Below are positions 1-49,389 of a stretch of DNA of 49,389 nucleotides, piece by piece. The notes beneath the pieces were generated by a model that saw only the letters and a list, made by a program, of their open reading frames with translations, was not told the DNA's origin and searched no databases. The translations under genes and the position numbers were made by a program. This stretch comes from Patescibacteria group bacterium (GTDB lineage Bacteria > Patescibacteriota > Microgenomatia > UBA1406 > GWC2-37-13): positions 1 to 49,389 of the forward strand of contig JAOAFZ010000002.1 in the NCBI GenBank assembly GCA_026415975.1. The letters run 5' to 3'. Position 1 is the stretch's first letter; each line of letters begins with the position of its first letter.

Positions 1-645
1 GTCTAAAAGCCGATCTCGTAAGAAATTGGGGTTCGTTTTATGCAGTTCATCAAGATAGAGCACGTCGAAACCAGTAACCTCACCTTCAGATCTGACCGGG
101 ACTAAGAGTACAGGTCCTGCACGCTCATCAGCAGGTTGAAAAATCTGCCAGCCATAGCGGTGGAGCTGCGGAAATCTTGTATCCATGTCTTCAACGGGAT
201 CTACCCAGTTGTTAGCTAGGTTCGTGCGCCTTTTGGCCTCATCGGGCGACACGGTTTGAACTAAGTTTAGTTTTCGTGCTTCATCGATTAAGGATAGACC
301 GAGTGCAACCCGGGCACTTTCTGCTTCTTGAGAAAGGCGACCAAGCTCTTCATCTGTAAGTTGTGCAGGGTTGGCTTGATACTCCGATACTTGGTCCAAA
401 TATGATGCGTCAACTTCTGATCGTAGACGAGGGAATTGTTCCGATCCCATCTCCACCACGTCCACGTAGATTTCGTCTTGTAAAAGGTACCTAGATTCTA
501 TGTCTACACCTAAAACCGGGTATTCGACGGGGTATAGGACGGGATTGAAATTACCGATTACATGACGAATGCACACGGCGCGCAAGTTTTGTTCTTGTGC
601 TTCGACTTCGGCGGGAGTCAAATTTCGGTTTTCTGCGTGTGTCAT
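1..645 (-). CDS. Hypothetical protein, N-terminal part, runs off the left edge
   Basis: The minus strand is open for 215 codons from an ATG at 643-645 to the window edge, so only the N-terminal part is visible. The product starts MTHAENRNLTPAEVEAQEQN and is acidic and soluble, with no signal peptide or membrane segment in the visible part. I recognise no motif. A TATAAC/TATTAT-type -10 box lies about 7 nt upstream of the ATG on the minus strand, which supports this start and a leaderless transcript. A short plus-strand reading frame at 569-781 overlaps it and is treated as a shadow. The function is unknown. Confidence 0.6.
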   Translation of the reverse strand, partial: MTHAENRNLTPAEVEAQEQNLRAVCIRHVIGNFNPVLYPVEYPVLGVDIESRYLLQDEIYVDVVEMGSEQFPRLRSEVDASYLDQVSEYQANPAQLTDEELGRLSQEAESARVALGLSLIDEARKLNLVQTVSPDEAKRRTNLANNWVDPVEDMDTRFPQLHRYGWQIFQPADERAGPVLLVPVRSEGEVTGFDVLYLDELHKTNPNFLRDRLLD

Positions 646-1149
646 GGCCTATGTTATAATACTTTTTAGATTAAAATTCAAATTGGATTGTCCCGCTGAT
701 TCTTACGGCAATGCTGTTGTGTTGGAGTGCGTGGTATGCCTTACGGAGCATTGTGTTTGTTTCGTAACTTGTTCAACTTGAACGACACCCGCGTAATTTG
801 CGTAACCTTATTCAGACTAGATGAGATTGATTGATGATCGTTGAGCTCCCTGTAGTACATTAAAAATGCTGGTAAACTGTGGCATAGAGCTATATGTACA
901 GAGACGCTACAATCAGACATTCTTAAAAGGAGATTAATTACCTCTTGTATGCAAGACCCAGTATAGTGGTTTGCCTCGGCTCTGGAGCAACGTGATCAGG
1001 GTTATTGCCGGAATAGGGGTGCACTTGATATACTGTCCTATTTCGTTGAACGGTTCGGATCGTTCCGTGCGCCCTTAAGGCGTTCTTAATCCGGATCTTC
1101 GTACAATTCACCAAAATTTATTATTTGTTACATCAGAGCAAATATACAC
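646..1149. other. Non-coding gap of about 500 nt
   Basis: No convincing reading frame is present on either strand. The stretch contains an inverted repeat GAACG...CGTTC near 1040-1065 and a near-palindrome CGCCCTTAAGGCG just after it. A TACAAT at 1102-1107 could be a -10 box for htpX with a leader of about 35 nt. I do not recognise a structured RNA here. Confidence 0.4.
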
Positions 1150-2004
1150 ATGAGAAAGGCAACGTCGTTTTTTAAGACGATGATCCTCTTTGCAGGACTG
1201 ACCGCATTGATAGTAGGTATTAGTTACCTCATTGGCGGCCGTGGTGCCATGATGTCGGGCCTCCTTATTGCCGTCGTAATGAATTTTTTCGCATACTGGT
1301 TTAGCGACAAGATGGTTCTGATGGGAACCGGTGCACAACCGCTGGATCCTAACAGTGCTCCAGAGCTCTACAACGACACTAAAGATCTTGCACATAAGAT
1401 GGGGATACCAATGCCGAAGTTATACATAACTGCCGATACGCAACCGAATGCGTTTGCAACGGGTCGTAATCCCAAAAATGGTGTTGTCTGTGTAACCGAG
1501 GGACTAGTGCGTGCACTGGATCGCAATGAGGTGCGTGGCGTAATTGCTCATGAACTTGCTCACATTAAGAACTACGACATTCTTATTTCCTCGGTAGCGG
1601 CGGTGTTTGCGGCTGCGATATCGAATATCGGTAATTTTTTCTTTATCTTTGGCGGAGGCAGCCAGCAAGAGAACCGGAGCCCGCTTGCTGCAATTGGCGA
1701 GATTGCGATGCTGGTGCTGGCACCCGTTGCTGCGATGCTGATCCAGTTCGCAATATCACGCACACGGGAATATGAAGCGGATGCGACTGCTGCAGAATAT
1801 ACCGGCAGGCCTCAGGATTTGGCCCGTGCGCTACTTAAGATAGAGCAGGTTGCCCGTGCAACTCCCATGGACGTTAATCCTGCGTACGCTTCACTTTTCA
1901 TCCAGAATCCGTTTTCTGGTGAAGGGATGATGGAATTGTTTTCCACACACCCGCTTACCGAGAAGCGGGTGGCAAAATTGATGCGGATGAAGCATCGCCC
2001 ATGA
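1150..2004 (+). CDS. htpX: Membrane zinc metalloprotease HtpX (M48)
   Basis: This is an integral-membrane zinc endopeptidase of the M48B/HtpX family, which in other bacteria degrades damaged membrane proteins under envelope stress. The 284-residue length is normal. Two N-terminal membrane segments lie at about residues 9-28 and 32-52. The zinc motif HELAH is near residue 135, followed by two further hydrophobic segments. The third ligand is in the downstream EYEAD motif near residue 210. The C-terminus has the family's STHPLTEKRV motif. The stop overlaps the start of the response regulator by 4 nt (ATGA), so the protease and the two-component system are translationally coupled. No clear Shine-Dalgarno sequence precedes the ATG. 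Confidence 0.95.
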   Translation: MRKATSFFKTMILFAGLTALIVGISYLIGGRGAMMSGLLIAVVMNFFAYWFSDKMVLMGTGAQPLDPNSAPELYNDTKDLAHKMGIPMPKLYITADTQPNAFATGRNPKNGVVCVTEGLVRALDRNEVRGVIAHELAHIKNYDILISSVAAVFAAAISNIGNFFFIFGGGSQQENRSPLAAIGEIAMLVLAPVAAMLIQFAISRTREYEADATAAEYTGRPQDLARALLKIEQVARATPMDVNPAYASLFIQNPFSGEGMMELFSTHPLTEKRVAKLMRMKHRP

Positions 2005-2660
2005 GAATACTCATTGTCGAGGATCAGATCGATCTTGTCAAAAACATCAAACGCTTTCTCGAGATTGAAGGGTTTAAAGTAGTAACTGCAACCAGTGCGG
2101 ATGCCGCTGAAGCCTTATTGGAAACGGAGACGTTCGAAGCAATCGTTCTTGACCTGAATCTACCGGGGCCGAAAGATGGAATGCAACTCTGCCGCGAATT
2201 GCGTACCGCCGGTTTTTTGGCTCCGATTCTCATTCTTACCGCCCGGACCGCAAAAGACTCAATACTGGAAGGGCTAAACATTGGCGCTGATGACTACATT
2301 ACCAAGCCGTTTGATATGGACGAGCTTGTAGCGCGGGTTCGCTCTGCGATCCGCCGTAATCACCGGCAGCCGAATCCGGTCATAGAAATAAAAAATGTCC
2401 GGATTGACACCCTGGCAAAAAAAGTCACCCGTGACGGAGAAGAGATTAAGCTTGCACCAAAGGAGTATGCCCTTCTGGAGTATTTGGCGCTCCATAAAAA
2501 CGCAGTACAGGAACGCAGTACAATCATAGAACAGGTATGGGGAGAGTTCGACGCACTGATGTTTTCCCAGACTGTGGACGTGCATGTCGCCTACCTTCGA
2601 AAAAAGCTTGGTAAAGAACTTATCAAGACTGCAAAAGGTGGTTATATGATCACTGATTAA
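2001..2660 (+). CDS. OmpR-family response regulator
   Basis: This is a DNA-binding response regulator of 219 residues. The receiver domain covers about residues 1-118, with the acidic pocket near VEDQ, the phospho-acceptor Asp51 in VLDLNLP, a conserved Thr in ILTAR and the switch Lys102 in ITKPFD. The C-terminal part (about 125-219) is a winged helix of the OmpR/PhoB type, with the typical LAPKEYALLEYL and VDVHVAYLRKKL segments. It overlaps htpX by 4 nt and lies 6 nt before the histidine kinase gene, so it belongs to a three-gene operon. By analogy with Cpx control of htpX in Escherichia coli it may regulate envelope proteolysis; that is inference. Confidence 0.95.
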   Translation: MRILIVEDQIDLVKNIKRFLEIEGFKVVTATSADAAEALLETETFEAIVLDLNLPGPKDGMQLCRELRTAGFLAPILILTARTAKDSILEGLNIGADDYITKPFDMDELVARVRSAIRRNHRQPNPVIEIKNVRIDTLAKKVTRDGEEIKLAPKEYALLEYLALHKNAVQERSTIIEQVWGEFDALMFSQTVDVHVAYLRKKLGKELIKTAKGGYMITD

Positions 2661-2666
2661 CCGGCT

Positions 2667-3560
2667 ATGTTCAAGGAAGTAAAAGTCCGTCTGGCGGCAA
2701 TGTTTACGGTGATTGTGGCGGGATTTCAGATTCTGTTTTCGTTTGTATTTTTGCTGCATCAAACCATGTATTACGGCCTTTCGACGGAGCGCATGTTGGA
2801 ATTCAGTATTGTCCTGATAATCGAAATACTTATTATTTCGTTGCTGACTTTTGTAGTGGGTTATTTTTTTGTATGCGAAACCATCCGTCCTGCTGAAGAT
2901 ATGTTCGAGCGGCTTGATCAGTTTACCATTGACGCATCTCATGAGCTGAAAACTCCTCTGGGTATTGCAAACTCATCTCTTGATCTTGCCCTAAAAACCC
3001 GAAAATACAGGGAGTACATACTCGAGGCAAAGATGTACATCAAGCGGGCGGGGAACCTGGTCGAAAAAATGCTGGAGCTGGCCCGGATGGATACCTTTCA
3101 GATGGCACTGACATACGTGCCAGTTTGCGACACGATTGAGCGTGTATTACAACTGTATTCACAGGAAATCAAGAAAAAAAATCTCCAGATAGTAAAATCA
3201 GTTCTGGGCGAATCAAAACTAAAAGCGGATATGGTGCTGCTCGAGCGCGCAATCTCCAACCTGATCGAGAACGCAATTAAGTTTAATGTCCAGGACGGCC
3301 GGATCGAGATCGAGCTTGGCAAGCGGTATCTAAAGGTCTCGAACACCGGACAAACCGTACGACAAGAAGAACTTGAAAACCTGTTTGACCGGTTTTACCA
3401 GAGCGATATTTCCCGCTCAGCGAAAGGATACGGCATCGGGCTCGCGATCGTCAAGAAAATCTGCGATTTGCACGGATGGCGGGTAAAAGCCGAGAGCGGA
3501 AACGGACTGACCAGTTTTACCATCACCTTCGAAACTCATCCCTGGCCGATTTCCCGCTAG
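2667..3560 (+). CDS. Membrane sensor histidine kinase
   Basis: This is a short histidine kinase of 297 residues, partner of the adjacent response regulator. Two membrane helices (about 12-31 and 46-69) enclose only about 15 residues, so there is almost no extracellular sensor domain and no HAMP domain. The H-box DASHELKTPLG contains phospho-acceptor His92. The N-box NLIENAIKFN and the G2-type motif GYGIGLAIVKKI are intact. The G1 box reads VSNTGQ, with Asn in place of the usual Asp, a variation I recall in other small kinases. The tiny loop suggests that it senses membrane state or a membrane partner rather than a bound ligand. That the partner is HtpX is inference from gene order. Confidence 0.92.
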   Translation: MFKEVKVRLAAMFTVIVAGFQILFSFVFLLHQTMYYGLSTERMLEFSIVLIIEILIISLLTFVVGYFFVCETIRPAEDMFERLDQFTIDASHELKTPLGIANSSLDLALKTRKYREYILEAKMYIKRAGNLVEKMLELARMDTFQMALTYVPVCDTIERVLQLYSQEIKKKNLQIVKSVLGESKLKADMVLLERAISNLIENAIKFNVQDGRIEIELGKRYLKVSNTGQTVRQEELENLFDRFYQSDISRSAKGYGIGLAIVKKICDLHGWRVKAESGNGLTSFTITFETHPWPISR

Positions 3561-3586
3561 GAAAGGTGCTGGATTGGTTTTTGCTC

Positions 3587-3595
3587 TGTTAGAAT
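3587..3595 (+). promoter_or_regulatory. Extended -10 promoter of the MFS gene
   Basis: TGT followed directly by TAGAAT (3590-3595) forms an extended -10 element that ends 6 nt before the ATG at 3602. Transcription would start at or within a base or two of the start codon. This is one of the clearest leaderless starts in the window. Confidence 0.6.
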
Positions 3596-3601
3596 GAATC
3601 C

Positions 3602-5122
3602 ATGTATACGGACTTCAGCTCACCTCGGGCGCGCCTTCTTCTTACGGCGATTATTCTCGTAAGCGGCATCGCGTTTTTCGAAACAACCGCGGTGAATGTT
3701 GCAACCTCGGCGATCCAGCAATCATTCTCGGCAAATATTACGCTGATTCAATGGGCAATCAACAGCTACAACTTGATTCTTGGCGTCTTTATCTTAATCA
3801 TGGGATCGCTCTCGGACAGGTTCGGGCATAAACGGCTAACGTTGATAGGCCTCATTCTATTTACCGTCTCTACCGGTATATGCGGGCTCACCAGCAACGT
3901 CTGGCTTTTTATCGCAGCGCGGGTACTTCAGGGTCTCGGCGGCGCCATGATGATTCCCCAAAGCATTGCGATAATAAACGCAAGCTTTAGCTCCCGCGTC
4001 CGAGGTACGGCAATCGGGATCTGGGGCGGAATGTCCGGTTTAATGACGATTTTCGGCCCGTTTATAAGCGGAATAATAATTGACATTGCGGACTGGCACT
4101 GGACTTTTCTGGTTATTGTTCCGTTTGGTATAGCAGCATACTTTCTAGTGGACAGGGTTGTTCCGGAAACAAAACTTCTTACATTTACCCCGATTGACTG
4201 GATAGGTATTTTTCTTCTGTCGGGAGGGCTATTTAGCCTGTCCTGGGGGCTAATTCAGGCTTCATCGCACCGGTGGGAAGACCTGGATATTGTCCTAACT
4301 GTACTCCTTGGCATAGCCATGATCGTTCTTTTCAGCTGGTGGCAGAAGAAAGCCAGATATCCCCTGATTGCGCTCAACGTTATCCTGCAACGTAACGTCT
4401 TTCTGGCAAATCTGTATACGCTGCAGCTTTATGCGGTAATCTCCGCGATTGCATTTTTCGCAGTGATTTTTTTCCAGCAGGTTGCCGGATATTCTGCAAC
4501 CAAGTCTGGTCTGGCGATTATGCCGGTTCCGGTTTTAATTGCGGCGATGTCGGTGTTTGCGGGGAAGATTGCCGACCGACACGGAGTGCGCCTTCCGATG
4601 ATTACCGGGGCACTACTGGTAACGATTGGTATGCTGTCGCTCCTACTGGTCGGTGTCGACGCATACTACTGGATCGAGATTTTCCCAGGAATGGTATTAA
4701 TAGGTCTCGGATTCGGGATATTTATCCCTTCGCTGGCAAAGACAGCACTCGACGTGCCGCCGGAGTATTCAGGAACCGCATCGGGGGTTAATAACTCGGT
4801 GTCACGTGTAGCAGGGCTGCTCGGTGTTGCAGTTTTCGGCGCCGTTCTGGCCGTGACATATCAGCGGTCTTTGCAACGGGAATTGACGGAGATGAACCTT
4901 AGCGAGTCGGTGGTACGATCAATCACCATTCAGTCATCGCGGCTCATGCAAATTGATTTATCGAGCATTCCCGGGCCACTCGCAGACGAAGTTCGGGAAC
5001 GAATGCGTCAGGCGTTTCTTGAGGCATACCGGCTACAACTTGGGATTTGCGCTGCGCTGGCGGCAAGCGGCGCAGTTTCGGCGTGGTACCTGCGCGAGGA
5101 CCGAAAACAACGGCAGTCCTGA
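3602..5122 (+). CDS. MFS exporter, DHA2 (EmrB/QacA-like) drug:H+ antiporter
   Basis: This is a 506-residue integral membrane protein with about 14 hydrophobic helices, the number expected of the DHA2 family. The loop between helices 2 and 3 carries motif A in the form GSLSDRFGHKRL (about residues 67-78). A motif-C-like stretch GGAMMIPQS and the antiporter-type region GIWGGMSGLMTIFGPFISG follow. The last part has a soluble loop of about 60 residues before the final helix. It is expected to export hydrophobic or cationic compounds in exchange for protons; the substrate cannot be read from sequence. It has its own leaderless promoter and is the last intact gene before the decayed island. Confidence 0.93.
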   Translation: MYTDFSSPRARLLLTAIILVSGIAFFETTAVNVATSAIQQSFSANITLIQWAINSYNLILGVFILIMGSLSDRFGHKRLTLIGLILFTVSTGICGLTSNVWLFIAARVLQGLGGAMMIPQSIAIINASFSSRVRGTAIGIWGGMSGLMTIFGPFISGIIIDIADWHWTFLVIVPFGIAAYFLVDRVVPETKLLTFTPIDWIGIFLLSGGLFSLSWGLIQASSHRWEDLDIVLTVLLGIAMIVLFSWWQKKARYPLIALNVILQRNVFLANLYTLQLYAVISAIAFFAVIFFQQVAGYSATKSGLAIMPVPVLIAAMSVFAGKIADRHGVRLPMITGALLVTIGMLSLLLVGVDAYYWIEIFPGMVLIGLGFGIFIPSLAKTALDVPPEYSGTASGVNNSVSRVAGLLGVAVFGAVLAVTYQRSLQRELTEMNLSESVVRSITIQSSRLMQIDLSSIPGPLADEVRERMRQAFLEAYRLQLGICAALAASGAVSAWYLREDRKQRQS

Positions 5123-5428
5123 AAACACCGACAACGCTGGAAGAGATTTTGTATAGTGTGATCCGCCCTCGAACACGCCGTACTTGGTTTCGTTCCGCCA
5201 GGTTTCTTTGAGCTTAACGAAGTTGCCGTCCAGTTCCCGTAAGCCGTGCTAAATCGTCTCATACTTTGAGGTCATCTTCTGTGAGGCGATCGAACCGCTG
5301 GGAGATAAACTCAGGCACACGCAAATAAATGATTACGTTGTTCATAAGGCGATAAAAATAGCGGTAATTAGAAAGGATCGTAACTGACTAAGTAGTCATT
5401 TACACTGTCAGTACGATTCAATTCAAGC
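5123..5428. other. Gap with possible degraded coding sequence
   Basis: No intact gene is visible. On the minus strand a 28-codon frame from an ATG near 5351 (MNNVIIYLRVPEFISQRFDR) has protein-like composition and ends after about 85 nt. Other short frames continue towards the MFS gene with stops and frame changes. I read this as the edge of the decayed island and assign no function. Confidence 0.3.
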
Positions 5429-5760
5429 ATGAGAATGTCTGAGGTCTTTTTAGCTAGAGAGGAAGCGCGCCAGGTGCGGAAAATGGAAAAGGTACACCTA
5501 TTGCCAAAAAGACGAGATAAGGGAGTGTATTTTCTATGGATGCCTTCAAAAGCTATAGTGCAGTATGGTAAGCACAAAATCGTGAATCACTCAAAGAGGC
5601 TTGTGGGAATCGGTATTGAGGGTCTTTGGAGTTATGCAAAGCACAAGATATACATCTACCGAGGTGTATTGAAAAGGTCTTTGCACAACACTTGAAAGAG
5701 ATGGAATACCGGTTTAACCACCGGCATGAGGGTATCTTAGAATCTGTTAATAACCTCTAG
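5429..5760 (+). pseudogene. IS1595-type (ISXO2-like) transposase remnant
   Basis: The translation of 5429-5695 ends with VNHSKRLVGIGIEGLWSYAK, and a second frame (5671-5760) continues with HLKEMEYRFNHRHEGILESV. The pattern VNHSK, IEGxWSxxK, then LKExExRFNHR is the C-terminal part of the ISXO2/DDE transposase domain of the IS1595 family, as I know it. The two halves are in different frames, so there is a frameshift. The N-terminal zinc-binding part and the catalytic Asp residues are missing. No terminal inverted repeats were identified. It is an old, inactive insertion-sequence fragment. Confidence 0.72.
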
Positions 5761-5935
5761 TTTGGTCACGGTACTTTATTACTACCTTAAAACTATGCGC
5801 ATACGTATCAGTTTAAAAGATGCTGCAGAGTACCGTTTTCTCCCTGGTGATAGCTTCGATATTGAAAATATCCCTTGCATTTATTTTGCTTGCCGGTATG
5901 ACTATACGTTGATGACAACTGCATCGTTGCTTTGA

Positions 5936-7163
5936 GTGCTGTTCGTTCTAGCGCTGATAGTGCTTCTTCCCTTATTTAACAGAATATATGTCACTACGTC
6001 TATTCGATCTTATGGGAATGGTGTATCAGCCAGAGAGCTGGACCGGGTTACGATCCCGATTGACAATCCTGCCCGTCCGGTCGATGCGGTCGGTGACTTT
6101 ACGGTTGAATTCTGGATGAAAGGAACTGCGTCGGCAAACACAGCTGGCACCTGTTACGCGAGCACATCTTCCGGAGACGGCTGGATAACGGGTCACATCA
6201 TGGTAGATCGGGATGTCTATGAAACCCGAATGATGGTGATTTTTCGGCGTATCGGTTACCAGGACAGGAAATATCTGTTTCAGCGTAAGCACTGCTACAA
6301 CCGGTAGAACTATTATTTCCTCCGGGGTAAATACCCTCAACGGCAGCTGGCAGCATATTGCGGTAACCCGAAACGGTTCAACGGAGGCGCTTGCCATATT
6401 TATAAACGGGGTATCACGTGCCAGTAGCTCATCAGGTCCAACCGGAAGTATTGCCTATGAAGACGGATGGTCCACCGGAGGAAACACGTACGATCCGTTC
6501 ATTGTGCTCGGAGCGGAAAAGCACGACCCTGGTGTGGAGTACCCGTCGTTTAACGGATTAATGGACGAATTACGTATTTCTTACGTCGTCCGCTACACTG
6601 CTGCGTTTACCGTCCCGACTGCCGAGTTCGACCCCGACACTTCCACGGTCGGGTTATACCACTTTACATCAAACCCCAGAGCCTGCACCAGGAATACGGT
6701 CATTTTAGACAGCTCCGGTGCGCCCGGTGGCCCGAGCAACGGTATCTGCCGGTTTGGGGGAACCACGAATCAGAGACCTGTTTTTGTCGCCGACTCTCCG
6801 TTCAGCACACAAGCGACACCTGTGGCTACCGGCATTCCGCCCAGTGCTACACCCGTCCCTACCCTTACCAGTGCAATAGTTTCTCTCACTTCTGTTCCTT
6901 CCTTACCGGTATCCCCTCAGGTAACGCCGGGTAACGGAGAATGGACACGACACGCCCACGACGCGCAACGTGCGCGATATACGATTCCGTTTACCCGTCC
7001 GGCCGGAGGCTTCACGGCAGATGCAGATGCTGTCGCCCTGTATAAAATGAACGAAGCGAGTGGCACGACACTCCTTGATTCCTCGGGTAATTCCCGGTCT
7101 ATGACCCTGGGGAGCGGAACAGCGCAACCCGCGAGGGTAACGTCGACTGCGGCGTCAAATTGA
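5936..7163 (+). pseudogene. Frameshifted LamG-like (concanavalin-A fold) surface protein
   Basis: The sequence reads as one secreted lectin/glucanase-fold protein broken into three frames. Frame one (5936 to about 6230) gives a hydrophobic signal segment followed by VGDFTVEFWMKG. A short middle frame covers GDFSAYRLPGQE. The third frame, open from about 6289 to 7163, gives NGSWQHIAVTRNGS, an INGV strand, FNGLMDELRIS and a Pro/Thr/Ser linker. It ends in a second, shorter module with VALYKMNEASGTTLLDSSGN. The motifs FTVEFWMK, WQHIAVT and DELRIS mark LamG-like domain 3. At least two frameshifts separate the parts, so an intact product is unlikely unless these are assembly errors. A 30-codon hydrophobic frame at about 5819-5911 may be a piece of an earlier signal peptide. 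Confidence 0.7.
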
Positions 7164-7503
7164 AGTTTGTGGAAGGCTCCGTAAGGGAAGCCTGATCTCG
7201 GACACGATACCACTGTGTATTACATAAATCTCGGACAGTTATCCTTAATTTCTCATCAGAAGTACACGGAAAATTGCGAATACACAAAATCAGTACTTCT
7301 TCCTCCCGAATATACAAGCTTATACAAGCTACAGCAAAACAAGTGAGGACGCCCCAGGAATGTGTTAGAGTAAAAGGCATTAGTTGGTTGAAAAGTCTCT
7401 TCTTGCTGATCAGCCCGAGTTGCGCGTACACAAACATCTCACATATCGCAGATCGACGTTATTGACTCGCTGATTGTCTTTTCTCCTGAAAAAAAGAATC
7501 GAT
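7164..7503. other. Gap of about 340 nt inside the decayed island
   Basis: There is no convincing gene. The reading frame at 7274-7465 has no recognisable motif and poor composition. An imperfect direct repeat TACAAGCT occurs twice near 7313-7332. This is probably degraded sequence between two surface-protein remnants. Confidence 0.3.
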
Positions 7504-8557
7504 TTACGGAGGGTTACGAGATGGCAATCTTATTACCAGCACGTTTGACATAAAAGACCCAAATACCGGAAATACCAACGAGGCTCGTATTACCGAGGGA
7601 TTGCTCACCGGGACTACAGACAGCTTATATGTGCTTAAATCCGAAGGAGTTGAGGAAAATTCGTATACGAATTCGGATGGAACTCCCACAGGAAATCGAT
7701 TTACGAGTGAAGTATCCGCTAACCGACCTATAGAAAGCTCCGTGAGCAGACGAAAAATCTTCCTGCCGGGGAACGGATTACCCTTAAATTATACGGGAAT
7801 TCGGAGAGCAGTACTCAAGTGATGTCATTGGCTGCCCGGGTATGGGTAGGATCAAGAAAACCATTGACCAAGGGAAGGCGCTTGTGTTACCGCCAGACCC
7901 GAATCCGGAAACAGACATCGTCACAGGAGAAAAAATACCCAGGAAAGTATACCGTGACCCGGAGCATCCTCAGGAGCTCATTGTTGATAAAACGGTGCTA
8001 CAGGGTGACTCCAGACGTGGCGACAGGCTGCAGAACGTTGTCAACGACGAGATACGGTAAATCCGCTTGACGATATAAAGAATATTGCAGTTTAGCTGAA
8101 ACGATATCTTACAAACCGGATCAGGGGAGATGTGCCCGTGAGCAGAGTGCAAGCAGTATTTTCCCGGAATCCCGACATTGACACGGTACTCAGATGGAGC
8201 TCTGTTCGTGACAACAATACACTCGTTAAAGTTATTCTTTCAAAAGAAGATCAGTTTTTCAATTGTGAAGAAGCCAGAGATACTATTCGGGCGGTACAGG
8301 CAAAGTTCCAGGCACGTGTCGTTACCGTAATAACTACGGGGGGACTTGACATGGCACACTACAACCCGGAAGCAATTGCTTTCGTGATTAACCAGATGAA
8401 TGGATTAGAGACACCGCCTGCCGATGAACAACAATCGCGTCAAGCAGGTCATTCTACTCATCTTGACATTGCAGGTTTGCAGACTGAGCACGATAAAGCA
8501 AGCATCCGTCGTATCCTGGATCGCCTTACGTCCCGTTCTCCCGTAAAAAAACGGTAG
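7504..8557 (+). pseudogene. Multi-lesion remnant of an unknown surface protein
   Basis: Three overlapping frames read on from one another. About 7530-7822 contains STFDIKDPNTGNTNEARITE; about 7818-8060 contains GKALVLPPDPNPETD; the last runs to 8557. Upstream of the GTG at 8132 the last frame continues in protein-like sequence (LKRYLTNRIRGD) to a TAG at 8093-8095, then beyond it (NPLDDIKNIAV). So at least two frameshifts and one nonsense codon interrupt a once longer gene. The final 141 codons (8132-8557, ending SPVKKR) are open and could still be made from the GTG. I recognise no family. Neighbouring lectin and transposase remnants suggest the same decaying island. Confidence 0.5.
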
Positions 8558-8707
8558 TCTCTTCATTGCGAAAATAGTCAATGGTGCGTGCCGCTTTTTA
8601 AGTCGTGAACTGTGTCGCAGTTAAAGTAATCATCAAGCCTGCCGCGAACGCGATTGCGGATAACGGATCAGCCAAGAGGAGCGGAAACCGCGGAAAATCC
8701 GAACTGG

Positions 8708-8792
8708 CGGAGAGAGTGGGATTCGAACCCACGGTGACTTGCGCCACGCCGGTTTTCAAGACCGGTTTGTTAGACCAATCTAACACCTCTCC
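8708..8792 (-). tRNA. tRNA-Ser(UGA)
   Basis: The reverse complement folds as a class II tRNA of 85 nt. The acceptor stem GGAGAGG pairs with TCTCTCC and is followed by discriminator G. The anticodon stem CCGGT/ACCGG encloses loop CTTGAAA with anticodon TGA. A long variable arm (CGTGGCGCAAGTCAC) and a T arm GTGGG-TTCGAAT-CCCAC complete it. The long variable arm and UGA anticodon identify serine. The CCA end is not encoded. It sits alone between two pseudogenes and is the only RNA gene I can support in the window. tRNA genes are frequent integration sites, which fits the decayed island on both sides. Confidence 0.95.
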
Positions 8793-8831
8793 TTGGCATC
8801 GGAGAACAGTTATACATGGTGGTATTATTCT

Positions 8832-9620
<789 letters not shown>

Positions 9621-9889
9621 TTGGCTGCATTCCAGCAGGTATCGCCGTCTTCACCGCTACGGACTGCCAGCCATACATTCGTGGAGTACGTAACGGTTGA
9701 TCCAGTGGCCCGCTTCTTTTCACCCCATAGAAAAATGGTAAAGTACAGGTGAAGCCTGAGCAAACACAGGGCAGGGTACCCTTGATTTTGAAAATTAAAT
9801 CGGTAGAGCTCTGCGAGCATTGCCGTGGCGGTGGCAAATATATCATCGTAGCATGACTTTTGTCACTCTTAAAAAGGAAAACCGGATGC

Positions 9890-9895
9890 TACAAT
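9890..9895 (+). promoter_or_regulatory. -10 box deciding the trmH start
   Basis: TACAAT, preceded by TGC (extended -10), ends 5 nt before ATG 9901. This favours ATG 9901 over in-frame starts further upstream, the first of which is at 9820. Confidence 0.55.
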
Positions 9896-9900
9896 ATGGC

Positions 9901-10494
9901 ATGAAGCAGCGGACTCCGGAACGGATGGAAAAGATACGACGTGTTGCCGCTGTCCGGCAGAGCGGGGTAGTAATTATCGAGGATGTTGTAGACCCGCACA
10001 ACGCGGAGGCTGCTATTCGCAGCTGCGATGCCTTCGGTATCCAGACTGTTTGGTTTATCTTCGATACGGCTCCCCGTTTTAACCCGGCACGGGTTGGCCG
10101 GGCTTCCTCCTCTTCGGCAAACAAGTGGCTGGATTACCGAATCTTCGATTCTACGGAACTTTGCATCAAAACGCTTCAAGGAGAAGGATATCAAGTTATA
10201 GCCACAGTTCTGGATGAGGGCTCAGAGTCATTATACGAAGCCGATCTGTTGCATCCGAAACCGGCTCTGCTCTTCGGAAATGAGGCAAGAGGGTTATCTG
10301 AAAAGGCAATCCAGCTGGCCGACCGTAAGTTGATTATCCCTATGACAGGCTTTGTACAGAGCTTGAATCTTTCGGTTACCTGCAGTATTTTCCTGTTTGA
10401 ATTGAACCGGCAGCGCCGTGTTGCCGGTCTGGACAGGTTCCTCCTGCCGGCAGCGGTTCGACAAGGGATCGCGGAGTCGTTTTCCGAGCGGTAA
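9901..10494 (+). CDS. trmH: TrmH-type tRNA (guanosine-2'-O)-methyltransferase
   Basis: This SPOUT-class methyltransferase of 197 residues would 2'-O-methylate a guanosine, most likely G18 in the tRNA D-loop, using SAM. The three SPOUT motifs are present. Motif 1 is EDVVDPHNAEAAIRSCDAFG, with the conserved Asn and Arg. Motif 2 is LLFGNEARGLS. Motif 3 is IPMTGFVQSLNLSV, which builds the SAM-binding knot. The layout and the N-terminal PERMEKIRRV segment resemble E. coli TrmH more than TrmL or RlmB, but the C-terminal extension of TrmH is short here. The start follows the -10 box. It is monocistronic or followed by a tiny reading frame. Confidence 0.85.
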   Translation: MKQRTPERMEKIRRVAAVRQSGVVIIEDVVDPHNAEAAIRSCDAFGIQTVWFIFDTAPRFNPARVGRASSSSANKWLDYRIFDSTELCIKTLQGEGYQVIATVLDEGSESLYEADLLHPKPALLFGNEARGLSEKAIQLADRKLIIPMTGFVQSLNLSVTCSIFLFELNRQRRVAGLDRFLLPAAVRQGIAESFSER

Positions 10495-10505
10495 ATACAA
10501 TACAC

Positions 10506-10595
10506 ATGTCATGCGCAGCGAACCGGGTAATTCTTGCTGTTGACGAAGAACTCATTCTCACGTACGATGTAAGCGTCCCCCTCCAGGGGATATAA
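10506..10595 (+). CDS. Possible 29-residue small protein
   Basis: An ATG at 10506 opens a 29-codon frame (MSCAANRVILAVDEELILTY...). A TACAAT box at 10496-10501 ends 4 nt before it, the same arrangement as in the leaderless genes around it. The 3' end overlaps the candidate operator of the repressor gene. There is no family match, and chance is possible at this length. It could be a small protein, a leader peptide, or only the promoter of the next gene. Confidence 0.25.
   Translation: MSCAANRVILAVDEELILTYDVSVPLQGI
10576..10590 (+). promoter_or_regulatory. Candidate CsoR/FrmR-family operator
   Basis: The sequence TCCCC-CTCCA-GGGGA is a perfect 5-bp inverted repeat of a C-tract and a G-tract, lying 30 nt before the repressor ATG. 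Operators of the CsoR/RcnR/FrmR family are typically C/G-tract palindromes flanked by A/T. The position just upstream of such a gene suggests autoregulation. A weak -10 (CACTAT, 10610-10615) lies between the operator and the start. Confidence 0.5.
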
Positions 10596-10619
10596 AAAAC
10601 AATTTATCGCACTATTCCC

Positions 10620-10889
10620 ATGGTCGTATCAGAGAAAACCGTAAAACAGCAGGTTCTGCATCGCATTAAGATTATCCAGGGGCATCTTCGCGCCGTTGAA
10701 AAAATGATCGAAAACGATTCCTCCTGCATCGACGTGATCCACCAGTCTATGGCAATCCAGAAAGCGCTCAAGCGGCTCGACATGGCGCTTATGAAAGAAC
10801 ACCTAGGGACCGCGGTGGTGGAACAGTTTCAGAATAACCAGATCAGTAAATCGATCGATGAACTGTTGTCTCTTTACGAGATGAAGTGA
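10620..10889 (+). CDS. CsoR/FrmR/RcnR-family transcriptional repressor
   Basis: This 89-residue all-helical protein of the DUF156 family would bind DNA as a tetramer and release it on sensing a metal or reactive electrophile. The fingerprint positions are visible: Cys36 in SSCIDVI and His61 in EHLG, while position 65 is Ala. Copper-sensing CsoR uses Cys36-His61-Cys65. Loss of the third ligand resembles FrmR-type aldehyde sensors or RcnR-like members more than a copper sensor. The candidate operator lies 30 nt upstream, and cysS follows within 28 nt with its own promoter. No obvious target transporter or detoxification gene is adjacent; the P-type ATPase remnant lies 1 kb upstream. The inducer is unknown. 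Confidence 0.88.
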   Translation: MVVSEKTVKQQVLHRIKIIQGHLRAVEKMIENDSSCIDVIHQSMAIQKALKRLDMALMKEHLGTAVVEQFQNNQISKSIDELLSLYEMK

Positions 10890-10917
10890 AGAAGTATTCC
10901 TGCTACAATACCCTTAT

Positions 10918-12336
10918 ATGCAGCTTTACGATACGCGCTCCCGCTCTATACGGGAGTTTCGTCCGCTTGCTCCGCCAAATGTAACCATGTATTGCTGCGG
11001 CCCTACGGTATACGATGTTACGCATATTGGCCATATGCGTAAATACATCATGGACGACATTCTGAAACGGGCGCTGCGCGCGGAGGGATATCTCGTGAAG
11101 CATGTTATGAACATTACGGATGTCGGGCATCTTTCGGATGATGCGGATTTAGGGGAAGACAAACTGGAGAAGGGCGCCCGCAAGCACGGCAAATCTGTGT
11201 GGGATGTTGCAGCGGAATACACGGCATTTTTTCATGAGACCATGCGAAAAGTCGGCGTGGAACCGCCGGATATCGAACCGAAGGCAACCGATCACATTGA
11301 GGGCATGGTGGCACTGATCCGCGATCTAGAAGCACATGGTTACACCTACGAAACAGCTCAGGCGGTATACTTCGATACGCGAAAATTTGCGGCATACGGT
11401 GCCCTCTCCGGCCAGAAGCTGGAGGACAAACAGGTTGCGGTTCGCGACGACGTACACGCTGACCCGGATAAACGACGTCCACAGGACTTTGCACTCTGGT
11501 TCAAGCGGGTCGGGCGGTTTGCAAACCACACCATGCACTGGGACTCCCCGTGGGGTGATGGCTTTCCGGGCTGGCATATCGAATGCTCGGCAATGAGTAT
11601 GGCCTACCTTGGTCCGGAAATCGATATCCACACCGGGGGGATCGACCACATTCCGGTGCATCACGAAAACGAGATTGCACAATCCGAAGCTGCAACAGGG
11701 AAACAGTTTGTGCAGTTCTGGGTTCATCACAATTTTCTTATGGTTGATGGCCGCAAAATGAGTAAATCGCTGGGAAATGTGTATACATACCTCGACCTTG
11801 AAGCCCGGGGGATCAATCCACTGGCGGTGCGCTACCTGTTCCTGCAATCGCACTACCGCCAAGAGATGAACTTCACCTGGGAGGCCGCAGCGGCTGCACA
11901 GACTGCATTCGAGCGGCTTCGCGGGCTGGAGACGGCGCTGCGTGCTTCAGAACCGCTTCCGGTTACAACTGATGCTGCTTTGAAAACCAAAACAACGTTC
12001 CGTGCCGCAATCGCCGATGATCTGAATACAGCAAAAGCATTAGCTGTTTTGTGGGAAGCCCTTGGTAATGCGGCAATTCCTGCGGGAGAGAAGCGTACAC
12101 TTCTTGCCGAATTCGATGCTGTCTTCGGATTCGGATTGGCTCAACTCCCTGCCTGGGAGCGGAAACCGCTCACAGATCTGCCACCTGACGTAACCAAATT
12201 ACTAAAGCAACGCGCAGATGCCAGATCGCGGAAAGACTGGGCGGCCGCAGATGCCCTTCGCGAAGAACTAGCATCGCGGGGATATACAGTTGAAGATGCA
12301 GGGGGAACTACATTAGTATACAGTAAGGAATTATGA
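10918..12336 (+). CDS. cysS: Cysteinyl-tRNA synthetase
   Basis: This class I aminoacyl-tRNA synthetase of 472 residues charges tRNA-Cys. The N-terminal CCGPTVYDVTHIGHMR holds a zinc-ligand Cys and the HIGH-type motif HIGH. GWHIECSAMS and HHENEIAQSEA supply the other zinc ligands (Cys, His, Glu). KMSKSLGN is the KMSKS loop. The C-terminal helical anticodon-binding region is complete. A TGCTACAAT extended -10 (10901-10909) ends 8 nt before the ATG, so transcription is probably leaderless. Length and motif spacing are normal for the family. Confidence 0.97.
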   Translation: MQLYDTRSRSIREFRPLAPPNVTMYCCGPTVYDVTHIGHMRKYIMDDILKRALRAEGYLVKHVMNITDVGHLSDDADLGEDKLEKGARKHGKSVWDVAAEYTAFFHETMRKVGVEPPDIEPKATDHIEGMVALIRDLEAHGYTYETAQAVYFDTRKFAAYGALSGQKLEDKQVAVRDDVHADPDKRRPQDFALWFKRVGRFANHTMHWDSPWGDGFPGWHIECSAMSMAYLGPEIDIHTGGIDHIPVHHENEIAQSEAATGKQFVQFWVHHNFLMVDGRKMSKSLGNVYTYLDLEARGINPLAVRYLFLQSHYRQEMNFTWEAAAAAQTAFERLRGLETALRASEPLPVTTDAALKTKTTFRAAIADDLNTAKALAVLWEALGNAAIPAGEKRTLLAEFDAVFGFGLAQLPAWERKPLTDLPPDVTKLLKQRADARSRKDWAAADALREELASRGYTVEDAGGTTLVYSKEL

Positions 12337-12357
12337 TTACCTTTTTTGCGTAAATCT

Positions 12358-12735
12358 ATGAAATTCAAGATTGCCACATTTCTTACCCTTCTTGCCATTC
12401 TAGCTGCTACCATATTTAACTCGATACTGTTGATCGTGCTGTATCAGTTTTTGATAAACCAGGCAGCTAAGACAACGAAAGAAAACGATATCAATTCGTT
12501 CGCAGAATGCGCCGCCAGGTATCCGGTACTAGAAAAGTATCCAGCTCAATGCCAGACTCCGGACGGCAGGACGTTCACTAATCCGGATTCTCCACTCATC
12601 CCGATGCCAGTCTCTGAAGAGGCAACCGGAAGTGCGAGCCAGTCGGGTAATCCGGAGATAGAAGGGCAGCCTTTGCCGCCAAAAGAAGACCCTACCATCC
12701 CCTCACAGGTTGATCCGACAGCACCTGCTCGGTAA
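12358..12735 (+). CDS. Small membrane-anchored protein with a YPVLEKYP...CxTPDGRTF motif
   Basis: From ATG 12358 the product is 125 residues; an upstream ATG at 12346 would add four. One membrane helix spans about residues 5-33, followed by an extracytoplasmic tail. The tail contains AECAARYPVLEKYPAQCQTP and then DGRTF. A C...YPV.E.YP..C..PDGR.F pattern recurs, as I remember, in many short secreted bacterial proteins of unknown role, with two Cys that could form a disulfide. The C-terminal 50 residues are Pro/Glu/Ser-rich and probably disordered. It ends 30 nt from the convergent acyl-CoA synthetase gene. The function is unknown. Confidence 0.7.
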   Translation: MKFKIATFLTLLAILAATIFNSILLIVLYQFLINQAAKTTKENDINSFAECAARYPVLEKYPAQCQTPDGRTFTNPDSPLIPMPVSEEATGSASQSGNPEIEGQPLPPKEDPTIPSQVDPTAPAR

Positions 12736-12765
12736 CAGTACTCCGAACGGAACGAAATCAGGCAT

Positions 12766-14850
12766 TCATGAGATGACGATTCGGGCATCGACCAGTGTCA
12801 CCCCTTCTGCGGACACAAAGAGGGGGTTACCGTCGAATTCCATGATGGCAGGGAATCGTTCCATGAGCAAACCGGCAGCATATACCGCATCGTAGAGGGC
12901 TCCCAGATCAGCAGGAGGTTGACCCCGGAATCCGGTGAGCAAGCGGTACAACCGCGTTTCTGCTAGCATCCGGAGAAATTCAACCCGCGAGAAAGGGAAT
13001 ATCCGCACCGCAGTATCCTGATATAACTCGGCAGCTATACCTCCCATACCCACAAGCAATATAGTGCCGAAGTTCGGATCACGCTTGGCGCCAAGAATTA
13101 CCTCGTACCCGTGCACCTGCCTTTGCACCGCAACACCGGAGGCGCCGGGTATTGCCAGAATCGCTTCGCAGGCGGACTCGGCTTGTCGCATCGTGGTTAA
13201 TCCCGTGTAAACTCCTTTTACGTCGGTTTTATGGGTAATCGTCTTCGAGACAATCTTCAGCGTTACCGGATATCCGAATTCCTTGAGTACGGATTTCAGT
13301 TCATCTACGCTGTTTACCACGCTAACCGGTGACACCGGAATACCAACCAATCTGGCAACTTCGAGTGAATCGTCCAGCGGCATAACTGAGAGTCTTGCGT
13401 TGCGAGAAATGAGCTTCTCGATGGCACGACGTGTGGTGTGCGGAAATACGGGATTCCGGTAATACTCCACCCGCCCGGCATTTTGTGCCAGATATTCACG
13501 GAACCAGACGGCTTTGGCTAGTGCGGGTATCAGAACGTCGAAAGAACGAAAGCTCGCCATCGACCGGCTGGCGAAATAATCATGGGCAACTGTTACGCTA
13601 TCACGGCCCATAAAGACCGGATAGATCGGGCGGTCGAAGCGGTCCTGAGCACGAGCTATTACCTTAGCGGTCTCGGCTATCTCAGTATTCGCTTGAGGTG
13701 TCAGAAGAACGATAACCGCACCGATCTCCCTGTCGGAAAGCGTAAGCATGGCGGCTTTCTCGTAATCGTACGCACTTGCATCACCGAGGATATCAATCGG
13801 GTTGTGTACAGAGATCTTCCTTGATGCTCCAAACACCGCGGAAAGCTGCTGTTTTACCGATTCCGAGATGGTAACCAAATGCAGACCTTCTGCAACAAGA
13901 GAATCTGCAAGCAACACGCCACAGCCTCCGGCATTAGAGAGCACCAGAATATCCCGGCCGACAGGTACCTTCCCATAGGAAAACAGCGTAAGCAACACCA
14001 TAAATTCGCTGTAAGAATCCGCCCGGATCGCGCCGCATTGAGCAAATAACGTAGTGAATATCCGGTCATCGCCGGCGAGCCCCCCGGTGTGGGAGAGGGC
14101 CGCCTTCGAGCCTTCCTCTGAAGCACCGGATTTAAGAATAATTACTGGTTTCTTGAGTGTGGCCTTTTTGAGGACGCGTTCAAACTTCTTGCCGTTTCGC
14201 ACATCTTCCAGGTACATACCGATTACATGTGTAGAAGGATCATCTGCAAGAAATTCGATCACGTCGGCTTCGTCGATAATTGTTTTGTTTCCCAAGGATA
14301 CGAAATACGATATGCCCAGCTTCTTCCGGGAAATAAATTCATCGACGAGTACGCTACCAAGTGCGCCGGATTGCGATATAAAACCAATGTTTCCCGGAGG
14401 AACAGTATGCTTCAGAAAAGTCGCATTTATACCCATGCCCGTGTTTACGAATCCGAGACAATTCGGTCCCAGGAGGGTGATTCCATAGTCATTGCATTTT
14501 TTTACCAATGCCTCGTGTCGTTCCCGGCCTTCCTCACCAATTTCGGAAAATCCTGCGGCAAACAGCACTGCGTAGCGGATTTTTTTGTGCTTGAGTTCAT
14601 CCAGAATGGACACCGCTACCCCCGCAGGTACTGCCAGGACCGCAAGATCAACATCCTCAGGAAGTGCCAGCACCGAAGGATAAAGCTCTCGCCCCAGTAC
14701 GGTCCCGCCTTTGGGATTCACAAAATACAATGACCCGGCATATCCCTGGTGTATCATGTTTGCCGCAACCAGATACCCGACTTTTCTACGGTCATGCGAA
14801 ACTCCGATTATAGCGACTGATTGCGGATCGAAGAGCGGACGGAGGTCCAT
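12766..14850 (-). CDS. Acyl-CoA (acetyl-CoA) synthetase, ADP-forming, fused alpha-beta
   Basis: This 694-residue enzyme would convert acetyl-CoA (or another acyl-CoA), ADP and phosphate to the acid, CoA and ATP, so it conserves energy in fermentation. The N-terminal CoA-binding domain starts LFDPQSVAIIGVSHDRRKVG. Succinyl-CoA-ligase-like domains follow, with the phospho-histidine motif ALSHTGGLAGDD (about residues 250-260). The C-terminal 220 residues form the ATP-grasp part (GYPVTLKIVSKTITHKTDVKG and GVAVQRQ). Alpha and beta parts are fused in one chain, as in many bacteria and some archaea. The start is supported by a TATCAT -10 box ending 6 nt upstream. The gene is divergent from the ABC exporter operon. 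Exact acyl specificity cannot be read. Confidence 0.9.
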   Translation of the reverse strand: MDLRPLFDPQSVAIIGVSHDRRKVGYLVAANMIHQGYAGSLYFVNPKGGTVLGRELYPSVLALPEDVDLAVLAVPAGVAVSILDELKHKKIRYAVLFAAGFSEIGEEGRERHEALVKKCNDYGITLLGPNCLGFVNTGMGINATFLKHTVPPGNIGFISQSGALGSVLVDEFISRKKLGISYFVSLGNKTIIDEADVIEFLADDPSTHVIGMYLEDVRNGKKFERVLKKATLKKPVIILKSGASEEGSKAALSHTGGLAGDDRIFTTLFAQCGAIRADSYSEFMVLLTLFSYGKVPVGRDILVLSNAGGCGVLLADSLVAEGLHLVTISESVKQQLSAVFGASRKISVHNPIDILGDASAYDYEKAAMLTLSDREIGAVIVLLTPQANTEIAETAKVIARAQDRFDRPIYPVFMGRDSVTVAHDYFASRSMASFRSFDVLIPALAKAVWFREYLAQNAGRVEYYRNPVFPHTTRRAIEKLISRNARLSVMPLDDSLEVARLVGIPVSPVSVVNSVDELKSVLKEFGYPVTLKIVSKTITHKTDVKGVYTGLTTMRQAESACEAILAIPGASGVAVQRQVHGYEVILGAKRDPNFGTILLVGMGGIAAELYQDTAVRIFPFSRVEFLRMLAETRLYRLLTGFRGQPPADLGALYDAVYAAGLLMERFPAIMEFDGNPLFVSAEGVTLVDARIVIS

Positions 14851-14856
14851 GTATTC

Positions 14857-14895
14857 ATGATAGGGATTCGGGGAGGAGCCTGCAAGTGGTATACT
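14857..14895. promoter_or_regulatory. Divergent pair of leaderless promoters
   Basis: The minus-strand -10 box TATCAT (plus-strand ATGATA, 14857-14862) ends 6 nt before the acyl-CoA synthetase ATG. The plus-strand TGG-TATACT (14887-14895) ends 6 nt before the permease ATG at 14902. The 51 bp between the two start codons must hold both -35 regions, which therefore overlap the opposite gene or promoter. Confidence 0.55.
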
Positions 14896-14901
14896 GACGG
14901 C

Positions 14902-15693
14902 ATGCGGAAATACCTTCTGCTGGCGCGGGCGACGCTCAAGACCTATCTTGCCTATCGGGTGAACTTCATCATGTGGCGGATCCGCAGCATGCTGACTCTG
15001 GTAATGTTGTATTTTTTGTGGTCTCAGGCGGTAGTAGGGAAGTCGGAGATCGCGGGGTATGCACCTGCGGAGATATACACCTATATTTTTCTTGCAAACT
15101 TCCTCAACGCGACTGTTCTCAGCAGCCGGGTTGATCAGCTTGCGGGAGACATTCTAAACGGTACCATAATCAACCATTTGTTGAAGCCGTTTTCGATTTT
15201 TTCTCTGATTGGAACGCGGGAAGTGGTAGATAAAATGGTCAACATCCTTTTTTCGATTGCCGAGATCGCATTGTTTATTTCTATTTTCCGGCCACCGCTG
15301 GCATTTCCCGCAGATCCAATTGCTGTGCTTGGCTTTCTTGCGTTCTTGTTGCTTGCACTGGTACTATCGTTTTATGTATCCTTCGCACTTTCCATGCTTG
15401 CCTTCTGGACTGCCGAGGTGTGGGCGCCGCGTTTTATTTTTCTGATATTGATAAGTATGCTGGCAGGATCTCTCTTTCCTCTCGATCTGTTTCCGCCGGT
15501 CCTCTATAATGTGATGCTCCTTACTCCCTTTCCCTACATGGTATATGTGCCGGCTAAAATTTTTGTGGATGGTATTACGCCCCAAGTTCTAGACTTCGCC
15601 ATTTTCGGGCTCGGCTGGCTCGGTCTGGTGGCTTCGCTTGCCCACATGTCATGGCTACGAGGTATGAAAGAGTTCAGCTTTTTCGGACGATGA
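14902..15693 (+). CDS. ABC-2 type exporter permease, first subunit
   Basis: The product is 263 residues with six hydrophobic helices, no signal peptide and a cytoplasmic N-terminus (MRKYLLLARATLKTYLAYRV). The hydropathy pattern and an internal ILNGTIINHLLKPFS segment match the ABC2_membrane_6 (formerly DUF990) permeases, which work as a pair with a DrrA/CcmA-like ATPase. ATG 14902 is chosen because TGG-TATACT ends 6 nt before it; an ORF start at 14821 would overlap the divergent promoter. Its stop overlaps the next gene by 4 nt. The substrate is unknown; export of a lipid, polysaccharide or drug is typical of relatives. Confidence 0.82.
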   Translation: MRKYLLLARATLKTYLAYRVNFIMWRIRSMLTLVMLYFLWSQAVVGKSEIAGYAPAEIYTYIFLANFLNATVLSSRVDQLAGDILNGTIINHLLKPFSIFSLIGTREVVDKMVNILFSIAEIALFISIFRPPLAFPADPIAVLGFLAFLLLALVLSFYVSFALSMLAFWTAEVWAPRFIFLILISMLAGSLFPLDLFPPVLYNVMLLTPFPYMVYVPAKIFVDGITPQVLDFAIFGLGWLGLVASLAHMSWLRGMKEFSFFGR

Positions 15694-16472
15694 AACGATA
15701 CATTGCCGTTATTCTTGCCTACTCACTGAATAGCATCAAGGTCTCGATTCAGAGCAGGGCTGGCGCCATTGCATTCCTTACCGGAAAAATGCTTCGTTTC
15801 GGATTGTCGGCGCTGTTTCTGTACTTTCTCATGCAACAGACAAAGTTTCTTGCCGGATATACCCTTGAACAGACTTTCCTTTTTTTCCTCACCTTTAATA
15901 TCATTGACAGCATTTCCCAGCAACTGTACCGAGAAGTTTACCGGTTCCGGCCCCATATCGTTTCGGGTGACTTTGATATGATTCTCGTAAAGCCGATCCA
16001 TCCCTTTGTACGGGTTCTCGTTGGGGGGGTAGATATTCTTGACACCATTCCTACGCTTCTATATATCGGCGGGGCTGCGTTTATCATCCAGCGGATTGGC
16101 ATGCTTAGCCCGGAACAGATTCTCTGGTATATACTTCTTGTTATCAATGGCCTTGTTATCGCTACAGCATTTCATATCCTTGTTCTCGCAATGGGGATTA
16201 TCAGCACAGAAGTTGACCATACCATTATGATATACCGTGATATAACCAGGATGGGCTATTTCCCGATAGATATCTACGAGGAACCAGTGCGAAGTATACT
16301 GACCTTCATTCTGCCGATCGGCATTATGATGTCATTTCCGGTGAAAGCGCTCCTCGGGATGCTGGCTCCGCAATGGATTCTGGTAGCGTTTCTGTTTTCG
16401 GCAGGATCGCTGGTGATTTCGCTCCGGCTGTGGCGTGCTGCCATGGCGAAGTATCAAAGCGCAAGTAGCTAA
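15690..16472 (+). CDS. ABC-2 type exporter permease, second subunit
   Basis: The 260-residue product has six hydrophobic helices and starts MKRYIAVILAYSLNSIKVSI. It shares with the preceding permease the ABC2_membrane_6 layout, including the HIVSGDFDMILVKPIHPF segment that corresponds to ILNGTIINHLLKPFS in its partner. The ATG overlaps the upstream stop (ATGA), so the two subunits are translationally coupled and probably form a heterodimer. An in-frame ATG 39 nt upstream lies inside the first permease and is less likely. Confidence 0.82.
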   Translation: MKRYIAVILAYSLNSIKVSIQSRAGAIAFLTGKMLRFGLSALFLYFLMQQTKFLAGYTLEQTFLFFLTFNIIDSISQQLYREVYRFRPHIVSGDFDMILVKPIHPFVRVLVGGVDILDTIPTLLYIGGAAFIIQRIGMLSPEQILWYILLVINGLVIATAFHILVLAMGIISTEVDHTIMIYRDITRMGYFPIDIYEEPVRSILTFILPIGIMMSFPVKALLGMLAPQWILVAFLFSAGSLVISLRLWRAAMAKYQSASS

Positions 16473-16556
16473 AGCAAATTAACAGGGGAATGAGAGCCAG
16501 AGTACGGGACGCTGAAAAACACTCAACTGCATAATTTCGCTATACTATGCACTGAA

Positions 16557-17513
16557 ATGATAACTGTTAAAAATCTATACAAAACGTACCAAACACCGCT
16601 TCGAACAGGAAATTTCATAACAGATACTTTTAACCGAAGATATAAATCGCATACCGCAGTACAGGGAATTTCTTTTTCAATCGGTGAGAATGAATTGGTG
16701 GGTTTTATCGGCCCCAACGGAGCAGGAAAGACAACTACTCTTAAAATGCTTGCCGGAATTCTTTTTCCTACCTCCGGTACGATTGATATACTCGGGTTTA
16801 CACCTTTCGATAAAGAAACTGCGTTTCTTAAACAAATAGGGTTTGTAATGGGCCAGAAAAACCAGCTCATCTGGGACTTACCCCCCACAGACACATTCAG
16901 CGTGAACAAAGAAATTTACGAGATCCCTGAAGCCGAGTACCGGAAGCGACTTGGTGAGTTGACCGATATGCTCAATGCGGCGACTTTCCTGAATCAACCC
17001 GTAAAGACACTCTCACTGGGACAGCGCATGAAGTGTGAGCTCCTCTCGTCGCTCCTGCATGCACCAAAAATACTGTTTCTTGACGAGCCAACGATCGGTC
17101 TGGATATATTTGCACAATCGTCTATCAGGAAGTTTATAAAGGAATACCAGCAGGAGTATCGTGCAACGATTATCCTGACCTCTCATTACATGCAAGATGT
17201 ACAGCAGCTTGCAGACCGGGTTATCTTACTAGATGCCGGCTCAATCATTTACGATGATACCCTGGAAAAACTCATGCAGTCGCAATCGCAAACAAAGTGC
17301 GTTACAATAACAATGACTGGCACAAATCCCGATCTACCAGCAATCGTGAGAAAGTTTGAGCACGAGTACATGTATCCGCAGCTCAGAGTGTATGTGCCGA
17401 AGAAGAGGTTGGCTGAGGTTCTGGGAGCGCTTGTAGAACTTGACTATCTGGATGTTACGGTAGAGAACGAACCCATCGAAGATATAATTAAAAAGTTCTA
17501 TCAGCAGAAATAA
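16557..17513 (+). CDS. ABC exporter ATP-binding protein
   Basis: This cytoplasmic ATPase of 318 residues energises the two permeases encoded upstream. Walker A is GPNGAGKTTT, the Q-loop lies near VMGQKNQLIW, the signature is LSLGQRMK, Walker B with catalytic Glu is ILFLDEPT, and the H-loop is LTSHYMQD. A C-terminal domain of about 90 residues follows, as in DrrA/NatA-like proteins. A TATACT box (16541-16546) ends 10 nt before the ATG, so this gene may also be transcribed separately. The gap to the second permease is 84 nt. Confidence 0.92.
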   Translation: MITVKNLYKTYQTPLRTGNFITDTFNRRYKSHTAVQGISFSIGENELVGFIGPNGAGKTTTLKMLAGILFPTSGTIDILGFTPFDKETAFLKQIGFVMGQKNQLIWDLPPTDTFSVNKEIYEIPEAEYRKRLGELTDMLNAATFLNQPVKTLSLGQRMKCELLSSLLHAPKILFLDEPTIGLDIFAQSSIRKFIKEYQQEYRATIILTSHYMQDVQQLADRVILLDAGSIIYDDTLEKLMQSQSQTKCVTITMTGTNPDLPAIVRKFEHEYMYPQLRVYVPKKRLAEVLGALVELDYLDVTVENEPIEDIIKKFYQQK

Positions 17514-17533
17514 CTACACCCCACGGATTTTAT

Positions 17534-17634
17534 GAAGCCTGTATCCGAATTGTTCCGTTATTTTTTCTCGCGCGTGTAAGTTATCGTGCTCGATCTTCCG
17601 AAGCTTGTGTCGGGACTGTTCCGTTATTTTTTCT
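17534..17634. repeat. Imperfect direct repeat, 66-bp period, at the 3' end of the SIMPL gene
   Basis: Two copies of about 35 nt (17534-17568 and 17600-17634) share GAAGC.TGT.TC and then an identical 18-nt run TGTTCCGTTATTTTTTCT. The second copy contains the last codons and stop of the minus-strand SIMPL gene. The spacing of 66 bp is 22 codons. On the minus strand another frame stays open through both copies and reads EKITEQ twice. It looks like a partial tandem duplication of the gene's 3' end. Confidence 0.6.
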
Positions 17635-18364
17635 GAAAATATAGCGTCACGGTCGAGCTTATGGTCTGGGTACCTTCCTCGAATGCGGGTGCTCCACCTG
17701 CGCCCAAACCATCCGCATTGCGCATCATAACCGGCTGGGGACCCCCGAGGGAACCCGTACTTTCAACAATATTAGTTACTTTCCCGAGCTGAATTCCCAG
17801 ATTATTCGCAATCTCTTGTGCCTGTTGCTTCGCGTTCTCGATTGCTTTTTCCCGAGCTTCTTTTCGGTACTTGGCAGGATCAGAAACAGAGAAAGAGGTG
17901 TTGTAGATGTTGTTCGCACCCGCTTCGGTTGCTGCTTGTACTATTTCGCTCATCTGCTGGGTATTCATTGTGGTGATGGTGACACGGACATCGGCGCCAT
18001 AGCCTGTAATCTTCTGCCCTTCAGAATAATCGTAATTCGGATACACAGAATAATTTGCAGTCTTGATATTCTTCTTATCGATTCCGAGTTTCTCCATGGC
18101 CGAGATAATGGCATTATTTGTCTTGTTCACCTGCGCCTGTGCGGCTGCAACGCTTTCGGCATTACTGACCGAGATTCCGACATCTACACTTGCTCTGTCT
18201 GGCACAACATCAACCTTACCCTCGCCGACCACCGCCAGTTCAGTACTAGGAGATGCAGTAGTAACGGTTATCGGGAACGAAATCCTTAAGACCGAGATCA
18301 CCGATAACGTAATCACTGCTACCGTCGCAATCACAAAGGGTTGAATGAAGAGTTGAGGTTTCAT
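17624..18364 (-). CDS. SIMPL-domain (DUF541) membrane-anchored protein
   Basis: The product is 246 residues, with one N-terminal membrane helix (about 12-34) and an extracytoplasmic SIMPL/DUF541 domain. Typical strands are visible: VVGEGKVDVVPDRASVDVGI, the central YSVYPNYDYSEGQKITGY, and VTNIVESTGSLGGPQPVMMR near the end. Relatives (for example BP26 and YggE) are periplasmic and have been linked to oxidative or envelope stress, but no reaction is established. A TAATAT box ends 6 nt before the ATG on the minus strand. The gene lies 14 nt downstream of the glycosyltransferase on the same strand. Confidence 0.88.
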   Translation of the reverse strand: MKPQLFIQPFVIATVAVITLSVISVLRISFPITVTTASPSTELAVVGEGKVDVVPDRASVDVGISVSNAESVAAAQAQVNKTNNAIISAMEKLGIDKKNIKTANYSVYPNYDYSEGQKITGYGADVRVTITTMNTQQMSEIVQAATEAGANNIYNTSFSVSDPAKYRKEAREKAIENAKQQAQEIANNLGIQLGKVTNIVESTGSLGGPQPVMMRNADGLGAGGAPAFEEGTQTISSTVTLYFQKK

Positions 18365-18378
18365 ACTTCTATATTACC

Positions 18379-20295
18379 TTATTTTTGCACCCGTTGATAG
18401 ATACGAATTACCGGGTGGTCAAAAACCGTCCAGGTTTCTTCCGCATTCTCGTCGGGCAATTCCAGGAGCCGTACCGGTCCAATACGTATTCCGGGAAACG
18501 AGGCAAATTCTCCAACCAGACGGTACTCACCACTGGTAAAGAGGCGTGCGTAGTATTCCTGAAGGCGTGGATACTTGTCTGCAAGCCGTCGGCAGCGTTC
18601 CTGCTGATCGAGTAGCGGTGTATAAATCGGGATCGGAAGCTGCTGATTGAACGAAAGAAGAGCTTTTGGTCTCAGAGAAGGCGGCTCAAAACAAGTATGA
18701 TTCCTGAAAACCCGTCTCGAATTCACAAATATATAATCTGCCCGGGCGAGATGCTCATCGAGCTGCATTCTGATGAGAGGATCACTGTCTACATTATAAA
18801 AATCAAAAGAAATATAAGTGTAGTTTCTGGGCGGGAATGGAGTTTCCGTATTCGGAGGAAGGATCGGAATATCAATTACGTTTGCAGTTTCGGCAAGTAT
18901 ATACGATCCATCGGGGATGTTCTTATGTATCCACTCAGACGCCGTGTATCGTGGATCCGGCTCAGCATATATCCGCAGTATGGCAATACCGGGAACCGAG
19001 ACAAATAGAAGTGTCACAACTGCTCCGATGCGCAACAGCGTGTTTGCTCTTCCATGCGGCCAACGTCGAAGTAGTGTAGTGTAGAAACTATTTAACGTCG
19101 CCAGAGCAAAGAGTACCAGAATCGGAAACACTGGGGCGATAAATCGGGTCCATTTTGCGTAGAGAAATGCCTGGGACAGAAAATAGAGGAGAAACATAGC
19201 CCTCAACAAAGTGTATCCCCGGTGCCGCCAGGGTAGCAGGAAAAACCCCGCTATTCCAAGGGCAAGTACTGGAAGACCCAGTGCGTAGGGTAATATCACA
19301 CCGAACTGAAAAAATACCGGTGCAGTATACTCAAAACTCCGTGTGTAGAAAACTTTAATCGTGCCAAAGCCAACACCCGATTCAAAGGTCATTGAACCCA
19401 TAAACTGGGAGAACCGCAGCCAGTTGTACGGTGATCCCAATAAGCCTACTACTCCGGCAATACCGGCAAAAAGGGCTATATAGCCTACACGCAGAAGTAA
19501 TTTTCTGATCAGTTTTCGGACCCATTCCCTATGCTGTTCTGTTTTCTTCCTGGGAGTGTAACGATAGGCGAGTACCATGGCAATTACCGGAATTGCGACA
19601 TAGGGAAGTGCCGAAACCTTTGTTGCAAGAGATAACCCAGTAATCAAACCCGTAATTGTCGCATACCGGAGTAACTGAAGCTGCCGGTAAAACAATCTGA
19701 GAGAATAGTATCCCAGCGCGATATACGAAAGCATCAACAACGATTCGGTAGTGCCGAAGTGTGCCAGTTGAATAAGTGCAGGAGAGAATACCACTGGAAT
19801 GCCGAGCGCAAATAGAAAACGTGACGGGGATCCCGACCCGGTATTTTTTTCCTCCCTAGAGGGATTTCTGAGGCGTACTTTTGCTACAAGTAGCTTCAGT
19901 GAGAGCCAGATCAGCCAGCCTGTTCCCAGAGCCGCTGCGGCAGAGATTATCCGGAGAGCCATAGTCGCCTCATCAAATGAAATCGCCTCTCCGGTTCTGC
20001 CGGAAATGAAGTGAAGAGCCGAAACAAGAAACCAGGCAAGGTAAAGGGGAAGTTGTCCGTAGGCGTAAAAATCGGGATCCATACAGCCAGGCTCAAATAA
20101 TCGGGGACATTCCATCTGCATAATAGAAACAGCCATATTACGCTCGTCGGGATGCATAGGATAGGGAAGCCCCCATTCAAGGTTTACCGTGCGGGTGATA
20201 TACAGAAGAACGGTAAATGAGACAGCAAATACCAGCCACCGTGGCGGCCTATGCTTTCGGAAGAGTGTGCGGACACGGTGAACAAGAGTGGTCAT
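18379..20295 (-). CDS. GT-C membrane glycosyltransferase (ArnT/PMT-like)
   Basis: This polytopic protein of 638 residues has about 12 hydrophobic helices followed by a soluble C-terminal domain of about 180 residues. The first extracytoplasmic loop contains PMHPDERN, an acidic motif in the position where GT-C enzymes of the GT39/GT83 type place their catalytic Asp/Glu. These enzymes use polyprenyl-phosphate sugars to modify lipids or proteins outside the membrane. Several surface proteins in this window have Thr/Ser-rich linkers that could be acceptors, which is inference. No good -10 box is placed like those of other genes; TAACAT ends only 3 nt from the ATG. Confidence 0.8.
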   Translation of the reverse strand: MTTLVHRVRTLFRKHRPPRWLVFAVSFTVLLYITRTVNLEWGLPYPMHPDERNMAVSIMQMECPRLFEPGCMDPDFYAYGQLPLYLAWFLVSALHFISGRTGEAISFDEATMALRIISAAAALGTGWLIWLSLKLLVAKVRLRNPSREEKNTGSGSPSRFLFALGIPVVFSPALIQLAHFGTTESLLMLSYIALGYYSLRLFYRQLQLLRYATITGLITGLSLATKVSALPYVAIPVIAMVLAYRYTPRKKTEQHREWVRKLIRKLLLRVGYIALFAGIAGVVGLLGSPYNWLRFSQFMGSMTFESGVGFGTIKVFYTRSFEYTAPVFFQFGVILPYALGLPVLALGIAGFFLLPWRHRGYTLLRAMFLLYFLSQAFLYAKWTRFIAPVFPILVLFALATLNSFYTTLLRRWPHGRANTLLRIGAVVTLLFVSVPGIAILRIYAEPDPRYTASEWIHKNIPDGSYILAETANVIDIPILPPNTETPFPPRNYTYISFDFYNVDSDPLIRMQLDEHLARADYIFVNSRRVFRNHTCFEPPSLRPKALLSFNQQLPIPIYTPLLDQQERCRRLADKYPRLQEYYARLFTSGEYRLVGEFASFPGIRIGPVRLLELPDENAEETWTVFDHPVIRIYQRVQK

Positions 20296-20360
20296 ATAAT
20301 GTTAGGGCTTGATTTTTACCTCCGTTCCGACTATTATATACAGATTACCAATCACTTCAA

Positions 20361-20366
20361 GATTAT
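20361..20366 (+). promoter_or_regulatory. -10 box of rpsF
   Basis: GATTAT ends 6 nt before the rpsF ATG at 20373. There is no Shine-Dalgarno sequence. The box is weaker than most others in the window. Confidence 0.35.
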
Positions 20367-20372
20367 TCTACT

Positions 20373-20636
20373 ATGAAGTCGTACGAACTGACTGTTCTCG
20401 TCCGGAACGAGGGTGATATTGAACCTGTCAAAAAAATAGTCGCCGGCTATAAAGGGGAGATTGTCGAGGAAACTAAGTGGGGTAAACGCGAGCTGGCCTA
20501 TCCCATCAAAAAGGAAACCGAGGCATTCTACTTCACTTATCAGCTTAAGCTGGATCCCGGTATTATTGCAGATTTCAAGAAAAAAATGAATTACGAAGAG
20601 AGCATCGTCCGCTATCTTTTACTCGCTAAGGAATAA
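20373..20636 (+). CDS. rpsF: 30S ribosomal protein S6
   Basis: The 87-residue product carries the S6 fold signature: MKSYELTVLVRNEGD (strand 1), WGKRELAYPIKKETEAFYF and YEESIVRYLLL. It binds S18 and 16S rRNA in the platform of the small subunit. It is slightly shorter than E. coli S6 and lacks the acidic tail. In most bacteria ssb lies between rpsF and rpsR; here 85 nt of non-coding sequence with a strong promoter take its place. Confidence 0.95.
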   Translation: MKSYELTVLVRNEGDIEPVKKIVAGYKGEIVEETKWGKRELAYPIKKETEAFYFTYQLKLDPGIIADFKKKMNYEESIVRYLLLAKE

Positions 20637-20684
20637 TATCTGTTCACTGAGTTTGCTGGTTACTTTGTTCTTAGAATAATTGCC

Positions 20685-20713
20685 TTACACAAACACAAAC
20701 TGTTTGCTATAAT
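20685..20713 (+). promoter_or_regulatory. Consensus sigma-70-type promoter of rpsR
   Basis: TTACAC (20685-20690), a 17-bp spacer, then TATAAT (20708-20713) preceded by TGC. The -10 box ends 8 nt before the ATG at 20722. This is one of the best promoters in the window and shows that rpsR is transcribed separately from rpsF without a 5' leader. Confidence 0.75.
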
Positions 20714-20721
20714 ACTTCTCT

Positions 20722-20934
20722 ATGCCCCAAAAAGACTTTTTCCAGAAATTTGATACTACTCCTGATTACAAGGACGTAGATAATCTTGTAAAGTTCCTGT
20801 CCGCGCGCATGAAGATCCTCCCGCGTGAGAAGACGGGTGTAAACGCGAAAAACCAGAAAGCACTTACGAAAGCTATCAAGTATGCACGGTATCTGGCTCT
20901 GATCCCTTATACCTCGTACCAGAAGTCAAAGTAA
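20722..20934 (+). CDS. rpsR: 30S ribosomal protein S18
   Basis: The 70-residue product carries the S18 core: [20 protein letters not shown], then [20 protein letters not shown] and YLALIPY. It lacks the N-terminal cysteines seen in many S18 proteins, as do zinc-free forms. It pairs with S6 in the 30S platform. It is not followed by rplI (L9), the usual neighbour; loss of L9 is reported for Microgenomates and some related candidate phyla. Confidence 0.93.
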
Positions 20935-20940
20935 GGCCGG

Positions 20941-20968
20941 TTGCATTCGCTCTCCTGTGCTCTATAAT
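20941..20968 (+). promoter_or_regulatory. Promoter deciding the start of the next gene
   Basis: TTGCAT (20941-20946), a 16-bp spacer, and TATAAT (20963-20968) end 6 nt before ATG 20975. This favours ATG 20975 over the in-frame ATG at 20957, which lies inside the promoter. Confidence 0.65.
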
Positions 20969-20974
20969 GAGAGC

Positions 20975-21694
20975 ATGAAAATCCCGATTCTAGTTCCCTC
21001 CGATGCAGAGTTGCTACTGTCAAGGGATCAAAAAGTGGATTTCGGCACTCCGTTTTTACGCCGTTCTGCCACCAGGGATGTGCGCATCCCTCTTGCAGCT
21101 TCGCTGGGATTTCCGCCGGATAGGATTTTTGTTCATTTGCATAAATTTGTCGGAGATGTTGTGCAAAAAAACGAGGTTCTTGCCGAGCGGAAGACAATGA
21201 TGTCTACGAAACAGTATCTAAGCGAACATAATGGCGTCATAAAGGAAATAAACCACTACGACGGCTCGGTAACTATTACGGTACGGACCGGCGAGTGTGT
21301 GGAAGAGACCTGTTATTTCAGAGGCACCGTTGAGGAGATTGAGGGTGGCTTTCTGTTTGTGCGAGTGTCCCGTGGAAAAGCCTATCAGCTTGCCGTGCCT
21401 TGTCAATACTTTGGAGGAAAGATTCTCTATTTTGAAGGAACTCCTGTACATAAGATTACCGAAGAGACTGTCAATGAGACGGTAATCTGCGCGCCAAAGT
21501 TTCAATCATACGATCATACCAAGCTTGAGGCGCTGGGGGCCCGGGGGTTTATTGTCGTAGAAGCACCCGATGAACAATCCCAGACTCCAGTTGCAGTCCT
21601 GAGGTCGAAACACGACTGTGAAGAGATCCGAAAACATTCCTTTTCCAGTTGCAACATTGGCCCCGATCATACTACAATCTACCTCTATGACTGA
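20975..21694 (+). CDS. Unknown protein with a barrel-sandwich-like N-terminal half
   Basis: The 239-residue cytoplasmic protein has no signal peptide or membrane helix. Residues about 45-105 (VGDVVQKNEVLAERK, then YLSEHNGVIKEINHYDGSVT) have the rhythm of a biotinyl/lipoyl-like barrel-sandwich hybrid: a V.V.DxVxxxxxLA strand-turn, then GVIxxI and GxVTI. No lysine attachment motif is seen. The second half is mixed alpha/beta and contains LEALGARGFIVVEAP, which could be part of a Rossmann-like unit. I do not recognise the family. The gene sits between rpsR and the S41 protease, and its last codons contain the promoter and start of the protease gene (8-nt overlap). Confidence 0.7.
   Translation: MKIPILVPSDAELLLSRDQKVDFGTPFLRRSATRDVRIPLAASLGFPPDRIFVHLHKFVGDVVQKNEVLAERKTMMSTKQYLSEHNGVIKEINHYDGSVTITVRTGECVEETCYFRGTVEEIEGGFLFVRVSRGKAYQLAVPCQYFGGKILYFEGTPVHKITEETVNETVICAPKFQSYDHTKLEALGARGFIVVEAPDEQSQTPVAVLRSKHDCEEIRKHSFSSCNIGPDHTTIYLYD
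21649..21678 (+). promoter_or_regulatory. Promoter of the S41 protease inside the upstream gene
   Basis: TTGCAA (21649-21654), an 18-bp spacer, and TACAAT (21673-21678) end 8 nt before ATG 21687. The promoter lies within the last 15 codons of the preceding gene, so both must be encoded at once. Confidence 0.6.
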
Positions 21695-23027
21695 ACATTC
21701 CTCCCATTCCCACCACCCCGCGCACACTCATTCCGGCAAGGATACGGGCCAAGAGGAAGTACGTACCGGCGAAACCATCATTCGTCAGCTACCGTGGACA
21801 AATATTATCCTTCTGCTGTCATTGGGTATCCTACTTTTCGGGATGGGATACAAGTTTGGAGAATGGCGAATTGCGGGTGGAAACATTAGCGCATCTGCGG
21901 TTGATCTAATTACCGGCAGCACAAATCAGCAAAATCGTAAAGGAGTGGACTTCGGACTATTCTGGGACGTCTGGGGCAAACTTGAAAAAAAGTATGTAGA
22001 TAAAACAAAACTCGATGCGGAAAAAATGTATTATGGCGCTATAAAGGGGATGGTGGCATCACTTGGTGACCCTTATACTTTCTTTCTGACACCCGAAGAG
22101 AATAAAAAATCTAAAGACGATCTGGGTGGGCGGTTTGAGGGGATAGGAGCTGAGCTGGGCCTGAAGGCGGGTGCGATTGTTGTTGTTGCGCCAATTAAGA
22201 ACTCTCCCTCAATCAAAGCCGGACTTCGGGCTGGAGACATTATTACTAAGGTCAACGATGAATCAATTAAAGGATGGTCTTTGAGTGAAGCGGTCAGTAA
22301 AATCCGCGGACCGGGCGGAACGACAGTAAAGATCACTGTGGTTCGGCCCTCTGACGGGAAAGAGTATACATTTGCTATAGTTCGCGATACGATCAAAGTA
22401 GACTCGATTGAACTTACCTATGAACGGAAAAACAAAAAACAGGTAGCCATTGTCAAGATCAACCAGTTTGGCGAAACAACCAACAGCGAATGGGACAGGG
22501 CTGCTTCGGAGATTCTCCAGAGGTCAGAGAGCGGTCAGGTGGATGCGGTAGTGGTGGACCTTCGCGATAACCCGGGGGGTTACCTAGAAAGTGCTGTATA
22601 CATTGCATCCGAGTTCCTTGAACAGGGAAAGATGGTCGTAAAGCAGGAATCCAGTATCGAAGAAGACAGGGAGTACAGCGTCCGCCGAACTGGTCGCCTT
22701 CTCGAGATTCCACTCGTGGTAGTTCTGAACGGCGGTTCTGCATCCGCTTCAGAGATACTCGCCGGAGCATTACGCGATCATAACCGTGCCCGGATTGTCG
22801 GGGAAAAGTCATTCGGAAAGGGTTCGGTGCAGGAAGCTCTGGACCTTGCCAAAGGCTCGGGACTTCACGTTACTGTTGCCAAATGGGTTCTTCCCGGAGG
22901 AGAATGGATTAACGGCAAAGGTATTACACCGGAAATACTGGTCACCAATCAACTGGAGGATGGTAATACTCTAACCAGAGAAACTGATGCACAGCTTGAC
23001 CGTGCTGTAGAATTAGCAAGTGAATGA
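21687..23027 (+). CDS. S41 C-terminal processing protease (CtpA-like) with PDZ domain
   Basis: This membrane-anchored serine protease of 446 residues would trim or degrade envelope proteins. A cytoplasmic His-rich N-terminus (MTEHSSHSHHPAHTHSG) precedes one membrane helix (about 35-57). An N-terminal helical region (DVWGKLEKKYVDK) follows, then a PDZ domain (about 140-225, with the GIGAELG and AGLRAGDIITKVND motifs). The protease core contains DLRDNPGGYL, the nucleophile Ser in NGGSASASEI and the general-base Lys in GEKSFGKGSVQ. ATG 21687 is chosen for its promoter. HtrA is encoded directly downstream, giving two PDZ-type envelope proteases side by side. The His-rich tail could bind metal; that is a guess. 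Confidence 0.93.
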   Translation: MTEHSSHSHHPAHTHSGKDTGQEEVRTGETIIRQLPWTNIILLLSLGILLFGMGYKFGEWRIAGGNISASAVDLITGSTNQQNRKGVDFGLFWDVWGKLEKKYVDKTKLDAEKMYYGAIKGMVASLGDPYTFFLTPEENKKSKDDLGGRFEGIGAELGLKAGAIVVVAPIKNSPSIKAGLRAGDIITKVNDESIKGWSLSEAVSKIRGPGGTTVKITVVRPSDGKEYTFAIVRDTIKVDSIELTYERKNKKQVAIVKINQFGETTNSEWDRAASEILQRSESGQVDAVVVDLRDNPGGYLESAVYIASEFLEQGKMVVKQESSIEEDREYSVRRTGRLLEIPLVVVLNGGSASASEILAGALRDHNRARIVGEKSFGKGSVQEALDLAKGSGLHVTVAKWVLPGGEWINGKGITPEILVTNQLEDGNTLTRETDAQLDRAVELASE

Positions 23028-23060
23028 ACGGGAATGCTTGCAAGGCCACAGAAGCCTGGG

Positions 23061-23077
23061 GCGTTTTATTAAAACGC
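23061..23077. terminator. Short hairpin between the two protease genes
   Basis: GCGTTTT-ATT-AAAACGC is a perfect 7-bp inverted repeat with a 3-nt loop, 34 nt after the S41 stop. It lacks a long T-tract, so it is only a possible terminator or attenuator ahead of the htrA promoter (TATAAT, 23096-23101). Confidence 0.35.
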
Positions 23078-23112
23078 TCTTAAGGTTAGTAGTTCTATAA
23101 TAGAGTCGACCT

Positions 23113-24294
23113 ATGAAAAAAATACTTATCGTTGCTGTCCTGGTCCTCATTGGTGTCGCCGCTTTTCAGCGCTATGGTGGCGATCCTGAATTCCTGAATT
23201 CCGCTCTCCGACAATTTATCCCAACTCAACAAAGAACAAGTCCTACTGCTGCTCCGTTCAAAGTGGAAACAAAAACCGATGCTAGTATTACAGACCACGA
23301 GCAGCGTGTTATCGCTGTCATTCGGAATGCATTACCCTCAGTTGTGACTATTGGTATAAAAGCAACTACCCGCACTCGAGATCAATTTCAAATAGACCCG
23401 TTCAATCCGTTCCAGCCGTTTCGCCGAGTTCCCGGAGAAGAACGGACAATTGAGCGAAACATCGGTAGCGGCTTTATCCTAACCGAGGACGGCTTGATTA
23501 TCACCAATCGGCATGTTGTAGATGTCGAGGGTGCAACCTATAACGTTCTTACCGACGACGGAAAACAATATGACGTTGAAAAAATTTACCGTGATCCGCT
23601 GAACGATCTTGCGATACTAAAGATTAATGCAAATAATCTCAAGCCTCTCCCGCTTGGTGATTCCTCCAAGTTGCAACTGGGGCAGTACGCAATTGCGATC
23701 GGTACTCCGCTTGGCGAATTCCGGAACACCGTTACTACTGGAATTATATCCGGCCTTGGCAGAGGAATTACAGCCGGCTCGCCTTTCGAGGGGTACGTTG
23801 AAAAGCTGGACAACGTTATTCAGACCGACGCGGCAATCTCACCAGGGAACTCTGGCGGACCGCTTCTTAATAGTAGCGGACAAGTGATCGGGGTAAATAC
23901 TGCCGTCTCATCGGAGGGGCAGAATATCGGTTTTGCAATTCCTTCGGCAGTTGTGAAAGAGCTTGTTGATTCATTTAATCAGCGCGGAGGAAGTTTTGAG
24001 CGACCGTATATTGGCGTTCGTTACAAGATTATTGACCGGCAGACCGCAGTTCTAAACGAACTGGTCGAGGGAGCATATGTCATCGAAGTTCTCCCAGGTT
24101 CGCCCGCAGACAAAGCAGGCTTGCAGGAGGAGGATATAATTATCCAGTTCGATGGGAAGCGATTGCAGGGTCAAGATGATCAGGGTCTTGCAAAGATGGT
24201 ACTGCAAAAAAGTGTAGGTGATGTAATTTCACTTCGAGTCTGGAGGAATGGCAATACCATTGATCTAAATCTCACACTTGAGGCGAATAAGTAG
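23113..24294 (+). CDS. htrA: HtrA/DegP-like serine protease with one PDZ domain
   Basis: This envelope serine protease of 393 residues has an N-terminal membrane anchor (about 3-20). A trypsin-like domain follows, with His in TNRHVVD, Asp in NDLAILKI and Ser in SPGNSGGPLL. A single PDZ domain (about 300-390) contains GAYVIEVLPGSPADKAGLQ. The layout is that of DegS or Gram-positive HtrA. It would degrade or refold damaged exported proteins. A TATAAT box ends 11 nt before the ATG, so any leader is only a few nucleotides. With HtpX and S41 it makes three envelope proteases in the window. Confidence 0.95.
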   Translation: MKKILIVAVLVLIGVAAFQRYGGDPEFLNSALRQFIPTQQRTSPTAAPFKVETKTDASITDHEQRVIAVIRNALPSVVTIGIKATTRTRDQFQIDPFNPFQPFRRVPGEERTIERNIGSGFILTEDGLIITNRHVVDVEGATYNVLTDDGKQYDVEKIYRDPLNDLAILKINANNLKPLPLGDSSKLQLGQYAIAIGTPLGEFRNTVTTGIISGLGRGITAGSPFEGYVEKLDNVIQTDAAISPGNSGGPLLNSSGQVIGVNTAVSSEGQNIGFAIPSAVVKELVDSFNQRGGSFERPYIGVRYKIIDRQTAVLNELVEGAYVIEVLPGSPADKAGLQEEDIIIQFDGKRLQGQDDQGLAKMVLQKSVGDVISLRVWRNGNTIDLNLTLEANK

Positions 24295-24343
24295 AAATCG
24301 CCTCAGGTAAGCAAACCGCAGTACAACAATTTTTCCTTTCTAC

Positions 24344-24352
24344 TGATATACT
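24344..24352 (+). promoter_or_regulatory. Extended -10 promoter of hisS
   Basis: TGA-TATACT ends 6 nt before ATG 24359. There is no Shine-Dalgarno sequence; the transcript would be leaderless. Confidence 0.55.
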
Positions 24353-24358
24353 AGCGGT

Positions 24359-25678
24359 ATGTCAAAAATAGAACCGCGTACGTTGAAAGGGTTCCGGGAC
24401 TTTCTTCCTGCCGACATGCGTATCCGCATTCCGGTTTTCCAGGCATTCAGGGAAAGTTTTGAAAAATACGGCTACGAACCGCTTGAAACGCCGACTCTGG
24501 AATATGCGGATATCCTGATGGGAAAGTATGGCGAAGAGGCGGAAAACCTCATATACCACTTCCGTGACCGTGGAAACCGGGAAGTGGCAATGCGCTACGA
24601 CGTTACTGTCCCCGCCTGCAGGGTATTTGCTCAGCACCGGAACGATCTGCCGATCCCGTTTAAGCGGTATCAGATTCAACCTGTCTGGCGGGCCGATAAT
24701 ACCCAGAAAGGGCGATTTCGTGAATTTTACCAGTGCGATGCCGATACCTTCGGGAGTTCTTCATTGCTTGCCGAGGCGGAATTTATTGCTTTAGGAGTCG
24801 AAGTACTACAAAAACTTGGTTTTGAGCATTTTGTTGTACGCATCAATAACCGGAAGATCATTGATGGTATTGCAAAGTATGCAGGAGCTTCCGAAGACCA
24901 GTTCTACACCATCTGCATTGCCATCGATAAGCTGGATAAAATCGGCAGGGAAGGCGTGGAGGCGGAGCTCCGGGCAAAGTCGATTCCCGATGCAACGATC
25001 GGCAGAATACGGAATATGCTCGATCTTGCCGAAGAAACTGAGGTGCTCGACCAGCTGGAAACACTCCTCGCGGACTTCCCTGGAGCACTGGAAGGAATCG
25101 AAGAACTGCGGGAACTCTTCGAGTTGTTGCGTTCTCTGGACGTCCCGGAAAAATACTATCGCTTCGATGTGACGATTATTCGCGGTCTTTCTTATTATAC
25201 GGGCCCTGTTTGGGAGTTTGAGATTACAGACGGCGGAGTAGGTTCCGTGGGTGGGGGAGGTCGCTATGACAAGCTAGTGGGCATCTACCTGGGTCAGGAT
25301 ATGCCTGCTGCCGGGGGGTCATTCGGCATCGAAAGGATTATTGAACTGATCAAAGAACGCAATCTGCTGCCGACACATGACGACAGGCGCATACTGGTCA
25401 CCGTTTCTTCCAGGGAATTATTAGCGCATTCGCTTGCAATTGCCCGGTTGGTACGCAACGCAGGTTTTGCGACTACTGTCTATCCTGAGCCGGCCCGTTT
25501 GGATCGACAATTTAAATATGCCGACCGGAAAAGATTCCCATATGTTCTGGTAAGCGGGGAAGTTGAACAGAAAAACGGGACTGTCAGGATCAAAAATATG
25601 ACCACAGGCACCGAGCATACTGTCCCCGTATCGGATGTGATTACCACGCTTCACGCCAGTGTACACGCTTCAGTGTAA
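24359..25678 (+). CDS. hisS: Histidyl-tRNA synthetase
   Basis: This class II synthetase of 439 residues charges tRNA-His. The N-terminus LKGFRDFLPADM and motif 1 region are normal. VTVPACRVFA and RADNTQKGRFREFYQCDAD cover motif 2. The His-specific RGLSYYTGPVWEF block and the motif 3 glycine-rich stretch ending SFGIERIIEL follow. The C-terminal anticodon-binding domain is about residues 335-430. The protein is complete and normal in length. It is followed by 327 nt without a gene. Confidence 0.97.
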   Translation: MSKIEPRTLKGFRDFLPADMRIRIPVFQAFRESFEKYGYEPLETPTLEYADILMGKYGEEAENLIYHFRDRGNREVAMRYDVTVPACRVFAQHRNDLPIPFKRYQIQPVWRADNTQKGRFREFYQCDADTFGSSSLLAEAEFIALGVEVLQKLGFEHFVVRINNRKIIDGIAKYAGASEDQFYTICIAIDKLDKIGREGVEAELRAKSIPDATIGRIRNMLDLAEETEVLDQLETLLADFPGALEGIEELRELFELLRSLDVPEKYYRFDVTIIRGLSYYTGPVWEFEITDGGVGSVGGGGRYDKLVGIYLGQDMPAAGGSFGIERIIELIKERNLLPTHDDRRILVTVSSRELLAHSLAIARLVRNAGFATTVYPEPARLDRQFKYADRKRFPYVLVSGEVEQKNGTVRIKNMTTGTEHTVPVSDVITTLHASVHASV

Positions 25679-26005
25679 CCAGATAGCGCTTTCCCGAATC
25701 GTAAACTGGTATATATCCCGATTTCCGGAATGGCTTCCCCGTCAGACTGCCCGCGCGTTATTCGAGCCCGTTCATTTGCACGCAAAAATACTTGCACGCA
25801 AAAATACTGCCATGCCGGACCACGGAATCATTCCCAACGAGCGACCCCGCCGAGAGCTTATGCCAACATAGGACGGTACCGGTTTTTCGAATTGGATAGC
25901 AGCAACACCTTTTTTGCTTTCAGGCGTTATGTTACTCCAACGTGCGGCATTTTCCGAAATCAAGGTATGCAAGGATTGCTGGAACAGGCCATGATATAAT
26001 AGGGA
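25679..26005. other. Gap between hisS and the release-factor gene, with a 16-bp tandem repeat
   Basis: No convincing gene is present and, in particular, no trace of a release-factor domain 1 in any frame. A perfect tandem duplication of TTGCACGCAAAAATAC lies at 25776-25791 and 25792-25807. The gap ends with the promoter of the release-factor gene. Confidence 0.55.
25992..26000 (+). promoter_or_regulatory. Extended -10 promoter of the short release factor
   Basis: TGA-TATAAT, a perfect extended -10, ends 5 nt before ATG 26006. It fixes the start of the gene at exactly the point where domain 1 would otherwise precede it. Confidence 0.7.
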
Positions 26006-26692
26006 ATGCAAATCGATACCAATACCGCTATTATCGAAGCTATGCCCGGCGTGGGGGGAGATGAGTCGAAAATCTGGATGGATGATCTTCTCCATTCATA
26101 CATAAAGTTCGCCGAGCGTCGCGGCATGAAGATTTCCTATCTCGCTGATACCATAATCCAGATTCGCGGTACCGGGGCATTTTCCCTCTTTCGGCATGAA
26201 ACCGGCGTACACCGGGTACAACGCATCCCTGCCACCGAACGAAAAGGGCGGGTTCATACTTCAACCTGCATAATCGTCGTCTACCCGCAAATCAGCCGGG
26301 GTCAAGTGCAAATAAACCCTGCCGATCTGGACTGGCAGTTTTATCGTGCCGGGGGAAAAGGTGGACAGAACGTAAACAAAGTCGAAACTGCTGTCCGGCT
26401 TACTCATAAGCCAACCGGAATCGTGGTTACCAGCTCTCGGGAGCGATACCAGGAAGCAAATCGTCAAATAGCACTTGAGTTACTGGCAGGAAAACTCTAT
26501 CAGCTCGAGGAAGAAAAAAAACGGGGTGCGGTTTTTTCGTATGTAAAGGATATCGGAAACGGGGAACGTGCCGAAAAAATCCGAACCTATAACTTTCCAC
26601 AGAACCGGCTGACAGATCATCGCATTAATAAGAGCTTCTACAACCTCGAAGATATCATCTCAGAAGGAAAATGGGATAAAGTACTGACCTGA
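26006..26692 (+). CDS. prfA: Peptide chain release factor 1-like protein lacking domain 1
   Basis: The 228-residue product would recognise stop codons and trigger peptide release. It starts [20 protein letters not shown], which aligns with the beginning of domain 2 in standard RF1 (about 360 residues), so about 110 N-terminal residues are absent. [10 protein letters not shown] holds the PAT tripeptide (residues 75-77), the RF1-type UAG/UAA reader. The catalytic loop is [16 protein letters not shown] with GGQ at 119-121; the [10 protein letters not shown] flank resembles RF2 more than RF1 (NTTDSAVR). The C-terminal part [13 protein letters not shown] is RF1-like, and the last 20 or so residues are also missing. 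A perfect extended -10 box abuts the ATG, so the short form is probably the real gene. Confidence 0.88.
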
Positions 26693-26740
26693 GCGTGATT
26701 GTGTCACTTTTTTTCTCGACGGTGGGTGTCTAGTGAAGTC

Positions 26741-27060
26741 ATGCGCATGCAGTCATTCTCTGCTGGATTTATCGTCTTTTCTGCGATCATTACTCCGTTA
26801 GTTTCCTACACAGGACAGATGAACCCGCAAGGGGGACATTCCCAAAAGAAATAATCTGGACGCCCGATCGTATCGGACCGGGTGCTACTTTAAGGATGTC
26901 GTGAATGCCATTAAGGCTGCCGGCACCACGGGTAGTGCAGGCACTCCGCGACTGGACAAAAAACCGCACCATTCCGGCCTGAACAGGATTCTGGCATGGC
27001 GGGATACACGTGATTTCTACATACTCAAGGGGCATCAGAGGGAATTTTTTGCTTGCATTA
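26741..27060 (+). pseudogene. Possible remnant of a secreted protein
   Basis: An ATG at 26741 opens a 37-codon frame with a signal-peptide-like N-terminus (FSAGFIVFSAIITPLVSYTG) and stops at 26854. Just after it, EIIWTPDRIGPGA can be read in one frame and YFKDVVNAIKAAGTTGSAG in another. The latter frame is open to about 27100 and reads into the methyltransferase promoter. Composition suggests one small exported protein disrupted by frameshifts. I do not recognise the family, and chance similarity to coding sequence is possible. Confidence 0.35.
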
Positions 27061-27087
27061 TATACTCATGCTACTATACTAAACGAA

Positions 27088-28086
27088 ATGGCAAATTATG
27101 AGGTAGTCAATCCCAATAATAGCCCTTATTCAGATTCATCATTATCTCGGCAACCGCAACCCCATCGCGTGGAGTTTTATCTTCCCGGGGGCGGCGAGAG
27201 ACGACTGCTCCGTGAGATCGGAATTAGGGGACGGTTGGGAAGCGTATATAACCTGGTTGGTGAATACATTTTGCAAAGAGTGCGCCATGGGAAATCTCCG
27301 TTTCCTATACTGGATAACGGCCTGTACGACGGTTCCGGGGCAAAAGCCTTGCTTGAAATGGCTATGCATAAAGTCGATGAGCAATATCGTCACTCTATGC
27401 AACCAATGCTCTATGGCATCGACATTAACGGAAAAAGCATTCGTCGTTCTGAAAAAACGCTTGGGCAGTATATCAAGGAGGGAACAGTCCATATCATGCA
27501 GATGGACGCAACTGCCATCGATTCCTCGCAGTTTCCCCGGTGCAGCATGAGCACGTGTATCGAAGTTCTGGGTGTCGGGTTAAAAGGAGCAAATAATCAA
27601 GCACTCCAGAATTTGTTCCAGGGGATTTCAGAGATACTCGAAGAGGACGGAACGGTATTTATTACCTACAAAAACGAGGGGCTTGAAGAACAAACCCGGG
27701 CACATACGCTCTGGGCCGGCGGGCTAAAGGGCCATCCGCTGAAATTCCAGGAGGTTGATGCTCTCGCTGATAAATTTTTCCGTTATCGGGACTGGTACGG
27801 GCAGATGCTCCTCACCGATCTGGGTCCCGGCGATCCCTCACGAGGGGTGCTTGGGGGTACGGTATGGCCCTATCAGATTGGACAATCCGATCCGGAAAAT
27901 TTTTATCTCCCGAATGCATTTGTTCCTGTTCCACTTTACACTTTTAGGTACCGGGAAACTCCGGCCGGAGTGGTACCGATTAATTATCCTATTTACTATA
28001 TCGGGGTTTTTTCGCCAGATCCAAATATGCTCAAGTTCCCGAACGCCCATCTGCATCAAGTGGAGAGTCCCGACGCTATCCGGTAA
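27088..28086 (+). CDS. SAM-dependent class I methyltransferase-like protein
   Basis: The 332-residue product has a Rossmann-type methyltransferase core in the middle. DNGLYDGSGAKALLEMAM corresponds to motif I, LYGIDINGKSI to the acidic end of strand 2, HIMQMDATAID to motif III, TCIEVLGVGL to motif IV and LEEDGTVFITYKNEG to the strand after the Gly-turn. The first 60 residues are unlike known families. There is no NPPY motif, so it is not PrmC, although it sits between the release-factor and L31 genes, where prmC often lies. The C-terminal 100 residues contain many aromatic and Pro residues. ATG 27088 is chosen because TATACT (27075-27080) ends 7 nt upstream. The substrate is unknown. Confidence 0.7.
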   Translation: MANYEVVNPNNSPYSDSSLSRQPQPHRVEFYLPGGGERRLLREIGIRGRLGSVYNLVGEYILQRVRHGKSPFPILDNGLYDGSGAKALLEMAMHKVDEQYRHSMQPMLYGIDINGKSIRRSEKTLGQYIKEGTVHIMQMDATAIDSSQFPRCSMSTCIEVLGVGLKGANNQALQNLFQGISEILEEDGTVFITYKNEGLEEQTRAHTLWAGGLKGHPLKFQEVDALADKFFRYRDWYGQMLLTDLGPGDPSRGVLGGTVWPYQIGQSDPENFYLPNAFVPVPLYTFRYRETPAGVVPINYPIYYIGVFSPDPNMLKFPNAHLHQVESPDAIR

Positions 28087-28236
28087 ACGGACTGCAATCA
28101 GGTACTCGTGTAGTTTCCGATAATTCTCCGCGTACGCAATATTGAAGTAGCGGTTAATGATCATGCGAGGAGGTGCCGCTTCTGTTAATTCTCCACTTGC
28201 ACTACCTAAATAGCCCGTGATATAATTGCGTTTCAT

Positions 28237-28539
28237 ATGAAAGTCAATATCCATCCGAAATTCTTTGAAGATGTCGTTGTGACCTGCCGATCTTGTGGAG
28301 CTACCTTTACCACCGGCTCGACAAATCCGAACATCGTGATGGAAGTGTGTAACAAATGCCATCCGTTTTATACCGGGGAACAGCGCTTTGTAGATACGAA
28401 AGGACGCGTTGAAAAGTTTGCTAAACGCATGGAGGATGCGAAGAAATACGCAGACCTGCGAAAAAACAAAAAAGATAAAAAATCCGGTTCAGCCGGTAAA
28501 GAAAGCAAGTCCTTGCGCGAACTTTTAGGAGAAGTCTAA
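28237..28539 (+). CDS. rpmE: 50S ribosomal protein L31 (zinc-binding type)
   Basis: The 100-residue product starts [24 protein letters not shown] and CNKC form the four-Cys zinc site of the C+ type of L31. [20 protein letters not shown] is the family signature. The C-terminal 30 residues are a basic, Ser/Lys-rich extension ([12 protein letters not shown]), which makes the protein longer than the usual 70. TGA-TATAAT (28218-28226) ends 10 nt before the ATG. rpmE next to a prfA-like gene is a common bacterial neighbourhood; here a methyltransferase lies between them. Confidence 0.95.
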
Positions 28540-28549
28540 CAGAACGATC

Positions 28550-28635
28550 TGGTATAATACAATACCGTTTCACGGAGACCTCAGGTTTTCCTTTCAAGGA
28601 TAGAAAATAATTACTATTTCCTGACGAGTGAATCT
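28550..28635 (+). promoter_or_regulatory. Promoter and candidate L10 leader of the rplJ-rplL operon
   Basis: TGG-TATAAT (28550-28558) is an extended -10 that lies 77 nt before the rplJ ATG, so the transcript has a leader of about 70 nt. The leader can fold as an outer stem CAGG (28582-28585) with CCTG (28620-28623), enclosing a hairpin TCCT-TTCA-AGGA (28589-28600) and a weak hairpin TAG...CTA (28601-28616). In many bacteria the L10-L12 complex binds such a leader to repress its own synthesis. The match is by position and shape, not by a covariance model. Confidence 0.55.
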
Positions 28636-29184
28636 ATGCCCAACAAAAAGAAAGTGTCACAGGTGGAATCGTACTCCAGCCTCGTCGAATCAAACCCCGA
28701 TTTTTTCGTCGTTTCCTATGATCGTACCACGCACAAGGCGATGGAAGATCTCCGGAAAAAACTCCGCGAAGCGAACTCATCGCTGACGGTTCTTAAAAAT
28801 ACCCTCTTCGAGAAGGCGATCGAGAAGCAGGCCGTTTCCAATGAAGCTATTGGCGAGATCAAAGAGAAGGCCTTCCCGCTCAAGGGATCCTCTGCCCTTG
28901 TTACCACATCCGGCGACTGGAGCACCGGCCTCAAGGCTTTTGCCGAATATATCAAGAAGGATCAAACCATGGCATTCAAGTTCGGTTTCCTTGACGGTAC
29001 TGCCTATGACGGGAAGTCAATGGAATCGATCGCCAAGCTTCCGGCGAAGCCCGAACTTATGGCTAAGGTAATTGGCGTTATCAAGAGTCCGATGGTGAAG
29101 ACTGTTGTCTCGTTCAAATTTACCATGCAGACGTTTGTTACCGTTCTTAGCGAAGCCGCCAGAAAAGAAGAAGCATCCAGCTGA
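28636..29184 (+). CDS. rplJ: 50S ribosomal protein L10
   Basis: The 182-residue product is the base of the ribosomal stalk and binds 23S rRNA, L11 and the L12 dimers. The N-terminal domain has the L10 pattern: VESYSSLVESNPDFFVVSYD, LRKKLREANSSLTVLKNTL and the KGSSALVTTSGDW strand. The C-terminal helix (KTVVSFKFTMQTFVTVLSEA) is the L12 docking site. The usual upstream genes rplK and rplA are not here; rpmE precedes it. There is no Shine-Dalgarno sequence. Confidence 0.93.
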   Translation: MPNKKKVSQVESYSSLVESNPDFFVVSYDRTTHKAMEDLRKKLREANSSLTVLKNTLFEKAIEKQAVSNEAIGEIKEKAFPLKGSSALVTTSGDWSTGLKAFAEYIKKDQTMAFKFGFLDGTAYDGKSMESIAKLPAKPELMAKVIGVIKSPMVKTVVSFKFTMQTFVTVLSEAARKEEASS

Positions 29185-29211
29185 TTATTAATTTATCAAC
29201 CCAAATTCAGT

Positions 29212-29619
29212 ATGGCAGATGAAATCAAACTCAGCGACAAGCTGCAGAAAATCGCAGAGCAGATCGAAGGACTCAACGTCCTGGAACTTTCTGAACTCGC
29301 GAAGTACCTTGAAGAGAAGTTCGGCGTGTCCGGTATGCCTATGATGGCAGCCGCACCCATGGCAGGCGGCGCAGTGGCTGCAGCTGCGGAACCCGTCGAA
29401 GAAAAGACGGAGTTCACCGTCGAGATCACAGATGCTGGAGCCAACAAACTCAGCGTGATCAAGGCCGTACGTGAACTCGTCCCGACCCTCGGACTAATCG
29501 ACGCGAAAAAACTCGTCGAGTCGGCACCGAAGGCCGTTCTCGAGAACGTCAAGAAGAAAGCCGCCGAAGAGGCCAAAGCCAAACTCGAGGCTGCCGGTGC
29601 GAAGGTCGCCCTGAAGTAA
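29212..29619 (+). CDS. rplL: 50S ribosomal protein L7/L12
   Basis: The 135-residue product has the N-terminal dimerisation domain ([20 protein letters not shown]), an Ala/Gly/Met-rich hinge and the C-terminal domain with [20 protein letters not shown]. In the C-terminal domain the usual GLGLKEAK loop reads [10 protein letters not shown]-terminal extension of about 12 residues ([14 protein letters not shown]) is Ala/Lys-rich. It forms the flexible stalk that recruits GTPase factors. It lies 27 nt after rplJ and is followed by a strong terminator. No Shine-Dalgarno sequence is visible, even for this normally highly expressed gene. Confidence 0.95.
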
Positions 29620-29643
29620 CACTCAAGTACGATCCTTTCAAAC

Positions 29644-29755
29644 CCGTCCCGCCCGACCGGTCCTTCGGGACCGCGTCGGGACGAGGCAACGGCGGTATAC
29701 GCAAGGTACCGGTTCGCCGTTGCCGAGTGTTCCGTCACTTTTTCTTCTACTTTTT
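29644..29755 (+). terminator. Double hairpin with T-tracts after rplL
   Basis: The first hairpin has the inner stem GGTCC-TTCG-GGACC (29659-29672) with outer pairing CCCGAC/GTCGGG. The second has a perfect 10-bp stem, GGCAACGGCG (29685-29694) with CGCCGTTGCC (29715-29724). T-rich runs (TTTTTCTTCTACTTTTT) follow at about 29739-29755. Together they form a strong intrinsic terminator for the ribosomal operon. Confidence 0.75.
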
Positions 29756-29905
29756 CCGCTTCCTGCAGTCTGAAGTTACCGAACCATGGCTACGATGCGT
29801 TCGTAAATCGAATTGGGATTTCCGGAGCGTACAGGTTTCGCAAGATAGTAACTATTTCTTACACAAGAATACAATATCGTACTATATCTTTTCTCTCGGG
29901 CATGG

Positions 29906-29934
29906 TTGAAAATTTGAGACGAAACCATTAGAAT
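29906..29934 (+). promoter_or_regulatory. Consensus promoter of gyrB
   Basis: TTGAAA (29906-29911), a 17-bp spacer, and TAGAAT (29929-29934) end 8 nt before ATG 29943. The predicted transcript starts at or next to the start codon. Confidence 0.75.
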
Positions 29935-29936
29935 GA

Positions 29937-31901
<1,965 letters not shown>

Positions 31902-31931
31902 TTTCATTATAAGTACTATAAAATTGCGCCT

Positions 31932-32447
31932 ATGGATCTCAGTAAACTGAAGACAGGGAAGAAAGTTCCCGAGGAAGTGAATGTTGTTGTTGAAATTCCA
32001 CAGGGATCGTACATCAAGTACGAGATGGACAAGGATTCAGGATTCGTCATGGTAGATCGTTTCGCATTTACCGCTATGGCGTACCCCTTCAATTATGGAT
32101 TCATTCCGAATACCCTTGCCGCCGATGGTGATCCGACTGATGTTCTCGTGATTTCATCCTATCCTGTGCATCCTGGTTGTGTTATTCCCGCCCGCCCGGT
32201 TGGTATGCTGGAGATGGAGGATGAAGCCGGTGTGGATACGAAGATTCTTGCTGTCCCGACAGCAAAAGTTGACCCGTTTTATGCGAAGATCGGAGAAATA
32301 GACGACCTTGGTGACGCTATTTTAAATAAAATCCGCCATTTCTTTGAGCATTATAAAGAACTCGAGCCCGGAAAATGGGTCAAACTCAAGGGCTTCCTGC
32401 CCCGCGAGAAAGCCTACGAGGACATTACCAGATCAGCCCAGAAATAA
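31932..32447 (+). CDS. ppa: Inorganic pyrophosphatase (family I)
   Basis: The soluble enzyme of 171 residues hydrolyses pyrophosphate and pulls biosynthetic reactions forward. Active-site blocks are intact: [33 protein letters not shown] (with the metal-binding Asp cluster), [11 protein letters not shown], and [22 protein letters not shown] (31917-31922) ends 9 nt before the ATG. The length is typical. Confidence 0.96.
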
Positions 32448-32550
32448 TTCCATGAAAAAATGTTTCTGTTTTTTGATCACGGACTTTCCAGACACTTCTG
32501 TGTCGTTTCTTCAAAGACAGAGATGTGCTGCCTCACGTGTTTCATGGAAT
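32447..32550. repeat. 11-bp inverted repeat framing the ppa-phosphodiesterase gap
   Basis: ATTCCATGAAA (32447-32457) and its exact complement TTTCATGGAAT (32540-32550) enclose 82 nt. Inside is a second small hairpin, GACAC-TTCT-GTGTC (32491-32504). The arms could pair in RNA as the base of a structured leader, or mark the ends of a miniature element. No known riboswitch is recognised. Confidence 0.5.
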
Positions 32551-32576
32551 CAGGAACGGGGAGGTACGAAGCCAGT

Positions 32577-33134
32577 ATGAAGATCGGCATTGTTTCAGAC
32601 ACGCATGATGATGTCCCGTATTTTGCATCAATTGCTGCATTATTTGCAAAGCAATCACCGGAACTTATCATTCATTGTGGCGACTGGGTAGCGCCATATT
32701 CCGTGGTAGAATTCGGGAGAGCAATTGATGCAGTCCTTCCGGGAATGACCATCCGGGGAGTGTTCGGTAATAATGACGGTGATCAGTTCCGCATTCTTGA
32801 GGCAATAAGAGACGAAAAACTGAATATTGATATCGCTAAAGATATACTTGAAATCCCGGCAGAACGTGAGGGAGACCGTCCGGTTGCGATATATCACGGA
32901 ACAGAAGAGAAGATCGTGAACGCTCTTACCGGCTACGGGGAGTATCGTGCGGTCTTCCGTGGGCATACCCACATACCCAAAGTTCTTATGCATGAAACCC
33001 GATACGGAAAAGTACTTGAAGTAAACCCTGGTACTGCGTCATCGTATTCTCGGGGTCGCGTTACCAAGCGGGGTAGCGTGGCAATTTACGATTCTGAGGC
33101 AAACTCAGCTGAATTATTATTTTTCGACCGGTAG
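32577..33134 (+). CDS. YfcE/MJ0936-type metallophosphodiesterase
   Basis: The calcineurin-like phosphoesterase has 185 residues. The metal-binding motifs appear in order: SDTHDD near the N-terminus, HCGDW, GNNDGD, and GHTHIPKV near the C-terminus with EVNPGTASS. The family hydrolyses phosphodiesters in vitro; the natural substrate is not established. ATG 32577 starts directly at MKIGIVSDTHDD, as expected for the fold; an ORF start 117 nt further up is unlikely. GGGGAGG lies 12 nt before the ATG, the closest thing to a Shine-Dalgarno sequence in this region, although the spacing is long. gyrA follows after 25 nt. Confidence 0.88.
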   Translation: MKIGIVSDTHDDVPYFASIAALFAKQSPELIIHCGDWVAPYSVVEFGRAIDAVLPGMTIRGVFGNNDGDQFRILEAIRDEKLNIDIAKDILEIPAEREGDRPVAIYHGTEEKIVNALTGYGEYRAVFRGHTHIPKVLMHETRYGKVLEVNPGTASSYSRGRVTKRGSVAIYDSEANSAELLFFDR

Positions 33135-33159
33135 GGTATCTACAACCAGTTAGACAGCT

Positions 33160-35781
33160 ATGGATCAGGACAATAACAACGAAGTTAACGGAAGTATTGA
33201 GTCAGGCAACACACTTGATTTTGCCGGGCAAACCCGTGACACCACCGAGATTTCCTCGGAGATGAAGCGTGCCTATCTGGACTATGCCATGTCGGTGATC
33301 GTTTCTCGCGCACTACCGGACGTTCGTGATGGTTTAAAGCCTGTTCATCGCCGTATCTTGTATGCCATGTATCGCCTGGGTTTAAATTCACAGGCGCGTT
33401 TTTCAAAGTCCGCAGGTGTGGTAGGAGAGGTACTCGGTAAGTTCCATCCCCATGGCGATTCGCCCGTATATGAGGCACTGGTTCGTCTTGCCCAAGAGTT
33501 TTCAATGCGTTACCCCCTGGTACGGGGACAGGGTAACTTTGGCTCGATCGATGGAGACCCGCCTGCTGCGATGCGTTATACGGAAGTGAAACTCAACAAA
33601 ATCGCCGATGAAATGCTCGGCGATATTGATAAAGATACAGTGCCCTGGCAAGATAACTTCGATGGACGCATTCAGGAGCCAAAATATCTTCCCGCAAAGC
33701 TTCCTAACCTGTTGCTGATGGGTGCAGAAGGCATTGCTGTCGGCATGGCTACGAAGACTCCACCGCACAACCTGACCGAGGTTTGTGATGCAATTATAGC
33801 CCTTATCGAAACCTCCCGTCTGGAAAAGTCGCCAGATGAAAACGCAGTGGCGTCTAAAGTTTCCCCAACCCCCGGGACTGAAACAGTAGAGAACACCGAA
33901 GTACAAAAGACAGGCAATGCACGCAAGGATATGGAGAAGCTTGTGTTCGATGCCACCGTGGAAGATCTCATGCACCATGTAAAGGGACCGGATTTTCCAA
34001 CGTACGGAACAATTTACGGTACTGCAGATATAAGACAAGCATACTCAACCGGGCGTGGAAAGATTATGGTCCGCGGTGTTATCGAAGAGGAAGAGGTGTC
34101 GAAAGGTAAAACGGCAATAATAATTCGCGAATTACCATATCAGGTGAACAAAGCGAATCTGGTGGAAAAGATTGCGCACCTGGTAATGGATAAAAAAATC
34201 ACAGGCATCAGCGATCTGCGCGATGAGTCGGACCGCGATGGTATCCGCGTGGTGATTGAATTAAAACGGGATGCATCATTGAAAAAGGTAGTTAACAACC
34301 TCTATAAATACACAGAACTTCAGACATCATTTCCGGTAAATATGGTATGTCTGGTAGACGGCGTCCCACAGACGCTGTCACTGAAGTCTATACTAGAATA
34401 CTACATTAAACACCGGGTCGGTATCGTAATCAACCGCACCGAGTTTGAATTGAAGCAGGCAAAAGCCCGCGCGCATATTCTGGAGGGACTGCTGATTGCC
34501 ATTGACAATATCGATGAAGTGATCGAGATAATACGCAAGTCTCCGGATGAACCTGCTGCCAAGTCGCGGCTCATGGAACGCTTCGGACTATCCGCGATAC
34601 AGTCCCAGGCAATTCTTGATATGCAGTTAAAGCGCCTTACCGGTCTGGAGCGCGATAAAATCGAAGAAGAGCTTCGCCAGCTTAAAGAGCTGATCGTTTA
34701 TCTGGAAAGCCTGCTCACCGACATTTTTCAGATCATGGGAGTAATAAAAGAAGAGGTTAGATATCTAAAAGATAAATACGGCGACAAGCGTCGGACAAAG
34801 GTCGTAGCTGCCCGGCCGGGCGAGATTTCCGACGAACAACTGATCGAGAACAAAGAGGTGATTGTAGTACTAACCAAAGAGGGATACATAAAGCAAGTGC
34901 CGCGTGAAACATTTAAGGTACAGGGACGTGGTGGAAAAGGAGTCGCTGGAATTGAAACCAAAGAGAACGATAACGTGTTTGCGACTGTTGTAGCCCACAC
35001 GCACGATCATATGATGTACTTTACCAACATGGGCCGCGTATTCCTTACACGGGTATGGGATATCCCCCAGGGCAGTCGTACATCAAAAGGAAAAGCGATT
35101 GTAAACCTCTTAAACCTGCGACCGGAAGAACGGGTTACATCAGTGCTCGGTTACAGTACAGACTCGGTGCCGGAGAATATGCTCATTGTTATGGTTACTA
35201 AGAAAGGTACTGTTAAAAAAACACCTTTTAAAGATTTCAGCAACATTAAGAGCAACGGGTTAATCGCTATTAAGCTGGATGAAGGTGATGAGCTTCTGAT
35301 GTCAAAGATGACTGATGGCAATCAGAACGTAATTCTGACCTCCCGCGGTGGGAAAACTATTGTCTTCCCCGAAGCGGAGATACGCGCCACCGGGCGTTCT
35401 TCTATGGGGGTTCGGGGTATGATACTTGATGGAGACGATGAAGTAACTGCCGCAGACGTTTTTAATCAGTCCGAATACTCAAAGAGCCTTTTGGTAATAT
35501 CAGAGCGGGGGATTGGAAAACGCTGTGCTCTGAAGCTTTTGAAAGGACAACACCGTGGAGGTAAAGGTGTCCGGATTGCACCAGTCGATAAAAGAACCGG
35601 AAAGATTGTATTTGTGGCAATAATTGGTGATGAAACAGCAGTTATGATTACGAGTAAGAGTGGTCAGGTTGTTCAGATTCCGCTTGGTGACATACCATCG
35701 TACACCCGTGAAGCAAAAGGTGTCATACTGATGCGGTTCTCCGATACGAACGATAGTGTTGTCAGTGCTGCGTTCATCTAA
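33160..35781 (+). CDS. gyrA: DNA gyrase subunit A
   Basis: This breakage-reunion subunit of 873 residues has an intact winged-helix domain with [18 protein letters not shown] and the catalytic Tyr near residue 140 in [12 protein letters not shown]. The C-terminal six-bladed DNA-wrapping domain has a GyrA-box of the form QGRGGKG (canonical QRRGGKG) and a second RGGKG repeat, supporting gyrase over topoisomerase IV. An extra segment of about 45 residues, rich in Ser/Glu/Thr/Pro, interrupts the tower region between [10 protein letters not shown] and [15 protein letters not shown] (about residues 218-264). The start lies 25 nt after the phosphodiesterase stop, with no Shine-Dalgarno sequence. Confidence 0.96.
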
Positions 35782-35790
35782 ACTGCTTTT

Positions 35791-35819
35791 TTGCATTTAG
35801 AGCGTCGGTACGATATAAT
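35791..35819 (+). promoter_or_regulatory. Consensus promoter of folD
   Basis: TTGCAT (35791-35796), a 17-bp spacer, and TATAAT (35814-35819) end 5 nt before ATG 35825. This is a clear leaderless start. Confidence 0.75.
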
Positions 35820-35824
35820 TTGTT

Positions 35825-36721
35825 ATGGAGATTCCGTGTACCGATATTCGCAAGGTAATAGAGGAGCGCCTTGCGACGGATGTATCCTTACTTGTGGCAC
35901 AGGGAAAACGGATTCAACTCACGACGGTTCTCATCGGATCAGCCGAAGAACAGCTTTCCTTTGTTCAGATCAAGCAAAAACTCGCTAGCCGGCTCGGAAT
36001 CGGTTTCCGATTTATTCACCTGAAAAAAACACCACTGTACGAGTCGTTTATACGGCTCATTAAAGAGGAGACTTCCAATCCGGCAACAACTGGCATAATA
36101 ATACAGTTGCCATTACCGCACACTCTTCAGAGTGATACTCTCTATTCAATAATCCCCGTACTCAAAGAGGTCGAAGGACACCGGGAAAAATCGCCGTTCC
36201 TGCCACCTATCGGCAGAGCAGTACTTACCGGATTGAAGTATGCTTTTTTTCAGTCTCTTGACTATGACAAAATCTTAGTGCAGGAAAGCGATAAAACATT
36301 TTTCCACTCACATCTGAAGTTCAAGAAAGTAGTACTGATTGGCAGGGGGCTTACCGGTGGTCTTCCAATCGGCAAAACCCTCACTCATTTCGGTATTCCC
36401 TATGTTAACATCTCATCATCAACCGATCCGACTATTGCTCATGAATTTATTGGATCAGCAGATGTAATCATTACTGCGGTAGGAAAACAGGTCATTACAC
36501 CCGATATGATCAAAACCGGTGCGATTCTTCTTAATGTGGGTCTGCGCTCTGAAAACGGAAAACTACGGGGCGATTACGATGAGACCGAGATAGCGGAAAA
36601 AGCCGGCGCCTATACGCCCACCCCGCGCGGATTGGGGCCGATAGATGTCCTTTATATGTTCCGGAACCTCGTAGATGCTGCACAACTCCAGACTAAATCA
36701 GTTACAGTTCTTCCTCGATAG
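35825..36721 (+). CDS. folD: Divergent FolD (methylenetetrahydrofolate dehydrogenase/cyclohydrolase)
   Basis: The 298-residue product has the two-domain FolD fold: TTGIIIQLPLP in the N-terminal part, a Rossmann NADP domain with VVLIGRGLTGGLPIGKTL, and TPTPRGLGPIDVLYM near the end. Catalytic Lys is kept in FVQIKQKL, but the preceding Tyr of the YxxxK motif is Phe. The PDKDVDG block reads VLKEVEG, and the PCTPxG motif is replaced by RAVLTGL. The family normally interconverts methylene-, methenyl- and 10-formyl-tetrahydrofolate. With these changes one activity may be lost or altered. A promoter ends 5 nt before the start; miaA follows within 16 nt and is probably co-transcribed. Confidence 0.82.
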   Translation: MEIPCTDIRKVIEERLATDVSLLVAQGKRIQLTTVLIGSAEEQLSFVQIKQKLASRLGIGFRFIHLKKTPLYESFIRLIKEETSNPATTGIIIQLPLPHTLQSDTLYSIIPVLKEVEGHREKSPFLPPIGRAVLTGLKYAFFQSLDYDKILVQESDKTFFHSHLKFKKVVLIGRGLTGGLPIGKTLTHFGIPYVNISSSTDPTIAHEFIGSADVIITAVGKQVITPDMIKTGAILLNVGLRSENGKLRGDYDETEIAEKAGAYTPTPRGLGPIDVLYMFRNLVDAAQLQTKSVTVLPR

Positions 36722-36736
36722 GATATTCAACATGCT

Positions 36737-37681
36737 GTGAAAACTATCCACGTAGTCACCGGACAGACAGCTACAGGAAAAACACAATTTGCTCTTAACC
36801 AGGCAGCACGTACTGGAGGAGCGCTCATTAATTTTGATGCCCGTCAAATATATCGGGGACTTGATATTGTTACAGGAAAAGACACCAAAGGCGCCCACTT
36901 TTCTGTATGGAATAAAGTCAACGGAGTAACGGCCGGCTTTTACCTAATGGAAAAAGGAATTCCGCTCTGGCTTTATGATATAATTGAACCCGGAGTGCCC
37001 TTCTCCGCATTCGAGTATGAGCAGGTAGCTCTGCCTGTTCTCGATCACTTGCTTAAGCTTCATGACACCGTGTATCTGGTCGGTGGTAGCTATTTTTACC
37101 TCTACAATCTCCTGTATCAGCAGACACTCACCACCGCTCCGCCTGATATGAAGCTTCGAGAATTACTAAGGTCAAGAACGCTCGAGGAGCTTCAGCAGCT
37201 TGCATACACCTTAAATGAGGATGATTTTCTGAATCTGAATAATAGTGATAAGATGAACCCCAGGAGGTTGATCCGGTTCATTGAGCGGGCGCGACTTGGG
37301 GAACGACATACCGGGAGTCTTTCCTTTGAACCGGTTATACACCGGAAGCTGGGGCGGAAACCGGAAGAACTGAAGCTTGTCTATACAGCATTCCGTTTTG
37401 CGGATACCGGTAGCTTAAAAAGGCGAATAGAACGCCGCATTGAGTCACGACTTGACGAAGGAGCACTCTCGGAGGTGCAGTCGCTCATACAGTCCGGAGC
37501 TGACTTTAATTCTCCCGGTTTTAATTCAATTGGCTACCGTCAGATCGCAACGTATTTGTCCGGTACGGCAACCCGGGAGTGGTTGATCAGGGAATGGGGG
37601 ACGAAAGAAAGACAGTTTGCAAAAAGACAAATGACATTCATGAGACGTGATCCTCATCTTATCTGGTTCACTATCCCTTGA
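36737..37681 (+). CDS. miaA: tRNA dimethylallyltransferase
   Basis: The 314-residue enzyme adds a dimethylallyl group to A37 of tRNAs that read codons starting with U. The P-loop is GQTATGKT, followed by NFDARQIYRGLDIVTGK (the family's D..QxYRGxDIxTxK motif). YLVGGSYFYLYNLL and a C-terminal FNSIGYRQIATYL are also typical. The start is GTG at 36737; a nearby ATG at 36732 is out of frame and stops at once. It lies 16 nt after folD with only a weak box (GATATT), so co-transcription is likely. Confidence 0.92.
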   Translation: MKTIHVVTGQTATGKTQFALNQAARTGGALINFDARQIYRGLDIVTGKDTKGAHFSVWNKVNGVTAGFYLMEKGIPLWLYDIIEPGVPFSAFEYEQVALPVLDHLLKLHDTVYLVGGSYFYLYNLLYQQTLTTAPPDMKLRELLRSRTLEELQQLAYTLNEDDFLNLNNSDKMNPRRLIRFIERARLGERHTGSLSFEPVIHRKLGRKPEELKLVYTAFRFADTGSLKRRIERRIESRLDEGALSEVQSLIQSGADFNSPGFNSIGYRQIATYLSGTATREWLIREWGTKERQFAKRQMTFMRRDPHLIWFTIP

Positions 37682-37713
37682 AATGAACGCTCCGGCATGA
37701 AATAATGAATACC

Positions 37714-38712
37714 ATGTCCGCGCCGGATTCCAATTTTACTCATTTGCCCCCGGGTGTAGCACATGACAGCCGGTCGCCTGTGCTTTCGGTTAATGAACAG
37801 CGCAAGCGATCCCGGAAGCCTTTGACGGCACTCTCCAATCTTGTTATTGTCCTTGGTATAGTTTCATTAATAGGGAGTCTTGCGTATGCTATTACAGGTC
37901 GGCAGAACACGACTGCGACCCGCGCGGCGACCGATCCTCTTGTTGCAGCATCGGTTCAGCAGGTTCCGCTTTCTACATTAGAACTCACCCGGGGTTTTTC
38001 TACCATACCCGTTTCCTACAAGGGAACCCCTATTCCCTCGAATCTTGCAGAAGAGGGGAGAAAGCTGTATCCTGACATGTCTGAAGATCAGCGCACTGCC
38101 TACATAATCAATCGTATTGTTTTATATTACCTGCTCAAAGACGTCCTTGACGAAAACGGAATAGAGTACAGGAAAATTGAAGGGGACGTAACGTTTGCTG
38201 CAATCGAGAATTCGCTCCCGAACATGAAGAGCCAGTTCGACTTCAATCTTTTGCACCGCGCCGACTATGTATTCCTAAAAGTATATTTTGTCGCATTTGA
38301 TAATGACTATCGTGCACGGGAAAAGTTTGGCCCTAATTTGCAGGAAAAAGCACTTGCAGTTATATCCAGTTATCGCGATAAACTTGCTGCAAACCCAGCC
38401 AATTATCAGGAGATTCTTGACGAGGCAAATGCAGATCAAGACGTTATACTGCTTACCAACGGTGAGATGAACATTCATGTGAGAGGTTATTTTGCAGACT
38501 TGAACAATGTACCGGCCCAGGATTATTATATCTACGATGAAGAATTTGATCAGTTGCTCTTCAGCCTTCCCGTTAATCAGGTTTCCGAGGTGCTCACATT
38601 AAACAGTACAAGTCCATACATGTACATAGTAGTCTATCCGACACGAATTGAGAAAAAAAAGTATCTGTCAATTAAAGACGTCATCGCGGAAAGGATGTCA
38701 CAGTTCCAGTAA
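37714..38712 (+). CDS. Membrane-anchored SurA/PpiC-like protein with TTATRA motif
   Basis: The product is 332 residues. A basic cytoplasmic N-terminus and one membrane helix (about 41-61) are followed at once by QNTTATRA. The next part resembles the SurA N-terminal chaperone domain (YKGTPIPSNLAEEGRKLYP, then YIINRIVLYYLLKDVLDENG). The C-terminal 70 residues (FDQLLFSLPVNQVSEVLTLN, then YMYIVVYPTRIEKK) resemble the end of a parvulin prolyl isomerase. This is similarity by eye, and the central isomerase core is weak. A TGA-AATAAT box ends 7 nt before ATG 37714, favouring it over ATG 37705. A paralogue lies at 41248-41850, with the Cys-rich protein between them. Confidence 0.65.
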   Translation: MSAPDSNFTHLPPGVAHDSRSPVLSVNEQRKRSRKPLTALSNLVIVLGIVSLIGSLAYAITGRQNTTATRAATDPLVAASVQQVPLSTLELTRGFSTIPVSYKGTPIPSNLAEEGRKLYPDMSEDQRTAYIINRIVLYYLLKDVLDENGIEYRKIEGDVTFAAIENSLPNMKSQFDFNLLHRADYVFLKVYFVAFDNDYRAREKFGPNLQEKALAVISSYRDKLAANPANYQEILDEANADQDVILLTNGEMNIHVRGYFADLNNVPAQDYYIYDEEFDQLLFSLPVNQVSEVLTLNSTSPYMYIVVYPTRIEKKKYLSIKDVIAERMSQFQ

Positions 38713-38717
38713 AAAAA

Positions 38718-41234
38718 GTGAAATCAATCCTGAAAAATATCGCACTCATGGGGATAATCAAGTTATCCGCAGGAGTAATTTTAATTGTTATTGCCGGTTT
38801 TATTGTGGTTACGTCTGCAACATCACAACCGGGTTCAGGCCCGAATGCCGGCAGACTCACTACCGCAACCCGAGCAGCAGATCCTGCCTGCGGAAACAAG
38901 TACGTTGATAGCACACGCTGTACAGATCCTCCAGCTGCCGTTGACTGCGAGGTCGTATGCGATAATGGTCGGAATCCCCGTCCGGTATGCGGCCCATGTC
39001 CCCGCAGAGAGTCTGGACAAAAGCAGACCTGTAACCGCTACAGAGATGAAAATAATACTCATCCTCCAACCTGCCAGCCAGGTCAGTACAAGTGGTGTGA
39101 ACAGAAATGTACCAGTTGTAGTCCAGCTCAAAATTGTGAAGCAATCTGCGGAGCGTGTGAGTCGGGAGGACAAGCTCCTCCCCCGCCAGGTGGTGGAGCT
39201 CCCAATCCAACTCAATCTGCTCAGCCGACGCCAGAGCCCACCAGAGCTCAAGGGGAGTACTTGCATGGAACCAATTGCCGATACAGAGGTAGTGGATGCA
39301 CACCGGCAGAATTTAATGGAGTGGGGTATCCCTTACCGGGGCAGATGTTTTATTGTGTAAATCCAGCGTACACAGGAGCAGACGGATACAAGTACGGATT
39401 TGTGGAAGCCCGCGGGATATCCTGTGACGACGGGACCGCCTGTGCCGGAAGACCCCGCGGATATCATACCGTAGCATCCGGTTGCGGGAATCCTATAACC
39501 TGCGATGGCCCAGAACCAACAACCCCTCCAAACGAACCGACGCGTCCTCCCCCGACTGTCTGTCCGACAGTATATAAGGGTCGGTATTGCGAAACGAAAG
39601 ATGCACCAAACTGCTTCTATGTCGATGTGTACAACAATTGTCAGGAGGATGTGTACGACTTTCCGAAGGGGGACTGTCCCTGTGGAGAACCCACTAAGCC
39701 CCCACCTCCTACTGCTACACGTCCTCCTCCGAGAACGGTAGAGTCACCACCACCCTCTCCAACTCCCGGACCTGCAGGTACGTGTACTGCGCTCAATGTC
39801 AGTCTGGAAAAGGGTGGTTCGGTACAGGTCACCAGTGCCAGTGCAAATAATGTGCTTCCCAGAACTCCTGATCCCGGTGAAAGGATTACAATTAGTTCAG
39901 CGGCGGGGGAAGGAGCAGCGTGGGCTGGCTTCTGGATGCGTCCTCTGAATTCTCCGAACCAGTACGATTCAAGCAGAAACGAATACACAATCGAATCAGC
40001 CTGTGCCTTCTATTTACTTACTCCCGGCGGACAACCTGCGGGGGAGAGCGGTACCTTTACCATGCCCGACTGGAAATCCGGTAATTTGATACGAAACGAC
40101 AATTATGGACAGCGGAACTGCGTCGGGCGACCAATAAATTTCGATTCGGGGGTAATCTTCGGTGTAGTCTATCTCCAACAGAATATAAGTTTTGGTGCTA
40201 GTACCTGGTGCCGGAATGTGGGTCCTGCAACAACCGGAGGCACAATTCACGTAGGAAACCGAAACACTGGTGAGTCCTGTGTCAACTGGTGCGTTGCGCA
40301 GACTCGTGTGGTACAGCCTGCCTCAGTCTGCGGCCGTGAGTGTTCGGATAGTAATCCCTGTGCAGAGGGTCTCCAGTGTATTGCCACCACTGGAGGAAGT
40401 AGATACTGTTCTCTACCACAATTTGTTCAACAATGTGCGGCAGCTCCCAGTGAAACTACCTGTTGCTCGCCTCCACCATCCACACCCACACCCACACCCA
40501 CACCTACGCCTACGCCTACACCACAACCGAATGCGTGCGGCTACCAAGGATGTAGCGATACGAACCCATGTCAGGAAGGACTGATCTGCTTGCTTGCCAA
40601 CAACGGGAACCGGTATTGTTCAGAGCCCCGGTATAGTAACGCTTGTGCAAATAACCCGAATCCGACAAGTTGCTGCCAGGCGCCATCACCGACACCAACT
40701 CCACCTCCGACAGCCACCCCAACTCCAACGCCGACACCAGCTCCGGCTCGCTGTGGTAATCCATGTGGTGAAAATATCGGAGTCTGTGAAAATGGTATGT
40801 CCTGTGTACAGACACCAAACGGTCGCCTCTGTTCAATGCAGAATTTCGTGGGTGCATGCGTACGTGAGGGCACCTTCCAGGCCTGTTGTACCGAACCTAC
40901 ACCCACGCCACAGCCGACGTTTACGCCTCTCCCGACGTACACGCCTCTGCCAACATACACGCCACAGCCGCCTCAAATACAGACAGTTGTTCAGCAAGTG
41001 CCTGTGCAGCAGCCCCCACAAATTCAATACATTCAGCAAGTCCAGCCGACCTATGTGCCCCAAGCCCCGCCTCCCACATTTACCCCGCTTCCAACTTACA
41101 CACCATTCCCGACACAGCCACCTCAACCCACCTATACATTGCCGCCTCAGGAGCTGAAGAATGCCGGCAATCCACTTCCGTTTGTAATAGCCGGAGTACC
41201 AGTGCTGTTACTTATTCTCGGCATGTTCTTGTAA
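38718..41234 (+). CDS. Large Cys-rich, Pro/Thr-rich surface protein with TTATRA motif
   Basis: The product is 838 residues. One N-terminal membrane helix (about 11-35) precedes GRLTTATRAADPACGNK. A Cys-rich region (about 57-280) is followed by Pro/Thr linkers and a Cys-poor beta-type domain (about 360-540). Three related Cys modules follow, of the form C...CSDxNPCxEGLxC...N..RYCS..........CC (about residues 545-730), separated by TPTPTP linkers. A Pro/Gln/Tyr-rich stalk and a C-terminal hydrophobic tail (LPFVIAGVPVLLLILGMFL) end it. So it is anchored at both ends or cleaved at one. Many disulfides are expected outside the cell. The GTG start lies 5 nt after the SurA-like gene, which suggests co-translation. 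The family is not recognised; an adhesin or stalk role is inference. Confidence 0.75.
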   Translation: MKSILKNIALMGIIKLSAGVILIVIAGFIVVTSATSQPGSGPNAGRLTTATRAADPACGNKYVDSTRCTDPPAAVDCEVVCDNGRNPRPVCGPCPRRESGQKQTCNRYRDENNTHPPTCQPGQYKWCEQKCTSCSPAQNCEAICGACESGGQAPPPPGGGAPNPTQSAQPTPEPTRAQGEYLHGTNCRYRGSGCTPAEFNGVGYPLPGQMFYCVNPAYTGADGYKYGFVEARGISCDDGTACAGRPRGYHTVASGCGNPITCDGPEPTTPPNEPTRPPPTVCPTVYKGRYCETKDAPNCFYVDVYNNCQEDVYDFPKGDCPCGEPTKPPPPTATRPPPRTVESPPPSPTPGPAGTCTALNVSLEKGGSVQVTSASANNVLPRTPDPGERITISSAAGEGAAWAGFWMRPLNSPNQYDSSRNEYTIESACAFYLLTPGGQPAGESGTFTMPDWKSGNLIRNDNYGQRNCVGRPINFDSGVIFGVVYLQQNISFGASTWCRNVGPATTGGTIHVGNRNTGESCVNWCVAQTRVVQPASVCGRECSDSNPCAEGLQCIATTGGSRYCSLPQFVQQCAAAPSETTCCSPPPSTPTPTPTPTPTPTPQPNACGYQGCSDTNPCQEGLICLLANNGNRYCSEPRYSNACANNPNPTSCCQAPSPTPTPPPTATPTPTPTPAPARCGNPCGENIGVCENGMSCVQTPNGRLCSMQNFVGACVREGTFQACCTEPTPTPQPTFTPLPTYTPLPTYTPQPPQIQTVVQQVPVQQPPQIQYIQQVQPTYVPQAPPPTFTPLPTYTPFPTQPPQPTYTLPPQELKNAGNPLPFVIAGVPVLLLILGMFL
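40481..40522 (+). repeat. CCCACA/CCTACG microsatellite encoding (Thr-Pro)n
   Basis: Seven tandem 6-bp units (CACACC/TACGCC variants) encode the TPTPTP linker between two Cys modules. Hexamer repeats keep the reading frame, so copy-number change would alter linker length without destroying the protein. Similar but less regular repeats lie at about 40681-40746 and 40898-40980. Confidence 0.7.
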
Positions 41235-41247
41235 TCTGAAATACAGT

Positions 41248-41850
41248 ATGAATAATAAGCAGATGCCCGAAGATGGACGTATCGCTGATATTAGGTATGA
41301 TCCCGCCGGTTCCGACTATCGTGGGGAAACAATGCACGATTCCACTAACCGCCCGAGACAGGGGTCATCACATGCCGCGAAACTTGCCAGCCTTTCAATT
41401 GTCTTCTCGCTCATGGTCGTAATAGGTAGTGCTGCACTTGTTGTGAACAATCGGGCTAATACTACCGCCACACGAGCCTCCAGTGAGAATCTCGGCGGAC
41501 CTGCGAGCATCTCAGAAGCCGATAAATCTCTCACCTCGCAAGTTACCGACTTTCCGGTTAAATACCGGTCAAGAGTTATCCCCCCAAACCTTGTTGATGA
41601 GGCAAACCTAAAGTATGTTTCAGTGCCGGAAAAGAGCAGGCGTGAGTATATTATCAACCGGATAGTACTCTACTATATTTATGATGACGTCCTGACAACA
41701 AATAATGTTCAGTTTCAGGGAGCACCACAACCCTTAACATTCGAAGGAATCGAGTCAGCGCTCCCGGGAATGAGTGCGATTATGCAGAGCGAGTATCCGC
41801 AACCGGAACTTTTTGTACAGGAATACCTGAGCCGGTTTGAGTTTGAATGA
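41248..41850 (+). CDS. Short SurA-N-like membrane protein with TTATRA motif
   Basis: The 200-residue product is a paralogue of the first half of the protein at 37714-38712. A membrane helix (about 47-67) is followed by RANTTATRASSEN. FPVKYRSRVIPPNLVDEANL and YIINRIVLYYIYDDVLTTNN then match the SurA-N-like part of the paralogue, including an identical YIINRIVLYY. It ends after EGIESALPGM plus about 30 residues and lacks the isomerase-like C-terminal part. It is intact from ATG to stop and not obviously truncated by mutation. It lies 13 nt after the Cys-rich gene. Its role is unknown; a co-chaperone or decoy for the larger paralogue is speculation. Confidence 0.65.
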   Translation: MNNKQMPEDGRIADIRYDPAGSDYRGETMHDSTNRPRQGSSHAAKLASLSIVFSLMVVIGSAALVVNNRANTTATRASSENLGGPASISEADKSLTSQVTDFPVKYRSRVIPPNLVDEANLKYVSVPEKSRREYIINRIVLYYIYDDVLTTNNVQFQGAPQPLTFEGIESALPGMSAIMQSEYPQPELFVQEYLSRFEFE

Positions 41851-41869
41851 TTTGCACTACTTTAGAGTG

Positions 41870-43636
41870 TTACTTTCTATTCCTGTTGAAGAGCGATAAA
41901 AAGGCTTCCTTTGGCACCTCCACCCTGCCGATCATCTTCATCCGTTTTTTTCCTTCCTTCTGTTTTTCAAGAAGCTTCTTTTTCCGACCCACATCCCCGG
42001 CACCCACTACTTTCGAATTTTTCACCAGAACATCTTTCCGATAGGCAGAAAGCGATTCCGAGGCTATAATTTTCCCTCTAAACTTTGCCTGTATCTTGAT
42101 ATCGAACTGTTGACGCGGAATGAGCTCTTTCAGTTTTTTCGTGAGTTCCTGAGCTTTTTCGAAGGCACGATCTTGCACAACGATCTCGGAAAATTCTTCT
42201 ACCTCCTCACCATTGAGCAAGAGGGACAGTTTATCAGCAGTTACCGGTTCGTATCGGAGAAACTCCCAGTCAAGCGATGCATATCCGGAGGTCACACTCT
42301 TAAGACGGTCGAAAAAATCGGAGATCATCTCGGACATAGGCATCACGTAATGCATCGTAACCTGGTTCTTGTTGTCCATGGTTACAAACTTCGCCCGGTA
42401 TTCTTCGCAGAGGGAAAGGATAGAGCCGATGTGGTCGGATGGAGCAACGATCATTATCTTGACAATCGGTTCATAGTACTGTCCGTTCCGGAACTCATAG
42501 TCTACTTGCGGGGGAGTGAGCACCAGGCTCAGCCCGAACTCACGCTCCAGCCGCTCGCGGACTACATCTGCATGCAACAGGCCAAGGAAGCCGACACGAA
42601 AACCCGCCCCAAGGGCCTGACTGTATATCGCGGTAAACTCGAGCGATGAGTCGTTCAGGTATAGTTTATCGAGCGCCTTCTTGAGGTTTAGATAATCAGC
42701 AGTGTCGGTGGTAAACATCGAGGCATACACAATCGGTTTTACTTTCTTGTAACCGGATACTGCCTTACTGCGACCTTTTCCATCTACAATCGTGTCGCCT
42801 ACACGTACCTGATGAATATCCTTCAGGTTGGTTACAATGTACCCGATCTCACCCTCTTTGAGCGCGTCAATCTCGCGAAGTTCCGGATCGAAAATACCGA
42901 CTTCCGTTGCCTCGAAGGTCATACCGTTGCTGGCAAGCTGCATCTTCATTCCGGACTCAAACGTACCGCGAAAAATCCGGGTAAAGGCGATTACTCCTTT
43001 GTGCTGGTCGTAATAGGAGTCGAAAATTAGCGCCTGGAACTCTTCCGGCTGCGAACCATCGGGAAGTGCATCTGCAGGTGCCGTTTCGGGTTGCTGGGGG
43101 GCAGGGATACGTTCCAGAACAGCATCCAGAAGCTCCGGGACATTGGTTCCAGTTTTTGCGGATATCCCAAAGACGGTATCTTCCTCGATGCCCAGGAAAT
43201 CCACTATTTCTTTCATTACTTTCTCGAAATCCGCCGCGGGCATATCGATCTTGTTCACTGCGGGGATAATGATCAGGTTTTTTTCGATCGCTTTGTAGGC
43301 ATTCGCTATAGTCTGCGCCTGAATGCCCTGGGTTGCATCAACGAGTAGAATTACTCCCTCCACACAGGCGAGCGTTCGATCCACTTCGTACGAAAAATCG
43401 ACGTGCCCGGGCGTATCGATCAGGTGCAGGGTATAGCCTTTGTAGTGCATTCTTACGGGGGCCAGCTTAATTGTGATTCCCCGTTCGCGCGAGATGGGGT
43501 TGCGGTCCAGAAGCTGTTCTTCGTGACGACCGCGCTCGACGGTATGCGTCAGCTCAAGAAACCGGTCGGCAAGCGTTGACTTGCCATGGTCGATATGGGC
43601 AATAATCGCGAAATTACGAATCAGGGGGTTAGACAT
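41870..43636 (-). CDS. lepA: Elongation factor 4 (LepA)
   Basis: The 588-residue ribosome-dependent GTPase has a G domain with AHIDHGKSTLADR, RERGITIKL, DTPGHVDFSYEV and NKIDMP. EF-G-like domains follow, with HADVVRERLEREFG. The LepA-specific C-terminal domain ends near AKFRGKIIASESLSAYRKDV, KNSKVVGAGDVGRKKKLLEKQKEGKKRMK and a terminal VEVPKEAFLSLF. ATG 43636 is preferred to an upstream start because the motif SNPLIRNFAIIAHIDHGK begins right after it and TGG-TATAAT ends 9 nt upstream on the minus strand. It is complete. Confidence 0.97.
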   Translation of the reverse strand: MSNPLIRNFAIIAHIDHGKSTLADRFLELTHTVERGRHEEQLLDRNPISRERGITIKLAPVRMHYKGYTLHLIDTPGHVDFSYEVDRTLACVEGVILLVDATQGIQAQTIANAYKAIEKNLIIIPAVNKIDMPAADFEKVMKEIVDFLGIEEDTVFGISAKTGTNVPELLDAVLERIPAPQQPETAPADALPDGSQPEEFQALIFDSYYDQHKGVIAFTRIFRGTFESGMKMQLASNGMTFEATEVGIFDPELREIDALKEGEIGYIVTNLKDIHQVRVGDTIVDGKGRSKAVSGYKKVKPIVYASMFTTDTADYLNLKKALDKLYLNDSSLEFTAIYSQALGAGFRVGFLGLLHADVVRERLEREFGLSLVLTPPQVDYEFRNGQYYEPIVKIMIVAPSDHIGSILSLCEEYRAKFVTMDNKNQVTMHYVMPMSEMISDFFDRLKSVTSGYASLDWEFLRYEPVTADKLSLLLNGEEVEEFSEIVVQDRAFEKAQELTKKLKELIPRQQFDIKIQAKFRGKIIASESLSAYRKDVLVKNSKVVGAGDVGRKKKLLEKQKEGKKRMKMIGRVEVPKEAFLSLFNRNRK

Positions 43637-43714
43637 GAATAGAAAATTATACCATACGCTATACTGTCCCATAGTAAGGTCGAGCGAGACTTACGCTAAA
43701 GGTAGATTGCGGTG

Positions 43715-43852
43715 TTAACATTCGTAAAATGCATACCCCCTTCCGCGTTTGCGGCGAGCTTTTCTCCTTCTATCCCTACCAGCGCATTTTCCAAAGGAAG
43801 GTCGTCCCGGGTTACGCAAATCGCGAGACCAGAGCGTATCTGCCTCCTGCAT
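43715..43852 (-). CDS. Possible 45-residue Arg-rich small protein, or a degraded fragment
   Basis: A minus-strand ATG at 43850-43852 opens 45 codons with an Arg-rich end (RDRRRKARRKRGRG). TATACT ends 7 nt before it, as for the leaderless genes. A second frame across the same DNA reads ENALVGIEGEKLAANAEGG and ends at a stop near 43700; it looks more like a folded protein. A frameshifted small gene would explain both. The family is unknown. Confidence 0.3.
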   Translation of the reverse strand: MQEADTLWSRDLRNPGRPSFGKCAGRDRRRKARRKRGRGYAFYEC

Positions 43853-43872
43853 AGGCAACAGTATATACTACC

Positions 43873-45306
43873 CTACACAGTAACTATCTTCATAGTTGAG
43901 GTTCCCCCCTGAAGTGCCCATACATCGCCATGGAGTACGATTACCTTCTTTTTTGCCTTCAGGTACCCGTTGTGCTGCAGAAAGTGCAGTGCGGAAAGAA
44001 TATTGTCGTTGGTGACCGGCTCGTTCTCAAGGATTTCCTGCGCAAGCGGGACTACGGCGTAGTTCATGCTTAAGGAATCCCTGATTTGTATAGTAGGGGT
44101 AAAGGCGAAAATCGGTAGACTGGGACGGTAACGGGACAAAATGCGTGCCGTTCTCCCGCTTTGGGTGAACACGATGAATCCGGCCAGGTCTTCGCCCATC
44201 TCAATGCATTGCAGATACAGGGAATAGGCGGCGTTGCAGATCATTTGTTCAGTGTCTTCGATCTGATACTTGAAACGGGTACGGGAATCGACATGGAACT
44301 TGGTTTCGTTAAACATGACAGTTTTTGCCATTACATTCACGGCATCGAGCGGATATTTGCCCTGCGCGGTTTCCCCGGAGAGCATTACAGCGTCGGTTAG
44401 ATCGTACGTCGCATTTGCAATATCGGAGACTTCCGCCCGTGTAGGATGCGGTGCGTCGATCATGGACTGAAGCATCTGGGTCGCCGTGATTACCGGAATC
44501 CCTTTTTCGACGCACTTGGTGATAATGATCCGCTGATAGTAGGGAACCTGCTCTTTGGGCAGCTCCACACCCAGATCGCCTCGGGCTACCATGACACCAT
44601 CCGAGGCATCGACGATCGCATCCAGATCAAGAAGCGCTTTCTGTGTCTCGATTTTGGCGATGAGCTGGGAGCGGATGCCCATGCGGTTCATCTCCTCGCG
44701 GACAATACGAAGATCTTCTGCGCTGCGGACAAACGAAAGTGCAATGAAATCAACTTCATGATCTTTCGCCAACCGTAGCCCTTCCCGGTCGCGATCGATC
44801 AGCACCGGAAAGGGGAAGTCGGCACCCGGAATGTTGAACGATTTCCGATTGCCGAGTTCGCCTTCGTTCACCGACCTCACCACACACCGGTCACCGGTCT
44901 CAACCACTTCGAAGGTGAACTTACCGTCTTCCACGATCACTTCTTGTCCCACGATCAGGTGTTTCAGGACATCGACGTGATTGATGCTGAACCACTTTGT
45001 GTCTTCCGGGCGGGGGTCGTTCCCGATATATACTAGGTCACCTGGCGACAGCTGGATCGGCTTGCCCTCCGGAGTGTTGAGGCGAATCTCAGGACCCTGG
45101 AGATCCAGGAGAGTGCCGATCGGCAGGTTCAAGTCCTGGGAGACCATATCGACAAGTTTAAGCCGTTCGGCGTGCCACTCTACTGTGCTGTGCTTAAAGT
45201 TGAAGCGGAAAATGTTCACCCCGTATTCTATGAGATCTTTGATTTTTTCGACATTATCGCACGACGGTCCGATGGTCGCTATAATCTTGGTCAGTTTTGC
45301 TGTCAT
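43873..45306 (-). CDS. pyk: Pyruvate kinase with unusual monovalent-cation site
   Basis: The 477-residue enzyme transfers phosphate from phosphoenolpyruvate to ADP. TKIIATIGPSC, the catalytic Lys in LIAKIETQKAL, VMVARGDLGVELP, TATQMLQSM and MLSGETAQGKYP are intact. The C-terminal allosteric-type domain (about 350-477) is present. The cation site differs from the standard: FNFKH replaces the usual NFSHG (Lys38 instead of Ser). LDLQGPEIRL has Leu69, Gln70 and Leu76, residues typical of potassium-independent enzymes, but keeps Glu73 typical of potassium-dependent ones. A TATAAT box ends 6 nt before the ATG on the minus strand (plus-strand 45313-45318). The product is probably the main glycolytic ATP source. 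Confidence 0.95.
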   Translation of the reverse strand: MTAKLTKIIATIGPSCDNVEKIKDLIEYGVNIFRFNFKHSTVEWHAERLKLVDMVSQDLNLPIGTLLDLQGPEIRLNTPEGKPIQLSPGDLVYIGNDPRPEDTKWFSINHVDVLKHLIVGQEVIVEDGKFTFEVVETGDRCVVRSVNEGELGNRKSFNIPGADFPFPVLIDRDREGLRLAKDHEVDFIALSFVRSAEDLRIVREEMNRMGIRSQLIAKIETQKALLDLDAIVDASDGVMVARGDLGVELPKEQVPYYQRIIITKCVEKGIPVITATQMLQSMIDAPHPTRAEVSDIANATYDLTDAVMLSGETAQGKYPLDAVNVMAKTVMFNETKFHVDSRTRFKYQIEDTEQMICNAAYSLYLQCIEMGEDLAGFIVFTQSGRTARILSRYRPSLPIFAFTPTIQIRDSLSMNYAVVPLAQEILENEPVTNDNILSALHFLQHNGYLKAKKKVIVLHGDVWALQGGTSTMKIVTV

Positions 45307-45365
45307 ATGTGGATTATAATCGAGACACGCCTGTCTGGACAGTGCAGTTTCCAGCGGGGAAGTGC

Positions 45366-46619
45366 TCAGGTTCCTTCTTCCCAGGAATTCAGGTACTTGA
45401 TCTGTTCCTGGCTCAACTTGTCAATCTCAATGCCGCGGCTTGCAAGCTTCATCGCGGCAATCTCTGAATCGATCTCGGGTGGTAGAGAATACACTTTATT
45501 CTCCAGCTTTCCCTTGTGTTTCCAGATATACTCTGCTGCAAGCGCCTGGCCAGCGAAGCTCATGTCCATCACCGAGGACGGATGCCCATCCGCAGCAGCC
45601 AAGTTTACCAGACGGCCTTCACCAAGGAGGTATATCTTTTTTCCCTCAATAATATATTCGTCTACCATTGGCTTGATCTTCCTGATCGTTTTTGCGACCT
45701 TTTCCATTGCTTTTTTGTTGATCTCGACATCAAAGTGACCGGACTGAGCAATGATCGCACCATCTTTTGCTGCCATAATATGGTGGATATCAATGACGTG
45801 CTTGTTGCCGGTAGCAGACAAAATCACGTCGGCATCTTTCACTGCGTCTTTGAGCGGCATCACGTCGTAACCATCCATAAGTGCCTCGAGCGCCTTTACC
45901 GGCTCGATCTCGCAGACAATAACGCGGGCGCCAAGGCCGCGGGCTCGCATGGCAATACCCCTTCCGCACCAGCCATAGCCGCAAACCACCACTTTGCTTC
46001 CGGCGAGCAAGATATTGGTGGAGCGCATAATGGCATCCACGGTTGATTGGCCAGTGCCATAACGGTTATCAAACATGTGCTTCGTCAGATTATCGTTCAC
46101 TGCAACCACGGGGACTTTCAGCTTTTTTTCTGCGGCAAGTGCCCGAAGGCGGATCACACCGGTAGTGGTCTCTTCGGTGGAACCTACTAAATCCTTGATC
46201 TGCTTTTTCCGGGTAGAGTGCAGGAGCGACATCAGATCAGCCCCGTCGTCCATGGTCTGGTTGGGATGTTCGTCAAGTACGGCCTCCAGATGCTTGTAGT
46301 AAGTATCGTTGTCTTCTCCCTTGATTGCAAACGTCGCAATACCATAATGCTTCACCAGAGCCGCTGCCACTGCATCGTTGGTGGAGAGGGGATTGCTGGC
46401 GCACAAAAACACTTCCGCACCGCCCTCTTTCAGCGTAATCGCCAGATTTGCCGTTTCTGATGTGATATGGAGACAAGCTGCCAGCCTGACGCCTTTCAGG
46501 GTCTGTTCTTTCTTAAACCGCTTTTTTATCAGATTAAGAACCGGCATATCCCGGTTTGCCCAGGTAATCAGGTTTTTTCCTTCCTCGGCGAGTGCCGCAT
46601 CTTTGATGTGATAGTTCAT
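45366..46619 (-). CDS. ahcY: S-adenosylhomocysteine hydrolase
   Basis: The 417-residue NAD-dependent enzyme splits S-adenosylhomocysteine to adenosine and homocysteine and so recycles the product of SAM methylation. It starts [65 protein letters not shown] (catalytic Lys/Asp region) and the NAD-binding [19 protein letters not shown] are all present. The C-terminus is short and ends with an acidic tail rather than the classical DHYRY. ATG 46619 is chosen because TATAAT ends 6 nt upstream; an in-frame start at 46712 would run through the promoter. At least two methyltransferases in the window would produce its substrate. Confidence 0.95.
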
Positions 46620-46750
46620 GCGAAGATTATATACCACAACCTCCGGTATGTGGGGGAACGTTCGCCGGTACCCATGCCTGTCAAGTATCGGTACCTGCGG
46701 ACTCCTGTACAATAGGGGATAAAGTTCGCTACGTTTCTATTCCCCGAGCA

Positions 46751-48331
46751 ATGAGACTAGCCCGAACCCGGAACCGATTCCATTTCCTGACGCGCTCTTT
46801 TACTGTGAAACCCGTTCGGTACCGAAACCGGCTCTGTTTCCTGGCAAAGTTTCTCTCATATTCTGTTCTGATCCGCTCAGTTGTGCTGGCAATGGTCCTG
46901 GTATTTTTCCTTCCGAAACATGCTTGCGGAAACAACAACATCTTCGGCGTCAATGTCGCTTCGCCTGACGAGACGAAACTAGACGCAATCGCCGCCGCAG
47001 TGAACGGGAACGGCGGCAGTTGGGGTTACATAACCGTTGTCATCCAGGAGACGGATCGGGACACGGCGCGCTGGAACAATTACTTTTCAGCGTTACGCGA
47101 GCGGAAGCTTATTCCTGTGGTGCGGCTGGCAACCCGTGCCGAAGGCGCAAACTGGCGGCGCCCTGCCAAAGAAGATTCTGGAAGCTGGGTTTCGTTTTTG
47201 CAAAGCCTGAACTGGGTAACCCGGGAACGGTATGTGATCCTGTTTAACGAGCCCAACAATGCCCGTGAGTGGGGAGGTGCAGTGAATCCTGAAGATTATG
47301 GAGCCGTTGCCCGTGAGTTCGCCACGCAGCTGAATGCAGCTAGCCCCGATTACGTAGTCATGCTCGCCGGATTTGATAGCGCGGCGCCAACCCAAGGGAC
47401 TTCCTATCTGGATCAGGTACAGTTCCTAGAGCGGATGTTTGCAACGTTCCCGCAACAGGAGATACAGACGAATATCAAGGGATGGGCATCTCATTCATAC
47501 CCGAACCCCGGATTCCGCGGGAAACCTAACGATACTGGACGCAATTCGATCCGCAACTACCAGTGGGAACTACAGTGGCTCGCCGGCCGGGGAATCACGG
47601 GAAAACCGGTTTTTATTACCGAAACGGGATGGCCGGTAACATCGTACGATGAACAAACCATTGCCACGTACCTGGAACAGGCATACCGCGAGGTCTGGTT
47701 CCGTGATTCGCGGGTGAAGGCGGTAACACCGTTTCTGTTTTCCTATCAAACCGCACCCTTCGATGTATGGGCCTGGGAACGTCCGGGCGGGGGGGTCCGC
47801 CCGGTTTACGACCGGATCAAAGCTCTGCCGAAGATCGCGGGCACCCCCGTGCTTGCAGACGGCAGCCAGGATGCCATTGATCCGGTAGTCTACCGCTTCT
47901 GGAGTGACGAGAAACGTGGCCACTTTTTTACGATCAGTCCGGGAGAGCGGGATTGGGTAATTCAGACCTTTGCTACCTCGACCTGGCGGTTCGAGGGTTC
48001 CGGCTTTTCGGCACTTGCCACGCAACAAGCGGGGAGTATACCGGTGTATCGTTTCTGGAGCAACACTCAGCAGGGGCACTTTTACACGGCAAATGCCGGG
48101 GAAAAGGTCTATATCGAAAAAACTTTTCCATCATCAGTCTGGCGGTACGAAACGGTTGCGTTTTATGTATTTCCTCCCGGGACTCCGGATACCCGCCCGG
48201 TATACCGTTTCTGGAGCCCGCTCTACCGAAAGCATTTTTACACTGCTAATGAAGGTGAAAAACAGTACATCGAGTCAAACTTCCCAGCATCGGTATGGTC
48301 GTATGAACAGATAGCCTGGTACGTCCGGTGA
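46751..48331 (+). CDS. Secreted clan-A-like glycoside hydrolase with three YRFWS/HFYTA repeats
   Basis: The product is 526 residues. A basic N-terminus and a hydrophobic segment (about 38-56) act as signal or anchor. A TIM-barrel-like domain of about 300 residues starts at IFGVNVASPDETKLDAI. ILFNEPNNAREW supplies a likely acid/base Glu, and FITETGWP a likely nucleophile Glu, as in clan GH-A (GH5/GH39-like). The last 160 residues are three repeats of about 45: VYRFWSDEKRGHFFT, VYRFWSNTQQGHFYTA and VYRFWSPLYRKHFYTA (DUF5648-like, as I remember). The exact start is uncertain, since the first 35 residues are an unusual basic stretch with an internal duplication (RNRFHFL, RNRLCFL). The sugar substrate is unknown. 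Confidence 0.78.
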   Translation: MRLARTRNRFHFLTRSFTVKPVRYRNRLCFLAKFLSYSVLIRSVVLAMVLVFFLPKHACGNNNIFGVNVASPDETKLDAIAAAVNGNGGSWGYITVVIQETDRDTARWNNYFSALRERKLIPVVRLATRAEGANWRRPAKEDSGSWVSFLQSLNWVTRERYVILFNEPNNAREWGGAVNPEDYGAVAREFATQLNAASPDYVVMLAGFDSAAPTQGTSYLDQVQFLERMFATFPQQEIQTNIKGWASHSYPNPGFRGKPNDTGRNSIRNYQWELQWLAGRGITGKPVFITETGWPVTSYDEQTIATYLEQAYREVWFRDSRVKAVTPFLFSYQTAPFDVWAWERPGGGVRPVYDRIKALPKIAGTPVLADGSQDAIDPVVYRFWSDEKRGHFFTISPGERDWVIQTFATSTWRFEGSGFSALATQQAGSIPVYRFWSNTQQGHFYTANAGEKVYIEKTFPSSVWRYETVAFYVFPPGTPDTRPVYRFWSPLYRKHFYTANEGEKQYIESNFPASVWSYEQIAWYVR

Positions 48332-48333
48332 GT

Positions 48334-49389
48334 TTACTGGGCAACTTTCCAGACCGGACCTTCGTACCGCCAGACAGGTTTATAGTTTGCAATGATGAAA
48401 TCACGCTCGGCTTGACTGGCTGTGTAGAAATGCGACCGGTAGGTGTCGCTCCAGAAGCGATATACTTCGCGGTACGGTCCTTCTTGCGAGAGTGGGAACA
48501 CCCAAAAAGCAACCATTTCAAATTGCCAGGTGAAATCGTCAAAGTTTTGCTCCACAAAAACCTTTTCACCTTCATTTGCGGTGTAAAAATGAGAGTGGTA
48601 CCTTTCACTCCAAAACCGATAAACGGGAATAGAACCAGCGTCTGATTGATTAGCAACAACAAAAGCAACCGTTTCGTACCGCCAGTTTCTAGAAAGAGAC
48701 CTCCTGACATAGTCTCGCTCGGCGACGCTTGCGGTGTAGAAGTGCGACTTGTACGTATCGCTCCAGAAGCGGTACAACCCGTTCGGGACGATTGTCAGGG
48801 GATTAAGCTCGATGTTTACAGGCGCATAATAAAGCTGTACTATTTCCTGCCAGGTTTTTCCCTCAAGCGCTCGGTACTGGGTTCCCCATTGCGGCATACA
48901 AGGCTGATATGGCGACGCAAGACACTGTGCTTCGGTCGCCAGGTAAAAATTCGCAAGAAGCGCATTATTCCGCGTAATCCGGTAATCCCAGATGGCTTCC
49001 ACAGCGGCATCGGTTGATGGCCGAGATGTATTCGGCAGATATACCTGATCGCAGGTTGTATCGGTAATGTCCGGCGGCTTATCCAGGTTATGCATGGACT
49101 GCAGGTAGCTTCTAGCTCCGACAACTTTTTTTCGCCAGCCATAGTTTTTTACTGCGATGGCACCTGCTTTTAAAGCTTCCGGGTGCCATGTCGAGATCCA
49201 TTCGTTGGGAAGGACATTCCTCACGTAGTCCTTAAAGGGTATTGTATCTACCCGTACTACCGCCTGGCCGGAATTCAGCCAGTCCGAACAATGCAGGTAA
49301 TCCGTGATTGCCACATTGATCGTTTCTGGATTTTCGTCTATTGATACCGCTACCGGACGACGCCCGTCGTTTAAATGCAAATATTCGGA
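48334..49389 (-). CDS. SpoIID-like protein with three YRFWS/HFYTA repeats, 5' end outside
   Basis: The frame is open to the right edge, so the N-terminus is missing. The visible part has a SpoIID/LytB domain (about 40-190 of the visible chain): IPFKDYVRNVLPNEWISTWH, with the Glu where SpoIID lytic transglycosylases have their catalytic residue, then PEALKAGAIAVKNYGW. Three repeats follow: LYRFWSDTYKSHFYTA, VYRFWSERYHSHFYTA and VYRFWSDTYRSHFYTA. The domain cleaves or binds peptidoglycan in sporulating bacteria; here a role in envelope remodelling or surface attachment is inferred. Its stop lies 2 nt from the stop of the convergent glycoside hydrolase, which ends in the same repeats. Confidence 0.82.
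   Translation of the reverse strand, partial: SEYLHLNDGRRPVAVSIDENPETINVAITDYLHCSDWLNSGQAVVRVDTIPFKDYVRNVLPNEWISTWHPEALKAGAIAVKNYGWRKKVVGARSYLQSMHNLDKPPDITDTTCDQVYLPNTSRPSTDAAVEAIWDYRITRNNALLANFYLATEAQCLASPYQPCMPQWGTQYRALEGKTWQEIVQLYYAPVNIELNPLTIVPNGLYRFWSDTYKSHFYTASVAERDYVRRSLSRNWRYETVAFVVANQSDAGSIPVYRFWSERYHSHFYTANEGEKVFVEQNFDDFTWQFEMVAFWVFPLSQEGPYREVYRFWSDTYRSHFYTASQAERDFIIANYKPVWRYEGPVWKVAQ

Follow-up and report, generated by a model that had tools for sequence, protein, structure and literature searches.

The DNA analysed here (the window) is a stretch of 49,389 nucleotides that forms part of contig 3 of a Patescibacteria group genome of 1.31 Mb, assembled in 10 contigs and 96.6% complete. 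Three consecutive genes for surface proteins, P1, P2 and P3, were found between two borders conserved by synteny, and the features of this locus are as follows.

35825 to 37681, forward strand: folD and miaA, the conserved left border
37705 to 38712, forward strand: P1, 335 residues, with a 45-residue cytoplasmic N-terminal tail (NFTHLPPG), one transmembrane helix, TTATRAA and a weakly SurA/PrsA-like ectodomain
37909 to 37926, forward strand: TTATRA in P1, codons ACG ACT GCG ACC CGC GCG
38718 to 41234, forward strand: P2, 838 residues, with an N-terminal transmembrane helix, TTATRAA, a Cys-rich ectodomain (57 Cys), a Pro/Thr-rich stalk and a hydrophobic C-terminal tail
38859 to 38876, forward strand: TTATRA in P2, codons ACT ACC GCA ACC CGA GCA
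41139 to 41231, forward strand: C-terminal tail of P2, PPQELKNAGNPLPFVIAGVPVLLLILGMFL, a degenerate LPXTG-like signal and the sole such tail in the genome (E 3.2e-9)
41248 to 41850, forward strand: P3, 200 residues, paralogous to the N-terminal half of P1, carrying a transmembrane helix and TTATRAS, the C-terminal half of P1 being missing
41461 to 41478, forward strand: TTATRA in P3, codons ACT ACC GCC ACA CGA GCC
41870 to 43672, reverse strand: lepA, the conserved right border

The gene order gyrB-ppa-gyrA-folD-miaA-[surface genes]-lepA-pyk, with gene names that we take from established knowledge of these families, is identical in Candidatus Roizmanbacteria RIFCSPLOWO2_01_FULL_41_22, which was the closest named relative found and the sole match to the P1/P3 profile in a scan of named genomes. 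P1 and P3 share 38% identity over the N-terminal half of P1, and P2 is unrelated to them. Searches of the PDB with P1/P3 and with P2 gave no useful match. An 851-residue protein with an ordinary signal peptide, encoded in the same genome (L034:10662-13217), shares a 47%-identical stretch with residues 371-529 of P2. Apart from the locus, window positions 8793-9314 hold a 173-residue ORF for an isolated N-terminal segment of a P-type cation ATPase (Pfam 7.3e-20); the full-length ATPase frame is absent downstream, and this may be a decayed gene.

In all three ORFs, TTATRA lies in frame after the N-terminal membrane helix, at the positions and with the codons that the sequence-only reading of this DNA had given. 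It begins approximately 6-8 residues beyond the estimated end of the helix in P1 and P3 and approximately 15 residues beyond it in P2, as judged by a simple hydropathy scan that covered a partial sample of the genome (the window and 16 sampled stretches, ~354 kb). When the whole genome was searched for the corresponding DNA pattern, four matches were obtained; three are the sites in P1, P2 and P3 and the fourth encodes Ser in place of Arg, so that TTATRA occurs in no other protein of the genome. The juxtamembrane windows of P1 and P2 have a seven-residue run, TTATRAA, in common (p 3e-4, obtained empirically from randomly paired juxtamembrane windows). Of the six TTATRA codons, five differ between P1 and P2, and every difference is silent, with zero replacements; the peptide, rather than the DNA, is therefore what has been conserved, as the sequence-only reading had proposed, and recent copying of the hexapeptide as DNA is unlikely. 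Because P1 and P3 are paralogues, their agreement in TTATRA is partly a matter of descent, which does not hold for the agreement with P2. The same pair test inside other genomes gave no significance except between related modules; exact sharing is thus stronger in the window than elsewhere.

To follow the locus across the family, lepA was used as a locator of the equivalent interval, and 40 intervals were read, some of them cut by contig ends. Besides the window and the relative G002, helix-anchored surface proteins lie between folD-miaA and lepA in twelve further genomes from seven genera. The interval (35825-43672 in the window; others in L048, L052, L055-L058, L061, L064, L112 and L125-L127) is occupied in about 16 genomes when G089 and G090, which were partly seen, are included, and is mostly empty or differently filled elsewhere. 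Neither counterpart in G002 has TTATRA in its literal form, yet its place is taken there by ITKNSKA in the P1/P3 counterpart and by ITIKTKA in the P2 counterpart. Other membrane-proximal sequences of locus proteins include SSRA, RSRA, KTKA, QSKA, KTRA, TPQA, STQA and RSEA. Within 30 residues of the helix, 13 of 20 locus proteins contain [ST][RK]A, compared with 3 of 209 windows downstream in the same proteins (p 7e-14), and for [ST][RKQE]A the figures are 16 of 20 and 6 of 209; these counts include related proteins, so that independence is overstated and the p-values are optimistic. Unsupervised expectation maximization on 18 non-redundant locus windows returned [QR]-[VN]-[TL]-[TI]-x-[TS]-[RK]-A. 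From the end of the transmembrane helix to the Ala of the element there are 11-18 residues in the locus proteins and 21 in P2, whose spacer carries a seven-residue insertion relative to the G002 counterpart. The relaxed motif recurs with unrelated ectodomains at the equivalent place in other genera. Judged by these comparisons, the literal TTATRA is a lineage-specific spelling of a wider element, which Roizmanbacteria-like (Microgenomates) relatives carry at the same chromosomal place.

The element is not confined to the locus. Three consecutive fibronectin-type-III-like proteins on contig 3 (L036; Pfam was run on the third) continue after the helix with MTRASSEE, LTRASDS and ISRASYS, and similar fibronectin-type-III proteins of other genera have GTRAAD, FTRAAD, FSTASD and FTQAGD. 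Among other single-helix exported proteins [ST][RK]A is less frequent, with 16 of 152 against 39 of 1174 (p 2e-4, again optimistic because related proteins are counted), and it was present in 132 of 6124 cytosolic windows. An unsupervised search of all non-locus proteins for a general juxtamembrane motif yielded a weak mixture that stood barely above controls, from which it follows that the element marks a subset of exported proteins, not all of them. A protein adjoining the fibronectin-type-III genes (L036:15264-15992) ends in a second class of C-terminal tail, FENVIGAAVPGIILLAVGIILKILI, and tails resembling it (FDNVVKxxIPGxxLLxLG) are present in other family genomes.

These recurrences bear on whether the motif has a role of its own. 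Helix and motif could simply have been inherited as one module, copied and then joined to different ectodomains, the motif itself doing nothing specific. The paralogy of P1 and P3 would fit this, as would genus g13, where a whole N-terminus (FFSLAIQKYQVLTxSRA) is common to unrelated ectodomains. However, P1 and P2 have the motif in common and not the helix, and both the silent-only codon differences and the reappearance of the motif in unrelated fibronectin-type-III proteins from several genera point to selection; we consider inheritance alone to be distinctly unlikely.

P2 belongs to a class of locus proteins in which the two ends are kept, namely the N-terminal anchor and an LPXTG-like C-terminal tail, while the middles are swapped and a Pro/Thr stalk is present. 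The ectodomains of P2 and its G002 counterpart, for example, are unrelated. The C-terminal tails are strongly alike across genera, with a mean score of 37.6 against −17.4 for other C-terminal helices. A profile of these tails, run at E 0.1, a threshold that admits weak matches, had hits in 37 of the 72 genomes, with one to three in each, and in the source genome it found P2 only; the class thus comprises roughly one protein per genome. The tails of several relatives look plainly LPXTG-like at the sequence level (LPVTG, IPSAG, IPSTG, PPVSG), and P2 has LKNAG. No positively charged C-terminal end was seen in the locus tails, which finish in LGLxL-type hydrophobic residues, and the NCBIfam sorting-signal models matched neither P2 nor four relatives. 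Sortases (PF04203) are encoded in 72 of 72 family genomes, with four in the source genome. Near the cytoplasmic N-terminus, many members of the class and several partner proteins carry an NYTPL/NFTPL-like motif (L184, L186, L187, L190, L192-L196, L048, L061, L064 and L026), with which NFTHLPPG in the N-terminal tail of P1 is comparable. YSIRK-type signal peptides likewise have a short conserved motif on the cytoplasmic side, differing in sequence and position.

Compared with the LPXTG sortase substrates of Gram-positive bacteria, the class is alike in the order of its parts: an N-terminal export signal, a variable ectodomain, a Pro/Thr stalk, a candidate short [LI]P-x-[TAS]-G-like motif and a hydrophobic C-terminal stretch. 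It is unlike them in that the motif is degenerate (LKNAG in P2, QPPG or QKPG in others), the tails have an extra conserved W and P and no basic end, and there is about one substrate per genome. When proteins elsewhere on the chromosome were picked by their tails, regardless of the N-terminus, most were found to have a membrane-proximal [RKQP]-A (VPRAS, PSKAE, TKQRAV, IGRAN, KSRAG).

The two proteins flanking P2 had been described as SurA-like. At the sequence level P1 matched neither SurA nor PrsA, nor anything in Pfam, NCBIfam or the PDB, and P3 is likewise without a match to SurA_N or parvulin. A structural model of P1, built from three sequences and of low confidence (mean pLDDT 52), aligned weakly to SurA, PEB4 and PrsA (Z 3.6-4.0), which made up three of the top four rows. 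This predicted likeness of fold is suggestive and no more, and it extends to P1 only; P1 has no recognised parvulin domain, and P3, without the second half of P1, is too short for a chaperone of the SurA/PrsA type. No convincing case for homology to P1 could be made for the upstream partners of G031 and G080, the partner in G032 is weakly fibronectin-like, and in many genera there is no partner or the interval is empty. We therefore find no support for the proposal that the locus is a dedicated chaperone-substrate export unit: the resemblance to SurA is weak, P3 is short, the upstream partner differs or is absent in other genera, and the motif also occurs elsewhere.

The earlier suggestion that the motif is a processing or sorting site fared better. 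The relaxed motif recurs in other genera and in tail-matched relatives, and its small-x-Ala appearance makes a putative processing site a fair reading. In 44 family sites, hand-picked, aligned by hand on the Ala and including many related sequences, position −3 is small in 80% and charged in none, and +1 is never Pro. The source genome encodes two S26 signal peptidases. The small-x-Ala fit and these two enzymes make cleavage after the Ala the best single reading; one of the two peptidases (L025:1294-2790) carries a fused CAP (SCP-like) domain (Pfam: S26 1.4e-29, CAP 8.2e-7). We accordingly favor, with roughly even confidence, the view that the motif is a cleavage site of the signal-peptidase-I type whose c-region is long, and that a sortase then acts on the tail.

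Under the favored reading, the three genes would make up a surface-protein locus that keeps its position within a Roizmanbacteria-like (Microgenomates) family, and the N-terminal helix would serve as export signal or anchor. TTATRA(A/S) would be the local spelling of [ST]-[RKQ]-A, followed by A, S, D, E, G or T, lying about 12-20 residues outside the membrane, and an enzyme of the signal peptidase I type would cut behind the Ala, at a site set in an unusually long c-region. P2 would then be displayed on its Pro/Thr stalk by way of the degenerate LPXTG-like tail, for which one of the four sortases would probably be responsible, whereas P1 and P3 would either leave the cell or remain close to the membrane. 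What can be read from the sequence is the motif and its recurrence, the synteny, the conservation of the tail and the signal peptidase and sortase genes, and from these we infer cleavage, sortase handling and display. In Gram-positive sortase substrates the signal peptide is removed, and a Pro/Thr stalk placed just before a C-terminal anchor would make most sense with a free N-terminus.

Several features argue against parts of this scheme. Family members resemble sites of type I signal peptidases (S26) in having a mostly small −3, Ala at −1 and no Pro at +1, but the 11-21 residues from helix to site exceed the usual c-region, and Arg, Lys or Gln is conserved at −2. The helices are long and the cytoplasmic tails of P1 and P3, of about 45 residues, are more like those of signal anchors. 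Ordinary signal peptides with AxA near the helix exist in the same genome (e.g. VDAQA in L034, VQA in L036), which sets the motif-bearing proteins apart as a distinct class. In other families of the class, where the sequence reads R-x-[RQ]-A-[STAD] (e.g. QQELRKRAT, INQDLRQQAD), −3 is often D, K, Q or E (RDRA, RKRA, RERA, RQQA), residues that ordinary signal peptidase I should reject. As to sortase handling, the tail is without a basic end, and LKNAG of P2 is a poor LPXTG.

The long spacer, the long helices, the basic −2 and the often charged −3 elsewhere keep two further readings in play. According to one, the signal anchor is uncleaved: the helix would stay in the membrane, and [ST]-[RK]-A would be a membrane-surface or docking element, such as the end of a helix, a contact with lipid headgroups or wall, or a site bound by an export or folding factor. 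Long helices with long N-terminal tails suit this reading, as do the NYTPL-like cytoplasmic motifs of many relatives, the Arg, Lys or Gln at −2 in 82% of sites, which signal peptidase I does not need, and the form Q-x-[DE]-[LIV]-R-x-[RQ]-A in other members of the class, which resembles the end of a protruding helix. Set against these are the small −3 and the Ala at −1 within the family and the occurrence of the element with unrelated ectodomains and variable spacers; P2-type proteins would, moreover, be anchored at either terminus, so that the stalk would have to loop back. On balance an uncleaved anchor appears rather unlikely.

According to the other, a dedicated membrane protease distinct from ordinary signal peptidase I would recognise [RKQ]-A in exported proteins throughout the Microgenomates. 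The element does persist from one family to another without constraint at −3, and outside the family R-x-[RQK]-A-[STADGEN] was found in 8 of 42 juxtamembrane windows against 1 of 245 downstream windows, although that survey comprised 42 proteins only. The CAP-domain fusion is an unusual form of S26 peptidase, but no candidate enzyme is encoded alongside the locus, and we regard a dedicated protease as improbable. A wider and more speculative proposal, to which we attach a small probability, is that the Microgenomates use a distinct long-spaced [RKQ]-A signal outside a long helix, a dedicated membrane peptidase and a degenerate sorting tail, by means of which each genome would present a single principal variable surface protein, encoded at a locus of constant position.

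We found no description of the motif or of the locus in the open-licence literature, which is weak evidence of novelty. For these host-dependent, uncultured bacteria, a fixed locus whose products have constant ends and swapped middles offers a way to pick out, in many genomes of the family, the protein that is probably the main one displayed at the surface. The membrane-proximal element, for its part, allows mature N-termini to be predicted in a form that can be tested. If cleavage there were carried out by something other than ordinary signal peptidase I, it would represent a new protein-sorting route.
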